Virus record (IMG/VR): IMGVR_UViG_3300028025_001086
Coordinates: 1 to 35,722 of that record
From: a virus
Direction: 5' to 3' (one strand)
DNA: 35,722 bases
Both the position numbers and the translations under genes were made by a program. The first letter of the stretch is position 1. Each line of letters opens with the position of its first letter. The notes beneath the pieces were generated by a model. The model had not been told where the DNA came from. It was given only the letters and a program-made list of their open reading frames with translations, and made no database searches. Positions 1 to 35,722 of the stretch are shown piece by piece.

Positions 1-10
1 AGATAATACA

Positions 11-154
11 ATGACAAAAAAACGATACATAGTTTGGTTAGATAAAGTTGGAAGAAATGTTGCAAGTTATGAAGATGCAAAAAAACTTTATCATAAATGG
101 ATCTCATTAAATTATGAGAATGTTAGAATAGAAGAAATTGAGGAGGTTGCATAA
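11..154 (+). CDS. Small hypothetical protein (47 aa)
   Basis: Short open frame beginning ATG and ending TAA immediately before the next ATG at 155. The product starts MTKKRYIVWLDKVGRNVASY and is a charged, soluble-looking peptide with no motif I recognise. Tight coupling to the following gene supports translation. If the molecule is circular, an in-frame TGA across the window junction lies four codons upstream, so the gene is probably complete rather than truncated. No clear Shine-Dalgarno sequence precedes it. Confidence 0.6.
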   Translation: MTKKRYIVWLDKVGRNVASYEDAKKLYHKWISLNYENVRIEEIEEVA

Positions 155-379
155 ATGATCCAATACTTAACTGAATGCAAAACTGATAAAACTGTTATTC
201 ATAAAGTAGAATGGAACACTGATAAAATTACTGAAATTGAAAAACAGTATAAATCAGGTGAACAGTCTTTACATAAAACAAAAAAACAAGCTCTTGAATA
301 TATTGATAGAATGAAAGTTCATGGAATTGATATAGTTTTTATTGGTAAATATATATCAAGACATAGAAGAGCAGCTTAA
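155..379 (+). CDS. Hypothetical protein (74 aa)
   Basis: Starts one base after the stop of the 47-residue gene and is preceded by a good ribosome-binding site (GAGGAGG overlapping the end of that gene). The product is lysine-rich with a basic C-terminus (SRHRRAA). I recognise no family. It is the second gene of the rightward early-type cluster; a stem-loop lies just after its stop. Confidence 0.7.
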   Translation: MIQYLTECKTDKTVIHKVEWNTDKITEIEKQYKSGEQSLHKTKKQALEYIDRMKVHGIDIVFIGKYISRHRRAA

Positions 380-390
380 TTTTAATAACT

Positions 391-417
391 TGTAACCTTG
401 TATTATACAGGGTTACA
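391..417 (+). other. Stem-loop after the first two early genes
   Basis: TGTAACC and GGTTACA form a seven-base inverted repeat around a loop of about 13 bases, eleven bases past the stop of the 74-residue gene. No T-run follows, so an intrinsic terminator is not supported. It lies just before the promoter at 444 and might process or end the upstream transcript. Confidence 0.3.
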
Positions 418-443
418 GGATCTTAAAATATAAGATCATACTA

Positions 444-473
444 TTGACATAACTTTAATGGTTATGATAGTAT
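444..473 (+). promoter_or_regulatory. Rightward sigma70-type promoter with internal dyad
   Basis: A perfect -35 TTGACA at 444-449 is followed after 18 bp by TAGTAT at 468-473. The spacer holds the dyad CATAAC-N7-GTTATG (448-466), which overlaps both promoter elements and is placed as a repressor site would be. The nine bases TTGACATAA are identical to the start of the rightward promoter at 5825. It would drive the genes from 504 to 2471. Confidence 0.6.
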
Positions 474-488
474 AAAACAAATAACAAC

Positions 489-507
489 TGAAAGGGTTAT
501 AATATGA
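489..507 (+). repeat. Duplicated translation-initiation region, copy 1
   Basis: The 19 bases TGAAAGGGTTATAATATGA include the ribosome-binding site and start codon of the gene at 504. They recur identically at 932-950 around the start of the gene at 947. The unit also contains TATAAT, so a promoter role cannot be excluded. Confidence 0.6.
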
Positions 508-920
508 ACACACAAAAGCAAGAAAAAATACAAAACAGATTAAATGTTATTCAATCTGTTCTTGATCAAAACAAAATGGATCTTAATCAAATGTCTGCTT
601 TGTTTGGTGAACGTAGTGAGCTGCAACATAAATTAAATAAAGCAAATATTAATTTTGTTCTTAAAGGTAGGAATAAATATTATTATGCAACACACTGTAG
701 AACATTTACTGAAAACCTTTTAAAGTTTGGTTATGGTAGAAAAACTTCTGATGAAATAAAAAAATCAGGAATTTCTTTTAATGATCATTCAATAAATTTT
801 GGTTACAGTACGTATTGCGAGGATCTTAAAAGATTTGAAACTAAAACAGAGCTTCTTGGCTTTGTAATTGGTTACAATGCAGCAATATCTAATTTAAAAG
901 ATAAAACTTACAGTATGTAA
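504..920 (+). CDS. Hypothetical protein (138 aa)
   Basis: First gene behind the promoter at 444, with ribosome-binding site AAAGGG ten bases upstream of its ATG. The N-terminal 45 residues look helical and coiled-coil prone (QEKIQNRLNVIQSVL). The rest is rich in aromatic residues and lysine, with segments such as GRNKYYYATHC. I do not recognise a family. Position suggests an early host-takeover or accessory role, but nothing in the sequence proves it. Confidence 0.7.
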   Translation: MNTQKQEKIQNRLNVIQSVLDQNKMDLNQMSALFGERSELQHKLNKANINFVLKGRNKYYYATHCRTFTENLLKFGYGRKTSDEIKKSGISFNDHSINFGYSTYCEDLKRFETKTELLGFVIGYNAAISNLKDKTYSM

Positions 921-931
921 AAATCAACTAA

Positions 932-950
932 TGAAAGGGTTATAATATGA
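932..950 (+). repeat. Duplicated translation-initiation region, copy 2
   Basis: Identical to 489-507 across 19 bases, again spanning the ribosome-binding site and ATG. The two genes it precedes do not look related, so the repeat is a control unit rather than part of a gene duplication. Confidence 0.6.
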
Positions 951-1135
951 CTGACTACACAATAAATAAAATTGTATTTACAAAATACGATAACAATGGA
1001 GATGAAGTTTGCGACAAAAATGGCAATCCAAAATTATATACTTTTAAAGACTGGGTTGATTGCTCTCATATAGCTGAAACTGTTTCAGATGATGAGGTTG
1101 AAGAAATAAAAAGTAATTTAATGGAGGTTAAATAA
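947..1135 (+). CDS. Hypothetical protein (62 aa)
   Basis: Starts inside the duplicated initiation unit and ends two bases before the next ATG. The product is small and acidic; its middle (YDNNGDEVCDKNGNPKLYTF) has a D-x-N-x-G-x-E look that superficially resembles a calcium-binding loop, but is too short to assign. Function unknown. Confidence 0.65.
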   Translation: MTDYTINKIVFTKYDNNGDEVCDKNGNPKLYTFKDWVDCSHIAETVSDDEVEEIKSNLMEVK

Positions 1136-1137
1136 CT

Positions 1138-1383
1138 ATGAACACAATACAAGTACATGCTTATCAGTACAATGAACTAAACGATCAAGCTAAATTAAAA
1201 GTTAAATTTTGGCTTGATGAACATCCAATTAGTTACGAAAATGATGAACAAGAATTTGTTTCTAGTTGGGATGAAGATGTAATTTTAGATCATTGTCAAG
1301 CTAATGAATATTTATTTGATTTATATGGAAATCCAATTCATCATTTAAATACAAATGATAACAGAAAGGTTGCTTATGTTTAA
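1138..1383 (+). CDS. Hypothetical protein with YNELNDQAK-type N-terminus (81 aa)
   Basis: The N-terminal stretch YQYNELNDQAKLKVKFWLDE resembles a short helical motif seen at the start of many uncharacterised phage proteins (Y-x-F/N-E-L-S/N-D-x-A-K). The rest is acidic with tryptophans. A ribosome-binding site (GGAGG) lies at the end of the preceding gene. It overlaps the following 39-residue gene by eight bases. The resemblance is from memory and gives no function. Confidence 0.65.
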   Translation: MNTIQVHAYQYNELNDQAKLKVKFWLDEHPISYENDEQEFVSSWDEDVILDHCQANEYLFDLYGNPIHHLNTNDNRKVAYV

Positions 1384-1495
1384 TAGATCCGATCTAAACG
1401 CTTTACTAGCAACAGTTATAATTATTGGTCTAGGTTATGGCGTAATGCACCTGCTTATATTCTTAGATGGATATTATAAACTGTCAATTTATTAA
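1376..1495 (+). CDS. Small membrane protein (39 aa)
   Basis: ATG overlaps the end of the preceding gene and has AAAGG upstream. Residues from about 8 to 31 form one hydrophobic segment (ALLATVIIIGLGYGVMHLLI), so the product is likely a single-pass inner-membrane peptide. Small membrane proteins in early phage clusters often interfere with host envelope functions, but no specific role is visible. Confidence 0.55.
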   Translation: MFNRSDLNALLATVIIIGLGYGVMHLLIFLDGYYKLSIY

Positions 1496-1513
1496 CTAAC
1501 AGAAGGGAAAATA

Positions 1514-1711
1514 ATGACAACTAAACAACAAAAACTAACTAGAGAAGAACAAAGTCAAGTTATGCAAAGTGCTGAAGAATTTGTTCGTGATTTAAATTAT
1601 AGCGAACTATACGAACTGGCACTTGAAAATATAACAAATGAATATTTGTCTAGATCAAGAGATTATTTGCTTGAATGTGGATGGATAAGAAAAGAGGAGG
1701 GGGTAGCATAA
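1514..1711 (+). CDS. Hypothetical protein (65 aa)
   Basis: Preceded by AGAAGGG nine bases before ATG. The product is acidic and helical (SAEEFVRDLNYSELYELALE), with no recognised domain. Its stop overlaps the next start as TAATG, which supports translational coupling. Confidence 0.65.
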   Translation: MTTKQQKLTREEQSQVMQSAEEFVRDLNYSELYELALENITNEYLSRSRDYLLECGWIRKEEGVA

Positions 1712-1998
1712 TGACTAAGTTAAAAATAGAAAGTAAAGAAGTAAGAATGCACATGTCTAGACCAGCCACTATTAAAAGGGATGGAATGGATGGCTTAACC
1801 TACACAGACAACAAAAAAGAAGCAACTAACGTGTGTGTTTGGTATGACGTAGGATATAAAGATGGTGAGATTGATATGATTGCTGAGAAAGACTTTCATA
1901 TTGATGAATACAAGTCATTAGAAAATGCTGAAGATCAAGCATATAAATATGCTGATAAGTTATCAAAGCGTTATAAAACTAACATTAACTATTATTAA
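1711..1998 (+). CDS. Hypothetical protein (95 aa)
   Basis: The ATG at 1711 was chosen over an upstream in-frame ATG at 1675 because it follows a very strong ribosome-binding site (GAGGAGGGGG) and overlaps the preceding stop as TAATG. The product starts MTKLKIESKEVRMHMSRP and has no family I recognise. The longer version would overlap the preceding gene by 37 bases. Confidence 0.7.
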   Translation: MTKLKIESKEVRMHMSRPATIKRDGMDGLTYTDNKKEATNVCVWYDVGYKDGEIDMIAEKDFHIDEYKSLENAEDQAYKYADKLSKRYKTNINYY

Positions 1999-1999
1999 C

Positions 2000-2200
2000 A
2001 TGACATCAATACAACAACTACAAGAGCATATAAAAAGATTGAACGATGAGAAGCTACTTAACCAATATGATCTTTACAATACGTATCAAGTTAAAGATAT
2101 TAAAGAGGTTGTTTATTATCGTTTAATTGAGTGTGAACTAGAAAATAGAAGACTATTAACTCATAAATTAATGGAGGATGATTACGAATATGCACAATAA
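2000..2200 (+). CDS. Hypothetical helical protein (66 aa)
   Basis: Start chosen at ATG 2000, one base after the preceding stop, rather than the in-frame ATG at 1925, which would overlap the upstream gene by 74 bases. The product (MTSIQQLQEHIKRLNDEK at the start) is charged and helical. No Shine-Dalgarno is evident, so it is probably translated by re-initiation. Function unknown. Confidence 0.6.
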   Translation: MTSIQQLQEHIKRLNDEKLLNQYDLYNTYQVKDIKEVVYYRLIECELENRRLLTHKLMEDDYEYAQ

Positions 2201-2471
2201 GAAAACAATAATATTAAATGGCTTGGATGTTTTAACCAATAGGAAAATGATCAGCATTAAACTTCCTGTATGGAAGAAGTTAATTAGCTGCTCAAGACAT
2301 GAAGACATAACAATAACTAAGTTAATAGATAAGTTAATAAGTAAATATATTGAGGATAATAATTACGATATAGAAAAAATATTTAATGATAACTTAGAAG
2401 TAAAACAAGACGTATTAACTAGCTTAATTGATTATAACTTTAGTACGCAAGATCAAATAGAATATAAATAA
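2190..2471 (+). CDS. Possible ribbon-helix-helix DNA-binding protein (93 aa)
   Basis: Residues about 19-55 fit an Arc/CopG-like layout: a short strand KMISIKLP, then helix WKKLISCSRH, then a second helix starting ITITKLIDKLISKYIE. This is pattern recognition only. GGAGG lies 12 bases before ATG 2190; an alternative ATG at 2178 follows it by one base, too close for normal use, so 2190 was preferred. The gene ends at 2471, directly abutting the convergent gene at 2472 with no gap. As the last gene of the rightward cluster it could be a regulator. Confidence 0.6.
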   Translation: MHNKKTIILNGLDVLTNRKMISIKLPVWKKLISCSRHEDITITKLIDKLISKYIEDNNYDIEKIFNDNLEVKQDVLTSLIDYNFSTQDQIEYK

Positions 2472-2981
2472 TTACTGATCTATTATATCTGGCTTGGCTT
2501 GGTTTATCTCTTCGTATTTATTATATTGAGCCTCAAGGGTAGGTGAATCTAGCCACGAAACGACTATGTTATTAACTGTTCCTTTGTTTACCATGTCTTT
2601 GCCTTTGCTTCCGTATATGTCTGTTATTTTTTCTCCGAGCCACATTAAAAACTTGGTTTTCTCACGAAGAAACATAATTGTTTGAGGATCTGGGATGTTA
2701 TCAGTTGATGAATAGATATTAATTAATTTTTCAACGAGTGTTTGAACTCCTATCTTTCTGGCTTCTTCAAATCTTTCTTTTAATTCTTTATTCTCTGGCT
2801 TTCTTAACTGACTGTAAAATGACATCAAGCTGATCTGATAAATATTGTTTGGCTTTAATAGCTCTGATACCTGAACTCCTGCGTAGATTTGCTCTATGAA
2901 TGTATCTGCTAGTGTAGGATTGCTCAATAAGTTTTGGCTTGATTGTTCCGTAGTAATATTGCTCGGCTTTGTTTCTGTCAT
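2472..2981 (-). CDS. terS: Probable terminase small subunit (169 aa)
   Basis: Terminase small subunits recognise the packaging site and feed DNA to the large subunit. Residues about 26-76 resemble the helix-turn-helix region of Sf6-type small terminases (FIEQIYAGVQVSELLKP, then FYSQLRK and FEEARKIG). Residues about 100-127 resemble the second conserved part (FLREKTKFLMWLGEKITDIY). Length fits the family. The gene is far from the large subunit in coordinates and in a different transcription unit. It overlaps the upstream HGG-type gene by 194 nt in another frame; no clear ribosome-binding site precedes its ATG. Assignment rests on motif resemblance, not a search. Confidence 0.6.
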   Translation of the reverse strand: MTETKPSNITTEQSSQNLLSNPTLADTFIEQIYAGVQVSELLKPNNIYQISLMSFYSQLRKPENKELKERFEEARKIGVQTLVEKLINIYSSTDNIPDPQTIMFLREKTKFLMWLGEKITDIYGSKGKDMVNKGTVNNIVVSWLDSPTLEAQYNKYEEINQAKPDIIDQ

Positions 2982-3237
2982 TGTTAAATTGCTTTAGTTT
3001 TTGGAGAACTGTTATCCTACTTTCATCATCATATCCAGACTTTTTGAAACCACCCTTACCTGCTCTATCTTTAAAGCCAAATTGATCACAGTTTCCTGCA
3101 CCATGAAATCTACATTTAAAAATATTTTTTCCAGACTTATCAAACTTACCTGTTGGATAACCTTTAGCAAGACATGGCTTACCACTATGCTTAGACACAC
3201 CCATACAAAATATCTTTCGGCTTGGTCTTCCTCCCAT
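2788..3237 (-). CDS. HGG-type small protein next to small terminase (149 aa)
   Basis: The N-terminal half carries a cysteine/histidine pattern (MGGRPSRKIFCMG, KPCLAKGYPTGK, then CRFHGAGN at about residues 42-49) like that of phage proteins often found beside small terminases. The pattern could bind zinc. The C-terminal 60 or so residues lie in the 194-nt overlap with the small terminase gene and are basic and helical. It shares its first base with the stop of the upstream replication gene. Role unknown; association with packaging is inference from neighbourhood. Confidence 0.6.
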   Translation of the reverse strand: MGGRPSRKIFCMGVSKHSGKPCLAKGYPTGKFDKSGKNIFKCRFHGAGNCDQFGFKDRAGKGGFKKSGYDDESRITVLQKLKQFNNDRNKAEQYYYGTIKPKLIEQSYTSRYIHRANLRRSSGIRAIKAKQYLSDQLDVILQSVKKARE

Positions 3238-3995
3238 TAAAATTTATTCTTCTTCATCTCCCATGGCTTGATACCATTAGCCTTGTTATACTTTACACGA
3301 GCAACGTACCTTTCACTTCTCTGCTTACCATTGGATTGAAGAGCTTCTGTTATCTTTTGTTTAGCAACAACTTCAGGCAGTAAATTTTTTTGGCGTAGCT
3401 CTTGCTGTTTATAATCCAACACTAACTTCATATACCATTTATAAGTTGGGTTATTTAATAGATTGTTAGTATCGGCAGGGGATAGACCATTTAGAAACCT
3501 ATACAATGTACTAATCAATACATCTTTATCGTTCTTATACTTGTTTATTATATCATCTACTCTTTTATCATTATCCATTTTATTATTAGAATTATTTCTA
3601 TTAAGATATATATTAAAGTTATCTTTATTAATACCAGTCAGCCTGACTGCACCAATCAGTCCCCCTGACGTATCACTCATGTCCCCCTGACTGCTACCTA
3701 CCATTAAAACAGGGTTAAGTTTATATAAATTAGTAGAAGAAAGACGCTTCTTTTTTAGCAATCCAAGCGACACCATTAATTTAATTCTTCGGTAAATTGT
3801 AGCCTTAGATATTCCAAGAAGGCTGTGCATAAGAGCAAGACGTGGGTAGCACTCGCCAGTCTTCTGATTTGAGTACCTTAAAAGCACAACAAGTATCGCT
3901 AGGCAATCGGCTTTATTCCTACCTGCCAAGCCTAAGAATATATCGTTTTTAAATAGACTTACAGGCACTCGTATATGACTTGTGTATTTTGCCAT
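3237..3995 (-). CDS. Winged-helix replication-initiator-like protein (252 aa)
   Basis: Residues about 20-95 look like a winged helix-turn-helix: GECYPRLALMHSLLGISKAT followed by the recognition helix IYRRIKLMVSLGLLKKKRL, as in the HTH_36 family of plasmid and phage replication proteins. A low-complexity linker (NRNNSNNKMDN) separates it from a helical C-terminal part that may recruit host helicase or loader, as lambda O and DnaD-like proteins do. It overlaps the upstream gene by one base. It could instead be a transcription regulator. Confidence 0.55.
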   Translation of the reverse strand: MAKYTSHIRVPVSLFKNDIFLGLAGRNKADCLAILVVLLRYSNQKTGECYPRLALMHSLLGISKATIYRRIKLMVSLGLLKKKRLSSTNLYKLNPVLMVGSSQGDMSDTSGGLIGAVRLTGINKDNFNIYLNRNNSNNKMDNDKRVDDIINKYKNDKDVLISTLYRFLNGLSPADTNNLLNNPTYKWYMKLVLDYKQQELRQKNLLPEVVAKQKITEALQSNGKQRSERYVARVKYNKANGIKPWEMKKNKF

Positions 3996-4393
3996 TATTT
4001 CTTATGCTTACATGTCTTATCATGTTTTTCTTGCAACTGTATCATCTCCATAGCCCAGTCCCCCTCATAAACACCCTCTAATTCCGATTTTAAAGGCTTT
4101 AGACGCATGATCTTTAACTCTAACGAGTTCGTGTCCATAGCTGTTGGTTTATAATAGACAAGATATGCAGGAATACCTAGTTTTTCAGCGATATATTCAA
4201 CAACTGTGGTATATTTATTATATTTTCCTGTATCATAGACAGTTTCAACTATTGCTAGAGGTTGCCAACAAGGTTTGTTGATACAAATAGATACTTGATC
4301 CACATCAATATAACCTGCTCCAGAAATGTTGTTACGAAACCACTCTGAATAGTAATCTCCAAATCCACCTACGAAATAATTATATCTAGCCAT
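3995..4393 (-). CDS. Conserved hypothetical, possible nuclease-like fold (132 aa)
   Basis: The sequence YNYFVGGFGDYYSEWFRNN followed by IDVDQVSICI, PLAIVETVYD and LGIPAYLVYY resembles a phage family I recall with conserved D-x-D, E-T and PAYL-x-Y motifs. The strand-loop arrangement with D (about residue 30-32) and E (about 50) recalls PD-(D/E)XK-type cores, but the catalytic lysine is not evident. Ribosome-binding site GGAG lies 8 bases upstream. Function unproved. Confidence 0.6.
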   Translation of the reverse strand: MARYNYFVGGFGDYYSEWFRNNISGAGYIDVDQVSICINKPCWQPLAIVETVYDTGKYNKYTTVVEYIAEKLGIPAYLVYYKPTAMDTNSLELKIMRLKPLKSELEGVYEGDWAMEMIQLQEKHDKTCKHKK

Positions 4394-4420
4394 GATAAGC
4401 TCCGCTTTGAATGTTATCCA

Positions 4421-5071
4421 TTAATTTTTAATCTTATAATAAAAACTATCGTCATCTGATGTACTCCAACTATCTGTTTCAACACTTGGATAATCCATAT
4501 TAGTTTTATAATCTGGTATCTGATCTTTAACTGTAAAGTTAGGTAAATTAAATAGTATTTTATTGTTTGGCATGAGTGCATAATTACCTTGCCACTTATC
4601 CCCTTTGTTTAATTCTAATATATGATGATGCTTATGTTCAGCACTTACTTCACTATAAGTTATGTTTAATAAGTTCATATCAGGTTGAGCATAGTCAATA
4701 CTAAATATGTAATTAGCTCTGTGTAATTTATTATTACGATCAATAAACTTACACTGTGCTGTGGCTAGAGCATTATACTCAATAACATTAGCGTAATAAG
4801 ATAAGCAATCCCAATACACAGTTTGTTTTAATTCTAAATCAACTACATCTTTTCTATTGTATTGATCAGAAAAAAAAGCTGTGATTGGTAGCCTTGCATA
4901 GTTAGCACCATTTGGCAGCATGATATTAAACAATGGTGTTCTTCCTTCTAAGGTAGTTATACTATGGATAAGACATACCTCTTCTTCTCCAATATGTTTT
5001 TCTTTATTGTATAAATATTCTAATCTAACTTTGGCTTTCCATACTGGAATGTTATGATTAAGAAATGACAT
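4421..5071 (-). CDS. Hypothetical protein (216 aa)
   Basis: Third-largest product of the leftward early operon. It has no signal peptide or membrane segment. It looks beta-rich, with a basic histidine cluster (HKHHHILEL) near residue 147 and an acidic serine-rich tail (SWSTSDDDSFYY). Its start overlaps the end of the 49-residue coiled-coil gene by 14 bases, so the two are co-translated. I recognise no family. Confidence 0.65.
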   Translation of the reverse strand: MSFLNHNIPVWKAKVRLEYLYNKEKHIGEEEVCLIHSITTLEGRTPLFNIMLPNGANYARLPITAFFSDQYNRKDVVDLELKQTVYWDCLSYYANVIEYNALATAQCKFIDRNNKLHRANYIFSIDYAQPDMNLLNITYSEVSAEHKHHHILELNKGDKWQGNYALMPNNKILFNLPNFTVKDQIPDYKTNMDYPSVETDSWSTSDDDSFYYKIKN

Positions 5072-5207
5072 TAGCTCTCAGTTTCATTAATTCAATGTTA
5101 AGAACTTGTATCTCTTCATTTAATCTATCTATTTCTTTTTTAAGTAATACAATCTTCTCATCATAAATTTCTATTACATCCTCAACGTGCAGCTCTTGAT
5201 CAATCAT
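5058..5207 (-). CDS. Small coiled-coil protein (49 aa)
   Basis: Begins directly after the TAA of the upstream gene, with GGAG eight bases before ATG, and ends inside the next gene. The product has a heptad pattern of leucine/isoleucine (KIVLLKKEIDRLNEEIQVLN), so it should form a short coiled coil and probably acts as a dimer or by binding a partner. Function unknown. Confidence 0.55.
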   Translation of the reverse strand: MIDQELHVEDVIEIYDEKIVLLKKEIDRLNEEIQVLNIELMKLRANVIS

Positions 5208-5477
5208 TTAGTTCTCCAATTTTTTAATAGATAAAATTACGCCACGAGGGATTACAACGCAGTCGCCTACGTCTAAGCTGTCTGAATTAAAACTATATGT
5301 TGCAAAAGTTTTTACCCAATCTTTATTCTCTTCATAAAGATAACCTATTGTAGTACACATAGCAGGAACTAAGTCTTTTAAATCTTCCTCAGTATTCCAT
5401 GCGTTGTCGCAACTGTTTATATCCAGCCAACTTATAATAACTTTATCAAAGTTTATGGGTTTCATACCAGCTTTCAT
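5208..5477 (-). CDS. Hypothetical protein (89 aa)
   Basis: The frame overlaps the end of the Cro-like gene by 32 bases with the ATG at 5477, or by 20 with the ATG at 5465 (MKPINFDK). Neither start has a strong ribosome-binding site. The product is acidic, with GDCVVIPRGVILSI near the end looking like beta strands. Position next to the Cro-like protein suggests co-regulation; function unknown. Confidence 0.6.
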   Translation of the reverse strand: MKAGMKPINFDKVIISWLDINSCDNAWNTEEDLKDLVPAMCTTIGYLYEENKDWVKTFATYSFNSDSLDVGDCVVIPRGVILSIKKLEN

Positions 5478-5673
5478 AAAAATTATTAGGTTGAATTGAT
5501 CCTTTAGTTCTTTCAGTTATAACTTTCATAAACTTAGGGTGTGGAATACGCTGACAATTTTTCCATCTTAAAATAGTTACTGTTGGATTTGTTCCTGTTA
5601 ATCCAAATAGCTTTGCCAGTTCTTTATTGCTGAGCTTATGATCTTCTTGATACTGCGTTAGTTTGTGTTTCAT
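5446..5673 (-). CDS. Cro-like helix-turn-helix protein (75 aa)
   Basis: Residues about 14-50 fit a Cro/CI-type helix-turn-helix: LSNKELAKLFGLTG, then TVTILRWKNCQRIPHPKFMK, followed by a segment like that linking the HTH to the dimer strand in YdaS/Cro proteins. Length is typical of Cro. It is the second gene behind the leftward promoter whose spacer contains a palindrome, so autoregulation at that site is likely. There is no integrase, so any role in lysogeny is not supported; it more likely times early transcription. Confidence 0.7.
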   Translation of the reverse strand: MKHKLTQYQEDHKLSNKELAKLFGLTGTNPTVTILRWKNCQRIPHPKFMKVITERTKGSIQPNNFYESWYETHKL

Positions 5674-5765
5674 TTAGTTTTCCTTTTTATTCTATTACCA
5701 AAGCAATCAAACATTCTGTGATACCTCTTTAATAATTTAATTAATTGTGATTTATTCTTATTCAT
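5670..5765 (-). CDS. Leader peptide-sized protein (31 aa)
   Basis: First open frame of the leftward operon, with AAAGG seven bases before ATG. Its TGA overlaps the ATG of the Cro-like gene (ATGA). The product is short and basic (MNKNKSQLIKLLKRYHRMFD at the start). It may be a real small protein or serve mainly to deliver ribosomes to the regulator. Confidence 0.5.
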   Translation of the reverse strand: MNKNKSQLIKLLKRYHRMFDCFGNRIKRKTK

Positions 5766-5781
5766 ATTTACCTTTCTGTTT

Positions 5782-5808
5782 TAAACCCTTATAAACCAAT
5801 ATGGTTTA
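5782..5808. promoter_or_regulatory. Operator: palindrome plus half-site
   Basis: TAAACC and GGTTTA face each other across AATAT at 5792-5808 inside the leftward promoter. A third TAAACC half-site lies at 5782-5787, exactly 10 bp (one helical turn) from the first. The likely ligand is the Cro-like product of 5446-5673. Related half-sites GGTTAT (5835-5840) and GGTTAA (5854-5859) lie on the rightward side. Confidence 0.6.
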
Positions 5809-5815
5809 GTGTCAA
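5788..5815 (-). promoter_or_regulatory. Leftward early promoter
   Basis: On the minus strand TTGACA (5815-5810) is separated by 16 bp from TATAAG (5793-5788), close to the sigma70 consensus. It fires toward the Cro-like operon beginning at 5765. Its spacer contains the palindrome at 5792-5808, so a bound dimer would block RNA polymerase. Confidence 0.75.
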
Positions 5816-5824
5816 TTATTATTA

Positions 5825-5852
5825 TTGACATAAAGGTTATTAAGACTAATGT
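5825..5852 (+). promoter_or_regulatory. Rightward promoter for the recombination block
   Basis: A perfect -35 TTGACA at 5825-5830 is followed after 16 bp by a weaker TAATGT at 5847-5852. The spacer contains ATAA-AGG-TTAT. The stretch TTGACATAA is shared with the promoter at 444. The weak -10 suggests it may need activation or be modest in strength. It precedes the exonuclease gene. Confidence 0.5.
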
Positions 5853-5876
5853 AGGTTAAAAAATGAAAGGCGTAAA

Positions 5877-6830
5877 ATGGTTATTGATTTAACAAAGAAC
5901 AATTCTACAGCAGCACTAAATAATTTTGATCCTGATATTTGTATTAAGTATTATGAAAAACTTAATCTTGATCATGGATCTCCAAGTCAGACAGCACAGT
6001 CAAATGCAGATTGGTTGGTAAACTACTGTTGGTTTGATCAAACTGACAGGCGGAACAAAAACATATCGTTCCGAATGAATGCTGGCGTATCTATCGGCAG
6101 AGCATCACAAAAATATGTTTCTAAATATATGTATGAAGCAGAAAAGAAAATGCTCATTGAGAAAAAAAATATAGATACTATCATCAAAGAAGAAATTGCC
6201 GAATACGACAAGTATCAACCTCATAATGAATTAGATAAAGAACAGCACGAAGATACAAAAAATTATCTTATGGATATGATTAAGATTACTTGCAAAGCAT
6301 TAGATGATCTTAAACTTGGAGATGAAGTAGCAAGTGAAAGATACTGCACGCATAAATTTAAAGAATTAGTTTTAGATAAGATTGGCAGAATAGATTACGA
6401 ACAAATGAATGGAACTAAACTTGTAGAGTTAAAGACCAAGCATAGATCAAAAAGAAAGTCAGATACTAAAGCAGGGTTTAGTTGGATCAAAGCATACTTA
6501 CCAAAACAACCAGATATAAATCATGTACGCCAGTGTGCTTTCTATTGGTATGCTACAAAAAAAATCCCTCACTTACTTTATGTTAATCAAGATAACTTTA
6601 ATGTGTTTACTCCTGACACTTGTGATTTGCTTACGCCTGAGTATATGGAATTTTTAATTCAACAAGATTTATTAGTTGATAAAATTCGTCAGAACATTGT
6701 GTACTTATGTCGTGGCTCGGCAAAAGATATGAGTAAATTAATTCCTCCACCAGACTTTTCAAGTTATATTTGGCGAGATGTACAGCCAGAGCTAATAAAA
6801 AAAGCAGCTAGCCTCTGGGACAATGTGTAG
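5877..6830 (+). CDS. PD-(D/E)XK exonuclease, YqaJ/Cas4-like (317 aa)
   Basis: The core is KIGRIDYE (D173) then KLVELKTKH (E185, K187), the D...E-x-K metal-binding set of the PD-(D/E)XK superfamily. HVRQCAFYWYAT (Q219, Y223) provides the Q-x-x-x-Y motif typical of RecB, Cas4 and lambda-exonuclease-like enzymes. About 170 helical residues precede it. It would resect double-stranded DNA ends to give single strands for the annealing protein encoded at 7273, forming a Red-type pair. First gene behind the rightward promoter; ribosome-binding site GAAAGG lies ten bases upstream. Confidence 0.8.
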   Translation: MVIDLTKNNSTAALNNFDPDICIKYYEKLNLDHGSPSQTAQSNADWLVNYCWFDQTDRRNKNISFRMNAGVSIGRASQKYVSKYMYEAEKKMLIEKKNIDTIIKEEIAEYDKYQPHNELDKEQHEDTKNYLMDMIKITCKALDDLKLGDEVASERYCTHKFKELVLDKIGRIDYEQMNGTKLVELKTKHRSKRKSDTKAGFSWIKAYLPKQPDINHVRQCAFYWYATKKIPHLLYVNQDNFNVFTPDTCDLLTPEYMEFLIQQDLLVDKIRQNIVYLCRGSAKDMSKLIPPPDFSSYIWRDVQPELIKKAASLWDNV

Positions 6831-6834
6831 AATC

Positions 6835-7005
6835 ATGGATATAAATTTTTATAAAAAAACTCATTATAAGATTATGGAAAGTTATAGGCATGATATTATG
6901 ATGCGTAAAATTAAAGAGAGAGAAGATAAAGAATTTAGAAAATTATTTATAAAAATATCTTCAATTATAATTGCAATCGTACTGTTAGTAACAGTAGTAT
7001 TTTAA
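6835..7005 (+). CDS. Small C-tail-anchored membrane protein (56 aa)
   Basis: The C-terminal 20 residues (IKISSIIIAIVLLVTVV) form a hydrophobic membrane segment behind a strongly charged helical cytoplasmic part (MMRKIKEREDKEFRK). The ATG at 6835 avoids overlap with the exonuclease; an in-frame ATG at 6823 would add four residues with an eight-base overlap. Neither has a clear ribosome-binding site. Function unknown. Confidence 0.55.
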   Translation: MDINFYKKTHYKIMESYRHDIMMRKIKEREDKEFRKLFIKISSIIIAIVLLVTVVF

Positions 7006-7008
7006 TAA

Positions 7009-7215
7009 ATGAAAGTAATTCTTACAATAATACTAATGAATGGCACAGTCTATAATTTAGGCTATGAAATTGATTCTTATTCTGCAAGAATATGTGATAA
7101 GTTATTTGATAAAGTAACTTACATAGGTAAGGCAAGTGGCAAGAATAAGTATGGTACTTTCTATAAAGGTAAGGAAGTATTTGCTCACTCTTGTTCATAC
7201 GAGAAAAAAGCATGA
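7009..7215 (+). CDS. Hypothetical protein (68 aa)
   Basis: Starts four bases after the preceding stop. The product begins MKVILTIILMNGTVYNLGY; the hydrophobic start is too short and broken to be a convincing signal peptide. The C-terminus reads FAHSCSYEKKA. No family recognised. A 12-base repeat, TGCTCACTCTTG, at 7183 recurs at 7229 just downstream. Confidence 0.6.
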   Translation: MKVILTIILMNGTVYNLGYEIDSYSARICDKLFDKVTYIGKASGKNKYGTFYKGKEVFAHSCSYEKKA

Positions 7216-7272
7216 TTGAGAAATACGAGTATGCTCACTCTTGCACAATAGATAAAACAACTAAAGGAAACA

Positions 7273-7878
7273 ATGAAAGAAAAAATAAAACAAGTTAATG
7301 ATTTGTGTGCAGCCAATGGCTCATACTTAAATCAACATGGAAAGAAAACAGTATCAGCTTGGAGTAAGATTAAATACTTTAGAGAATTGTTTGGTACTGA
7401 ATATGGAATAAATTGTGTAATACAAGAACACTCAGATCGTTATGTTATAATGAAATGTATTATAACTAAATCAGATCCTGAACATATTGTAGCAACTGGT
7501 TACTCAAAACAATACCGAGATAAACCAGGCTACTTAGAGATTGCTGAAACATTTGCAATCACACGAGCTTTATCATTCATGGGTATTCTTCTTGAAGATA
7601 TAACTTCAAAGGAAGAGTATGAGGAATTAGATATTCCAATACAGCCTATGAATGGAAAAGATACTACATCAAACAATATAAATTATGATGATAGTATAAT
7701 TAATGAACTGACGAAGAAGATAGCATTTGCTCATCACACAGCGAAACTAGATTTCCTTTGGAGAGCAAACAAAGATCTTCTTAATCAGATAAAAATAAAA
7801 GATCTCGCAACTTACAATTCTATCTTGCAAAGATTTAATAGTAAGCGTGATGAGATCACAACTCAAAATGAGGTATAA
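7273..7878 (+). CDS. Erf/Rad52-like ssDNA-annealing protein (201 aa)
   Basis: The segment EIAETFAITRALSFMGI (residues 89-105), with TSKEEYEEL after it, matches the helix of Erf/Sak3/Rad52-like phage annealing proteins (usually E-T-x-A-x-x-R-A-L-x-x-x-G followed by a S-x-E-E motif). YSKQYRDKPGYL before it fits the preceding strand-turn. The C-terminal 70 residues are variable, as in the family. Together with the exonuclease at 5877 it makes a two-component recombinase used for replication-coupled repair or concatemer formation. AAAGGA precedes the start. Confidence 0.75.
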   Translation: MKEKIKQVNDLCAANGSYLNQHGKKTVSAWSKIKYFRELFGTEYGINCVIQEHSDRYVIMKCIITKSDPEHIVATGYSKQYRDKPGYLEIAETFAITRALSFMGILLEDITSKEEYEELDIPIQPMNGKDTTSNNINYDDSIINELTKKIAFAHHTAKLDFLWRANKDLLNQIKIKDLATYNSILQRFNSKRDEITTQNEV

Positions 7879-8223
7879 ATGAACGAGCCGATCAAAGACA
7901 AGATATATTTAAATCTTGTCCCAAACGTAAATAAAAAACCAGGTGATAACCAACCAGTATTAGTAGCACCTAATTCTCCAAAAGCTCCAGAAGGAAAGAA
8001 TTGGAAGATGAATGTGAATATTGGTGGATCATGGTTTGATTTTTGCGGATTTGATGGAACAGATATTGAAGGTAATCCAACAGGTGGATACACAATTATC
8101 TTAACCAAAAAAGATGCAGCACAAGCAACAGCAGGAGCAAATAAACAACCTGGATTTAAAGCTAGTGGATTTCAAAAGAAACCATTTACAAGCAATAAGT
8201 CTTTCGGTAATAGACAATACTAA
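7879..8223 (+). CDS. Hypothetical, possibly ssDNA-binding accessory (114 aa)
   Basis: Starts immediately after the annealing-protein stop. Residues about 35-75 (EGKNWKMNVNIGGSWFDFCG and the strand GGYTIILTK) suggest a small beta barrel, while the C-terminal third is disordered, glycine/phenylalanine/asparagine-rich (KKPFTSNKSFGNRQY). Single-strand-binding proteins have such a barrel plus flexible tail, and the location fits, but the acidic tip is absent. Assignment is weak. Confidence 0.6.
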   Translation: MNEPIKDKIYLNLVPNVNKKPGDNQPVLVAPNSPKAPEGKNWKMNVNIGGSWFDFCGFDGTDIEGNPTGGYTIILTKKDAAQATAGANKQPGFKASGFQKKPFTSNKSFGNRQY

Positions 8224-8245
8224 TAGCTACGTAAGTAACTATTAC

Positions 8246-8310
8246 CTCTATCCCTAGGGTTTTCATCAGGCAGTCATGCCTACCCTTTCATTGTTTCCCT
8301 AGGGGTAGAG
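8246..8310 (+). ncRNA. Structured RNA element with alternative pairings
   Basis: CTCTATCCCTAGGG (8246-8259) pairs with CCCTAGGGGTAGAG (8297-8310) over 14 bp, with one G-U pair in the rightward mRNA. Inside, AGGCA-GTCA-TGCCT forms a tetraloop hairpin at 8268-8281. A competing helix AGGGT (8256-8260) with ACCCT (8282-8286) would stack on that hairpin and break the outer stem. No U-run follows, so it is not a plain terminator. It sits in the 109-bp gap before the gene at 8333 and could be a switch, processing site or stability element. Confidence 0.55.
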
Positions 8311-8332
8311 TAAAAAACAGAAAAGGATATAC

Positions 8333-8623
8333 ATGGTAAGCAAGTCAGACTTCATTGATATTGAAGAAAAAATTCAGAAAAGAATTATAGAAGAACGTAA
8401 TCAAGAGTATGGAGATTACCAAGAGAACTTTGCATTACTTGCTGAACTGTTCTCTATAGTTCTATTTAATAAAATTAAAGTAGCATTACAACCAGAAGAT
8501 GTTGGTCATATAATGATGGCACTTAAATTATATCGCTGCACTAAGAAATATAAAGCAGATAGTTATGATGATCTATCTATCTATTGTAAGATGACTAAGC
8601 AAGTTAGACAGAATAAAAAATAA
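8333..8623 (+). CDS. DUF6378-like conserved phage protein (96 aa)
   Basis: The pattern ERNQEYGDYQENFALLAELF, then HIMMALKLYRCTKKYKADSY and DDLSIYCKM, matches a common small all-helical phage family (as I remember, DUF6378) with a MazG-like four-helix look. No pyrophosphohydrolase activity can be claimed. The ribosome-binding site AAAAGGA lies about seven bases upstream, right after the RNA element at 8246-8310, so its translation could be controlled by it. Its stop overlaps the next start as TAATG. Confidence 0.7.
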   Translation: MVSKSDFIDIEEKIQKRIIEERNQEYGDYQENFALLAELFSIVLFNKIKVALQPEDVGHIMMALKLYRCTKKYKADSYDDLSIYCKMTKQVRQNKK

Positions 8624-8823
8624 TGAAGGTTGTAAGATTAAAAAAGTGTGAATGTTATTTTACTTATGTAGAAGAATTTGACACAGCAGAACATGCCATT
8701 GATCCTGATAAACGAGGTTTGTTTATTAAAGTTAAGGTTGGAGCAATAAGAGTAAACTCAGTAAGTATAAGACAGAAAGAAGATAAATATGATGAACATA
8801 AAGCAGCTAAAGGAACAAATTAA
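8623..8823 (+). CDS. Hypothetical protein (66 aa)
   Basis: Translationally coupled to the preceding gene. The product starts MKVVRLKKCECYFTYVEEFD, looks mainly beta in the first two thirds, and ends in a charged helix. Its last 35 bases overlap the DnaA-domain gene. No family recognised. Confidence 0.6.
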   Translation: MKVVRLKKCECYFTYVEEFDTAEHAIDPDKRGLFIKVKVGAIRVNSVSIRQKEDKYDEHKAAKGTN

Positions 8824-9298
8824 ATTAAGATACACTACTAATGTGTATGCAAACTTAACAGATAAAGAACGTAAACTTTATCGTTTAGGTTTTAAGACTG
8901 GATATAAATTAGCCAGAGAGTTTTTTAAAAAGCATGTTGTTACTAAACAGAATACAGTTTTTAAAGAAGTTGTTAAGTATGTAACAATCAATGATGTTGT
9001 AGTGCCTGAGAATGTAAAAGAAATGTTATCTATTGTTGCCAATCAACTTAGCATAGATGTTAATGAAATACTTACTAAGACTAGAATACAATCAGCTGTG
9101 ATTGCACGATCCATTTTAATTAATGTTCTTAGAGATAAGTACGCAATGCCATTTACAAAGATAGGTGTGCTACTTGGCAATCGTGATCATACAACTATGA
9201 TCCATCATGTTAGAATGAAAATGAATAAGGAACATTTCTGGAAACCAGATCATATTATCTGGAACAGATATAAATATGTGATGGATAATATTAAGTGA
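8789..9298 (+). CDS. Stand-alone DnaA domain IV protein (169 aa)
   Basis: Residues 73-145 match the DNA-binding domain IV of the bacterial initiator DnaA: an N-terminal helix, then QSAVIARSILINVLRDKY, IGVLLG and the signature NRDHTTMIHHVR (131-142), which in DnaA contacts the 9-mer DnaA box. No ATPase domain (Walker motifs) is present; residues 1-70 are a basic helical extension. It could recruit or titrate host DnaA at phage boxes, or act as a repressor. Candidate targets are the boxes at 12622-12679. The start may be 8789 or 8792 (tandem ATGs). It ends base-to-base against the convergent gene at 9299. Confidence 0.85.
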   Translation: MMNIKQLKEQIKLRYTTNVYANLTDKERKLYRLGFKTGYKLAREFFKKHVVTKQNTVFKEVVKYVTINDVVVPENVKEMLSIVANQLSIDVNEILTKTRIQSAVIARSILINVLRDKYAMPFTKIGVLLGNRDHTTMIHHVRMKMNKEHFWKPDHIIWNRYKYVMDNIK

Positions 9299-9475
9299 CT
9301 ACTTTTTAAATCCAGCTAATAAACTCTTATAAGACTTCTTAGAAATTGTAGAATCGGATTTAGATCTTGATGTACCAGCTTTCTTTCTTTGATTTATATT
9401 ATAGTATAAACCTTTGCGTGCCATCTTACCTTCTTTTGTTTCGTGGTATTTAGATTCTTTTCTTTCGTCTTCCAT
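9299..9475 (-). CDS. Small basic conserved marine-phage protein (58 aa)
   Basis: Last gene of the late transcript, abutting the convergent DnaA-domain gene with no gap. The product is strongly basic; the section MARKGLYYNINQRKKAGTSR followed by SKKSYKSLLAGFKK is of a type I recall in many marine phages. It could bind nucleic acid or be packaged, but function is unknown. Starts one base past the preceding stop. Confidence 0.65.
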   Translation of the reverse strand: MEDERKESKYHETKEGKMARKGLYYNINQRKKAGTSRSKSDSTISKKSYKSLLAGFKK

Positions 9476-9476
9476 A

Positions 9477-9626
9477 TTACATTGCCATTAATGATTTGCC
9501 TTTTTTCTTTACACCTTTAATAGTTCCTTTATTCTCTGATGCGTAGAAAACTGTCTTACCTTTTTCTTTACCATATTCCTTTTGCATTTCTGCTAAAATC
9601 TTTTTACCTTTTTTATTCAGTGGCAT
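9477..9626 (-). CDS. Small basic conserved marine-phage protein (49 aa)
   Basis: Starts immediately after the preceding TAA. MPLNKKGKKILAEMQKEYGK then KTVFYASENKGTIKGV is a pattern I recall as widespread in marine and other phages as a tiny protein of unknown role. It is lysine-rich and compact. Confidence 0.65.
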   Translation of the reverse strand: MPLNKKGKKILAEMQKEYGKEKGKTVFYASENKGTIKGVKKKGKSLMAM

Positions 9627-9899
9627 TTATTCTCCTGCATATTTATGTTTGCACTTTAGTTTCTTTAAGTACTCAATGTACATATTCATACGCTTATCAT
9701 TTTCTGTATTGATGACAACCTTTTGTTTCTCTGATGTTCTTACATTATTAAAATAAATATCATAGCAACTATGATCAAGGCTATGGCAGAAGTTAAGTTT
9801 CTCAGCGTTTATAACCCAGCCACCTTCGTTACTCATGTGTTCTTTGCCACACATATGACAGAAGCCACATGATTTAAGTATTACCTTTCGTTTAGCCAT
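9627..9899 (-). CDS. Cys-rich, possible zinc-binding protein (90 aa)
   Basis: C11-x-x-C14-x-x-C17 near the N-terminus, with C38 and C45 further on and several histidines, suggests a small metal-binding fold. The C-terminus is lysine-rich. It lies in the chain of tiny late genes, two bases after the preceding one. No family recognised. Confidence 0.6.
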   Translation of the reverse strand: MAKRKVILKSCGFCHMCGKEHMSNEGGWVINAEKLNFCHSLDHSCYDIYFNNVRTSEKQKVVINTENDKRMNMYIEYLKKLKCKHKYAGE

Positions 9900-9901
9900 T
9901 G

Positions 9902-10174
9902 TTATTTCTTCTTATGTCTTGCAGCGAAGTTTCTAGCAGCTTCTTTAGAACTAAATCCCCATGCTTTGAGTGCTAGCTTTAATCTTGTTGGTTTGCCTGA
10001 CTTAGATAATAGAGATCCTTTCATACCACCAAATCTTGCAGCAAAAGAAACTCGTCTTGGATTAGTGCCTGTCTTTACAGGAGCTTTAAGATTAGATCCT
10101 TCAGTACGATTAAAGTATTTACGACCAGCTTCATTTAATCCACCGCTTGGATTTTGATACATTTTTTTAACCAT
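9902..10174 (-). CDS. DUF6321-like small basic protein (90 aa)
   Basis: The sequence GGLNEAGRKYFNRTEGSNLK, then NPRRVSFAARFGGMKGSL and ALKAWGFSSKEAARNFAARH fits a family I recall as DUF6321, common in cyanophages and other marine phages. It is very basic and glycine-rich and may contact DNA. Its start overlaps the upstream stop as TAATG. Confidence 0.7.
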   Translation of the reverse strand: MVKKMYQNPSGGLNEAGRKYFNRTEGSNLKAPVKTGTNPRRVSFAARFGGMKGSLLSKSGKPTRLKLALKAWGFSSKEAARNFAARHKKK

Positions 10175-10299
10175 TATAATTTCTCTCTAAAAGGGTTGTA
10201 ATCATCCTCGTTGATTTTAACACACTTACATTGATTCAGTAAAGAACAGAATCCTTTGCTTAACCAAAAAATACATTTGCTAATTCTATTTCCAATCAT
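10174..10299 (-). CDS. Small hypothetical protein (41 aa)
   Basis: Linked to its neighbours by an ATGA overlap upstream and a TAATG overlap downstream, which is the main evidence for translation. Contains four cysteines (SKCIFW, GFCSLLNQCKC). Function unknown. Confidence 0.5.
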   Translation of the reverse strand: MIGNRISKCIFWLSKGFCSLLNQCKCVKINEDDYNPFREKL

Positions 10300-10412
10300 A
10301 TAAACTTCTTTGATTTTTTTATAACCTTTTTAAATTTTACTATTCGTTTTCTTTTTACCACAGGCTCACCAACTAACCAGTTGCTTAACTTGATTAATAA
10401 TAATTGTATCAT
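10296..10412 (-). CDS. Small basic hypothetical protein (38 aa)
   Basis: Amphipathic N-terminus (MIQLLLIKLSNWLVGEPVV) followed by a strongly basic tail (KRKRIVKFKKVIKKSKK). Start and stop overlap the adjoining genes as ATGA. Membrane or nucleic-acid association is possible; nothing more is visible. Confidence 0.5.
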   Translation of the reverse strand: MIQLLLIKLSNWLVGEPVVKRKRIVKFKKVIKKSKKFI

Positions 10413-10534
10413 CCTCTACCTTGACCAACGTATGGTTTGTAAGTCTTGTGTTTATTCACACGCTTAGTGTGTCTGCCTCTTCGTTTCTTTGGTGGCTTTC
10501 TTATATGTTTATTTTCTAAGTGCTTTTTTGCCAT
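10409..10534 (-). CDS. Tiny Lys/Arg-rich conserved protein (41 aa)
   Basis: MAKKHLENKHIRKPPKKRRG, then RHTKRVNKHKTYKPY and a C-terminal GQGRG, is a pattern I recall as recurring in pelagiphages and cyanophages. Nearly half the residues are basic. Starts inside the upstream gene (26-base overlap) and overlaps the next by four bases. Confidence 0.6.
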   Translation of the reverse strand: MAKKHLENKHIRKPPKKRRGRHTKRVNKHKTYKPYVGQGRG

Positions 10535-10637
10535 TCTTTTTCTTTACCTTTATTTTAACATTAGAACCTTGTTGAGAAAGCAATGATACTTTCTTGCTAT
10601 ACATCTGACCAGACGCAGTCATTATTTGATCACTCAT
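10509..10637 (-). CDS. Small basic hypothetical protein (42 aa)
   Basis: ATG overlaps the TGA of the preceding gene (ATGA). The product starts MSDQIMTASGQMYSKKVSLL and ends in a lysine-rich stretch. Too short for the usual gene-finding limits, but the overlap chain supports it. Confidence 0.5.
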   Translation of the reverse strand: MSDQIMTASGQMYSKKVSLLSQQGSNVKIKVKKKNGKKALRK

Positions 10638-10852
10638 TTAATTCCTTTAATTTCTTTAATTCTTCTAATACCATGCTTATCAGTTTCAACAACTGCTTCA
10701 ACTTCTTTGCATTCCATTCTTACAGTATCTGTACTGCCATCACGTTCTACTTTACGTTTCTGTTCTAAGCAATCAGCAAGATTAATTTTAGGTGAGTAGT
10801 TTTCTAACTTACCATTAAGAAACATTAATAGAGCAAATACTATTTCACCCAT
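10634..10852 (-). CDS. Hypothetical protein with hydrophobic N-terminus (72 aa)
   Basis: Residues 1-14 (MGEIVFALLMFLNG) are hydrophobic, followed by a lysine- and glutamate-rich part with two cysteines (ADCLEQK, MECKEVE). It could be a lipoprotein-like or secreted peptide, but no lipobox is evident. It directly follows the coiled-coil membrane protein, sharing one base, so a spanin-like role in lysis is conceivable but unproved. Confidence 0.55.
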   Translation of the reverse strand: MGEIVFALLMFLNGKLENYSPKINLADCLEQKRKVERDGSTDTVRMECKEVEAVVETDKHGIRRIKEIKGIK

Positions 10853-11202
10853 TACTTACCTCTTAATGTATCTAATTCTTTTTCTAGCTTATCTATTTTC
10901 TTTTCTAATTGACTAATGATTACTTTAGTGTGTACGTTTTCTTCTAATTGTTTTGAGTGCTTGTCTATTGCTTTAGCTTGATATTCAATCAACATATACA
11001 TCTCTTGGTTCTTAGGAGTTTGTTCAGCCTTCTTTAAAAGATCTTGCGACATTAACTTCTCATTAGTTTCAAGTCTATTAAGTCTTTCAACTATTCCAAA
11101 GTAAGTCCAGACTGCAACAACGATAGCAGATACAATGGCTACAATATTTTTAATTGGTAGTGATACTTGTGTTTGATCACTTAGTTTAAACTCGCTACTC
11201 AT
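10852..11202 (-). CDS. Membrane-anchored coiled-coil protein, spanin-like candidate (116 aa)
   Basis: One membrane helix at about residues 20-38 (IVAIVSAIVVAVWTYFGIV) is followed by a long charged helix ending in a clear coiled coil (ISQLEKKIDKLEKELDTL). This layout, in the lysis cassette just after the holin, resembles i-spanins such as lambda Rz, which link inner and outer membranes. No matching outer-membrane lipoprotein was identified. It shares a base with both flanking genes. Confidence 0.6.
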   Translation of the reverse strand: MSSEFKLSDQTQVSLPIKNIVAIVSAIVVAVWTYFGIVERLNRLETNEKLMSQDLLKKAEQTPKNQEMYMLIEYQAKAIDKHSKQLEENVHTKVIISQLEKKIDKLEKELDTLRGK

Positions 11203-11624
11203 TACTCTTGTTTAGTTGTTGTAGATTTATTGGCTAAAGATTTGGCAATGCTTTCACCAGATCTTCCAACAACATATCCACCTAATCCTATTTGTAATAA
11301 TGTCCAGACATCGCCAGGAAGATCAATAGTAATAGCTGCTCCAAAGAAGAACTTAACTATTGGACCAAGTATATAGTTCCATATTAAAATAAATATAAGA
11401 ACATACATTAATAGTGGTCGCCATGATGCAGTGAACCATCCTGCTTTTGCTTCAGCTTCTACGATAGACGCTGCAGCTTTTAATTCTTGTGTGCTTGATT
11501 GTAGTAATTGTGTTTGTAAATCTGCTTTTAACTTTGCTTGTAAATCTTTATCAGGTACTGATTTTTCTATTGTATTAAATAGTATCTTAGCAAGAGGTGC
11601 AACTGCTCCTAACATTTGTAACAT
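11202..11624 (-). CDS. 3TM-type holin (140 aa)
   Basis: Holins form pores that trigger lysis. After an amphipathic N-terminal helix with LQAKLKADLQTQLLQ, the motif AKAGWFTASWRPLLMYVLIF leads into membrane segments, with a last hydrophobic stretch LLQIGLGGYVVGRSGE. This matches the family I know as GTA-type holin of 3TMs (W-x-x-x-x-R-P near the first TM, and G-x-Y-x-x-G-R-x-x-E at the end). It lies directly downstream of the lysozyme, as expected for a lysis cassette. Confidence 0.8.
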   Translation of the reverse strand: MLQMLGAVAPLAKILFNTIEKSVPDKDLQAKLKADLQTQLLQSSTQELKAAASIVEAEAKAGWFTASWRPLLMYVLIFILIWNYILGPIVKFFFGAAITIDLPGDVWTLLQIGLGGYVVGRSGESIAKSLANKSTTTKQE

Positions 11625-12059
11625 TTAAACCTGACACTTTCTAACTAAGTTAGACAACTCTTCGCATCTGCTTGGTGTTTGTCTATACCATGCTGAGTTT
11701 ATCATCTCTGCAGCAGCTCGTGTATAATCAAATTCGTTTAAGGCTGCAAACATATTCTTAAACTTAGATACACCAGTCTTTCCTAATTGAAATACCATTT
11801 CAATGATAACACCTTTAACAAGCATAGGTAATGGTGATGTACCTACTAATTCTTCCATACCTTGCTTAGCTTTATCAAAGTCTTTATCAAATAATTCTTC
11901 TAATATATCTTTGTCATAGATAACACCTTCAACAAAATCATCATCTTCAGTAAGTAGATGACCATAGCCAATGGTAGCTTTACCTAATGAGTCAAGGTAA
12001 ACCTTAGCTACAAAACCTTCGTGCTTCTTTATTCTGCTTTTAACGTCTTCGTAATTCAT
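11625..12059 (-). CDS. Endolysin, T4-type lysozyme GH24 (144 aa)
   Basis: Muramidase that cleaves peptidoglycan. The catalytic triad is visible with T4 spacing: E14 in IKKHEGF, D23 in VYLDSLG and T29 in KATIGYGH (T4: E11, D20, T26). WYRQTPSRCEELSNLVRKC at the end matches the conserved C-terminal R-x-x-E family motif. There is no signal peptide, so it depends on the holin. It overlaps the upstream nuclease-like gene by four bases and directly precedes the holin gene. Confidence 0.92.
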   Translation of the reverse strand: MNYEDVKSRIKKHEGFVAKVYLDSLGKATIGYGHLLTEDDDFVEGVIYDKDILEELFDKDFDKAKQGMEELVGTSPLPMLVKGVIIEMVFQLGKTGVSKFKNMFAALNEFDYTRAAAEMINSAWYRQTPSRCEELSNLVRKCQV

Positions 12060-12358
12060 TTGATTACTACTTTACCATCTTCATATACATAAACAATCTT
12101 TACATTTAAAGACTTTTGTTTTTTAGATGGAGATCTATTGATACGATCATTCTTTTTGTGTGCGTATTTAGTAGCTGACTTTCTGTATGATACAGTCTTA
12201 ACGTCATAGTTGTGATACTCTTTTGTCTTAGTGTTATAAGTTATAATATCTATTGGACCAACACCACCTAGTGCTGTGAATACAATTAAGTTTGGATCTT
12301 TAGCAAAGTGTGCTTGAGCTAATGCTTCAGATACTAATCCTTTGTCTGCCTTTAACAA
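12056..12358 (-). CDS. PD-(D/E)XK nuclease-like protein (100 aa)
   Basis: GLVSEALAQAHFA is followed by GPIDIITYN (D37) and NYDVKTVSYR (D52, K54), a D...D/E-x-K arrangement typical of small PD-(D/E)XK nucleases and Holliday-junction resolvases. The C-terminal half is basic. T7-like phages need a resolvase and carry one elsewhere; here the candidate sits in the lysis operon, overlapping the lysozyme start by four bases. Catalytic activity is inferred from motif only. Confidence 0.65.
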   Translation of the reverse strand: MLKADKGLVSEALAQAHFAKDPNLIVFTALGGVGPIDIITYNTKTKEYHNYDVKTVSYRKSATKYAHKKNDRINRSPSKKQKSLNVKIVYVYEDGKVVIK

Positions 12359-12376
12359 TGTAAAACCCTGTGTTGT

Positions 12377-12604
12377 TTATTTAACGAACTTTAGAATAGA
12401 AAGAATAGAACCAACCAAAGCACCAACAATAATTAGGAAAGCTATAACGCCTTTGCCTTTGCTCATGTCAATTCTAAGATCTTTAACTTCAACTGTTAGA
12501 TCATCTAATCTCTTAATGATTGTATCCATTCTTTCTTTTGAATACTTCTCATAAGAAGATAATCTTATAGCTGTAGCAGATATAGGTTGCTTCTTTCTCT
12601 TCAT
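12377..12604 (-). CDS. XhlA-like membrane protein (75 aa)
   Basis: A helical region with MDTIIKRLDDLTVEVKDLRI is followed by one C-terminal membrane segment (GVIAFLIIVGALVGSILSIL), the layout of XhlA/hemolysin-type holin accessory proteins. It is the first gene behind the promoter at 12611-12638. The -10 element ends only six bases before this ATG, so the mRNA would be nearly leaderless; an internal ATG (residue 26, at 12529), preceded by AAGAAAG, is an alternative start. Confidence 0.6.
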   Translation of the reverse strand: MKRKKQPISATAIRLSSYEKYSKERMDTIIKRLDDLTVEVKDLRIDMSKGKGVIAFLIIVGALVGSILSILKFVK

Positions 12605-12610
12605 GCACTA

Positions 12611-12638
12611 CCTATAGTGGTTGTGGATAAAAAGTCAA
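12611..12638 (-). promoter_or_regulatory. Leftward promoter of the lysis operon
   Basis: Minus-strand TTGACT (12638-12633) and TATAGG (12616-12611) are 16 bp apart. A perfect DnaA box occupies 12622-12630 in the spacer, so binding of DnaA or of the phage DnaA-domain protein would block the promoter. It would allow lysis genes to be transcribed separately from the rest of the late genes. Confidence 0.55.
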
Positions 12639-12679
12639 TTATAAGATGTATGTGGATAGCTAGGTATTCACTATCCACA
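12622..12679. other. Cluster of three DnaA boxes, candidate origin
   Basis: TGTGGATAA at 12622-12630 is a perfect DnaA box (TTATCCACA) on the minus strand. TGTGGATAG at 12651-12659 and CTATCCACA at 12671-12679 are one-mismatch boxes forming a perfect nine-base inverted repeat. AT-rich DNA with direct repeats lies about 240 bp away. The phage encodes a DnaA domain IV protein. Origin function is inference. Confidence 0.55.
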
Positions 12680-12689
12680 CAGGTATTAT

Positions 12690-12851
12690 CTACTCTTCGT
12701 CAGAGTCTTCGTCTTCAAGATCTAGCTCATCCTCATCTAGATCTTCTTCTTCATCCCAATTATCTTCTGGGTTCAGTTTCAATTCCAAATCATCAAGGAG
12801 ATCTTTAATCTCATAGATGATGTCAGAAGCTGATTTTTGTTTCTTTGCCAT
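12690..12851 (-). CDS. Very acidic small protein (53 aa)
   Basis: Ribosome-binding site GGAG lies six bases before ATG. After a basic start (MAKKQKS) the product is helical and then almost all Asp/Glu (DEEEDLDEDELDLEDEDSDEE). Such DNA-mimic-like or chaperone-like tails occur in phage anti-host proteins and scaffolds; no function can be assigned. It lies between the DnaA-box cluster and the AT-rich repeats. Confidence 0.6.
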   Translation of the reverse strand: MAKKQKSASDIIYEIKDLLDDLELKLNPEDNWDEEEDLDEDELDLEDEDSDEE

Positions 12852-12895
12852 GCTAACTCCTATAGTTGGTTTGGCAGTGCGGAAATAGAGTTAAT

Positions 12896-12980
12896 TGAAT
12901 AATAAGTAAATAAAATTATTTTTTATAACTTATTGTTTTATAACTATTATTTATTTATTTTTTATATAATTTTTCTACTG
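12896..12980. repeat. AT-rich tract with direct repeats
   Basis: A run almost without G or C. TTTTATAACT occurs at 12921-12930 and again at 12936-12945, with a period of 15 bp. It overlaps the end of the small gene at 12955 and otherwise fills the 103-bp gap before 12851. It resembles a DNA-unwinding element. Confidence 0.45.
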
Positions 12981-13074
12981 TATCTACGTAGTTCTTCCAG
13001 AATGATTTTGCATCTTCAAAAGCATCTGCATAGAACTTAGTCCAGTAGTTTTTAATATCAGTATAGTTTAACAT
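12955..13074 (-). CDS. Small aromatic helical protein (39 aa)
   Basis: GGAG lies six bases upstream of ATG. The whole product is one predicted amphipathic helix rich in aromatics (YWTKFYADAFEDAKSFW), reminiscent of a phasin fragment. I cannot assign a function; it may coat a hydrophobic surface or bind a partner. Confidence 0.55.
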   Translation of the reverse strand: MLNYTDIKNYWTKFYADAFEDAKSFWKNYVDTVEKLYKK

Positions 13075-13116
13075 TATATTCTCCATTGGTTAATGAAGTC
13101 TATATAGGTTAAATTA

Positions 13117-13224
13117 TTATATTTTCAATATGGCTTTGATAGATTCAATAGCTTTACTGATTTCATCTTTATAAGCGTAACCAATGAAACCTCCAGCTAT
13201 TAAACCAATAATAAGTGTAATCAT
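13117..13224 (-). CDS. Small membrane peptide (35 aa)
   Basis: ATG overlaps the TGA of the HNH gene (ATGA). Residues 2-17 (ITLIIGLIAGGFIGYA) form a glycine-rich membrane helix of the kind seen in YtxH-like or small phage membrane proteins, followed by a short charged helix. Function unknown. Confidence 0.5.
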   Translation of the reverse strand: MITLIIGLIAGGFIGYAYKDEISKAIESIKAILKI

Positions 13225-13841
13225 ATTATTAACTTGTTTGATTTAGAAAGATTAGCAGATGGTGTTAAGTATTGCAAGTTCCATTCTACATGTAATCCAC
13301 ATACTAATTTACTGTTCAAAGGAACTATGTGATCTACATGATAACCTTTGGGACAGTTCTTATAGATCTCTTTTATCTTTTCAAGATTAGCAAATTTAGG
13401 AGTAGCTCTTAATTTAGTTGCTCTTCTTTTAGCATCAAGTGCTTTTACTAAATGACGATTATTTAAAAGATATTGTTTTCTATATTCTTTATTTTTTAAA
13501 CGATATTCTTTTATCTTATCTTTATTATTTACACGATATTCTGCGTTATATTTTTTTGTCTTATCTTTATTTTTTAAACGATATTTTTTTATTTCATCTT
13601 TGTTATTTATATAATGTAATCTATTTAATTCGTTAAACTTTTCTTTATTTTTTAAATAATATAATTTGTTTTTTTCTTGTAATTTTTCTTTATTATTTAG
13701 ACGATATAATTTACTTAATTGGTTTATTCTATTTTTATTTTCTAAATAAAATATTCTACATCTTTCTTTTATTTTTTCTCTATTATTTAAATAATATTTT
13801 TTACTACTTGGTTTACGATCTTCTTTATTTTTATATGGCAT
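13221..13841 (-). CDS. HNH endonuclease with N-terminal charged repeats (206 aa)
   Basis: The C-terminal 50 residues hold an HNH domain: YHVDHIVPLNSKLVCGLHVE, then WNLQYLTPSANLSKSNK, with the H-D-H, N and N/K residues in place. Residues about 15-130 are built of near-repeats of 11-15 residues around Y-x-L-N/K-N-K-E/D-K, also visible in the DNA as AT-rich repeats. The repeats probably bind DNA. Such free-standing HNH genes are often mobile homing enzymes but can also help packaging; its position between tail and lysis genes fits a mobile gene. Confidence 0.8.
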   Translation of the reverse strand: MPYKNKEDRKPSSKKYYLNNREKIKERCRIFYLENKNRINQLSKLYRLNNKEKLQEKNKLYYLKNKEKFNELNRLHYINNKDEIKKYRLKNKDKTKKYNAEYRVNNKDKIKEYRLKNKEYRKQYLLNNRHLVKALDAKRRATKLRATPKFANLEKIKEIYKNCPKGYHVDHIVPLNSKLVCGLHVEWNLQYLTPSANLSKSNKLII

Positions 13842-13854
13842 TTATAATTGTAAT

Positions 13855-14610
13855 TTATTTCTTATTTAATTGGCTAATAAAACTGCCATGGTATTCTGTT
13901 GAGCCAAGGTGAGTTATAGGTGTACTCAGATCTGTCCAGATTTCGCCACCGCATTCTTCCCATAATCTACAGAAGTAATAGTCTTCAGATAAGAATCTAT
14001 TAACACCATCTTTCTCTCTATAAATTCCGACAGGAAAAAAATCAAACGCATTCTGTGAGTTTTCTATCCCTGTTCTTAGATCTGGTTTATATTTAAGCTG
14101 AGGATTCTTATCCATGATTGAAGTAAATACTTCACGTTTAATCATCATGAAACCTGTGGCACTTTCCTTTACTCTTGCAAATCCCTGTTTAAATTCTGTG
14201 TTAGGATATAGATTAACATTGAATTGCAAAAGATAATCACGCATTGTTTGTTCATCTATATTATTATTTTCTTTGATACGATCTAGTAACTGCTGCCAGT
14301 AAAATCCTTTTACAGGATAGGTGCATGTAACAACTTCTTTATTAAACTCTATAACTCTTAAAAGATTCTGTAATGTGAAACCAATGTCAGCATCAATAAA
14401 TAATAGGTGTGTTCCATTAAATTCTTTATTATCTAAGAACTTAGTTACAAACTTATTTCTAGCACGATTGATTAGGGACTCAGTTGGTAGTGTTTCAATC
14501 CTAAGATTGTGTCCCATATCATTTAAAGGTTTGATGCAATTAAATAATGAATGAAATGTTAGATTGCTGATGTTACCACCATAGCATGGAATGGCTATTA
14601 AGATGTTCAT
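13855..14610 (-). CDS. Glycosyltransferase, GT2-like (251 aa)
   Basis: The N-terminus (MNILIAIPCYGG) matches the start of GT-A fold transferases, and HLLFIDADIGF (D73-A-D75) is the metal- and nucleotide-sugar-binding D-x-D motif. SATGFMMIKREVF (about 150-162) and SEDYYFCRLWEECGGEI (about 208-224) match the acceptor and E/D catalytic regions of this family. It lies next to the 2OG oxygenase and the tail fibre, so it might modify a virion protein or host glycan; that is inference. Confidence 0.75.
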   Translation of the reverse strand: MNILIAIPCYGGNISNLTFHSLFNCIKPLNDMGHNLRIETLPTESLINRARNKFVTKFLDNKEFNGTHLLFIDADIGFTLQNLLRVIEFNKEVVTCTYPVKGFYWQQLLDRIKENNNIDEQTMRDYLLQFNVNLYPNTEFKQGFARVKESATGFMMIKREVFTSIMDKNPQLKYKPDLRTGIENSQNAFDFFPVGIYREKDGVNRFLSEDYYFCRLWEECGGEIWTDLSTPITHLGSTEYHGSFISQLNKK

Positions 14611-14613
14611 TTG

Positions 14614-15222
14614 TTATTTGAATTGCTTACCTGTAACCCAAGTAACTAATGAATTTCTTTCACCTTTAGTTACTGGCATAACTTCATGCAATACATAAGA
14701 AGGAAATATAATTAATGTCCCTTGTGCTTTATCCATAATATTTGCTTCATCATCATCTCCATCATAAAGTTTAAGTTCTCCACCTTCATATTCATCAGGA
14801 TTTGTAAGTTGAACAGAAATAGATAATTTTCTAACTGGCATATTTATTGATCTATCAACGTGCTTACCATATTTACCAGATGGTGCTTCGTAATTAGTAA
14901 ATTGAAATCCTTCATTTATTCCAAATAAATCAAATTTAAAAAATCTTTCATTAAGATTTAATGTCATATCAGTTACTCTACGAAATACCCAATCAATACC
15001 ATCAACTGGATATAACCAAGATATTTTAGAATCTCTAACATCAGATTCACCTTTAGTCTTTCCTTTAATTAAACCTTTATCTTTTGCAATATTAATAATT
15101 GTTTGACACTCTTCTTTAGAAAATGCGTTGTTCCAAAATGCGTAAAGATTAGTTTGATCTACTTCAAAATTCCAAGATGAATTTTCAAATTTAGGTTCGT
15201 GAAGTTTTATTACTTCTGACAT
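14614..15222 (-). CDS. 2-oxoglutarate/Fe(II) dioxygenase, prolyl-hydroxylase type (202 aa)
   Basis: The iron triad is visible: H121 and D123 in YGKHVDRS and H179 in SYVLHEVMPV; R189 in KGERNSLVTW would bind 2-oxoglutarate. YEGGELKLYDGD between them is the typical G-G-x-L strand. This is the P4Hc/PiuC family, hydroxylating protein or other substrates. Such enzymes are common in marine phages; the substrate here is unknown but the adjacent fibre and glycosyltransferase suggest virion or surface modification. Confidence 0.85.
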   Translation of the reverse strand: MSEVIKLHEPKFENSSWNFEVDQTNLYAFWNNAFSKEECQTIINIAKDKGLIKGKTKGESDVRDSKISWLYPVDGIDWVFRRVTDMTLNLNERFFKFDLFGINEGFQFTNYEAPSGKYGKHVDRSINMPVRKLSISVQLTNPDEYEGGELKLYDGDDDEANIMDKAQGTLIIFPSYVLHEVMPVTKGERNSLVTWVTGKQFK

Positions 15223-15250
15223 ATTATTCCCTTTTGTTTTTTTTAAAATA

Positions 15251-15646
15251 CTATACTTCTACTATATCCCAAGTCAATGTTGATTCGTTCCAAGTATATC
15301 TATTATTGTCTTGTGGATAAGCAACTGGTGCATTCCAAAGGCAAGTATCTTCATTTAATATCCAAGAGTTATAAGGTTTTTTAGGTATAAAAGCATCTCT
15401 ATCTTCATCATAAGTATAACCTATTCCTGCATGATTTTTTCTTAAAGGTGTTCCATTGTTATTATGTACTCCACCATGAGTATTGTAAGATGTTTGTTTC
15501 CATACTGGATAACCTGTTAATTTTGTTAAAAAATCTATACCTATTGCTTCTTGTTCAACTCCATTACTGTCATGTAAAACTTCATTAACTACTGATTGAA
15601 CTTCTATTACTTTATTGTTTAATCCTATTTTTGCAAAACTAGCCAT
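15251..15646 (-). CDS. Conserved tail-associated protein (131 aa)
   Basis: Begins one base before the fibre gene stop ends (shared base), so it is co-translated with it. MASFAKIGLNNKVIEVQSVV, YPVWKQTSYN, RKNHAGIGYTYDEDRDAFI and KPYNSWILNEDTCLWNAP form a pattern I recall downstream of tail fibres in marine phages. Repeated W and Y residues suggest small beta repeats. Probably a fibre chaperone or small virion protein; not proved. Confidence 0.65.
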   Translation of the reverse strand: MASFAKIGLNNKVIEVQSVVNEVLHDSNGVEQEAIGIDFLTKLTGYPVWKQTSYNTHGGVHNNNGTPLRKNHAGIGYTYDEDRDAFIPKKPYNSWILNEDTCLWNAPVAYPQDNNRYTWNESTLTWDIVEV

Positions 15647-18600
15647 TATGCTGTGTAACTCCCTGAACCATTAAATTGTAAAATTGTATTACTACCAGAT
15701 GTTGTAACTGTTGGCGAACCAGTTGTAGTTGAAGAATAAAAAGCAGTTGGTACACTTAATATAACAACTCCTTTACCACCAGCTCCACCAAAACCTGAAC
15801 CTCCTGGAGCTCCATAATTACCTCCACCTCCTCCACCTGTATTTGCAGTTCCTGAAGTACCTGTGGCATTATCAACTGCACCAGCTCCTCCACCTCCAGC
15901 TCCTCCAGATCCAGCAGTTGGTCCACTATAAGTAGAACCTCCACCACCTCCAGCTCTTGTAACAGATGAGCCTGTTATAGAAGATGCAGTTCCATCTCCA
16001 CCATTTCCTCCAGTTGAACTTGTACCAGCACCTCCGACAGCTCCTGCTCCACCACCACCTCCTCCACCATATCTTGGAGCAGATGGAGAACCAGCTCCAC
16101 CATTATTTCCTTGACTTGGAGATGTACTTGGTGTGTTACCAGAACCAGCAGTTGTTGGACCAGATCCACTACCTCCTCCACCAGAACCACCATTACCTCC
16201 ACCTCCAGCAGGTTCACTTCCACCTTTACCACCACCAGCTGATGTAATTGTTGTTAAACCAGAACCTGAAATTGATGAATTAGAACCAGGATTAGCTGCA
16301 CCAGTATTTACAGCAGCTCCACCATCTCCTACTGTTACTGTAATTACTGTTCCTTGATTTGCTGTTTGAGTTGATGTTCTATATCCTCCAGCTCCACCTC
16401 CACCACCATGACCAAAAGATCCTCCACCTCCTCCTCCAGCTATTACTAAAAAATCTATTGAATAACCAACTCCTGATAAAGCATCTGTTCCTTCTTGAAT
16501 TCCTGATACTGCTAACCAACCTTGTGTTGAATCTATATAAGTTAAAGTTACTCCTTCTCTATCTCCTGTTAATTGTAAATTATTTGTACCACCTTCTATT
16601 TTATTTGAATTAGGATTAATTGTTAAAGCATTAGTGTCAAAAGTTCCTGCATAATCTACTATTTGAACATAATCTCCAACAGATGGAGAAGCAGGTAATG
16701 TTACTGTAAATGCAGATGAAGTAGTATTGCAAGGATAACCTCTACCACTTACAGCAGTAAAACCACTTGTCTGAACTGATTGCCAAGATGTTCCAGAAGA
16801 TACAGTTGCAAACTCTAATGCAGTTGCGCCAGAATTAACCCTTAATGTTTGTAATGAAGTTCCAATAGCTGTTAATCCTGTTCCACCTCTTGTAGTAGGT
16901 AAAGCAGAAGTAAATCCAGTTACATCAAAATCCCAAGAAGCAGCAGTTGTTCCAGTAACTAAAATACAAGTGCATGTTGCAGTTGTGTTTGCTTGAATAG
17001 TTCCTACTAAATTAGAACCAGAAGAATTTACTGTAAGAGAACCAGTAGAATTATTATGAATTTCAAAAGTATGTCCAAGTGTTAATGTGGTTACAACTGG
17101 TAACACAATAGTTTGTGTAGTTGATCCTGTAAAATATTGTTTATAGTTACTTGATACTGTTAATGTAGTTGTACCAGCTGCTGTGGCAGTTGTTGTATAT
17201 CCAATTTTAATATTATCAATAGTAGGTAATGTTAATGTTTTATTAGTAAAAGTTTCAACTCCAGTTAACGTAGCAAATCCAGCTGTACTTACAGCAGCAG
17301 CTTGCCAAGCAGAACCTGAATAAACCTGTAATGTACTAGATGTAGTATTATAATATAGATCTCCTGCTGTTAAAGGATCACCATCATTATCTAAAGTTGG
17401 TGCAGTAGCTTTAGCACCTAAATATGTATCATCAAAATTATCGGCAGCTGTTAAAGCAGCATCTCTTGCAGCGTTAGCCGCATTAGCTGCATTACTAGCA
17501 GTGTTAGCAAAATTGCTAGAATTGTTAGCAAAATTAGATGAGTTACTAGAATATCCTAAAGCTAAAGTTGCATTAGCTGATGCAAAACCTGCTTGTGTTG
17601 TAGCAGTTGCTGCATTTGATGAAGCAAAGCCAGCTTGTGTAGTTGCAGTAGATGCACTTGTAGATGCAGATGACGCACTATTAGCAGAATTAGAAGCATG
17701 ATTACTAGAATTGCTTGCATGATTAGCAGAATTACTAGCATGATTAGATGAATTAGAAGCATGACCAGAACTTAGAGTAGCATTTGCTGCAGAAGCGTTA
17801 GCACTGTTGCTAGAATTATTTGCAAAGTTAGAAGAGTTAGATGCGTTTGCTGCAACACCTGCTAAATATGTTGCAGATGTATTAGCACTGTTAGATGCGT
17901 TGTTTGCAAAATTAGAACTGTTAGATGCGTGGTTAGCAGAATTACTTGCATGATTAGCAGATGTGTTTGCAGAATTAGATGAATTTGATGCAGAGTTAGC
18001 TGCGGCATTAGCAGATGTACTAGCTGCAGCTGCATCAACAATTAAATCCCATTTAGCTACATCAGCATTAGAACTGATTGGAGTTGTACCAGTAGATGTG
18101 TGAGTTGTATTACAAAGATATACGTTATTGTTAGATGAATCTTTTACAATATCTCTAGCATTAAAAGTAACACCAGAACTCCAGTTACCTCTATTAGTTC
18201 CAAGCTCTTGTGTAACTGATAATTCACCATTAGTATCAAATGCTAGAATTTTATTAGCACGATCTGATGCACCTACTGTAAACTCTGTAGATGTCATTGT
18301 ATTTGTTTTAGATAATTTTAAAGATCTTGTTACTTCTTCTTGTAATTGTTGAATTGCCATTGTTGCTCTGTCTAAACCTTCTTCATGAGATTCAGCAGGG
18401 AATGGATCGTTAGCTATATAATCTATTGCTTGTGTTTGTGGAATGTTACGTCTTAATACAACTGTCTGAGTTGATGTTGGAATATTACCTGATGTGAATA
18501 TAACTGATCCACCACCTGAGTTACCAGCACCTGTTACTGTATAGTGAGTTGTAATAGTTTTAGTTGTTTCAGTTCCATTAGCTGAACGAATAATTACTTG

Positions 18601-18699
18601 AATATCTGAATCTGCGAATATCTTGAATGTGTATGAGAAAGTAGTTGTAGAGTTATCACCACTATAACTGTTTCTAACTGTAGTTGAAGATATTGTCAT
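15646..18699 (-). CDS. Tail fibre, T7 gp17-like N-terminus (1017 aa)
   Basis: Residues 1-130 match the T7 tail-fibre attachment domain (TTFSYTFKIF, VVLRRNIPQTQ, and NDPFPAESHEEGLDRATMAI). A small W-containing carbohydrate-binding-like module follows (about 170-215). About 220-415 are seven-residue repeats rich in N, A and S (ASNSANH-type), a likely coiled or fibrous shaft. The middle is beta-rich. The C-terminus from about 765 (FLVIAGGGGGGSFGHGGG) is glycine-rich, resembling polyglycine-helix receptor-binding tips of phage adhesins. The mosaic suggests receptor specificity lies in the C-terminal half. Confidence 0.85.
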   Translation of the reverse strand: MTISSTTVRNSYSGDNSTTTFSYTFKIFADSDIQVIIRSANGTETTKTITTHYTVTGAGNSGGGSVIFTSGNIPTSTQTVVLRRNIPQTQAIDYIANDPFPAESHEEGLDRATMAIQQLQEEVTRSLKLSKTNTMTSTEFTVGASDRANKILAFDTNGELSVTQELGTNRGNWSSGVTFNARDIVKDSSNNNVYLCNTTHTSTGTTPISSNADVAKWDLIVDAAAASTSANAAANSASNSSNSANTSANHASNSANHASNSSNFANNASNSANTSATYLAGVAANASNSSNFANNSSNSANASAANATLSSGHASNSSNHASNSANHASNSSNHASNSANSASSASTSASTATTQAGFASSNAATATTQAGFASANATLALGYSSNSSNFANNSSNFANTASNAANAANAARDAALTAADNFDDTYLGAKATAPTLDNDGDPLTAGDLYYNTTSSTLQVYSGSAWQAAAVSTAGFATLTGVETFTNKTLTLPTIDNIKIGYTTTATAAGTTTLTVSSNYKQYFTGSTTQTIVLPVVTTLTLGHTFEIHNNSTGSLTVNSSGSNLVGTIQANTTATCTCILVTGTTAASWDFDVTGFTSALPTTRGGTGLTAIGTSLQTLRVNSGATALEFATVSSGTSWQSVQTSGFTAVSGRGYPCNTTSSAFTVTLPASPSVGDYVQIVDYAGTFDTNALTINPNSNKIEGGTNNLQLTGDREGVTLTYIDSTQGWLAVSGIQEGTDALSGVGYSIDFLVIAGGGGGGSFGHGGGGGAGGYRTSTQTANQGTVITVTVGDGGAAVNTGAANPGSNSSISGSGLTTITSAGGGKGGSEPAGGGGNGGSGGGGSGSGPTTAGSGNTPSTSPSQGNNGGAGSPSAPRYGGGGGGGAGAVGGAGTSSTGGNGGDGTASSITGSSVTRAGGGGGSTYSGPTAGSGGAGGGGAGAVDNATGTSGTANTGGGGGGNYGAPGGSGFGGAGGKGVVILSVPTAFYSSTTTGSPTVTTSGSNTILQFNGSGSYTA

Positions 18700-18717
18700 A
18701 TTTTATATTCCTATATA

Positions 18718-21700
18718 TTATTTTGCAAAGTAATCAACAACCATATTATTTACATTTTTAATACCTAAACCATTATGTAATATAAATAATGATAAACCAT
18801 TTTTTATTTCTCTTTCGCTTGGTTCATAAGTAGGATCTGTAATTGTTTTAGATAATGTTCTAGTAGAACCAATAATATTACTAAACAAATTAACTGTTGG
18901 TATTCCAGATAATAAATCAGCAGACAATTCTGTATTTCTTCCATATCCAAATATATCATCACTTGTAAATGGATATGCTATTGTAGATGCTCCAAGGGGA
19001 AGTAATGATGACCAAGAAGATCTTAAAAATGATACTCTACCTATATTGCTTGCAGATAATTTTTCTTTTAAATATTCTTCCCTATCTCTTAAACCAAATG
19101 AATTAATATAAACTTGTGTTGTATAGAATAAACCAGACATAAGTGTTGAAGAAAAAAATCTTGACCAAGTTTCAAAATCTTTTCCTCTTGTTTGATGTAA
19201 TGTATAAATACCATTTAACAATTGTTTTTCATAAGCCTGAATACTAAATGTTCTAAATTGAGTTAATAATTTAGCAAAATCTGTAGTAAACCATTTATTC
19301 ATTGTTGCTAAATCTGTTTGTTGAGCGGCAATTTTATCTATCCATCTATTAAGACCAACTGTAAAACTAGATCTTGCTTCAACACTCCAATCATCTAATC
19401 CTAAACTTTTAAGATAACTATTTTCAAATTTAGCATGTTGTTTAATATTTTTTGATATTTCATTAAATTGATTTTCAGTCCAACCTAATTGTCTATATCT
19501 TACTTGATCTCCTAATTTTAAAAATTTATATATATCTGTTGTTTTATGTATATCTGATAAAACAATCATATTTTCAGCAATCTTACTTGTTAATGCTTTA
19601 GCACCCATTATTTGAGTTGTTGATGTCATTGGATTTTGTAAAGATACATCTGCTACAAATCTTTTTGCTTTTGCAGAAATAATTTCTAAATTGTTTAATA
19701 CATTTGATTTATCTAAAGAAAGAAAATCTTCAGATCCTTCTAATCTTGCAGAAGGAGAGTTCATAAATCTATCTAAACCAAGATTTAATCCACCTGCTGC
19801 ATCTAATTCTTTTAATAAAGGATCATTAAAAGCAACCTTTCCAGAAATAAATCTATTCATTATATTTTTTAATTCAGGCATTGTTCTTAAAGCTGTACTC
19901 CAACCAACCTCTCCAAGTACACTTCCTAATTCAGATCCTTGTGCAAATCCAACCTGACCAAATAATCTTAAAAAGTTATAATCTCCAATTAATCTCATTA
20001 CTCTTCTAGTTCTGTCGCTAGAACCCATAACTGTTTCTAAAGGATTTTGTCTGCCAATAAAAGAAGCATTTATAACTTTTAATATATCTAATTCATTTTC
20101 TATATCTGTGTTTCTTGATTCAATTCTTGCTAAAAAATTATCAAAATCTCTATTTGTTTTAAAACCACCAAATCTAGCCATAGCAGCTTGACCAATAACT
20201 TGATTTACATATCTATCTAAAACTGTTTCAAAATTTCTATCCATTAATTCTTTAATAGACAAAGATCTTACAGTTCCATCTTTTATAGATTTAACATCTG
20301 TTTTGGTATTAATATCAAAATCTAATCTTCTTCTTGCGTTTGGATCAAGTAATTTATTTTCTTTTGTTGATGCTTTTTTTACGATCTCATCAATTTGTTC
20401 TTTAGTTAATTCTAAATCTTCTAAAAATTCTCTTAATCCTATTTCATCTGTTCCTTGAAATGCTCTTGCAAATATAGATTCAGATCCTCTATATCTAGGA
20501 GTTGATATTTTTTTAACTATTCCTTTGATCATACGATCAAAAATTTTAGAATCTAATTGTGTTTTTAATGTTGGTAAAGCATTGCTATAAACTTTATAAA
20601 CTTGATCTAAACCATACTCATCAACAGCAGAACTTAATTTTGCTTGATTGTGAATGTGAGGAAAATAATTTTTAATTCCTCCTTTTGCCTTAATATCTCC
20701 CCATCCTAATCTTCCACTATCTCCTACAACTTGTAATGTTTCATCAAAAGCTCTACCACCTAATTGAGCATAGGTTTTCATTTGTGGAGTTACATATTTA
20801 TATTTTGATGCAAGCTCTGGAAATTCTCTTAAATCTGAAATAATACTATTAAATGTTTCTATTTTAGCACTAAGCTGCATACCATTTGCTTCTGGATTTG
20901 ATTTTAAAAATGATTGATAAGCTAAATCTCTATATTCTTTTACTGGGTATAATATTTGTCTTATCTTTCTTGTTTTATATTCTAAACCAGTATCTCCTCT
21001 TGAAGAACCAATAACAGGATCTGGTAAAAAAACTTCTGAAAATTTACGAATTTCATTATCTGTTGATTTTGATAAATAAGAAGAATTACTAAATCTTAAA
21101 AAATATTTTGATATACCCTCTCCTTTTCTCCATTGATTTTCAATTTCTTTAATTGCATCTTTATCATCATCAATTAAAGATGCTGCTTTAGGATTATCAG
21201 TTACAGTAAAATCATAAGGATCTTCTAATTTTGCATCTTGTAATCTTTTTTTTCTTAAGAAGTCTTCATTAATTGTTGTTTTGTTTTTAACAGCAAATGT
21301 ATTTAATTCATCAATTTCAATATTATTCATAGCTTTTCTTGCTACAGAATCTAATTTAATATTAGCTTGATCAATTTCTGGAAATTTAGTTGTTCTTGAA
21401 AAAGTTCCTGCTACTCCACCAAGAAGATATCCTCCATAAAGAGCATAACGAATATCATTAGGATCTTTCATTGGATCTAAGGCAACTAACCCTGCTTCAA
21501 TTACAGCGTTTTCTGTTCCAACTAATGCACCATAAGTTACAGCTCTTTTTAATCTTGCAATTTTTCCACCATACACAAGAGGAGGAAGTAAACCTCCAGT
21601 TCCAACTGTAAGTGCAATAGCAGCAGGATCTGCAATTGAAGCAACCATTCTTGCTGCAAATCCTTTCCATCCATAATTAGCAAGTTCTTTTTCAACTTCT

Positions 21701-22098
21701 AATCTTTTATCAACTTGATTTTTTAAAAAATAAAAATGATTATTACTTTTTGATTCTAAAAAAGCTCCTCTAAGAAATTCAGGATATTGTTCTATAATAT
21801 CAAATTGATCTTTTGTAATTTCATAATTAAAATCTCTTTCTGTATAAGAATCTTTAGTAAATAAATTTACTCCACTATAAAATAAATTATCAATTTTAAA
21901 AGCCTCTTCTGTTGCTTTTCCAAAATCATAAGTACTTTCTCCAACTCCTCTTTGTTTATTTAAAAAATATTCTACATCAGTTGGTATTTGAGATAATGGA
22001 GTTCCTAACCCTAATTCATCTGATACAAATTTTATTGTAGGTTGTTGATCAATTTTTGGTTGATCTTGATTAATATTTTCTAATTTTTCACTGCTCAT
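18718..22098 (-). CDS. Large internal virion protein (1126 aa)
   Basis: By position and size this corresponds to T7 gp16, which forms part of the DNA-ejection channel. It is mostly helical and charged, with hydrophobic glycine-rich segments near 150-200 (ALTVGTGGLLPPLVYGGKIA) and near the end. I see no lytic transglycosylase motif at the N-terminus, unlike T7 gp16; cell-wall penetration may be done differently. It overlaps the upstream gene by four bases. Confidence 0.75.
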   Translation of the reverse strand: MSSEKLENINQDQPKIDQQPTIKFVSDELGLGTPLSQIPTDVEYFLNKQRGVGESTYDFGKATEEAFKIDNLFYSGVNLFTKDSYTERDFNYEITKDQFDIIEQYPEFLRGAFLESKSNNHFYFLKNQVDKRLEVEKELANYGWKGFAARMVASIADPAAIALTVGTGGLLPPLVYGGKIARLKRAVTYGALVGTENAVIEAGLVALDPMKDPNDIRYALYGGYLLGGVAGTFSRTTKFPEIDQANIKLDSVARKAMNNIEIDELNTFAVKNKTTINEDFLRKKRLQDAKLEDPYDFTVTDNPKAASLIDDDKDAIKEIENQWRKGEGISKYFLRFSNSSYLSKSTDNEIRKFSEVFLPDPVIGSSRGDTGLEYKTRKIRQILYPVKEYRDLAYQSFLKSNPEANGMQLSAKIETFNSIISDLREFPELASKYKYVTPQMKTYAQLGGRAFDETLQVVGDSGRLGWGDIKAKGGIKNYFPHIHNQAKLSSAVDEYGLDQVYKVYSNALPTLKTQLDSKIFDRMIKGIVKKISTPRYRGSESIFARAFQGTDEIGLREFLEDLELTKEQIDEIVKKASTKENKLLDPNARRRLDFDINTKTDVKSIKDGTVRSLSIKELMDRNFETVLDRYVNQVIGQAAMARFGGFKTNRDFDNFLARIESRNTDIENELDILKVINASFIGRQNPLETVMGSSDRTRRVMRLIGDYNFLRLFGQVGFAQGSELGSVLGEVGWSTALRTMPELKNIMNRFISGKVAFNDPLLKELDAAGGLNLGLDRFMNSPSARLEGSEDFLSLDKSNVLNNLEIISAKAKRFVADVSLQNPMTSTTQIMGAKALTSKIAENMIVLSDIHKTTDIYKFLKLGDQVRYRQLGWTENQFNEISKNIKQHAKFENSYLKSLGLDDWSVEARSSFTVGLNRWIDKIAAQQTDLATMNKWFTTDFAKLLTQFRTFSIQAYEKQLLNGIYTLHQTRGKDFETWSRFFSSTLMSGLFYTTQVYINSFGLRDREEYLKEKLSASNIGRVSFLRSSWSSLLPLGASTIAYPFTSDDIFGYGRNTELSADLLSGIPTVNLFSNIIGSTRTLSKTITDPTYEPSEREIKNGLSLFILHNGLGIKNVNNMVVDYFAK

Positions 22099-23870
22099 TT
22101 TATAATATATTGATTTAATGCAGTATCAGGATCTACTAATATTTCTCTTTTTGCTCTTAGTGAAAAAAGAAAATCTTGGTATCTTTGATCTCTTGCTAAA
22201 GGATAAACATTTTCTATTAATTGTTTATCAGTAATAACTCCTCTTGAAAATTCGTTTTTATCAAAATCTGCTGGTGATGGATTAAATATAACAATTGATG
22301 TTGGATATTTTCTATTTATAATTTGAATACCAGAAATATCAAATCTACCCATTGATTCAATATCAACAGCAATTAAATCTTCAAGATCATGTTTATCTTT
22401 ATTAATTCTTCCAGAATTGTAAAGAAAATCAATATATGCTTTTACTGATACATCATGTAATTCTGGTCTATATTTTTTTATAGGAACTAAATTATCAAAA
22501 ATATCTACTCTAAAATTTTCAGATATTCTTTGTTTAACAGATTCTAATATTTTATCCTGATCTGCTGGATATATTTTATATAACGTATTAGCGTATTTTG
22601 CTACTAAGTCTTCTATTTGAGATACATTTTTAGCATCTGTTTTAAACCAAAAACTAGTTAAATCCTTAGCTGTTGATTGAATTTTTTTGCTATCAACAAA
22701 TCTACTTTTTATTTCTGTTGAATTTTTATTTTTATAATATTGACTATATGCTGCAACTGCATTTGGTAAAGTTTCACCCATTGTATCTGTTAAAAATAAT
22801 GCTGTATCATAAAAATCCATTTGATCCTCTGTAAGTTTCATAGAATTCCTTAAATAAGGTAATGCACCTTGTGATCTATAATTTCTATAAAGATTTATAG
22901 AAGCACCTACAGCAGCAGTATTTCCAGTAATAGCAGCATTAGAAAAGCCAACATTTAATAATTTTTTATGTTGATCTACAACTCCACCATTTTGAATAGC
23001 TAATTCTGCTATTTGTGAATCTGAATATTTATTTGTAGAATATAAAGAATCTATTGCTTCGTTCTTTTCTTTTTCATTAAGTAAAAATCCTTTTCTTTCT
23101 AAAACAGTTTCAGAATTAATTTTTATATTTTCTAATTTTAAAAAGTTTTCTTGTGCTTGTAATATTAACTGACTTTTTAAATTTAAATCTGCATTTTTAT
23201 ATAATTCTGGATTTTCTTTTACTTTTTGTAAAAAAGAAATTGGTTCTTTTGAATCTTTAACCATTGAAAAAGTATCTATTATTTTAAACTTTTCATCTAA
23301 TTTAATTTTTTTAGTATATGGATCACCCATATATTTATTGTTTACATATTCTGCAGATTCATTGTATGCCTGTCCAGATTCTATATAATCTGGTATTGTA
23401 CCCATTTTTGAAACTAAACCAGAATCCCAATCCTTATCAACTCTTTCTGCATTTTTTTCCATTGCATCTCTTGATGATTTTATAGTAGCTAAATTTAATT
23501 GTGTTAAGTTTGCACCTAATTTTGTAGATACTGCTCTTTGAACAAATCTATTTTCGTTAGAAAGATTTTCGTTTATAAAATTATCAATAACTTGTCTTCC
23601 TTCTCTTTGGAAACCATCAGCTGCATCTGTTGGAAATGGATTGTTTTTATATTTATCATAAACCTCATATAATTTTGGTAATGCTTTGTTTTCATAATCA
23701 ATGGCTTTTAATTTAGCCTCTTCTTCTTTTTCTTTAATATAATAATTAGAAATTAATGATTGTGCTTTAGTAAAAACATCATTAGTAACTGGAACTTGAA
23801 AAGAAGTTTTAACTCCTGGTACTTCTGCAGTTGGTCTTCCTTGTGCTTCAAATGTAGGTATCTTTGGCAT
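22095..23870 (-). CDS. Internal virion protein, gp15-like by position (591 aa)
   Basis: Long helical, Lys/Asn/Asp-rich protein between the gp14-like and gp16-like genes, the place of T7 gp15. No catalytic motif or membrane segment is obvious. The start (MPKIPTFEAQGRPTAEVPGV) is of a style I recall at the start of internal virion proteins. It shares a base with the preceding small HNH-like gene. Confidence 0.7.
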   Translation of the reverse strand: MPKIPTFEAQGRPTAEVPGVKTSFQVPVTNDVFTKAQSLISNYYIKEKEEEAKLKAIDYENKALPKLYEVYDKYKNNPFPTDAADGFQREGRQVIDNFINENLSNENRFVQRAVSTKLGANLTQLNLATIKSSRDAMEKNAERVDKDWDSGLVSKMGTIPDYIESGQAYNESAEYVNNKYMGDPYTKKIKLDEKFKIIDTFSMVKDSKEPISFLQKVKENPELYKNADLNLKSQLILQAQENFLKLENIKINSETVLERKGFLLNEKEKNEAIDSLYSTNKYSDSQIAELAIQNGGVVDQHKKLLNVGFSNAAITGNTAAVGASINLYRNYRSQGALPYLRNSMKLTEDQMDFYDTALFLTDTMGETLPNAVAAYSQYYKNKNSTEIKSRFVDSKKIQSTAKDLTSFWFKTDAKNVSQIEDLVAKYANTLYKIYPADQDKILESVKQRISENFRVDIFDNLVPIKKYRPELHDVSVKAYIDFLYNSGRINKDKHDLEDLIAVDIESMGRFDISGIQIINRKYPTSIVIFNPSPADFDKNEFSRGVITDKQLIENVYPLARDQRYQDFLFSLRAKREILVDPDTALNQYIIK

Positions 23871-24091
23871 TATTGATTCCTTGATCTGTTTGCTGATTTA
23901 GATTGTATTCTTAAATTACTTATACTGTTATTTCTTGGATTTCTATCTTTATGATCTACATCTTTACCAAGTAAACTGTTTCCATGTTTCTTTTTTAACA
24001 TTCTTCTAGCACCATTTCTACCAGCTCTATCTTTCTTTTGTTCTTCACTAGAATGATAATTTTCATATTCTTTTTTATAATTTCTTTGCAT
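23870..24091 (-). CDS. Small HNH-like protein inside virion cassette (73 aa)
   Basis: Basic protein with DVDHKDRNPRNNSISNLRI (about 44-62), matching the second half of HNH nucleases (D-H-x-D-x-x-x-x-N-N-x-x-x-N-L-R). The usual zinc cysteines are absent. It is fitted exactly between two internal virion genes, sharing one base with each, so it is either a long-domesticated homing gene or a component of the virion. Activity unproved. Confidence 0.7.
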   Translation of the reverse strand: MQRNYKKEYENYHSSEEQKKDRAGRNGARRMLKKKHGNSLLGKDVDHKDRNPRNNSISNLRIQSKSANRSRNQ

Positions 24092-24600
24092 TACATGCTT
24101 CCTAGTTCTGATCTAATATATTGAGGTTTTGCTGATCCAGCACCAAACCCACTCATTCCAAGTAAACTTGTACCTGTACTCATTAAAGTTCCTATTTGTG
24201 CAGTTCTTGCTGCTTGTCTAGCAACTTGTCCCTGTATCCTAAAAAAATTTGCTTCTTCAAATTTTCTAGCTGCACCTACTTTAGCATTATAATCTATAAT
24301 GTTTTTTTCAATTTCTGCTTGTTCGGCATTAGCTCTTAATACTCTTAGTCCAGTTCCAGATAAATCTGCACCAGTTTTTAAAATTCTAGTTGTTGTTTGT
24401 CCCTGTAGTTGTTGAAACTTTTGATCAAATCTAGCTATATCAAATTCTTTTTGTTTTTCAATCTGTGCAGCTTCTTGCTCTGCAATTTGTGCATTACGAT
24501 TTTGAATAGATTGATTATATTTACCTGCAGCACCTTGTTGTTGATATTGTGCTACACCTAAACCACCTACTGCTACTATTGCTGCCGTTTCTAGTCCCAT
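24091..24600 (-). CDS. Internal virion protein, gp14-like (169 aa)
   Basis: Matches the layout of T7 gp14-type core proteins: a hydrophobic glycine-rich N-terminus (MGLETAAIVAVGGLGVAQY), a long helical coil with Q-rich segments (AQIAEQEAAQIEKQKEF), and a glycine/serine-rich end (LMSTGTSLLGMSGFGAGSA). T7 gp14 forms the outer-membrane pore for DNA entry. Order relative to neighbours supports the assignment. Confidence 0.75.
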   Translation of the reverse strand: MGLETAAIVAVGGLGVAQYQQQGAAGKYNQSIQNRNAQIAEQEAAQIEKQKEFDIARFDQKFQQLQGQTTTRILKTGADLSGTGLRVLRANAEQAEIEKNIIDYNAKVGAARKFEEANFFRIQGQVARQAARTAQIGTLMSTGTSLLGMSGFGAGSAKPQYIRSELGSM

Positions 24601-25070
24601 TAATATATCCTTGACATTCTATAATGATCGCTACCATCAAATCCGTAGCTTTTCATTAATCCTTCATTAGTAAATCCTAACCACTTAGCAAATCTTATAC
24701 CAATGCCAAAGTCAGTTCGTACTGCAGTTTGTAATCTTTTAATATTATTAGATGTTGCAAGATAATCTATATTTTGCTTTACAGCTTTTGCAATCGTTAT
24801 TGGATAATTCCATACATCATTCTTAGCAATGAACCAACCCTCAGCTACATTACCCCATATTCTTTTCATACCAGCTGCTGCAATAACCTTATCATTAATT
24901 AATCCTGTAAATGCTAAATGCTCTTGTTCTAAATCCATACATTCTTTATTGTTATCACTAATAATAAATGATGCGTCTTTTTGTGTAAGCATATGGTTCA
25001 TTTGTGATTGCATTATCAGTTTGCCATGATCTTGTTTATAAGGAATTATAATTAATTTATTAACCATCAT
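24600..25070 (-). CDS. GNAT-like gp13-type protein (156 aa)
   Basis: Resembles T7 gp13/DUF2833 proteins with an acetyltransferase-like fold: FTGLINDKVIAAAGMKRIWG and EGWFIAKNDVW (strand pair), then RLQTAVRTDFGIGIRFAKWL and GFTNEGLMKSYGFDGSDHY. The R/Q-x-x-G-x-G/A acetyl-CoA loop is not clear, so enzymatic activity is uncertain; in T7 the protein aids virion assembly. It overlaps the tail nozzle gene by 11 bases. Confidence 0.75.
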   Translation of the reverse strand: MMVNKLIIIPYKQDHGKLIMQSQMNHMLTQKDASFIISDNNKECMDLEQEHLAFTGLINDKVIAAAGMKRIWGNVAEGWFIAKNDVWNYPITIAKAVKQNIDYLATSNNIKRLQTAVRTDFGIGIRFAKWLGFTNEGLMKSYGFDGSDHYRMSRIY

Positions 25071-28000
25071 TTGTAATCAATTCTGGGTATAGCGATAAAA
25101 CTGTTAAAGGTAAAGGTTGAGTTTGACGTACATAAATGAAACCATCAGTTTCATAGTTGCCTCTAAACTCTACTTCCTTATCACCTGTAAATACTGGAAT
25201 AGATTGATCCATAGGATTAGCAGAGGATCTAAATGGTATTGTTTCCATATTGTTTAAATCTGAACCAACTTCAACACCAACTGACTCATAAAGTCTTACT
25301 GTAATATTATATATTCGTTTTGTTTTAGCTTGTGATGTACCATTCTGTGATCCAGCATCTATTCTCATAGTTTGTAATAATGATGTATAAGCTAAACCAA
25401 CTTTAACTTTATTAACAAATCTTGATAAAGATATAGCACCTGATGCTACAGTTTTTTCAGGATGTGTTGCACCATTAGCAAGTACAGATACAGATTGTCC
25501 CTCAAGATGTTCTAATCCTGTTACTGAATTAACAACTTGAGATACAGTTGCACCAGCTGTGTGTGTAGCTGCTGTAGTACTATTAGTTCCTCTTGTACAA
25601 CCTGTTAATGTATTTGTAGATATTCCTGTATAAGTAATTAATTCGTTATCTATTTTAACTGTACCTGTAGTTGTAAAAGAAGTTGCTGATGTTAATATAA
25701 TAGAAGTTACAGAAGTATTAACTGTAGTGTTAAGAGTTGTAGTTGCACCAGAATAAGAAAGTTGAGAATCTAAGAAATTAAAATTTGTATTATCTGTTTG
25801 ATCAAAATCAAATTGATTTATATATTCTACATAACGTCTTGTAACACCATTAATGGTACGTTTAACAATAACCCATGATTGATATTCTTTATCATCTGTA
25901 GGAATGGTTGCTATGGATTCGCATACTGCAATACCTGTACTAAATGCACCACCAAATATATGTTGATGCCAAGCAACAACTTGTTGTTCTCTTTGATAAG
26001 TTAAACAAACTAATCTACCATCTGATCTAACACACCAAATAAGTTGATTAGGTTCTTGTTGATAAGACATAGAGTTAATTCCAGATTCTGAAATATGTTC
26101 AGCAAGAATAGTCATGTCAGGTGCAACATAACCATCAACATCAAAGTTATAAGCTAGTTCTCTAATCTTTCTTTTAGCACGTTGTAAAAATAAAGTTACG
26201 TTTCCAACAGGAATTGCATCTATATTTGCACAACCATGATTAGATTGTTTTTTAATAAGAATGTTTGTTGGAGTTACAGGATCATCTGTACCACCACCTG
26301 ATACTGAAAATTCACCACCTACTGTGCCAACGATTAGTGTTCGTGTTGCAGATAAAAATCTAATTGCATTAACTTGGTTAGAAGCAATGGTATAAGTAAT
26401 TGCATCATCGTCTGCTACTGTGCCATGATAATTCTCATCAAAGTTTTCATAATCACCTGATTTAGAAAAATATAATGTTTGAGGATTTTCTGTTGTACCT
26501 GCAAATACTAATCTTTGTTCAAAGAAAGATACGCAAGAAGGATAACCTGTAGTTATTGACCAAGCTCCTAATGCCCAGTCGGTTGTCGCAGAAGTTGTAG
26601 ATAATGCTGTTATAACATCTGCTACTACAACAAGTGTACTAGATACTGTTGTTATTTTTGCTAAACCTTTTCCTGTTCCTAAATGAATTAATCTACCAGC
26701 GTCTGTTGTTTTAAATCCTTCATCACCATTAATACCAATAACATCTGATGCTGTAATTGTAATACCATTACCAGTTGTAGCTGATGCAGTTAATGTTGTA
26801 AGTTCAATATTATGATCTTGTAGTGGACCAGCTGTAAATTGAACATCATCTAATTCCCAATTTGTATGACCAGTTCTTGATAATTTATGAACGTGATATT
26901 TAGGATGACAAATGTACATAACATCTGCTGATTGTGCAAATTTTAAATCAGCTAGATCTGCTGTTTCAAATGGCGTTGCTAAAGTATAAACTCTATTAAA
27001 TACTCCACCTGATGTGTAAGTTGTATAAGAAGTTGTATTAACATTATTTCCATCAATATCTTGTAATTCAAATGTAGTTAAAGTTTTATTTGCAACTTTA
27101 AATCTTTTACCATTTACTTGTGTCATTCCACCAACACCAGATATTACAACTGTATCTCCATTATTAACTGATGTTGTTAATCCTTTAACAACAATAGTTG
27201 CTGAATGAGGATTATCTAATGTACCAGTTGTAGTAAAAGCTCCTGGATCTTCTATATTAGAATTAACTTCTCTAGTTGCTGTTGCAAGTCTTACATGAGT
27301 TGTTGTTCCAGATGATGGATCTCCAATAGTTTTTAAATTAGTATAGTTAGTTGGTGCTGCGGTAAAAGCATTATTAGATTGTCTTGTTGTACATGCGGCA
27401 ATAAATAAATTTTTAGTTGAACTCCAAGATGTTGTTAATGATGGTGGATCATTTACGTTAGTAGCTGCAAAAGATGCTTCTGGTAATCCTTCATAATTAG
27501 ATATTCTATAAGTAATAGCAGAAACGTGAGATGATGTTACTGTTAAATCAATGTGAGTAGTTTCTGATCCATCTGATATTTTATAATAGATATAAGATGA
27601 TCCTGTTGATGATCTTGATGAAAGTAAAGTCCAGCCAGTTGGAGTTGTTGCAGTTCCAGTTGATCCTAATTTAGCAACCATAATTAATAAATCACCTGTG
27701 ATAATATTAATTGGCATAGTTACTGGAGCTGTAGTTACAGCAGATCCTGAAGATGTATAAACTGCTGTTTCTTGTACTATTGGATAAGATGATGTTGAGA
27801 ATGATCCTGTTACAACACCAGGATTAGCTTTTGTAATTCCTGATATAGTTAAATTGCTTTCTAATATTGAACCACTGTCTTTATAAAATCTTATATATTC
27901 ATTTCCAAATTCTAAAATGTAAGTTTGTGTTGTTGAAAATTCAAAAGGTATTAATCTTGTAAATGCTGATGATGTTTTAACTTCAGCTACAAATGTTGTA

Positions 28001-28155
28001 CCTGGTCTTCTAGCTGCAGATCCATGAGGATAAACAACCATGTTCTGTAAAGTCTTACAACCAGATGCGTATTTAGCTAGATCATTTCTACCATCTAAAC
28101 GTGGTGATAATTCTCCACCTGTAAAGTTTGTTAATTGAACAGCAACTCTAGCCAT
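25060..28155 (-). CDS. Tail tubular protein B (nozzle, gp12-like; 1031 aa)
   Basis: The start (VQLTNFTGGELSPRLDGRND, then GCKTLQNMVVYPHGSAARRP) is the standard beginning of T7 gp12-type nozzle proteins. LVFAGTTENPQTLYFSKSGD and FLQRAKRKIRELAYNFDVDG match conserved central parts. It is longer than T7 gp12 (about 794 aa). Residues about 117-325 look like an inserted adhesin-type domain that interrupts the common ITKANPGVVT...NGDTVVISGVGGM stretch. A second small beta module lies near the C-terminus (IDNELITYTGIS, LTGCTRGTNSTTAATH). Confidence 0.88.
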   Translation of the reverse strand: MARVAVQLTNFTGGELSPRLDGRNDLAKYASGCKTLQNMVVYPHGSAARRPGTTFVAEVKTSSAFTRLIPFEFSTTQTYILEFGNEYIRFYKDSGSILESNLTISGITKANPGVVTGSFSTSSYPIVQETAVYTSSGSAVTTAPVTMPINIITGDLLIMVAKLGSTGTATTPTGWTLLSSRSSTGSSYIYYKISDGSETTHIDLTVTSSHVSAITYRISNYEGLPEASFAATNVNDPPSLTTSWSSTKNLFIAACTTRQSNNAFTAAPTNYTNLKTIGDPSSGTTTHVRLATATREVNSNIEDPGAFTTTGTLDNPHSATIVVKGLTTSVNNGDTVVISGVGGMTQVNGKRFKVANKTLTTFELQDIDGNNVNTTSYTTYTSGGVFNRVYTLATPFETADLADLKFAQSADVMYICHPKYHVHKLSRTGHTNWELDDVQFTAGPLQDHNIELTTLTASATTGNGITITASDVIGINGDEGFKTTDAGRLIHLGTGKGLAKITTVSSTLVVVADVITALSTTSATTDWALGAWSITTGYPSCVSFFEQRLVFAGTTENPQTLYFSKSGDYENFDENYHGTVADDDAITYTIASNQVNAIRFLSATRTLIVGTVGGEFSVSGGGTDDPVTPTNILIKKQSNHGCANIDAIPVGNVTLFLQRAKRKIRELAYNFDVDGYVAPDMTILAEHISESGINSMSYQQEPNQLIWCVRSDGRLVCLTYQREQQVVAWHQHIFGGAFSTGIAVCESIATIPTDDKEYQSWVIVKRTINGVTRRYVEYINQFDFDQTDNTNFNFLDSQLSYSGATTTLNTTVNTSVTSIILTSATSFTTTGTVKIDNELITYTGISTNTLTGCTRGTNSTTAATHTAGATVSQVVNSVTGLEHLEGQSVSVLANGATHPEKTVASGAISLSRFVNKVKVGLAYTSLLQTMRIDAGSQNGTSQAKTKRIYNITVRLYESVGVEVGSDLNNMETIPFRSSANPMDQSIPVFTGDKEVEFRGNYETDGFIYVRQTQPLPLTVLSLYPELITNDG

Positions 28156-28160
28156 GGTTT

Positions 28161-28742
28161 TTAAAACCTAGAGTTGATAAACGTATTTGAATCTACTACA
28201 GATGCCATACCCATTTCTTGATCTGTGTTATATCCTTCAGTTGAATCTACAAATCTAGCATCTTTTAATTTTTCTTGATACAGTGAATACATTTGCGTAG
28301 CTACTGGATTAGATGAAGTTACTGCATAAGCAATATCAGCAGCTAACGCAGCACTTAATACTTCTCTAAGTAATTGATCGTATTCATTAGGATCTTCAAC
28401 TCTTGATATGTATAATATTTTCATAGAAGTAGAATGGGATAAAATCTTTCTGCCTTCTACAACGTGATCAGATTCGTAATCTAAAATTTTAATTAATCTT
28501 AAACAGTCTGATGGTAATGTAAATTGTTTTGTAAATCCCCAAGCTGGTGCTTCTGTATCAGCTGGTAGTTGAACTCTTTTTAATAAACAGTTCCAAGGGT
28601 GATGTCTAAATACAGCATCTCTTACATTTAAAAATCTAGCATTACAAAGTCTTGCGTTCTTAGAATCTTCTGTAAGTGTTAAGATTGTAGATGCACCTAA
28701 TTGATTTAAAGCTCCGTTACAAATTTCTACTACTGATGCCAT
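28161..28742 (-). CDS. Tail tubular protein A (gp11-like; 193 aa)
   Basis: Adaptor between portal and nozzle. ICNGALNQLGASTI at the N-terminus, ARLCNARFLNVRDAVFRHHP with W at about 50, and FTLPSDCLRLIKI are the family hallmarks. Length matches T7 gp11 (196 aa). It directly precedes the nozzle gene. Confidence 0.9.
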   Translation of the reverse strand: MASVVEICNGALNQLGASTILTLTEDSKNARLCNARFLNVRDAVFRHHPWNCLLKRVQLPADTEAPAWGFTKQFTLPSDCLRLIKILDYESDHVVEGRKILSHSTSMKILYISRVEDPNEYDQLLREVLSAALAADIAYAVTSSNPVATQMYSLYQEKLKDARFVDSTEGYNTDQEMGMASVVDSNTFINSRF

Positions 28743-28743
28743 A

Positions 28744-28947
28744 TTAAACTTTCTTTATAATATATTTACGTCTTAATTGTCTAGGTTTTACTGCTGCAAA
28801 GATCTCAGCTTCTGTAAGCTCTAAATCTTTATCAAAACCATGATGTGCAGTTGATGTATGTTTAAATCTATCAACTAGAACATAGCGATAGATATAATCT
28901 TTATTTTGTAAATGTAAAATTGTTTTTACGTTGTCAGTCTTCTTCAT
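28744..28947 (-). CDS. Hypothetical protein at head-tail boundary (67 aa)
   Basis: First gene after the terminator at 28956-28976, whose hairpin ends nine bases before this ATG, leaving no room for a typical ribosome-binding site. The product is basic with LQNKDYIYRYVLVDRFKHTS and a C-terminal RKYIIKK. Position suggests a head-completion or tail-joining protein; no family recognised. Confidence 0.6.
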   Translation of the reverse strand: MKKTDNVKTILHLQNKDYIYRYVLVDRFKHTSTAHHGFDKDLELTEAEIFAAVKPRQLRRKYIIKKV

Positions 28948-28955
28948 AATAAACA

Positions 28956-28976
28956 GTGGGGATTTTTAGTCCCCAC
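28956..28976 (-). terminator. Hairpin terminator between head and tail genes
   Basis: On the minus strand GTGGGGA and TCCCCAC form a seven-bp GC-rich stem around the loop CTAAAAA, followed by TGTTTATT. It lies 15 bases past the stop of the gene at 28991. It would end or attenuate the highly expressed capsid transcript ahead of the tail genes. Confidence 0.7.
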
Positions 28977-28990
28977 CATTTAAAGTAGTA

Positions 28991-29455
28991 TTATTCTACT
29001 ACGTATCTTACGATTAATTGAACAAGACCAGATGCTGATCCACCAGCTAGCGTAATGCTAATTGGTAATCCATCTTGGTTTGCATCAACTACTGATCCAG
29101 ATCCTAATGCTTGTGTAGCAAATATATCTGTTCTAGCAGCAGAAGATGTACTTGTAGCAGCTAAGTAACCAGCTGTTGATAAAGCAACAGTTGTTCCTGC
29201 AGCATTTTTATAAGCAGCATATCCAACTGATAAAGTTGTAGAAGCTCCTAATGCAGCATTTGATAAATAACCATCAATGATTCTTGCACCATTTGGTAAA
29301 TTTACCATTTCCACAACATCGCCTATTGAAGCAGAAGCTAAAGTTACATCCGCAAATGCAACTCTAAGTTTTCCACTTTGCTCATTCGCATCAATCTTTT
29401 CAGAAGGTACGTTTTGCGACCATTTAGTCTTTTGTGTCGAGTATAATGTAGCCAT
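28991..29455 (-). CDS. Probable capsid decoration/virion protein (154 aa)
   Basis: Lies directly after the major capsid gene with a strong AAAAAGGA ribosome-binding site. Beta-rich, alanine/serine/threonine-rich sequence with no charge clusters (DVVEMVNLPNGARIIDGYLS, ALGASTTLSVGYAAYKNAAG) is typical of small virion surface proteins. I assign decoration or stabilising protein by context; it might be a head fibre instead. Confidence 0.65.
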   Translation of the reverse strand: MATLYSTQKTKWSQNVPSEKIDANEQSGKLRVAFADVTLASASIGDVVEMVNLPNGARIIDGYLSNAALGASTTLSVGYAAYKNAAGTTVALSTAGYLAATSTSSAARTDIFATQALGSGSVVDANQDGLPISITLAGGSASGLVQLIVRYVVE

Positions 29456-29480
29456 TATAGTTTTCCTTTTTTGTTAGTTA

Positions 29481-30353
29481 TTATTCGTCGCAAGCTATTT
29501 GAACAACTTTTTCTTCTTCCATTCTAGCTGCACCAATGCTCATAGCGTAATAAACTTGAGTGCTGTATGATTTGTCAGCTCTCTCGTCAATTCTTGCTAG
29601 AACATCTTGACCAACTGCTAATTTAATAGCGTCAGCTGTGAATGCATAACATAGTCTGTCGTCTGTGTTTGTTGCATCAAATACTAATCTGTTAGACACA
29701 ATAAATTTAAAACCTAGGAAAGAGTCTAATTGTCCCTGTGCTAGTGCTTTAACTGTATTGAAGTCAGCAGATGTAACTTGAGTTGTTCCTAATAGATCAC
29801 TAATTTGTTTTGGTCCACATACGATGTATCTTTGTATGCTTGGATCAACGTCAGCAGCATCTAAAAGTCTTTTTGCTTCTAAAAGTTTAGTTATAGTTAA
29901 ACCATCAGTTTGTGATGAACTATAAGGTTTTTGAGCAGAAGGAAGTGCAACAGAAGTAGATCCTGTTTCACCTGTATATGCTGTTCCACCTAAAGCAGCG
30001 ATTATCACATCATCCATAGCTCTTCCCATTGCAGAAGCCGCAGCTTTTGCATAAGAAGAAGTTGGATCAATTAATAATCTAACTTTGTCTGCATTGTCTA
30101 TTAGATCAGCCCACTCATAATCAGCAAGAGAAACTCTTCTTCTTGAGTGCGGTGTATCTACCTGTGGAGTATCAGAGTGTCTAGATGTTCTTAGAACAGC
30201 AGTTGTTTTACCAACTTGATCAAAGAACGCATTCTTTCCTACTACTGACTCAACATCCACAGCTCCTCTTAAATACGATCCCATTTGTTGAGATAGCATT
30301 TGTACGTTTGAACTGTACTGCTGTACAAAAGCAGTTGTTATTTGATTTGACAT
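29481..30353 (-). CDS. Major capsid protein (290 aa)
   Basis: Sits between the scaffold and decoration genes. LRTSRHSDTPQVDTPHSRRR, VSLADYEWADLIDNADKVRL, AKAAASAMGRAMDDVIIAAL and IQRYIVCGPKQISDLL fit HK97-fold capsid proteins of the kind found in pelagiphages and related marine podoviruses. A strong AAAAGGA ribosome-binding site and a long structured leader (30354-30568) suggest high, controlled expression. Confidence 0.88.
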   Translation of the reverse strand: MSNQITTAFVQQYSSNVQMLSQQMGSYLRGAVDVESVVGKNAFFDQVGKTTAVLRTSRHSDTPQVDTPHSRRRVSLADYEWADLIDNADKVRLLIDPTSSYAKAAASAMGRAMDDVIIAALGGTAYTGETGSTSVALPSAQKPYSSSQTDGLTITKLLEAKRLLDAADVDPSIQRYIVCGPKQISDLLGTTQVTSADFNTVKALAQGQLDSFLGFKFIVSNRLVFDATNTDDRLCYAFTADAIKLAVGQDVLARIDERADKSYSTQVYYAMSIGAARMEEEKVVQIACDE

Positions 30354-30568
30354 ATTGTCATTTCCTTTTGTTAAGTTAAGTTTAAGTTTATTTCAGAAAG
30401 TTCCCCACCACCGAGGTAGGCTATCTTGCATTTAACGACTGTTAGTCGGTTGTCTTTCCAACAGGCAAGTAAGGTTCTAATAGAATTGTCTTACAATTTC
30501 TAAGAAGATTTAATTAAAAATCTCCCTAGAAATCGCAATACATCAATTTTGAATTGATTGCAATAAGA
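30354..30568 (-). promoter_or_regulatory. Structured leader of the major capsid gene
   Basis: A 215-base gap in an otherwise packed late operon. On the mRNA strand it holds, in order, a hairpin at 30558-30542 (ATCAATT/AATTGAT), a 16-bp hairpin at 30533-30496, and a smaller stem at 30451-30434 (AACCGACT/AGTCGTT with a bulge). No clear promoter was found in it. It probably sets capsid mRNA stability or processing. Confidence 0.55.
30496..30533 (-). ncRNA. 16-bp hairpin in capsid mRNA leader
   Basis: ATTTCTAGGGAGATTT pairs with AAATCTTCTTAGAAAT around the loop TTAATT. Fourteen pairs are Watson-Crick and two are G-U, and the G-U pairs only work in the leftward transcript, which argues for an RNA function. 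No U-run follows, so it is not an intrinsic terminator; it could be an RNase III site or a stabiliser. Confidence 0.6.
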
Positions 30569-31444
30569 TTATTGCGTAAGCATTTCTCTTAATGCTAGCA
30601 CCTGATTAACTACTTTGTTGTGATTAGGGTGCATTTTATTCCAATAAGCACCTTGTCTATCAGATGTTAATTCTTCAATTTCTTTCTCAACATCTCTACC
30701 TTGAAGTATATTATCAGATTCTGTACCGATAATTTTATCTTCAGATAATAGATTAGCAATATTAGCAAATGCTTTAATGATCTTTGGATTATCACCTAAT
30801 CTAGATCCATCTCTTAATTGAGTATCAAGAAGTTCTGGTTCTAAATAAGTTTGAGCAACATTTGCAGCTTTTCTCAAGTTGTCATCGTATGCTCTTCCCC
30901 ATTCTGATCTTAAAGCATTAGTAGCTTCAGCTTGTGCAGTTTCCATATTCACTGACATTTCTTTTGCTGAACCTTCTAATGTTGATTTATAAAACTCTAA
31001 TATGCCTTGAGCTTGTTTATTATTTAAACCTAACTTGTGAGCATTTTGTGCGAAGCCTTTGATTACTTTTTCATCAACAGGAGCAACATCAGTTTTAAAT
31101 TCTAGTTTATAATTATCAGGAGTTTCTGGTCTTCCTAATTTATTATACACTTCATTCCACTGTTCATCTGTTGCAGACTTTCCTGGAAGAGGAATCTTAT
31201 CAGTTCCAATCATAGATACTGCATTGATGTAGCTTTTAGCTAACGCATCTAGTTCAGTAAATTTTTCTATGTTTGGATTTGATCTATACTCTTCAGAGAT
31301 CGCTTCTTTCCAAGTCTTGCCAGAAGATGGTTGAGTTGGTTGTTGTGTTGAGCTTAGTATTGGTTGTGATGTTTCCTGTGTACTTTGTGTTGTTGCACTT
31401 GTAACAGGCTGAGTTCCCTCAGTTGTCTGTACTTGTTCTAACAT
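30569..31444 (-). CDS. Capsid scaffolding protein (291 aa)
   Basis: Acidic, Q/T/S-rich disordered N-terminus (residues 1-42), then SEEYRSNPNIEKFTELDALA and IPLPGKSATDEQWNEVYNKL with GRPETPDNYKLEF, a signature of podovirus and related scaffolds. A long helical part follows, ending with a short C-terminal helix likely to bind the capsid protein. It is immediately upstream of the capsid gene, as expected. Confidence 0.87.
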   Translation of the reverse strand: MLEQVQTTEGTQPVTSATTQSTQETSQPILSSTQQPTQPSSGKTWKEAISEEYRSNPNIEKFTELDALAKSYINAVSMIGTDKIPLPGKSATDEQWNEVYNKLGRPETPDNYKLEFKTDVAPVDEKVIKGFAQNAHKLGLNNKQAQGILEFYKSTLEGSAKEMSVNMETAQAEATNALRSEWGRAYDDNLRKAANVAQTYLEPELLDTQLRDGSRLGDNPKIIKAFANIANLLSEDKIIGTESDNILQGRDVEKEIEELTSDRQGAYWNKMHPNHNKVVNQVLALREMLTQ

Positions 31445-31445
31445 T

Positions 31446-31664
31446 TTATTTTCCTTTTAGTTTATCATTTAGCAGCATGTTTTTAATAAATAGAAGAACG
31501 CTGCGTTGTCCCTCCATATATGCACTTTCATGGCTATCACCTCTTATGTTGGTGGTAACATTATAGTGGCATCTCTTTTCTAAATCTTGCATGACAATCT
31601 TGCCATCATCAGATTCAAAAACCATTTTATAATATTCTTTTAATTTATTTACTTGATCTTCCAT
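31446..31664 (-). CDS. Hypothetical protein between portal and scaffold (72 aa)
   Basis: Ribosome-binding site GAAAGGA precedes ATG. Helical, charged sequence with HESAYMEGQRSVLLFIKNML, reminiscent of a small protein often found in this place in T7-like phages (G-R-R/Q-x-x-x-x-I at the centre). Role unknown. Confidence 0.65.
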   Translation of the reverse strand: MEDQVNKLKEYYKMVFESDDGKIVMQDLEKRCHYNVTTNIRGDSHESAYMEGQRSVLLFIKNMLLNDKLKGK

Positions 31665-31682
31665 TTATTTTCCTTTCGTTTG

Positions 31683-33311
31683 TTATTCTTGTGGTGCTAC
31701 TAAAGCTCTAGCCTCCTCAGGTAATGCCTTGGCAAGTGGTGCTACAGCTCCACCAGCTTGTGCAATTTGTTGCATTTGTTGCATTTGCATTTGTTGATCT
31801 GCTTGTTGTTGTTTCTGTTGTCTAATCGCATTAACTTCTGATTTAGAGTTTAATACTTTAGCAGGAACACCAACGATGTCAGCTAAGTGTGTTACTAGAT
31901 TATCAATATTAATATGATCAAATACTGGTGATACTTGTGCAAGTGATCCAAATATTTCTATAGCTCTCATAATAGATTGTAGTTCAGAAGATCTTTGTGC
32001 TTTAGCAAGTGGTGATACATATTCAATTTGAATATCTACACCTGATAAAAAATCTGGTGCTGGTTTAAATAATTTCTTTCTAAGTAATATTGCAAAAGTT
32101 CTATCAATGAGTGGTCTTAATAATTCTGATTGTAATCTTCCTAGAACTGGACCAAGCAATCTCATCTTCTCTTCGTTACGTTGTACAACTTCTGTTGCAG
32201 TCATTTGTGGACCAGATTGCATCATTAATTGATTTACATAAAACGTATCTCTAATAGCATTTCTTCTTTGCTCTTCCATGTTTAAACCTAATGGATTATT
32301 TGCACCAATGTTTAATGGTTCAATTCTATCTCTAGTTCCTGCTCTGTAGAAATTTAAACCACCTGGTACTGTTCTTACTGGTAAAATAAATCCATCGTCA
32401 GGAACTAATAAAGGAGGATCAACTTGTTTCTGAGCTGCTTTGATTGTCGTCTTAGACATTTCATTTAACATCTTTACATCTGGCAATGCAGTCATTGCAG
32501 GTGATCTTCCATAAATTTCAAATGATGCTTTTAAATAACGTGGTACTACATAAGGGAACTCATTAAATCCTGATTGAGATATTTCGTGTTTGTTTTCTGG
32601 TTCAATATAACAAGATGCGAATGGCATATTCTTGTTATCTTTTTTTCTAGGATCGTAATTCTCTCTTGGATATACAACGTGAAGAATTGTAATTTCTTCA
32701 TAAGGATCTTTTAATGCAATACCTCTAGTTGTTTTAGAAACATTCTTTTCGCCAAATTGCATTATACATGCACGAGCTGTTAATTTAAATTTTCTAAATA
32801 CTGTATCTACTTTTCCTTTATTGTTTTCTGATATGTAAACTTCACCAATGTGTCTTGTTGAGAATCTAACAATATCTTCTTCATCATCTTCAATATACAT
32901 TGCTGCTGTACCGAAAGTAATTAGATCGTGATATAGTTCAAATATTTCTTGCTGGAAATTAGATCTGTTAAATGCTTCATACATTCTCTCTGTTGAATCT
33001 TCTAACCATTCCTTTGCCGCATCTTCATCTACTAATTCTATATTTTTAAATTTTAATGAGAACCAAGGTGTTGCAGGGTTAGTAAGCATACCATGTAGAG
33101 ATGCTGATAATAATTCAACTGCATGTAGTGGTGATGAATCAAATATTAATTCAGATCTTTTATCTCCTTGTGATCTTTTTTTAGTTACATCTGCTTTTCT
33201 TGGCATCATGTAATCTGATACTTCTTGCCAATGCGATTCCCACGTTTGTCTTTGTGTTACTAATTTTCCAAATCTCTTTAAGAGATCTTTTACTAAATCC
33301 GTTTCACCCAT
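31683..33311 (-). CDS. Portal / head-tail connector (542 aa)
   Basis: T7 gp8-type portal: TQRQTWESHWQEVSDYMMPR at the N-terminus, ELLSASLHGMLTNPATPWF, GRSPAMTALPDVKMLNEMSK, QMTATEVVQRNEEKMRLLGP and a Q/M-rich C-terminus (KQQQADQQMQMQQMQQIA) are hallmarks of the family. Length equals T7 gp8 (536 aa) closely. It forms the dodecameric DNA gateway with the terminase. Confidence 0.93.
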   Translation of the reverse strand: MGETDLVKDLLKRFGKLVTQRQTWESHWQEVSDYMMPRKADVTKKRSQGDKRSELIFDSSPLHAVELLSASLHGMLTNPATPWFSLKFKNIELVDEDAAKEWLEDSTERMYEAFNRSNFQQEIFELYHDLITFGTAAMYIEDDEEDIVRFSTRHIGEVYISENNKGKVDTVFRKFKLTARACIMQFGEKNVSKTTRGIALKDPYEEITILHVVYPRENYDPRKKDNKNMPFASCYIEPENKHEISQSGFNEFPYVVPRYLKASFEIYGRSPAMTALPDVKMLNEMSKTTIKAAQKQVDPPLLVPDDGFILPVRTVPGGLNFYRAGTRDRIEPLNIGANNPLGLNMEEQRRNAIRDTFYVNQLMMQSGPQMTATEVVQRNEEKMRLLGPVLGRLQSELLRPLIDRTFAILLRKKLFKPAPDFLSGVDIQIEYVSPLAKAQRSSELQSIMRAIEIFGSLAQVSPVFDHINIDNLVTHLADIVGVPAKVLNSKSEVNAIRQQKQQQADQQMQMQQMQQIAQAGGAVAPLAKALPEEARALVAPQE

Positions 33312-33314
33312 TGT

Positions 33315-33536
33315 TTATCCTAATAAAGTTGGTGTGCCTAAAGTTGCACCTTCTGAAAGACCAGCTGATCCTGTAAGTATCGTTGGAGATCTGCCACGTC
33401 TTCTTCTTCTAATTCCTTTTGCATCCATATCAGTTGCTGTAGCTTGAGATACTTCTGCAGTAGTTGGTGCAGTAGCTACAGGTTGTGGTGCAGGAGCAGA
33501 TGGAGAGTTAAAAGGATTTGGAATTGGACCACCCAT
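33315..33536 (-). CDS. Small proline-rich virion-cassette protein, paralogue 1 (73 aa)
   Basis: Disordered proline/alanine-rich N-terminus, then GIRRRRRGRSPTILTG and a C-terminal TLGTPTLLG. The basic R/K-G-R-x-x-TILT core and the TLLG end are shared with the next gene at 33538, so the two look like tandem paralogues. Position between terminase and portal, and basic disordered character, recall small T7 virion proteins such as gp6.7/gp7.3; that link is inference. Confidence 0.65.
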   Translation of the reverse strand: MGGPIPNPFNSPSAPAPQPVATAPTTAEVSQATATDMDAKGIRRRRRGRSPTILTGSAGLSEGATLGTPTLLG

Positions 33537-33537
33537 A

Positions 33538-33750
33538 TTACATTCCTAATAAAGTTTTTTTCTCTGTCGTTGCTTCTTCAACTAATGGAGATGTTAATAT
33601 TGTACTTGCTCTACCTTTACGTCTTCTTTCAATTGCGTCTTGTTCAGATTTAATTCTTGCCTGTTCTTCTTCTGACAATTTAGTAGAAGGCGGTTCTGGC
33701 AATGGTTGCACTGGTGGCAACGATGGCATTTTCGGCGATAAGAATCCCAT
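33538..33750 (-). CDS. Small proline-rich virion-cassette protein, paralogue 2 (70 aa)
   Basis: Proline-rich N-terminus (MGFLSPKMPSLPPVQPLPEP), a charged helix (LSEEEQARIKSEQDAIERRR), then KGRASTILTS and the end KKTLLGM. The core and end match paralogue 1. The two ATGs and stops are two bases apart. Role unknown, probably virion-associated. Confidence 0.65.
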   Translation of the reverse strand: MGFLSPKMPSLPPVQPLPEPPSTKLSEEEQARIKSEQDAIERRRKGRASTILTSPLVEEATTEKKTLLGM

Positions 33751-33832
33751 ATTTATATAATCCTATAATCACTATCTGCTATATTTGATTTATCAAATAT
33801 TTCAAGTTTATTTAATAAATCAAACAAGAAGA

Positions 33833-35143
33833 TCATATTATCTTGTATTCACTATCTGCTACACTTTGCGGTGCAGATTGTCTAGTATTTATTTCTTGGA
33901 TTCCAACTGCAAGGTAACGCATAGCATCACAAGCGTGTGAACTCCAATCATGTACAGGCTTAGATCTAAACATTCTGTTTTTATCTATAAACTTCCTATG
34001 GTAGTGTCTTAACGCATCTATAAGTTTTTTGCAATGGTCTGTATCAATCCAACATCTAGGTAGCAACATTGTGGTTGCATGGATGCCATCTTCAAATGGA
34101 ATCTTAGGAACTACTTTAAAATTTACACCTAGTTGATAAGCAACCTCACGTCTTGTTTTGCCATTACCAAAATCTGTAACTTCAATATCGTGTGGTGCGA
34201 AATGATCTTTATAAACGTAATCTTTTGTTTGTAGCATTTGAATATAGTGCGGTAACCCTTGACCACGTTCTTCGTAATAATCTATTATATTAATTGCTCT
34301 TCCCATTTGTTGAAAGAATATAACTGCTGAATGATCTGACACGCCTAGATCCCATGCAGTAGATACAGGTAGTGATGGATCATAAGGAACTCTTGTCAGC
34401 TGCCTAGCATCTTCTATTTTAGTTATAACATCTCCATAAACAGCACCTTCTATATTCGCAATCCAATCGCATTCAAATTCTTGTAGGTATTTCTTTTCAC
34501 CCATTACTTTCTTTGCGGCTTCTAATTCACCTTGATCTACTATTTTAGTTTCAGATGCTTTAGCTTTATAATGAAACCATTGCTTATCCCCTTGAGCATG
34601 TTGAAACAATTCATAGAAGTTATTATTCGTTCCTTGTGGAGTTCCAATAAATACGCACCATCCTTTTCTATCTGATAATGCTGGTCTAATAATTTCTGTA
34701 AACAACTTACCTTGTACGTTTGCATACTCATCAATAACGCAACCATCTAAATAGATACCTCGTAATCCATCTGAGTTCTCTGAACCTAACAATGTTATTC
34801 TAGATCCATTAGGAAGATCGCAACGTAATTCTGTTTCATTGAATTTAACGCCAGGTATTAATGATGTGTATTGTTTCATATAATCCCAAGCAATAGATTT
34901 GGCTTGTTTAAAGGTGGGTGCTATGTAGGCGTATCTGGGTGCTTTGTTAGTAGAACGTAGTGCTGACATTAGTAGATGATTAATCATACACACTGTTTTG
35001 CCAAACCTTCTATGGCAGACTAATACTGACCAGCGATATTTCTTCATATTAAAATGAAGTTCAATTTGCTTTTCTCTGGGGTAGTATGGAATCTTGTATT
35101 GTATTGTACCGCTGTTAATTACTGTTTCTGTAATCGTTGTCAT
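33833..35143 (-). CDS. terL: Terminase large subunit (436 aa)
   Basis: DNA-packaging motor. ATPase: Walker A at CHRRFGKT (43-50), Walker B VIDEY (136-140), coupling motif GTPQGT (168-172 region). Nuclease: WDLGVSDHS (D265, D270), HDIEVTD (D319) and CDAMRYLAVG (D406), the three acidic clusters of the RNase H-like domain. It is shorter than T7 gp19 (586 aa) but has both domains. Second gene of the late transcript. Confidence 0.95.
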   Translation of the reverse strand: MTTITETVINSGTIQYKIPYYPREKQIELHFNMKKYRWSVLVCHRRFGKTVCMINHLLMSALRSTNKAPRYAYIAPTFKQAKSIAWDYMKQYTSLIPGVKFNETELRCDLPNGSRITLLGSENSDGLRGIYLDGCVIDEYANVQGKLFTEIIRPALSDRKGWCVFIGTPQGTNNNFYELFQHAQGDKQWFHYKAKASETKIVDQGELEAAKKVMGEKKYLQEFECDWIANIEGAVYGDVITKIEDARQLTRVPYDPSLPVSTAWDLGVSDHSAVIFFQQMGRAINIIDYYEERGQGLPHYIQMLQTKDYVYKDHFAPHDIEVTDFGNGKTRREVAYQLGVNFKVVPKIPFEDGIHATTMLLPRCWIDTDHCKKLIDALRHYHRKFIDKNRMFRSKPVHDWSSHACDAMRYLAVGIQEINTRQSAPQSVADSEYKII

Positions 35144-35361
35144 TAGTGAATAGCTTTAGATTGTTCATTGCTTATAATTGCATTCTCAATATTTAATAGC
35201 ATCATTAACCAAGAACTAAATATTGCTGAGTGTTCTTTGTTTTGTAATCCTGTGAACTTAACTGTTATTGAATTATCTTTCTCAATATAAACAACTGCTT
35301 TTACATTGGCTGTATAAAAGTCGTTATCGTCATCATCATCTTGGTACATTGATCTGTTCAT
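35143..35361 (-). CDS. Hypothetical acidic protein upstream of terL (72 aa)
   Basis: First gene of the late transcript, sharing its last base with the terL start. An aspartate run (MYQDDDDDNDF) precedes a beta-looking segment (VKAVVYIEKDNSITVKF) and a hydrophobic helix (FSSWLMMLLNIENAII). It occupies the usual place of a small terminase subunit but shows no helix-turn-helix, and a better candidate lies at 2472. No clear ribosome-binding site. Confidence 0.6.
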   Translation of the reverse strand: MNRSMYQDDDDDNDFYTANVKAVVYIEKDNSITVKFTGLQNKEHSAIFSSWLMMLLNIENAIISNEQSKAIH

Positions 35362-35603
35362 ATACTATTAGTAGTATTTTAATATTATATTAAGGTTGGT
35401 CAGGCAAAGAAAAAAGGTGGTGGGTTGTTTGTGGATATACCCATTTGTGCGGCTGAGAATGTGGAAGGCTTTGAGGCTAAAGGTATCCTAATAAGTCCCA
35501 TATATATATATATAAAAAATGCGCGGCGGTTTATGGGGTGTATGGGGGGGTGGCTATCCAAAATATGACAAGCTCGTAGGAATAGATAATCTATTGTCGC
35601 ATT

Positions 35604-35629
35604 ATTCCGATAACGTTTAATTATCGGAA
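35604..35629. other. Nine-bp inverted repeat in control region
   Basis: TTCCGATAA and TTATCGGAA face each other around a seven-base loop. No T-run follows on either strand, so a regulatory or packaging site is more likely than a terminator. Confidence 0.45.
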
Positions 35630-35657
35630 ATGTATTATAGGTTGTATTGCTTATAAT

Positions 35658-35686
35658 AGTGTTGCATTAATATCACAGTGTTGCAT
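35658..35686. repeat. Direct repeat AGTGTTGCAT x2
   Basis: Two identical 10-mers at 35658-35667 and 35677-35686, offset by 19 bp (about two helical turns). Iteron-like or activator-site-like arrangement near the rightward early genes if the molecule is circular. Confidence 0.45.
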
Positions 35687-35722
35687 ATCCGCTACACATA
35701 ACACACGTTTTAATTGTGATTG

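Follow-up and report, generated by a model that had tools for sequence, protein, structure and literature searches.

The control region at positions 5766-5876 separates two divergent gene arms in a 35,722-base virus record with 31.9% G+C, the whole of which is called the window below. The leftward arm carries a small helix-turn-helix (HTH) protein and, further on, an O-like initiator; the rightward arm opens with a nuclease gene (Table 1). The virus is a podovirus of the HTVC010P type: its TerL shares 83.6% identity over 96% with that of Pelagibacter phage HTVC010P, the best 21 TerL records listed are all pelagiphages, and its early gene order is common to the isolates. Among known pelagiphage groups, this type is reported to rank second in abundance (PMC12753301). 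Complete freshwater HTVC010P-related phages measure 35.8-36.5 kb with ~32% G+C, and Fonsibacter has been inferred as their host (Chen et al., 2019, PMC6811365). Given the likeness of the window to these phages, its host is probably freshwater SAR11 (Fonsibacter).

Table 1. Features of the divergent control region and of the two early arms, in window coordinates.
Feature	Position	Strand	Evidence
252-aa HTH_36 / replication initiation (O-like) protein, leftward arm	3237..3995	-	profile matches
89-aa protein, phrog_25889, next leftward gene after HTH	5208..5477	-	PHROG match
75-aa Cro/C1-type HTH protein, proposed repressor	5446..5673	-	predicted fold, structure comparison
31-aa ORF MNKNKSQLIKLLKRYHRMFDCFGNRIKRKTK with ribosome site; stop overlaps HTH start (ATGA)	5670..5765	-	pN/pS 0.32 to 0.52 within length classes
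Extra half-site TAAACC, beside expected leftward start	5782..5787	.	AACC at same offset in 13/45 regions
Leftward -10, TATAAG, spacer 16	5788..5793	-	sequence match
Dyad TAAACC-AATAT-GGTTTA, proposed operator OL	5792..5808	.	core at least 6/8 in 45/45 distinct control regions
Leftward -35, TTGACA on - strand	5810..5815	-	perfect in 33/45 control regions, rest one base off
Rightward -35, TTGACA	5825..5830	+	perfect in 27/45 control regions, rest TTGACT
Half-site TAACC (GGTTA on +), just downstream of rightward -35, proposed OR	5835..5839	-	TAACC, either strand, within 30 nt in 45/45 regions
Rightward -10 candidate, TAATGT, weak, spacer 16	5847..5852	+	not above shuffled over 45 regions
Second GGTTA near rightward start	5854..5858	-	at same offset in 4/45 regions
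317-aa nuclease, first rightward gene	5877..6830	+	weak match to phrog_1706; annotation of relatives as putative nuclease
201-aa protein, in place of relatives' annotated single-strand-annealing protein	7273..7878	+	position only
169-aa protein, C-terminal Bac_DnaA_C DNA-binding domain (PF08299), end of rightward arm	8789..9298	+	domain match

An initial annotation of the region had described two perfect back-to-back -35 elements, a palindrome in the spacer of the leftward promoter and a further half-site one helical turn away, and all of these are present. The -35 hexamers (TGTCAA and TTGACA on the + strand) are 9 nt apart, and no other divergent perfect pair with a gap of up to 40 occurs in the window. 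A promoter hexamer scan of 5000-9500 gave no excess (18 found versus 24.2 expected), and neither divergent promoter is among the 18. A single protein-binding palindrome formed by the -35 pair was considered and rejected, as the distance between the hexamers varies from 7 to 22 nt among relatives. The dyad lies inside the 16-nt leftward spacer and shares two bases with the -10, and the additional half-site is offset from it by exactly 10 nt. As a bare palindrome the dyad is not rare: the window holds 241 inverted repeats with 6-bp arms, which comes to 0.75 per 111 bp; requiring two or more G/C in each arm lowers this to 0.28. The exact core, AACC-N5-GGTT, occurs once in 35.7 kb, and a genome-wide palindrome search with up to three mismatches returned 39 matches versus 22 expected; these are diffuse, AT-rich hits among which no further convincing operator stands out. 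What lifts the dyad above chance is its conservation.

The Cro-like gene had been placed just downstream of the promoters. A Cro/C1-type protein is indeed encoded in the leftward operon, but as its second gene, preceded by a 31-aa ORF that is absent from the program's ORF list. An ORF of this kind precedes the HTH gene in the 72 distinct spacer-plus-HTH combinations from relatives (see below), mostly with 28-32 aa and mostly with the ATGA overlap; exceptions have other lengths or overlaps, and in L016, L023 and L062 the ORF runs on into a ~104-aa frame. Counted over 42 distinct sequences in three length classes, its pN/pS is 0.32, 0.42 and 0.52. The product is basic, with a conserved core LLK-YH--FDCFGN, and had no match in the phage collection, HTVC010P-type pelagiphages included. 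After the HTH gene come the phrog_25889 protein, others and then the O-like initiator. The suggested split between early and replication genes is thus not a clean one: the initiator lies leftward of the divergent early promoters, and the nuclease, annealing and DnaA-C genes rightward. The early genes (3237-9298) are mosaic, with near-identical nucleases beside neighbours of 28 to 100% identity; beside such nucleases, for example, the O-like protein ranges from 39 to 98% and a 216-aa gene from 28 to 99%. An immunity-like diversification special to the HTH locus was rejected, because all early genes are mosaic and HTH is not the most variable. Elsewhere in the window, a protein with an endonuclease VII-like match and lysine/asparagine-rich repeats (13221-13841, - strand) is maybe a homing endonuclease.

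The 75-aa protein is predicted to adopt a Cro/C1-type five-helix fold. The model, built from a 22-row alignment, has a pLDDT of 92.3 and helices at residues 4-11, 16-22, 30-38, 46-55 and 62-72. In VIA-align it superimposes on P22 c2 (Z 8.1, rmsd 2.5-2.6, 63 residues) and on 434 Cro (Z 6.9, rmsd 2.3, 60 residues), two among many same-fold proteins aligned to it; Z scores of this size speak for the fold and not for the function. Foldseek gave no PDB match to the model at E under 0.001, and a PDB search with the sequence gave nothing significant. HTH_3 is matched by 12 of the 22 family members (best E 0.0029), while the window protein itself shows weak matches, to another HTH (E 0.28) and to the phrog_35 repressor (E 0.0081).

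Conservation was assessed among freshwater-type relatives, meaning those IMG/VR contigs retrieved with the window's own nuclease (70 loci) and HTH protein (60 loci). The 72 spacer-plus-HTH combinations reduce to 45 distinct control regions when identical ones are merged, the window included. Every region has an AACC-N5-GGTT-like dyad in the spacer of the leftward promoter, always in the same register: all 45 match at 6 or more of the 8 arm bases and 43 at 7 or more, as against 11% and 2.5% of shuffled regions at 6/8 and 7/8. On the rightward side, TAACC lies within 30 nt downstream of the -35 in 45/45 regions (7.75 +/- 2.4 in shuffled sets, maximum 15); its offset is 4, with both orientations seen, or else 14, 21 or 22. 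Between the two -35s it occurs in none of the 45. In four relatives (L007, L011, L013, L115) the rightward site is AACC-AATAA-GATT, matching 7/8 of a full operator-like dyad. The 45 regions are related by descent, so that shuffles overstate significance; the repeated TAACC placements and the freedom of the dyad centre are the stronger argument. The dyads comprise 12 distinct 13-mers with 10 different centres, and their distance to the leftward -35 ranges from 2 to 6 nt. Since the register is the same but the centres and this distance vary, the arms are kept and the rest drifts.

Taken together, these features suggest with moderate confidence that the 75-aa protein acts as an autorepressor of the Cro type, a brake on both early operons that works without a CI partner in a lytic programme. 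Candidate sites occur at both early promoters in all 45 regions, the dyad leftward and TAACC rightward, where the window itself has half-sites only. The initial annotation recognised no CI-sized repressor, and wider searches agree: in a PHROG scan of 50 window ORFs, which left out the three largest and several short ones, only the HTH protein matched a repressor family, and the S24-type repressor domain PF00717 is found in 0/8 records, window included. The DnaA-C protein has an anti-repressor PHROG match at E 0.087. A bistable switch of the lambda kind is therefore not supported, there being no second repressor seen and one full dyad plus half-sites only; because no CI-like partner is apparent, the arrangement would rather act as a negative-feedback governor, and feedback of the Cro type is the explanation with the fewest assumptions.

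In the circuit, as we infer its binding, repression, order of affinities and timing, host RNA polymerase would start both divergent early promoters after infection. Leftward transcription would yield the 31-aa and HTH proteins and, more distally, the O-like initiator; the nuclease, annealing and DnaA-C proteins would come from the rightward transcript. As it accumulates, the HTH protein would bind the conserved dyad in the leftward spacer and block its own operon. It would also bind the TAACC site or sites over the rightward promoter, more weakly than the leftward dyad, and both operons would be turned down as replication and late expression begin.

The dyad might instead be bound by a different protein, either a host regulator or some other DNA-binding protein of the phage (for example the O-like or the 31-aa basic protein), with the HTH protein acting elsewhere. 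This seems unlikely, though two observations lend it some weight. Strict co-variation of dyad allele with HTH allele was looked for among freshwater-type relatives and not found: L046 has an HTH protein identical to the window's and a different dyad, while L002 and L056 have the window's dyad with an HTH protein 69% identical. As the two assort independently, both HTH alleles would have to read the same core. However, the NP of the turn/recognition region is common to all HTH variants aligned, which makes a common core plausible. The position of the dyad, in the HTH operon's own promoter in 45/45 regions, and the single occurrence of the exact core in the window also argue against another protein. 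The HTH gene is present in 65 of the 70 nuclease-found loci, and in the other five the nuclease match begins at most 143 nt from the contig edge; as no freshwater-type relative was seen to lack the gene, this set offers no way to separate dyad from protein.

The second observation comes from marine phages, which include some with a homologous HTH protein and without the motif. Enough upstream DNA was available in 143 marine-type loci, 71 with and 72 without HTH, from which 27 HTH-plus and 39 HTH-minus regions were taken for motif comparison; loci with an HTH-to-nuclease distance below 50 or above 200 were excluded, as was every repeated 60-mer. The marine homologues are about 31-38% identical to the window protein. 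The freshwater motif at 7/8 occurs in 0/27 HTH-plus and 0/39 HTH-minus regions, and no other dyad rose above shuffled sequence (HTH-plus score 5.96 versus 6.49 shuffled). The HTH gene itself is present in Skadi-1, 204P, 034P, 010P and Lederberg (6/11 genomes counting the window) and absent from the whole genomes of HTVC024P, 100P, 035P, Greip and HTVC028P. It is dispensable within the group, because both some marine-type loci and these genomes do without it. Skadi-1 is described as carrying two transcriptional regulators while lacking an RNA polymerase of its own (PMC10504331). Many marine HTH-minus relatives (L146-L225) keep CCGTT twice, ~21 nt apart, upstream of the nuclease (CCGTTATA...CCGTTGACA), and this pair between the divergent genes may be another control element.

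Less probable still is a dual role, in which the HTH protein represses the leftward promoter from the spacer and activates the rightward one. The half-sites just behind the rightward -35 would fit such a role, as would a -10 no better than in shuffled sequence beside a -35 that is perfect or one base off. However, sites downstream of a -35 normally block polymerase rather than help it, and weak -10s are perhaps tolerated by promoters of AT-rich hosts.

The initial annotation also recognised no integrase, and none was found here: PF00589 and resolvase PF00239 each occur in 0/12 records, the window among them and some of them fragmentary (for PF00589, the window, relatives and two isolates). Freshwater HTVC010P-related phages are likewise reported as lacking integrase (2019, PMC6811365), and on these two grounds the close group of the window looks lytic. 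Beyond it, one of ten further named phages, the more distant HTVC028P (TerL 58%), has an integrase match. HTVC028P (L142, L145) combines this match with an annotated XRE regulator and is a possible temperate branch. A genome-collection scan with short peptide patterns, which could miss distant prophages, found one nuclease relative, L306, in a Woesearchaeota MAG, where it lies on a contig of 17 kb; several genes of this contig, HTH among them, are of HTVC010P phage type and no host flank was recognised. It is most likely a misbinned phage contig whose Woesearchaeota host label is wrong. That the locus is a remnant of a lysis-lysogeny system, whose ancestor lost CI and integrase while Cro and operators stayed, as had also been suggested, is conceivable but unsupported and very improbable: gene order does resemble lambda's two early arms and HTVC028P has its integrase match, but HTVC028P has neither a window-type HTH nor the divergent arrangement, PF00589 is in none of the 12 records, and the sole genome-collection match is this phage-like contig.

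Returning to the Cro-type autorepressor, a defined candidate operator, promoter pair and protein together form a control circuit that can be tested directly, and marine isolates that naturally have or lack the HTH gene make it possible to gauge the value of such a governor for a lytic phage. A more speculative extension, to which we give little credence, is sibling exclusion, whereby the diffusible repressor of a first lytic phage would keep early promoters repressed in a second, related phage that enters the same cell; if true, this would be an immunity-like effect in phages that never lysogenise.

Among known systems, the Cro proteins of lambda, 434 and P22 are the closest parallel. As there, a small five-helix HTH protein is encoded in an early operon leading to a replication initiator; the window's putative operators, too, are a dyad within the promoter of that operon and sites at the other early promoter. 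In lambda, Cro lies on the arm leading to the O initiator and the recombination genes on the other; in the window, HTH takes Cro's place relative to the O-like initiator, and the nuclease and annealing genes take that of the recombination genes. Unlike in these phages, no CI partner and no integrase were found in the window, its -35s are 9 nt apart with no immunity genes and nothing like cI between them, it has one full dyad plus half-sites instead of two sets of three, and a 31-aa ORF precedes the HTH gene. Restriction-modification C proteins and HigA-type antitoxins share the fold and regulate themselves from a dyad at their own promoter; however, no toxin or restriction partner adjoining the window's HTH gene was recognised. 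No operator for HTVC010P-type phages is described in the titles and abstract openings of the literature searched. HTVC024P, 100P, 035P and Greip differ from the window in having no HTH gene, and HTVC010P-type pelagiphages in having no match to the 31-aa ORF and, in the marine regions, no AACC-N5-GGTT at 7/8. HTVC010P, Skadi, HTVC203P/204P/034P and Lederberg share the window's gene order: a homologous HTH gene divergent from a putative nuclease gene followed by a DnaA-C gene, and a putative transcriptional regulator on the HTH side.

Follow-up and report, generated by a model that had tools for sequence, protein, structure and literature searches.

In phage T7, intercistronic RNase III sites are hairpins located between operon genes, just before a ribosome-binding site. 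The alpha-r14 or "cuckoo" small RNAs of Rhizobiales, including NfeR1 of Sinorhizobium, carry anti-Shine-Dalgarno loops (PMC10746234); they are separate bacterial small RNAs with three hairpins, each bearing the sequence CCUCCUCCC. In Candidatus Pelagibacter ubique, cis-regulatory motifs associated with rpsB, rpsL, ffh and methionine have been described (PMC2704228). HTVC010P-type pelagiphages are abundant and widespread in the sea and have known freshwater relatives (PMC10504331, PMC6811365).

The DNA analyzed here (the window) is a virus record of 35.7 kb (35,722 nucleotides), within which an RNA element of an HTVC010P-type pelagiphage was distinguished. Freshwater SAR11 phages related to this type have been described (PMC6811365), and the set of the window's closest relatives is labelled "freshwater" below. 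The element lies in a plus-strand operon (5877-9298) encoding, in order, a nuclease, an annealing protein, a 114-amino-acid (aa) protein, a DUF6378 protein, a small ORF and a DnaA_C protein. This gene order is common to the window and the HTVC010P-type pelagiphages Lederberg, HTVC203P, HTVC010P, Skadi and HTVC034P.

Like the T7 RNase III sites, the element consists of hairpins between phage operon genes before a ribosome-binding site, but it occurs once per genome, has a shorter stem and contains a conserved single-stranded pyrimidine motif. With the alpha-r14 RNAs it shares an unpaired, ultraconserved anti-Shine-Dalgarno motif, sequence-variable stems and predicted pairing with ribosome-binding sites. 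It has, however, a single CCCUUUC loop, is located in a phage operon mRNA and is predicted to pair with targets of the same phage; its loop number, its motif and its setting in a phage mRNA place it outside that family. The Pelagibacter motifs are likewise conserved structured RNAs recognized by covariation in the SAR11 host group, but they belong to host genes. The features of the locus are as follows.

5877-6830, plus strand: first gene of the operon, a nuclease in annotated relatives
7879-8223, plus strand: gene of the 114-aa protein (beta-rich core, disordered tail), the constant upstream neighbour of the element
8221-8244, plus strand: P0, an A/U-rich hairpin (6 bp + 3 bp) starting at the UAA that ends the upstream gene
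8246-8259, plus strand: P1 5′ arm, CUCUAUCCCUAGGG, supported by the minimum-energy fold and covariation
8256-8260, plus strand: 5′ side of an alternative helix (partner 8282-8286), transient in simulated transcription and without covariation
8260-8263, plus strand: U-run 3′ of the P1 5′ arm, with 3-9 U in relatives of all groups
8268-8281, plus strand: P2, inner hairpin AGGCA-GUCA-UGCCU
8282-8289, plus strand: conserved unpaired ACCCUUUC, the anti-Shine-Dalgarno motif, with its CCUUUC core at 8284-8289
8290-8296, plus strand: AUUGUUU, the variable 3′ flank of the loop motif
8297-8310, plus strand: P1 3′ arm, CCCUAGGGGUAGAG, supported by the minimum-energy fold and covariation
8321-8326, plus strand: AAAAGG ribosome-binding site of the downstream gene
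8333-8623, plus strand: DUF6378 gene (PF19905, E = 8e-16), the usual but not obligatory downstream neighbour
8789-9298: gene of the phage's DnaA_C protein

The initial annotation, made from the window alone, described a 14-bp stem with one G-U pair around a tetraloop hairpin, and this is indeed the minimum-energy fold, P1 pairing 8246-8259 with 8297-8310 and P2 (5 bp) pairing 8268-8272 with 8277-8281. Its energy is −31.8 kcal/mol, compared with −19.6 ± 3.2 kcal/mol for shuffled sequences, none of which (0/200) folded as well (z = −3.8). No second copy of the P1 inverted repeat was found elsewhere in the window. The layout common to all groups is the 5′ arm, a U-run, the unpaired (UU or A)CCCUUUC, further U residues and the 3′ arm. 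P2 varies in its placement, being located 5′ of the motif in freshwater phages and around it in the HTVC010P and HTVC034P types, and absent from Lederberg types.

The hairpin P0, overlooked in the initial annotation, covaries as well. Marine phages have equivalent hairpins of other sequence in the same place, and in every group the upstream gene's stop codon lies within P0 or at its start; in several marine phages this codon sits inside the P0 loop.

Neither strand showed an intrinsic terminator at the element, the sequence 3′ of P1 being A-rich in the window, and promoter-like matches were no commoner than in shuffled sequences; a separate small RNA product is therefore not evident. For Skadi-1, no terminators, tRNAs or "ribonucleotide switches" were found, and no phage RNA polymerase was found in the Skadi study (PMC10504331).

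Compensatory changes across relatives, which the initial annotation had set as the test of its stems, are abundant in P1. In the freshwater alignment (27 sequences) 93.7% of the cells are paired and 18 of the 28 pairs have changed on both sides, i.e. 4/9 in P0, 9/14 in P1 and 5/5 in P2. The covariation score is 0.428, against 0.183 ± 0.012 for shuffles and at most 0.097 when the alignment was slid. In two marine sets 5/12 and 8/12 pairs of P1 show double changes. Over the three alignments P1 comprises 980 Watson-Crick, 170 G-U and 0 A-C cells. All these counts are without kinship correction, but from one main group to another the stem letters are almost entirely different. The G-U/A-C asymmetry indicates that the plus strand folds, as RNA.

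Relatives of the locus were gathered with two kinds of query, the DUF6378 protein (from the window, HTVC203P and Lederberg) and the upstream protein (from the window and HTVC034P). The element is present in 416 of 418 loci, 9-48 nt 3′ of the stop codon of the upstream gene, which was used as the anchor. One locus (L200) and its twin contain the element sequence and were flagged because the stem finder picked another stem. The two exceptions (L041 and L346) represent one contig, in which a clean deletion starts inside the P1 5′ arm and stops just short of the start codon; it may be either real or an assembly collapse. Among isolates, HTVC010P, HTVC034P, HTVC203P, Skadi, Lederberg and HTVC204P carry the element, as does the locus of Skadi-5, which is near-identical to that of Skadi-1. 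Every genome examined has exactly one copy. Scanning 2.1 Mb for the stem plus loop yielded 391 elements, 390 of them at the expected site, the remaining one (L245) being also genuine. When the divergent upstream protein of HTVC204P was used as a query, all nine further loci had the element. Different element sequences number 92, and their P1 stems, of 11-15 uninterrupted bp, have 51 different arm pairs.

Two further scans extended to other sequences. A 15-base pattern search of viral contigs returned 55 loci, of which the 35 without a DUF6378 relative look like chance 15-mer hits. A DUF6378 scan of bacterial and archaeal genome contigs returned one relative, in a "Woesearchaeota" MAG (L460). 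This contig has 17456 bases, the same as viral contig IMGVR_UViG_2785511133_000004 (L224), and because of this equal size it is probably a mis-binned pelagiphage.

A specific link to the DUF6378 gene, suggested by the initial annotation, was not borne out: the constant partner of the element is the 114-aa gene before it. A methylase-like gene in L001 separates DUF6378 from the element, which retains its ribosome-binding site; six other loci (L240, L393, L420, L421, L452 and L454) have insertions before DUF6378 with the element still beside the upstream gene, and in HTVC204P another gene replaces DUF6378 while the element is kept. The point 3′ of the element looks like an insertion hotspot. In HTVC010P (locus L084, 2974-3271) the DUF6378 annotation is split over two overlapping ORFs, and the match likewise comes in two pieces; the gene may be frameshifted, whereas the RNA element is intact.

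Searches against Rfam 15 at the gathering threshold gave no match in the window, HTVC010P, HTVC203P, Lederberg or HTVC034P, and relaxation to E ≤ 10 gave matches at chance level. No description of the element was found in the literature searched. The initial view of a candidate novel RNA in a replication operon thus holds, in that it is a conserved structured RNA with no Rfam match, and we regard this near-universal, single-copy element of the HTVC010P group as a new RNA family.

It had also been proposed that a second helix, mutually exclusive with the long stem, makes the element a two-state switch. The complementarity itself is present (AGGGU at 8256-8260 and ACCCU at 8282-8286), but the long stem is not excluded by it: when forced, the second helix displaces only the top 4 of the 14 P1 pairs, leaving 10 bp, and raises the energy from −31.8 to −26.7 kcal/mol, a cost of 5.1 kcal/mol. 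Its equilibrium probability is 0.0003. In simulated transcription it reached a probability of about 0.95 with the transcript end at 8288-8300 and was lost once the 3′ arm emerged. Its covariation score (0.088) equals that of shuffled letters (0.088), its CCCUUUC side being near constant while P1 changes. The conserved, mutually exclusive helices of a riboswitch or two-state attenuator were thus not found, the second helix having no covariation and a negligible equilibrium probability.

The loop (U/A)CCCUUUC is nearly invariant while the stems and P2 vary, and is left unpaired by the folds predicted for each group. Its CCCUUUC is the complement of GAAAGGG, and the loop fits GAAAGG(G) ribosome-binding sites. 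In the window, the sole plus-strand GAAAGGG sites are the ribosome-binding sites of two small genes, starting at 504 and 947. Among 15 duplexes tested in the window these two were the best, followed by the first gene of the operon in which the element lies. The three sites and their predicted duplexes with the loop are listed below.

490-496, plus strand: GAAAGGG ribosome-binding site of presumed early gene 504-920, −17.5 kcal/mol
931-941, plus strand: AAUGAAAGGGU region, ribosome-binding site of presumed early gene 947-1135, an 11-nt perfect complement of loop positions 8282-8292, −17.6 kcal/mol
5865-5870, plus strand: GAAAGG ribosome-binding site of the first gene of the operon (5877-6830), −14.9 kcal/mol

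The association of this class of site with the presumed early block, so called from its position and small genes and not from expression, is seen across the group. In four annotated isolates, GAAAGG or AAAGGG precedes the start of 16 of the 29 genes of the block and 5 of the 220 other genes (P = 1.6e-13), whereas ribosome-binding sites in general show no clear enrichment (22/29 vs 128/220, P = 0.07). The window and 21 viral contigs (22 genomes, with predicted genes) show the same: GAAAGG-type sites precede 49 of 114 early-block genes and 75 of 1036 others (P = 9e-22), some of the matches scored as "other" apparently belonging to blocks split across the ends of a permuted contig. In this set a 4-base site of any kind is likewise commoner in the early block (103/114 vs 638/1036), which weakens the contrast. 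HTVC019P and HTVC011P, pelagiphages of other groups that share the host and have no element, showed GAAAGG-type sites at none of 102 starts.

GAAAGG also matches well the tail of alphaproteobacterial 16S rRNA, which contains CCUUUC. The early genes may therefore use it simply as a strong site, and the loop, judged by its sequence, may be a mimic of the 16S tail.

We propose that the element is an mRNA-embedded anti-Shine-Dalgarno RNA that silences phage early genes, and assign to this reading a probability of about one in two. In this scheme the structured RNA would sit in the mRNA of the replication operon, where the stable P1, its letters free as long as they pair, would present a loop exposing CCCUUUC. 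At the small early genes, the loop would most probably pair with GAAAGG(G) ribosome-binding sites and block translation; the operon's own first gene would perhaps also be a target. Being part of the replication operon, the element would accumulate at the onset of replication and so help to shut off the early genes. Among readings that account for an invariant loop carried by a stem of free sequence, this is the simplest. We infer that the pairing occurs, that the small genes form an early block, that the outcome is repression rather than activation, and that the RNA would act either inside the mRNA or after processing. The timing of gene use in HTVC010P-type pelagiphages is little known, and silencing of early genes by the loop, should it occur, would provide an early-to-replication switch at the level of translation in phages without a polymerase of their own.

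Some phages appear to match their own loops beyond the core. Long perfect matches to the own loop are of 16 nt in HTVC204P, 13 nt in Lederberg and two contigs (G001 and G020) and 12 nt in another (G013). The altered loop of G020, UUUUCCUUUC, is accompanied by targets altered to match it (AAAGAAAGGAAAA and GAAAGGAAAA), and that of G009, GCACCUUUC, by a matching GAAAGGUGC. The own loop has a modest advantage over the loops of other phages (P = 0.045), with a permutation test giving P = 0.0002 without kinship correction and P = 0.085 inside the freshwater set; in several genomes (G003, G006, G016, L541 and L546) the own loop is not among the high-ranking ones. These comparisons are suggestive of loop-target specificity beyond the core. 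A broader claim, that in HTVC010P-group phages one structured RNA within the message of the replication operon serves as a trans-acting antisense switch silencing an entire set of early genes at translation, with a shared loop-to-site code that has coevolved with its targets, is offered tentatively, as a possibility that we would not favour at present.

Tandem hairpins in operon messages may also determine RNA processing or stability. The operon mRNA could be cut between P0 and P1, as at the RNase III sites of T7, with P0 protecting the upstream message at its 3′ end and P1 the downstream message at its 5′ end. The intergenic position within the operon, the two hairpins with their A/U-rich spacer, the freedom of the stem sequences and the retention of the upstream gene while the next gene varies would all suit such a role. 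Processing alone, however, leaves the kept CCCUUUC and the U-runs unexplained; moreover, P1 has just 11-15 bp and phages of the Lederberg and HTVC203P types lack a second stacked stem. We consider this explanation unlikely, though it is the foremost of the alternatives.

Phage T4 gp32 controls its own message by binding to it, and by analogy the element could be an operator at which a single-strand-binding protein, e.g. the 114-aa product, occupies the pyrimidine-rich loop and controls translation of the neighbouring genes. The 114-aa gene is the constant neighbour, the loops are pyrimidine-rich, and the protein is predicted to have a beta-rich core and a low-complexity tail with an aromatic last residue, which resemble those of ssDNA-binding proteins. 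Its structure model (pLDDT 75) gave, however, no significant Foldseek fold match, and the protein has no match in Pfam, PHROGs or PDB sequences, so that its assignment as an SSB is unsupported by any of these searches. The element is also located 3′ of the 114-aa gene, not before it. An operator of this kind seems distinctly improbable.

A local switch would operate if the P1 5′ arm were unavailable, the loop (CCUUU...GUUGU) then pairing with the ACAA...AAAGG further downstream and hiding the next ribosome-binding site. With the 5′ arm removed, this pairing is predicted in several freshwater phages and similarly in Lederberg, and L001 has kept that site with the element despite its insertion. 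P1 is nevertheless far more stable, no factor that opens it is known, the linker is too short for a pseudoknot while P1 is intact, and phages of the HTVC203P, HTVC010P and HTVC034P types have no such site 3′ of the element. We judge this mechanism very unlikely.

Three further ideas were set aside, the first of them surviving as part of the weak local-switch alternative above. A pseudoknot between the loop and the downstream A-rich tail or ribosome-binding site has complementarity in freshwater and Lederberg types, but the linker cannot span a P1 of 12-15 bp and the partner is absent in HTVC203P types. An ENE-like triple helix of the U-runs with the A-rich tail also suffers from too short a linker, and HTVC203P-type tails do not provide it. 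The resemblance to boxA/nut-type antitermination is loose and was drawn by eye only.

A single-stranded DNA hairpin acting in replication, as a priming or nicking site, would agree with the location in a replication operon, with a hairpin on one strand and with the rolling-circle-like replication suggested for phage Skadi (PMC10504331), but the 170 G-U and 0 A-C cells of P1, the constantly adjacent start codon and the presence of DnaA-box-like repeats elsewhere in the window (12622-12679) make it extremely improbable.

Across the whole window, the count of DnaA-box-like 9-mers is not above chance. Three of them lie within 60 bases in region 12622-12689, namely one TTATCCACA and two copies of CTATCCACA, which makes this region a putative replication origin, where the phage's DnaA_C protein would act. 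Both CTATCCACA copies form an inverted repeat with arms at 12641-12659 and 12671-12689.

Follow-up and report, generated by a model that had tools for sequence, protein, structure and literature searches.

Why would a phage keep the DNA-binding end of the bacterial initiator DnaA and leave out its ATPase? The question is raised by one gene in a virus record of 35,722 bases (IMGVR_UViG_3300028025_001086). We call the whole of this stretch the window. An earlier note on this DNA had read the open reading frame at 8789-9298 as a stand-alone DnaA domain IV without ATPase. It had also proposed that the protein might decoy, titrate or recruit host DnaA, or act as a repressor.

A DnaA domain IV without an ATPase

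The gene and its parts are the following.

8789-9298, plus strand: DnaA-like gene, 169 amino acids, at the end of the early nuclease/annealing-protein operon (open reading frame and Bac_DnaA_C match)
8789-9007, plus strand: N-terminal helical region of about 73 residues (low-confidence helices, without a recognised relative)
9008-9295, plus strand: DnaA domain IV, residues 74-169 (structure alignment with 1j1v, Foldseek)
9179-9214, plus strand: box-recognition helix NRDHTTMIHHVR, residues 131-142 (invariant residues among 64 relatives)

The Pfam profile Bac_DnaA_C matches residues 78-142 with 52 bits (E 7e-14), and its cut-off is 31.5 bits. It is likewise matched by all 60 of the 60 aligned relatives. 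The full-length DnaA models of NCBIfam align to the protein with their last part alone, far under their cut-off. Among solved structures, the closest sequence matches are DnaA from B. subtilis, E. coli and Aquifex.

An AlphaFold2 model, built on an alignment of 60 relatives, is confident at residues 74-169. Its N-terminal part is weak, with disorder at 50-66. In VIA-align, residues 74-169 fall on residues 374-466 of 1j1v, a structure of E. coli DnaA domain IV together with a DnaA box; the alignment covers 92 residues, with Z 10.2 and 2.6 Å. DnaA chains occupy places 1-6 of this ranking, and the next row has Z 4.7. The best 12 Foldseek matches are all DnaA. The identity of the domain is thus far beyond chance, and the check by structure prediction that the earlier note proposed has given a match.

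A pattern search of the protein found no Walker A/B motif. Likewise, the Bac_DnaA AAA+ profile (PF00308) has zero matches across the 35.7-kb record. As modelled, the open reading frame is a complete DnaA domain IV behind a helical N-terminus, without an AAA+ ATPase, just as the earlier note had it. With dN/dS at 0.16-0.21, purifying selection acts on the gene.

The N-terminus is less clear. Helices are predicted at 4-15 and 25-48 with low confidence, and Y31, F35 and G38 are invariant. A profile comparison with full-length E. coli DnaA aligns just 376-464; the N-terminal model itself has low confidence. Matches of this region to TRAPP, CodY, NFACT and mitochondrial TFAM were rejected, being weak and varying from member to member. 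In the profile comparison, no part of the N-terminus aligns with DnaA domain I, and the recruitment of host DnaA finds no support.

Residues that contact the DnaA box

Residues of the type R399, R407, D433, H434, T435 and T436 are the known DnaA-box contacts in 1j1v. The phage protein has their equivalents at R99, R107, D133, H134, T135 and T136. It also has H139 (E. coli H439) and an equivalent of R432. R99, R107, D133, H134, T135 and T136 are unchanged in 64 of 64 relatives, and H139 is kept in 62 of the 64. Only at P423 does a contact differ: the phage protein has T there, and the family T or S. For this reason, the "full" recognition signature claimed earlier for residues 131-142 was slightly overstated, although its other residues are in place. 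Given these contacts, the protein very likely recognises standard DnaA boxes, TTATNCACA.

The fold and the box contacts are common to the phage protein and bacterial DnaA domain IV (E. coli 1j1v, M. tuberculosis 3pvp, B. subtilis 8btg). On the other hand, the phage protein lacks the AAA+ domain III, has T or S for P423 and has an N-terminus that seems unrelated. It also ends in a C-terminal tail with invariant W151 and W158. In one genome scan, the matches were mostly DnaA of Patescibacteria (about 31-43% across the domain). BFVD also has many short phage proteins named "DnaA C-terminal", from uncultured Caudovirales, which stand alone and share the C-terminal fold. However, their identity to the window protein is low (about 10-26%).

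A core gene of HTVC010P-type phages

The gene order of the record is that of HTVC010P-type pelagiphages, and its phage is one of their freshwater relatives. HTVC010P-type phages, which infect SAR11 and encode no polymerase, are among the most abundant ocean viruses. The DnaA-like gene lies in the same place in 10 of the 10 cultured HTVC010P-type SAR11 phage genomes examined (the HTVC010P record is stored in the opposite orientation to the others). In these genomes and in the window, the nuclease and annealing-protein genes are followed by the DnaA-like gene and then by a strand switch.

5877-7878, plus strand: nuclease gene (5877-6830) and annealing-protein gene (7273-7878), from synteny with annotated cultured-phage genes and weak PHROG matches

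At a coverage of at least 80%, 19 pelagiphage records match the DnaA-like protein, with E down to 2e-24. HTVC010P, HTVC034P, Skadi, Greip and others carry the same gene: it agrees in length and in its place in the operon, and has domain IV with the invariant contacts. The marine HTVC010P-type proteins are 28-36% identical to that of the window over most of the length. Freshwater proteins read GNRDHTT at the recognition loop, whereas the marine loop is one residue shorter, of GQDHTT type.

The gene is already known as a core gene of this group and was annotated before. Chen et al. 2019 listed "DnaA" in all HTVC010P-related genomes, including the freshwater ones (PMC6811365), and the freshwater phages are thought to infect Fonsibacter (PMC6811365). 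Most of the cultured genomes examined carry the label "DNA replication initiation (DnaA)" or "DnaA-like". As argued below, this label is probably misleading. Our literature search found no paper on the function of a stand-alone phage DnaA domain IV.

Phages of the Skadi type have neither a DNA nor an RNA polymerase (PMC10504331) and so need access to the host replisome. The DnaA-like protein is missing from HTVC019P and HTVC011P. These two phages infect the same host as the HTVC010P-type phages, and each brings a DNA polymerase and a primase of its own.

A candidate origin within an O-like gene

If the DnaA-like protein does not mark the phage origin, another gene might. The window has a candidate.

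3237-3995, minus strand: O-like replication initiator with a winged helix, a disordered linker and a helical C-terminal domain (PHROG, HTH_36, model, Foldseek)
3637-3691, minus strand: candidate origin iterons within the O-like gene, three 11-nt copies of GTCAGGSBGAC type at an exact spacing of 22 bp
3560-3635, no strand: AT-rich stretch adjoining the iterons, a candidate unwinding element (84% AT, against 68% in the whole window)

Most of the 34 O-like members match PHROG families of replication initiation, O-like or DnaD-like proteins. Direct matches to Pfam Phage_rep_O are weak and are found in 2 of the 34. The gene product matches HTH_36. In the model the linker is disordered at residues 100-139, and the iterons fall within it. 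For the winged helix, the top Foldseek match is 4pql (N-terminal domain of a DNA-binding protein); 4pt7, "Structure of initiator", is also found, among ArsR-type winged helices.

Most relatives have repeats at the same place in the O-like gene, 21-22 bp apart and of quite different sequence. At this threshold, a few relatives of the HTVC203P type have none in this gene. Across 22 non-redundant O-like genes, the 22-bp signal stands at z 12.5 above synonymous-codon shuffles, and other spacings from 12 to 40 reach at most 3.5 standard deviations. A repeated peptide is ruled out as the cause, since 22 bp is not a whole number of codons.

The lambda origin, ori-lambda, has its iterons and an AT-rich tract within gene O (PMC7466680). 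The gene at 3237-3995 shares with it the winged-helix N-terminus, the mid-gene iterons and the adjoining AT-rich tract. However, the iteron sequences differ, and the P partner is not recognised in the phage; the scan of phage proteins recognised no P-like loader. In our analysis, the O-like gene with its intragenic iterons is likely the phage initiator and putative origin, of lambda-like design. Cultured phages carry this gene under the label "putative transcriptional regulator". In HTVC010P-type phages, that regulator looks like a lambda O-type initiator. We found no paper that connects iterons with HTVC010P.

The gene at 4421-5071 (minus strand), upstream of the O-like gene, has a strong PHROG match (phrog_3704, "ferredoxin", E 3e-49).

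The two modules are exchanged independently. In one relative (L009), identity to the window is 97% for the DnaA-like protein but only 40% for the O-like protein, and the iterons are other ones. A further one (L010) has 95% and 44%. Conversely, in L024 the DnaA-like protein is 79% identical and the O-like protein 98%, with the same iterons. By these sequence comparisons, the O/iteron module is swapped independently of the DnaA-like gene. This exchange, together with contact residues that stay fixed as iterons change, argues that the DnaA-like protein is not the reader of the phage origin.

With codon use controlled, none of 11 phage genomes has an excess or a cluster of DnaA boxes. Box-like sites appeared depleted genome-wide against dinucleotide shuffles in 11 of 11. 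This depletion vanishes under synonymous-codon shuffles and is a coding artefact. A site TTATGCACA at 3824, in the O-like gene, was also set aside, as it is in a coding position and is seen in the same iteron class only. Hence, the DnaA-like protein is probably not what defines the phage origin.

DnaA boxes before the lysis region

The window has four YTATCCACA sites, and 0.6 are expected. A single hairpin accounts for two of them, as its arms; a third is within coding sequence, and the last is at 12622-12630.

12605-12638, minus strand: promoter-like element TTGACT-N16-TATAGG (direct reading and conservation in freshwater relatives)
12622-12630, minus strand: exact DnaA box TTATCCACA in the spacer of this element

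The element lies directly before the lysis-region gene 12377-12604. Freshwater relatives often have this box, equally far from the start codon. Many of them have an extra gene, preceded by a second and unlike element, TTTACTTATCCACA. Of the upstream regions compared (37 non-redundant ones, seven of which are marine), 24 contain exact TTATCCACA, in two unlike contexts and one orientation only. The core TATCCACA is kept in 20 of 20 freshwater loci with the extra gene, and its flanks drift. Variants at the first element, TTATACACA and TTATGCACA, differ at the degenerate N of TTATNCACA. A consensus promoter scanner gave no score for either element, so both promoters are proposals from conservation by eye. 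Their boxes could be read by host DnaA or by the phage protein.

The marine HTVC010P-type members have no boxes at their lysis-region promoters. Therefore, these boxes cannot account for the core status of the DnaA-like gene.

Two other candidates were rejected. Three boxes within 58 bp (12622-12679) resemble an oriC-like cluster. However, two of them are arms of one hairpin (TGTGGATAG / CTATCCACA), so just the 12622 site is counted. The hairpin, at 12640-12690, includes these two box-like sequences by chance. Since the hairpins that relatives have at this position differ in sequence, a terminator-like structure is probable here, and not a pair of boxes. The other candidate lay upstream of the terminase operon, where a box seemed conserved. 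Exact TTATNCACA is present there in about a dozen marine loci, yet the homologous position has no box in the freshwater clade or in many marine phages. In an anagram control, 16 of 400 anagrams were equally good, which makes this signal weak.

Possible functions of the DnaA-like protein

Taken together, these results suggest that the DnaA-like protein is a competitor at DnaA sites or a regulator of them, and not the starter of phage replication. We give a probability of about one half to a protein that binds DnaA boxes as a competitor and regulator. Its targets would be DnaA sites of the host and, in the freshwater clade, also the promoters of the phage's lysis region. The simplest account to cover all members is that it competes with host DnaA for boxes, and we hold this at about the same even odds. 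The DNA binding, the host target and the direction of regulation are inferred.

The protein would occupy DnaA boxes. Having no AAA+ domain, it should be unable to form an ATP-DnaA filament or to melt an origin. On the host chromosome it would presumably contend with host DnaA at oriC and related sites. Host initiation would then be lowered, and DnaB helicase and polymerase III would be freed for a phage without a polymerase. In the freshwater clade, the DnaA-like protein, or the host DnaA that competes with it, would act on the boxes in the two lysis-region promoter-like elements. The evidence is compatible with the decoy, competitor or repressor roles suggested earlier, and the conserved freshwater promoter boxes give indirect support to the repressor or regulator part. 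That the protein seizes control of host replication is plausible. The N-terminal region could bring in a partner that alters this picture.

A possible, though rather doubtful, reading is a dedicated transcription regulator of the phage: a late or lysis switch on its promoter boxes, with no role at host oriC. In its favour, freshwater relatives have exact boxes whose position is fixed within both of the unlike promoter-like elements ahead of the lysis region. Full-length DnaA is itself known as a transcription factor, and in lambda pR is stimulated by host DnaA (PMC7466680). However, marine members have no boxes at the lysis region, the box upstream of TerL in some marine phages is not conserved, and only one of the four exact TTATNCACA sites in the window lies within a promoter-like element. 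The annotated role, an initiator that binds the phage origin and brings in host replication proteins, appears unlikely. It agrees with the database label, with the gene's place at the end of a recombination/replication operon and with phages that have no DNA polymerase (PMC10504331). Nevertheless, 11 genomes have no DnaA-box cluster, the O-like gene holds a better origin candidate, the two modules exchange independently and the protein has no AAA+ domain.

That no P-like loader was recognised among the scanned proteins leaves room for an accessory helicase loader. In the place of lambda P, the protein would be tethered to DNA by domain IV and would bring host DnaB to the O-like/iteron origin by its N-terminus. 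The conserved N-terminus, with its three invariant residues, fits this role. However, no box is consistently near the iterons (TTATGCACA at 3824 is limited to the same iteron class), profile comparison finds no likeness between the N-terminus and DnaA domain I, and the O module is exchanged independently of the DnaA-like gene. We consider this role very improbable. By likelihood, box competition is thus followed by the phage-promoter regulator, then by the annotated initiator and then by the helicase-loader accessory. We add a more speculative and quite unlikely extension of box competition. The phage protein and host DnaA might compete both at host oriC and at the lysis-region promoter as a timing device, which would tie host shut-down and lysis onset to the number of boxes that replication makes.

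Two things that annotation had merged can now be separated. The O-like gene with its iterons is the likely origin and initiator, and "DnaA" would be a box-binding protein without a motor. This corrects the view of where HTVC010P-type phages probably start replication.

Other features of the record

The region upstream of TerL (35361-35722 and 1-155; L250-L329 upstream of TerL) is divergent, with the blocks CATGGGACT... and TATATATATA common to freshwater and marine phages. The freshwater clade has GGGTATATCCACAAACAACCC in this region. The conserved blocks are possibly a packaging site or a promoter.

Between terminase and portal, two adjacent small genes (33315-33536 and 33538-33750, minus strand) look like a tandem duplication, with the shared endings RRR-GR--TIL and TLLG. 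Finally, the gene at 13221-13841 (minus strand) has a long run of YRLNNKEK-type repeat units, followed by an HNH-nuclease-like end.
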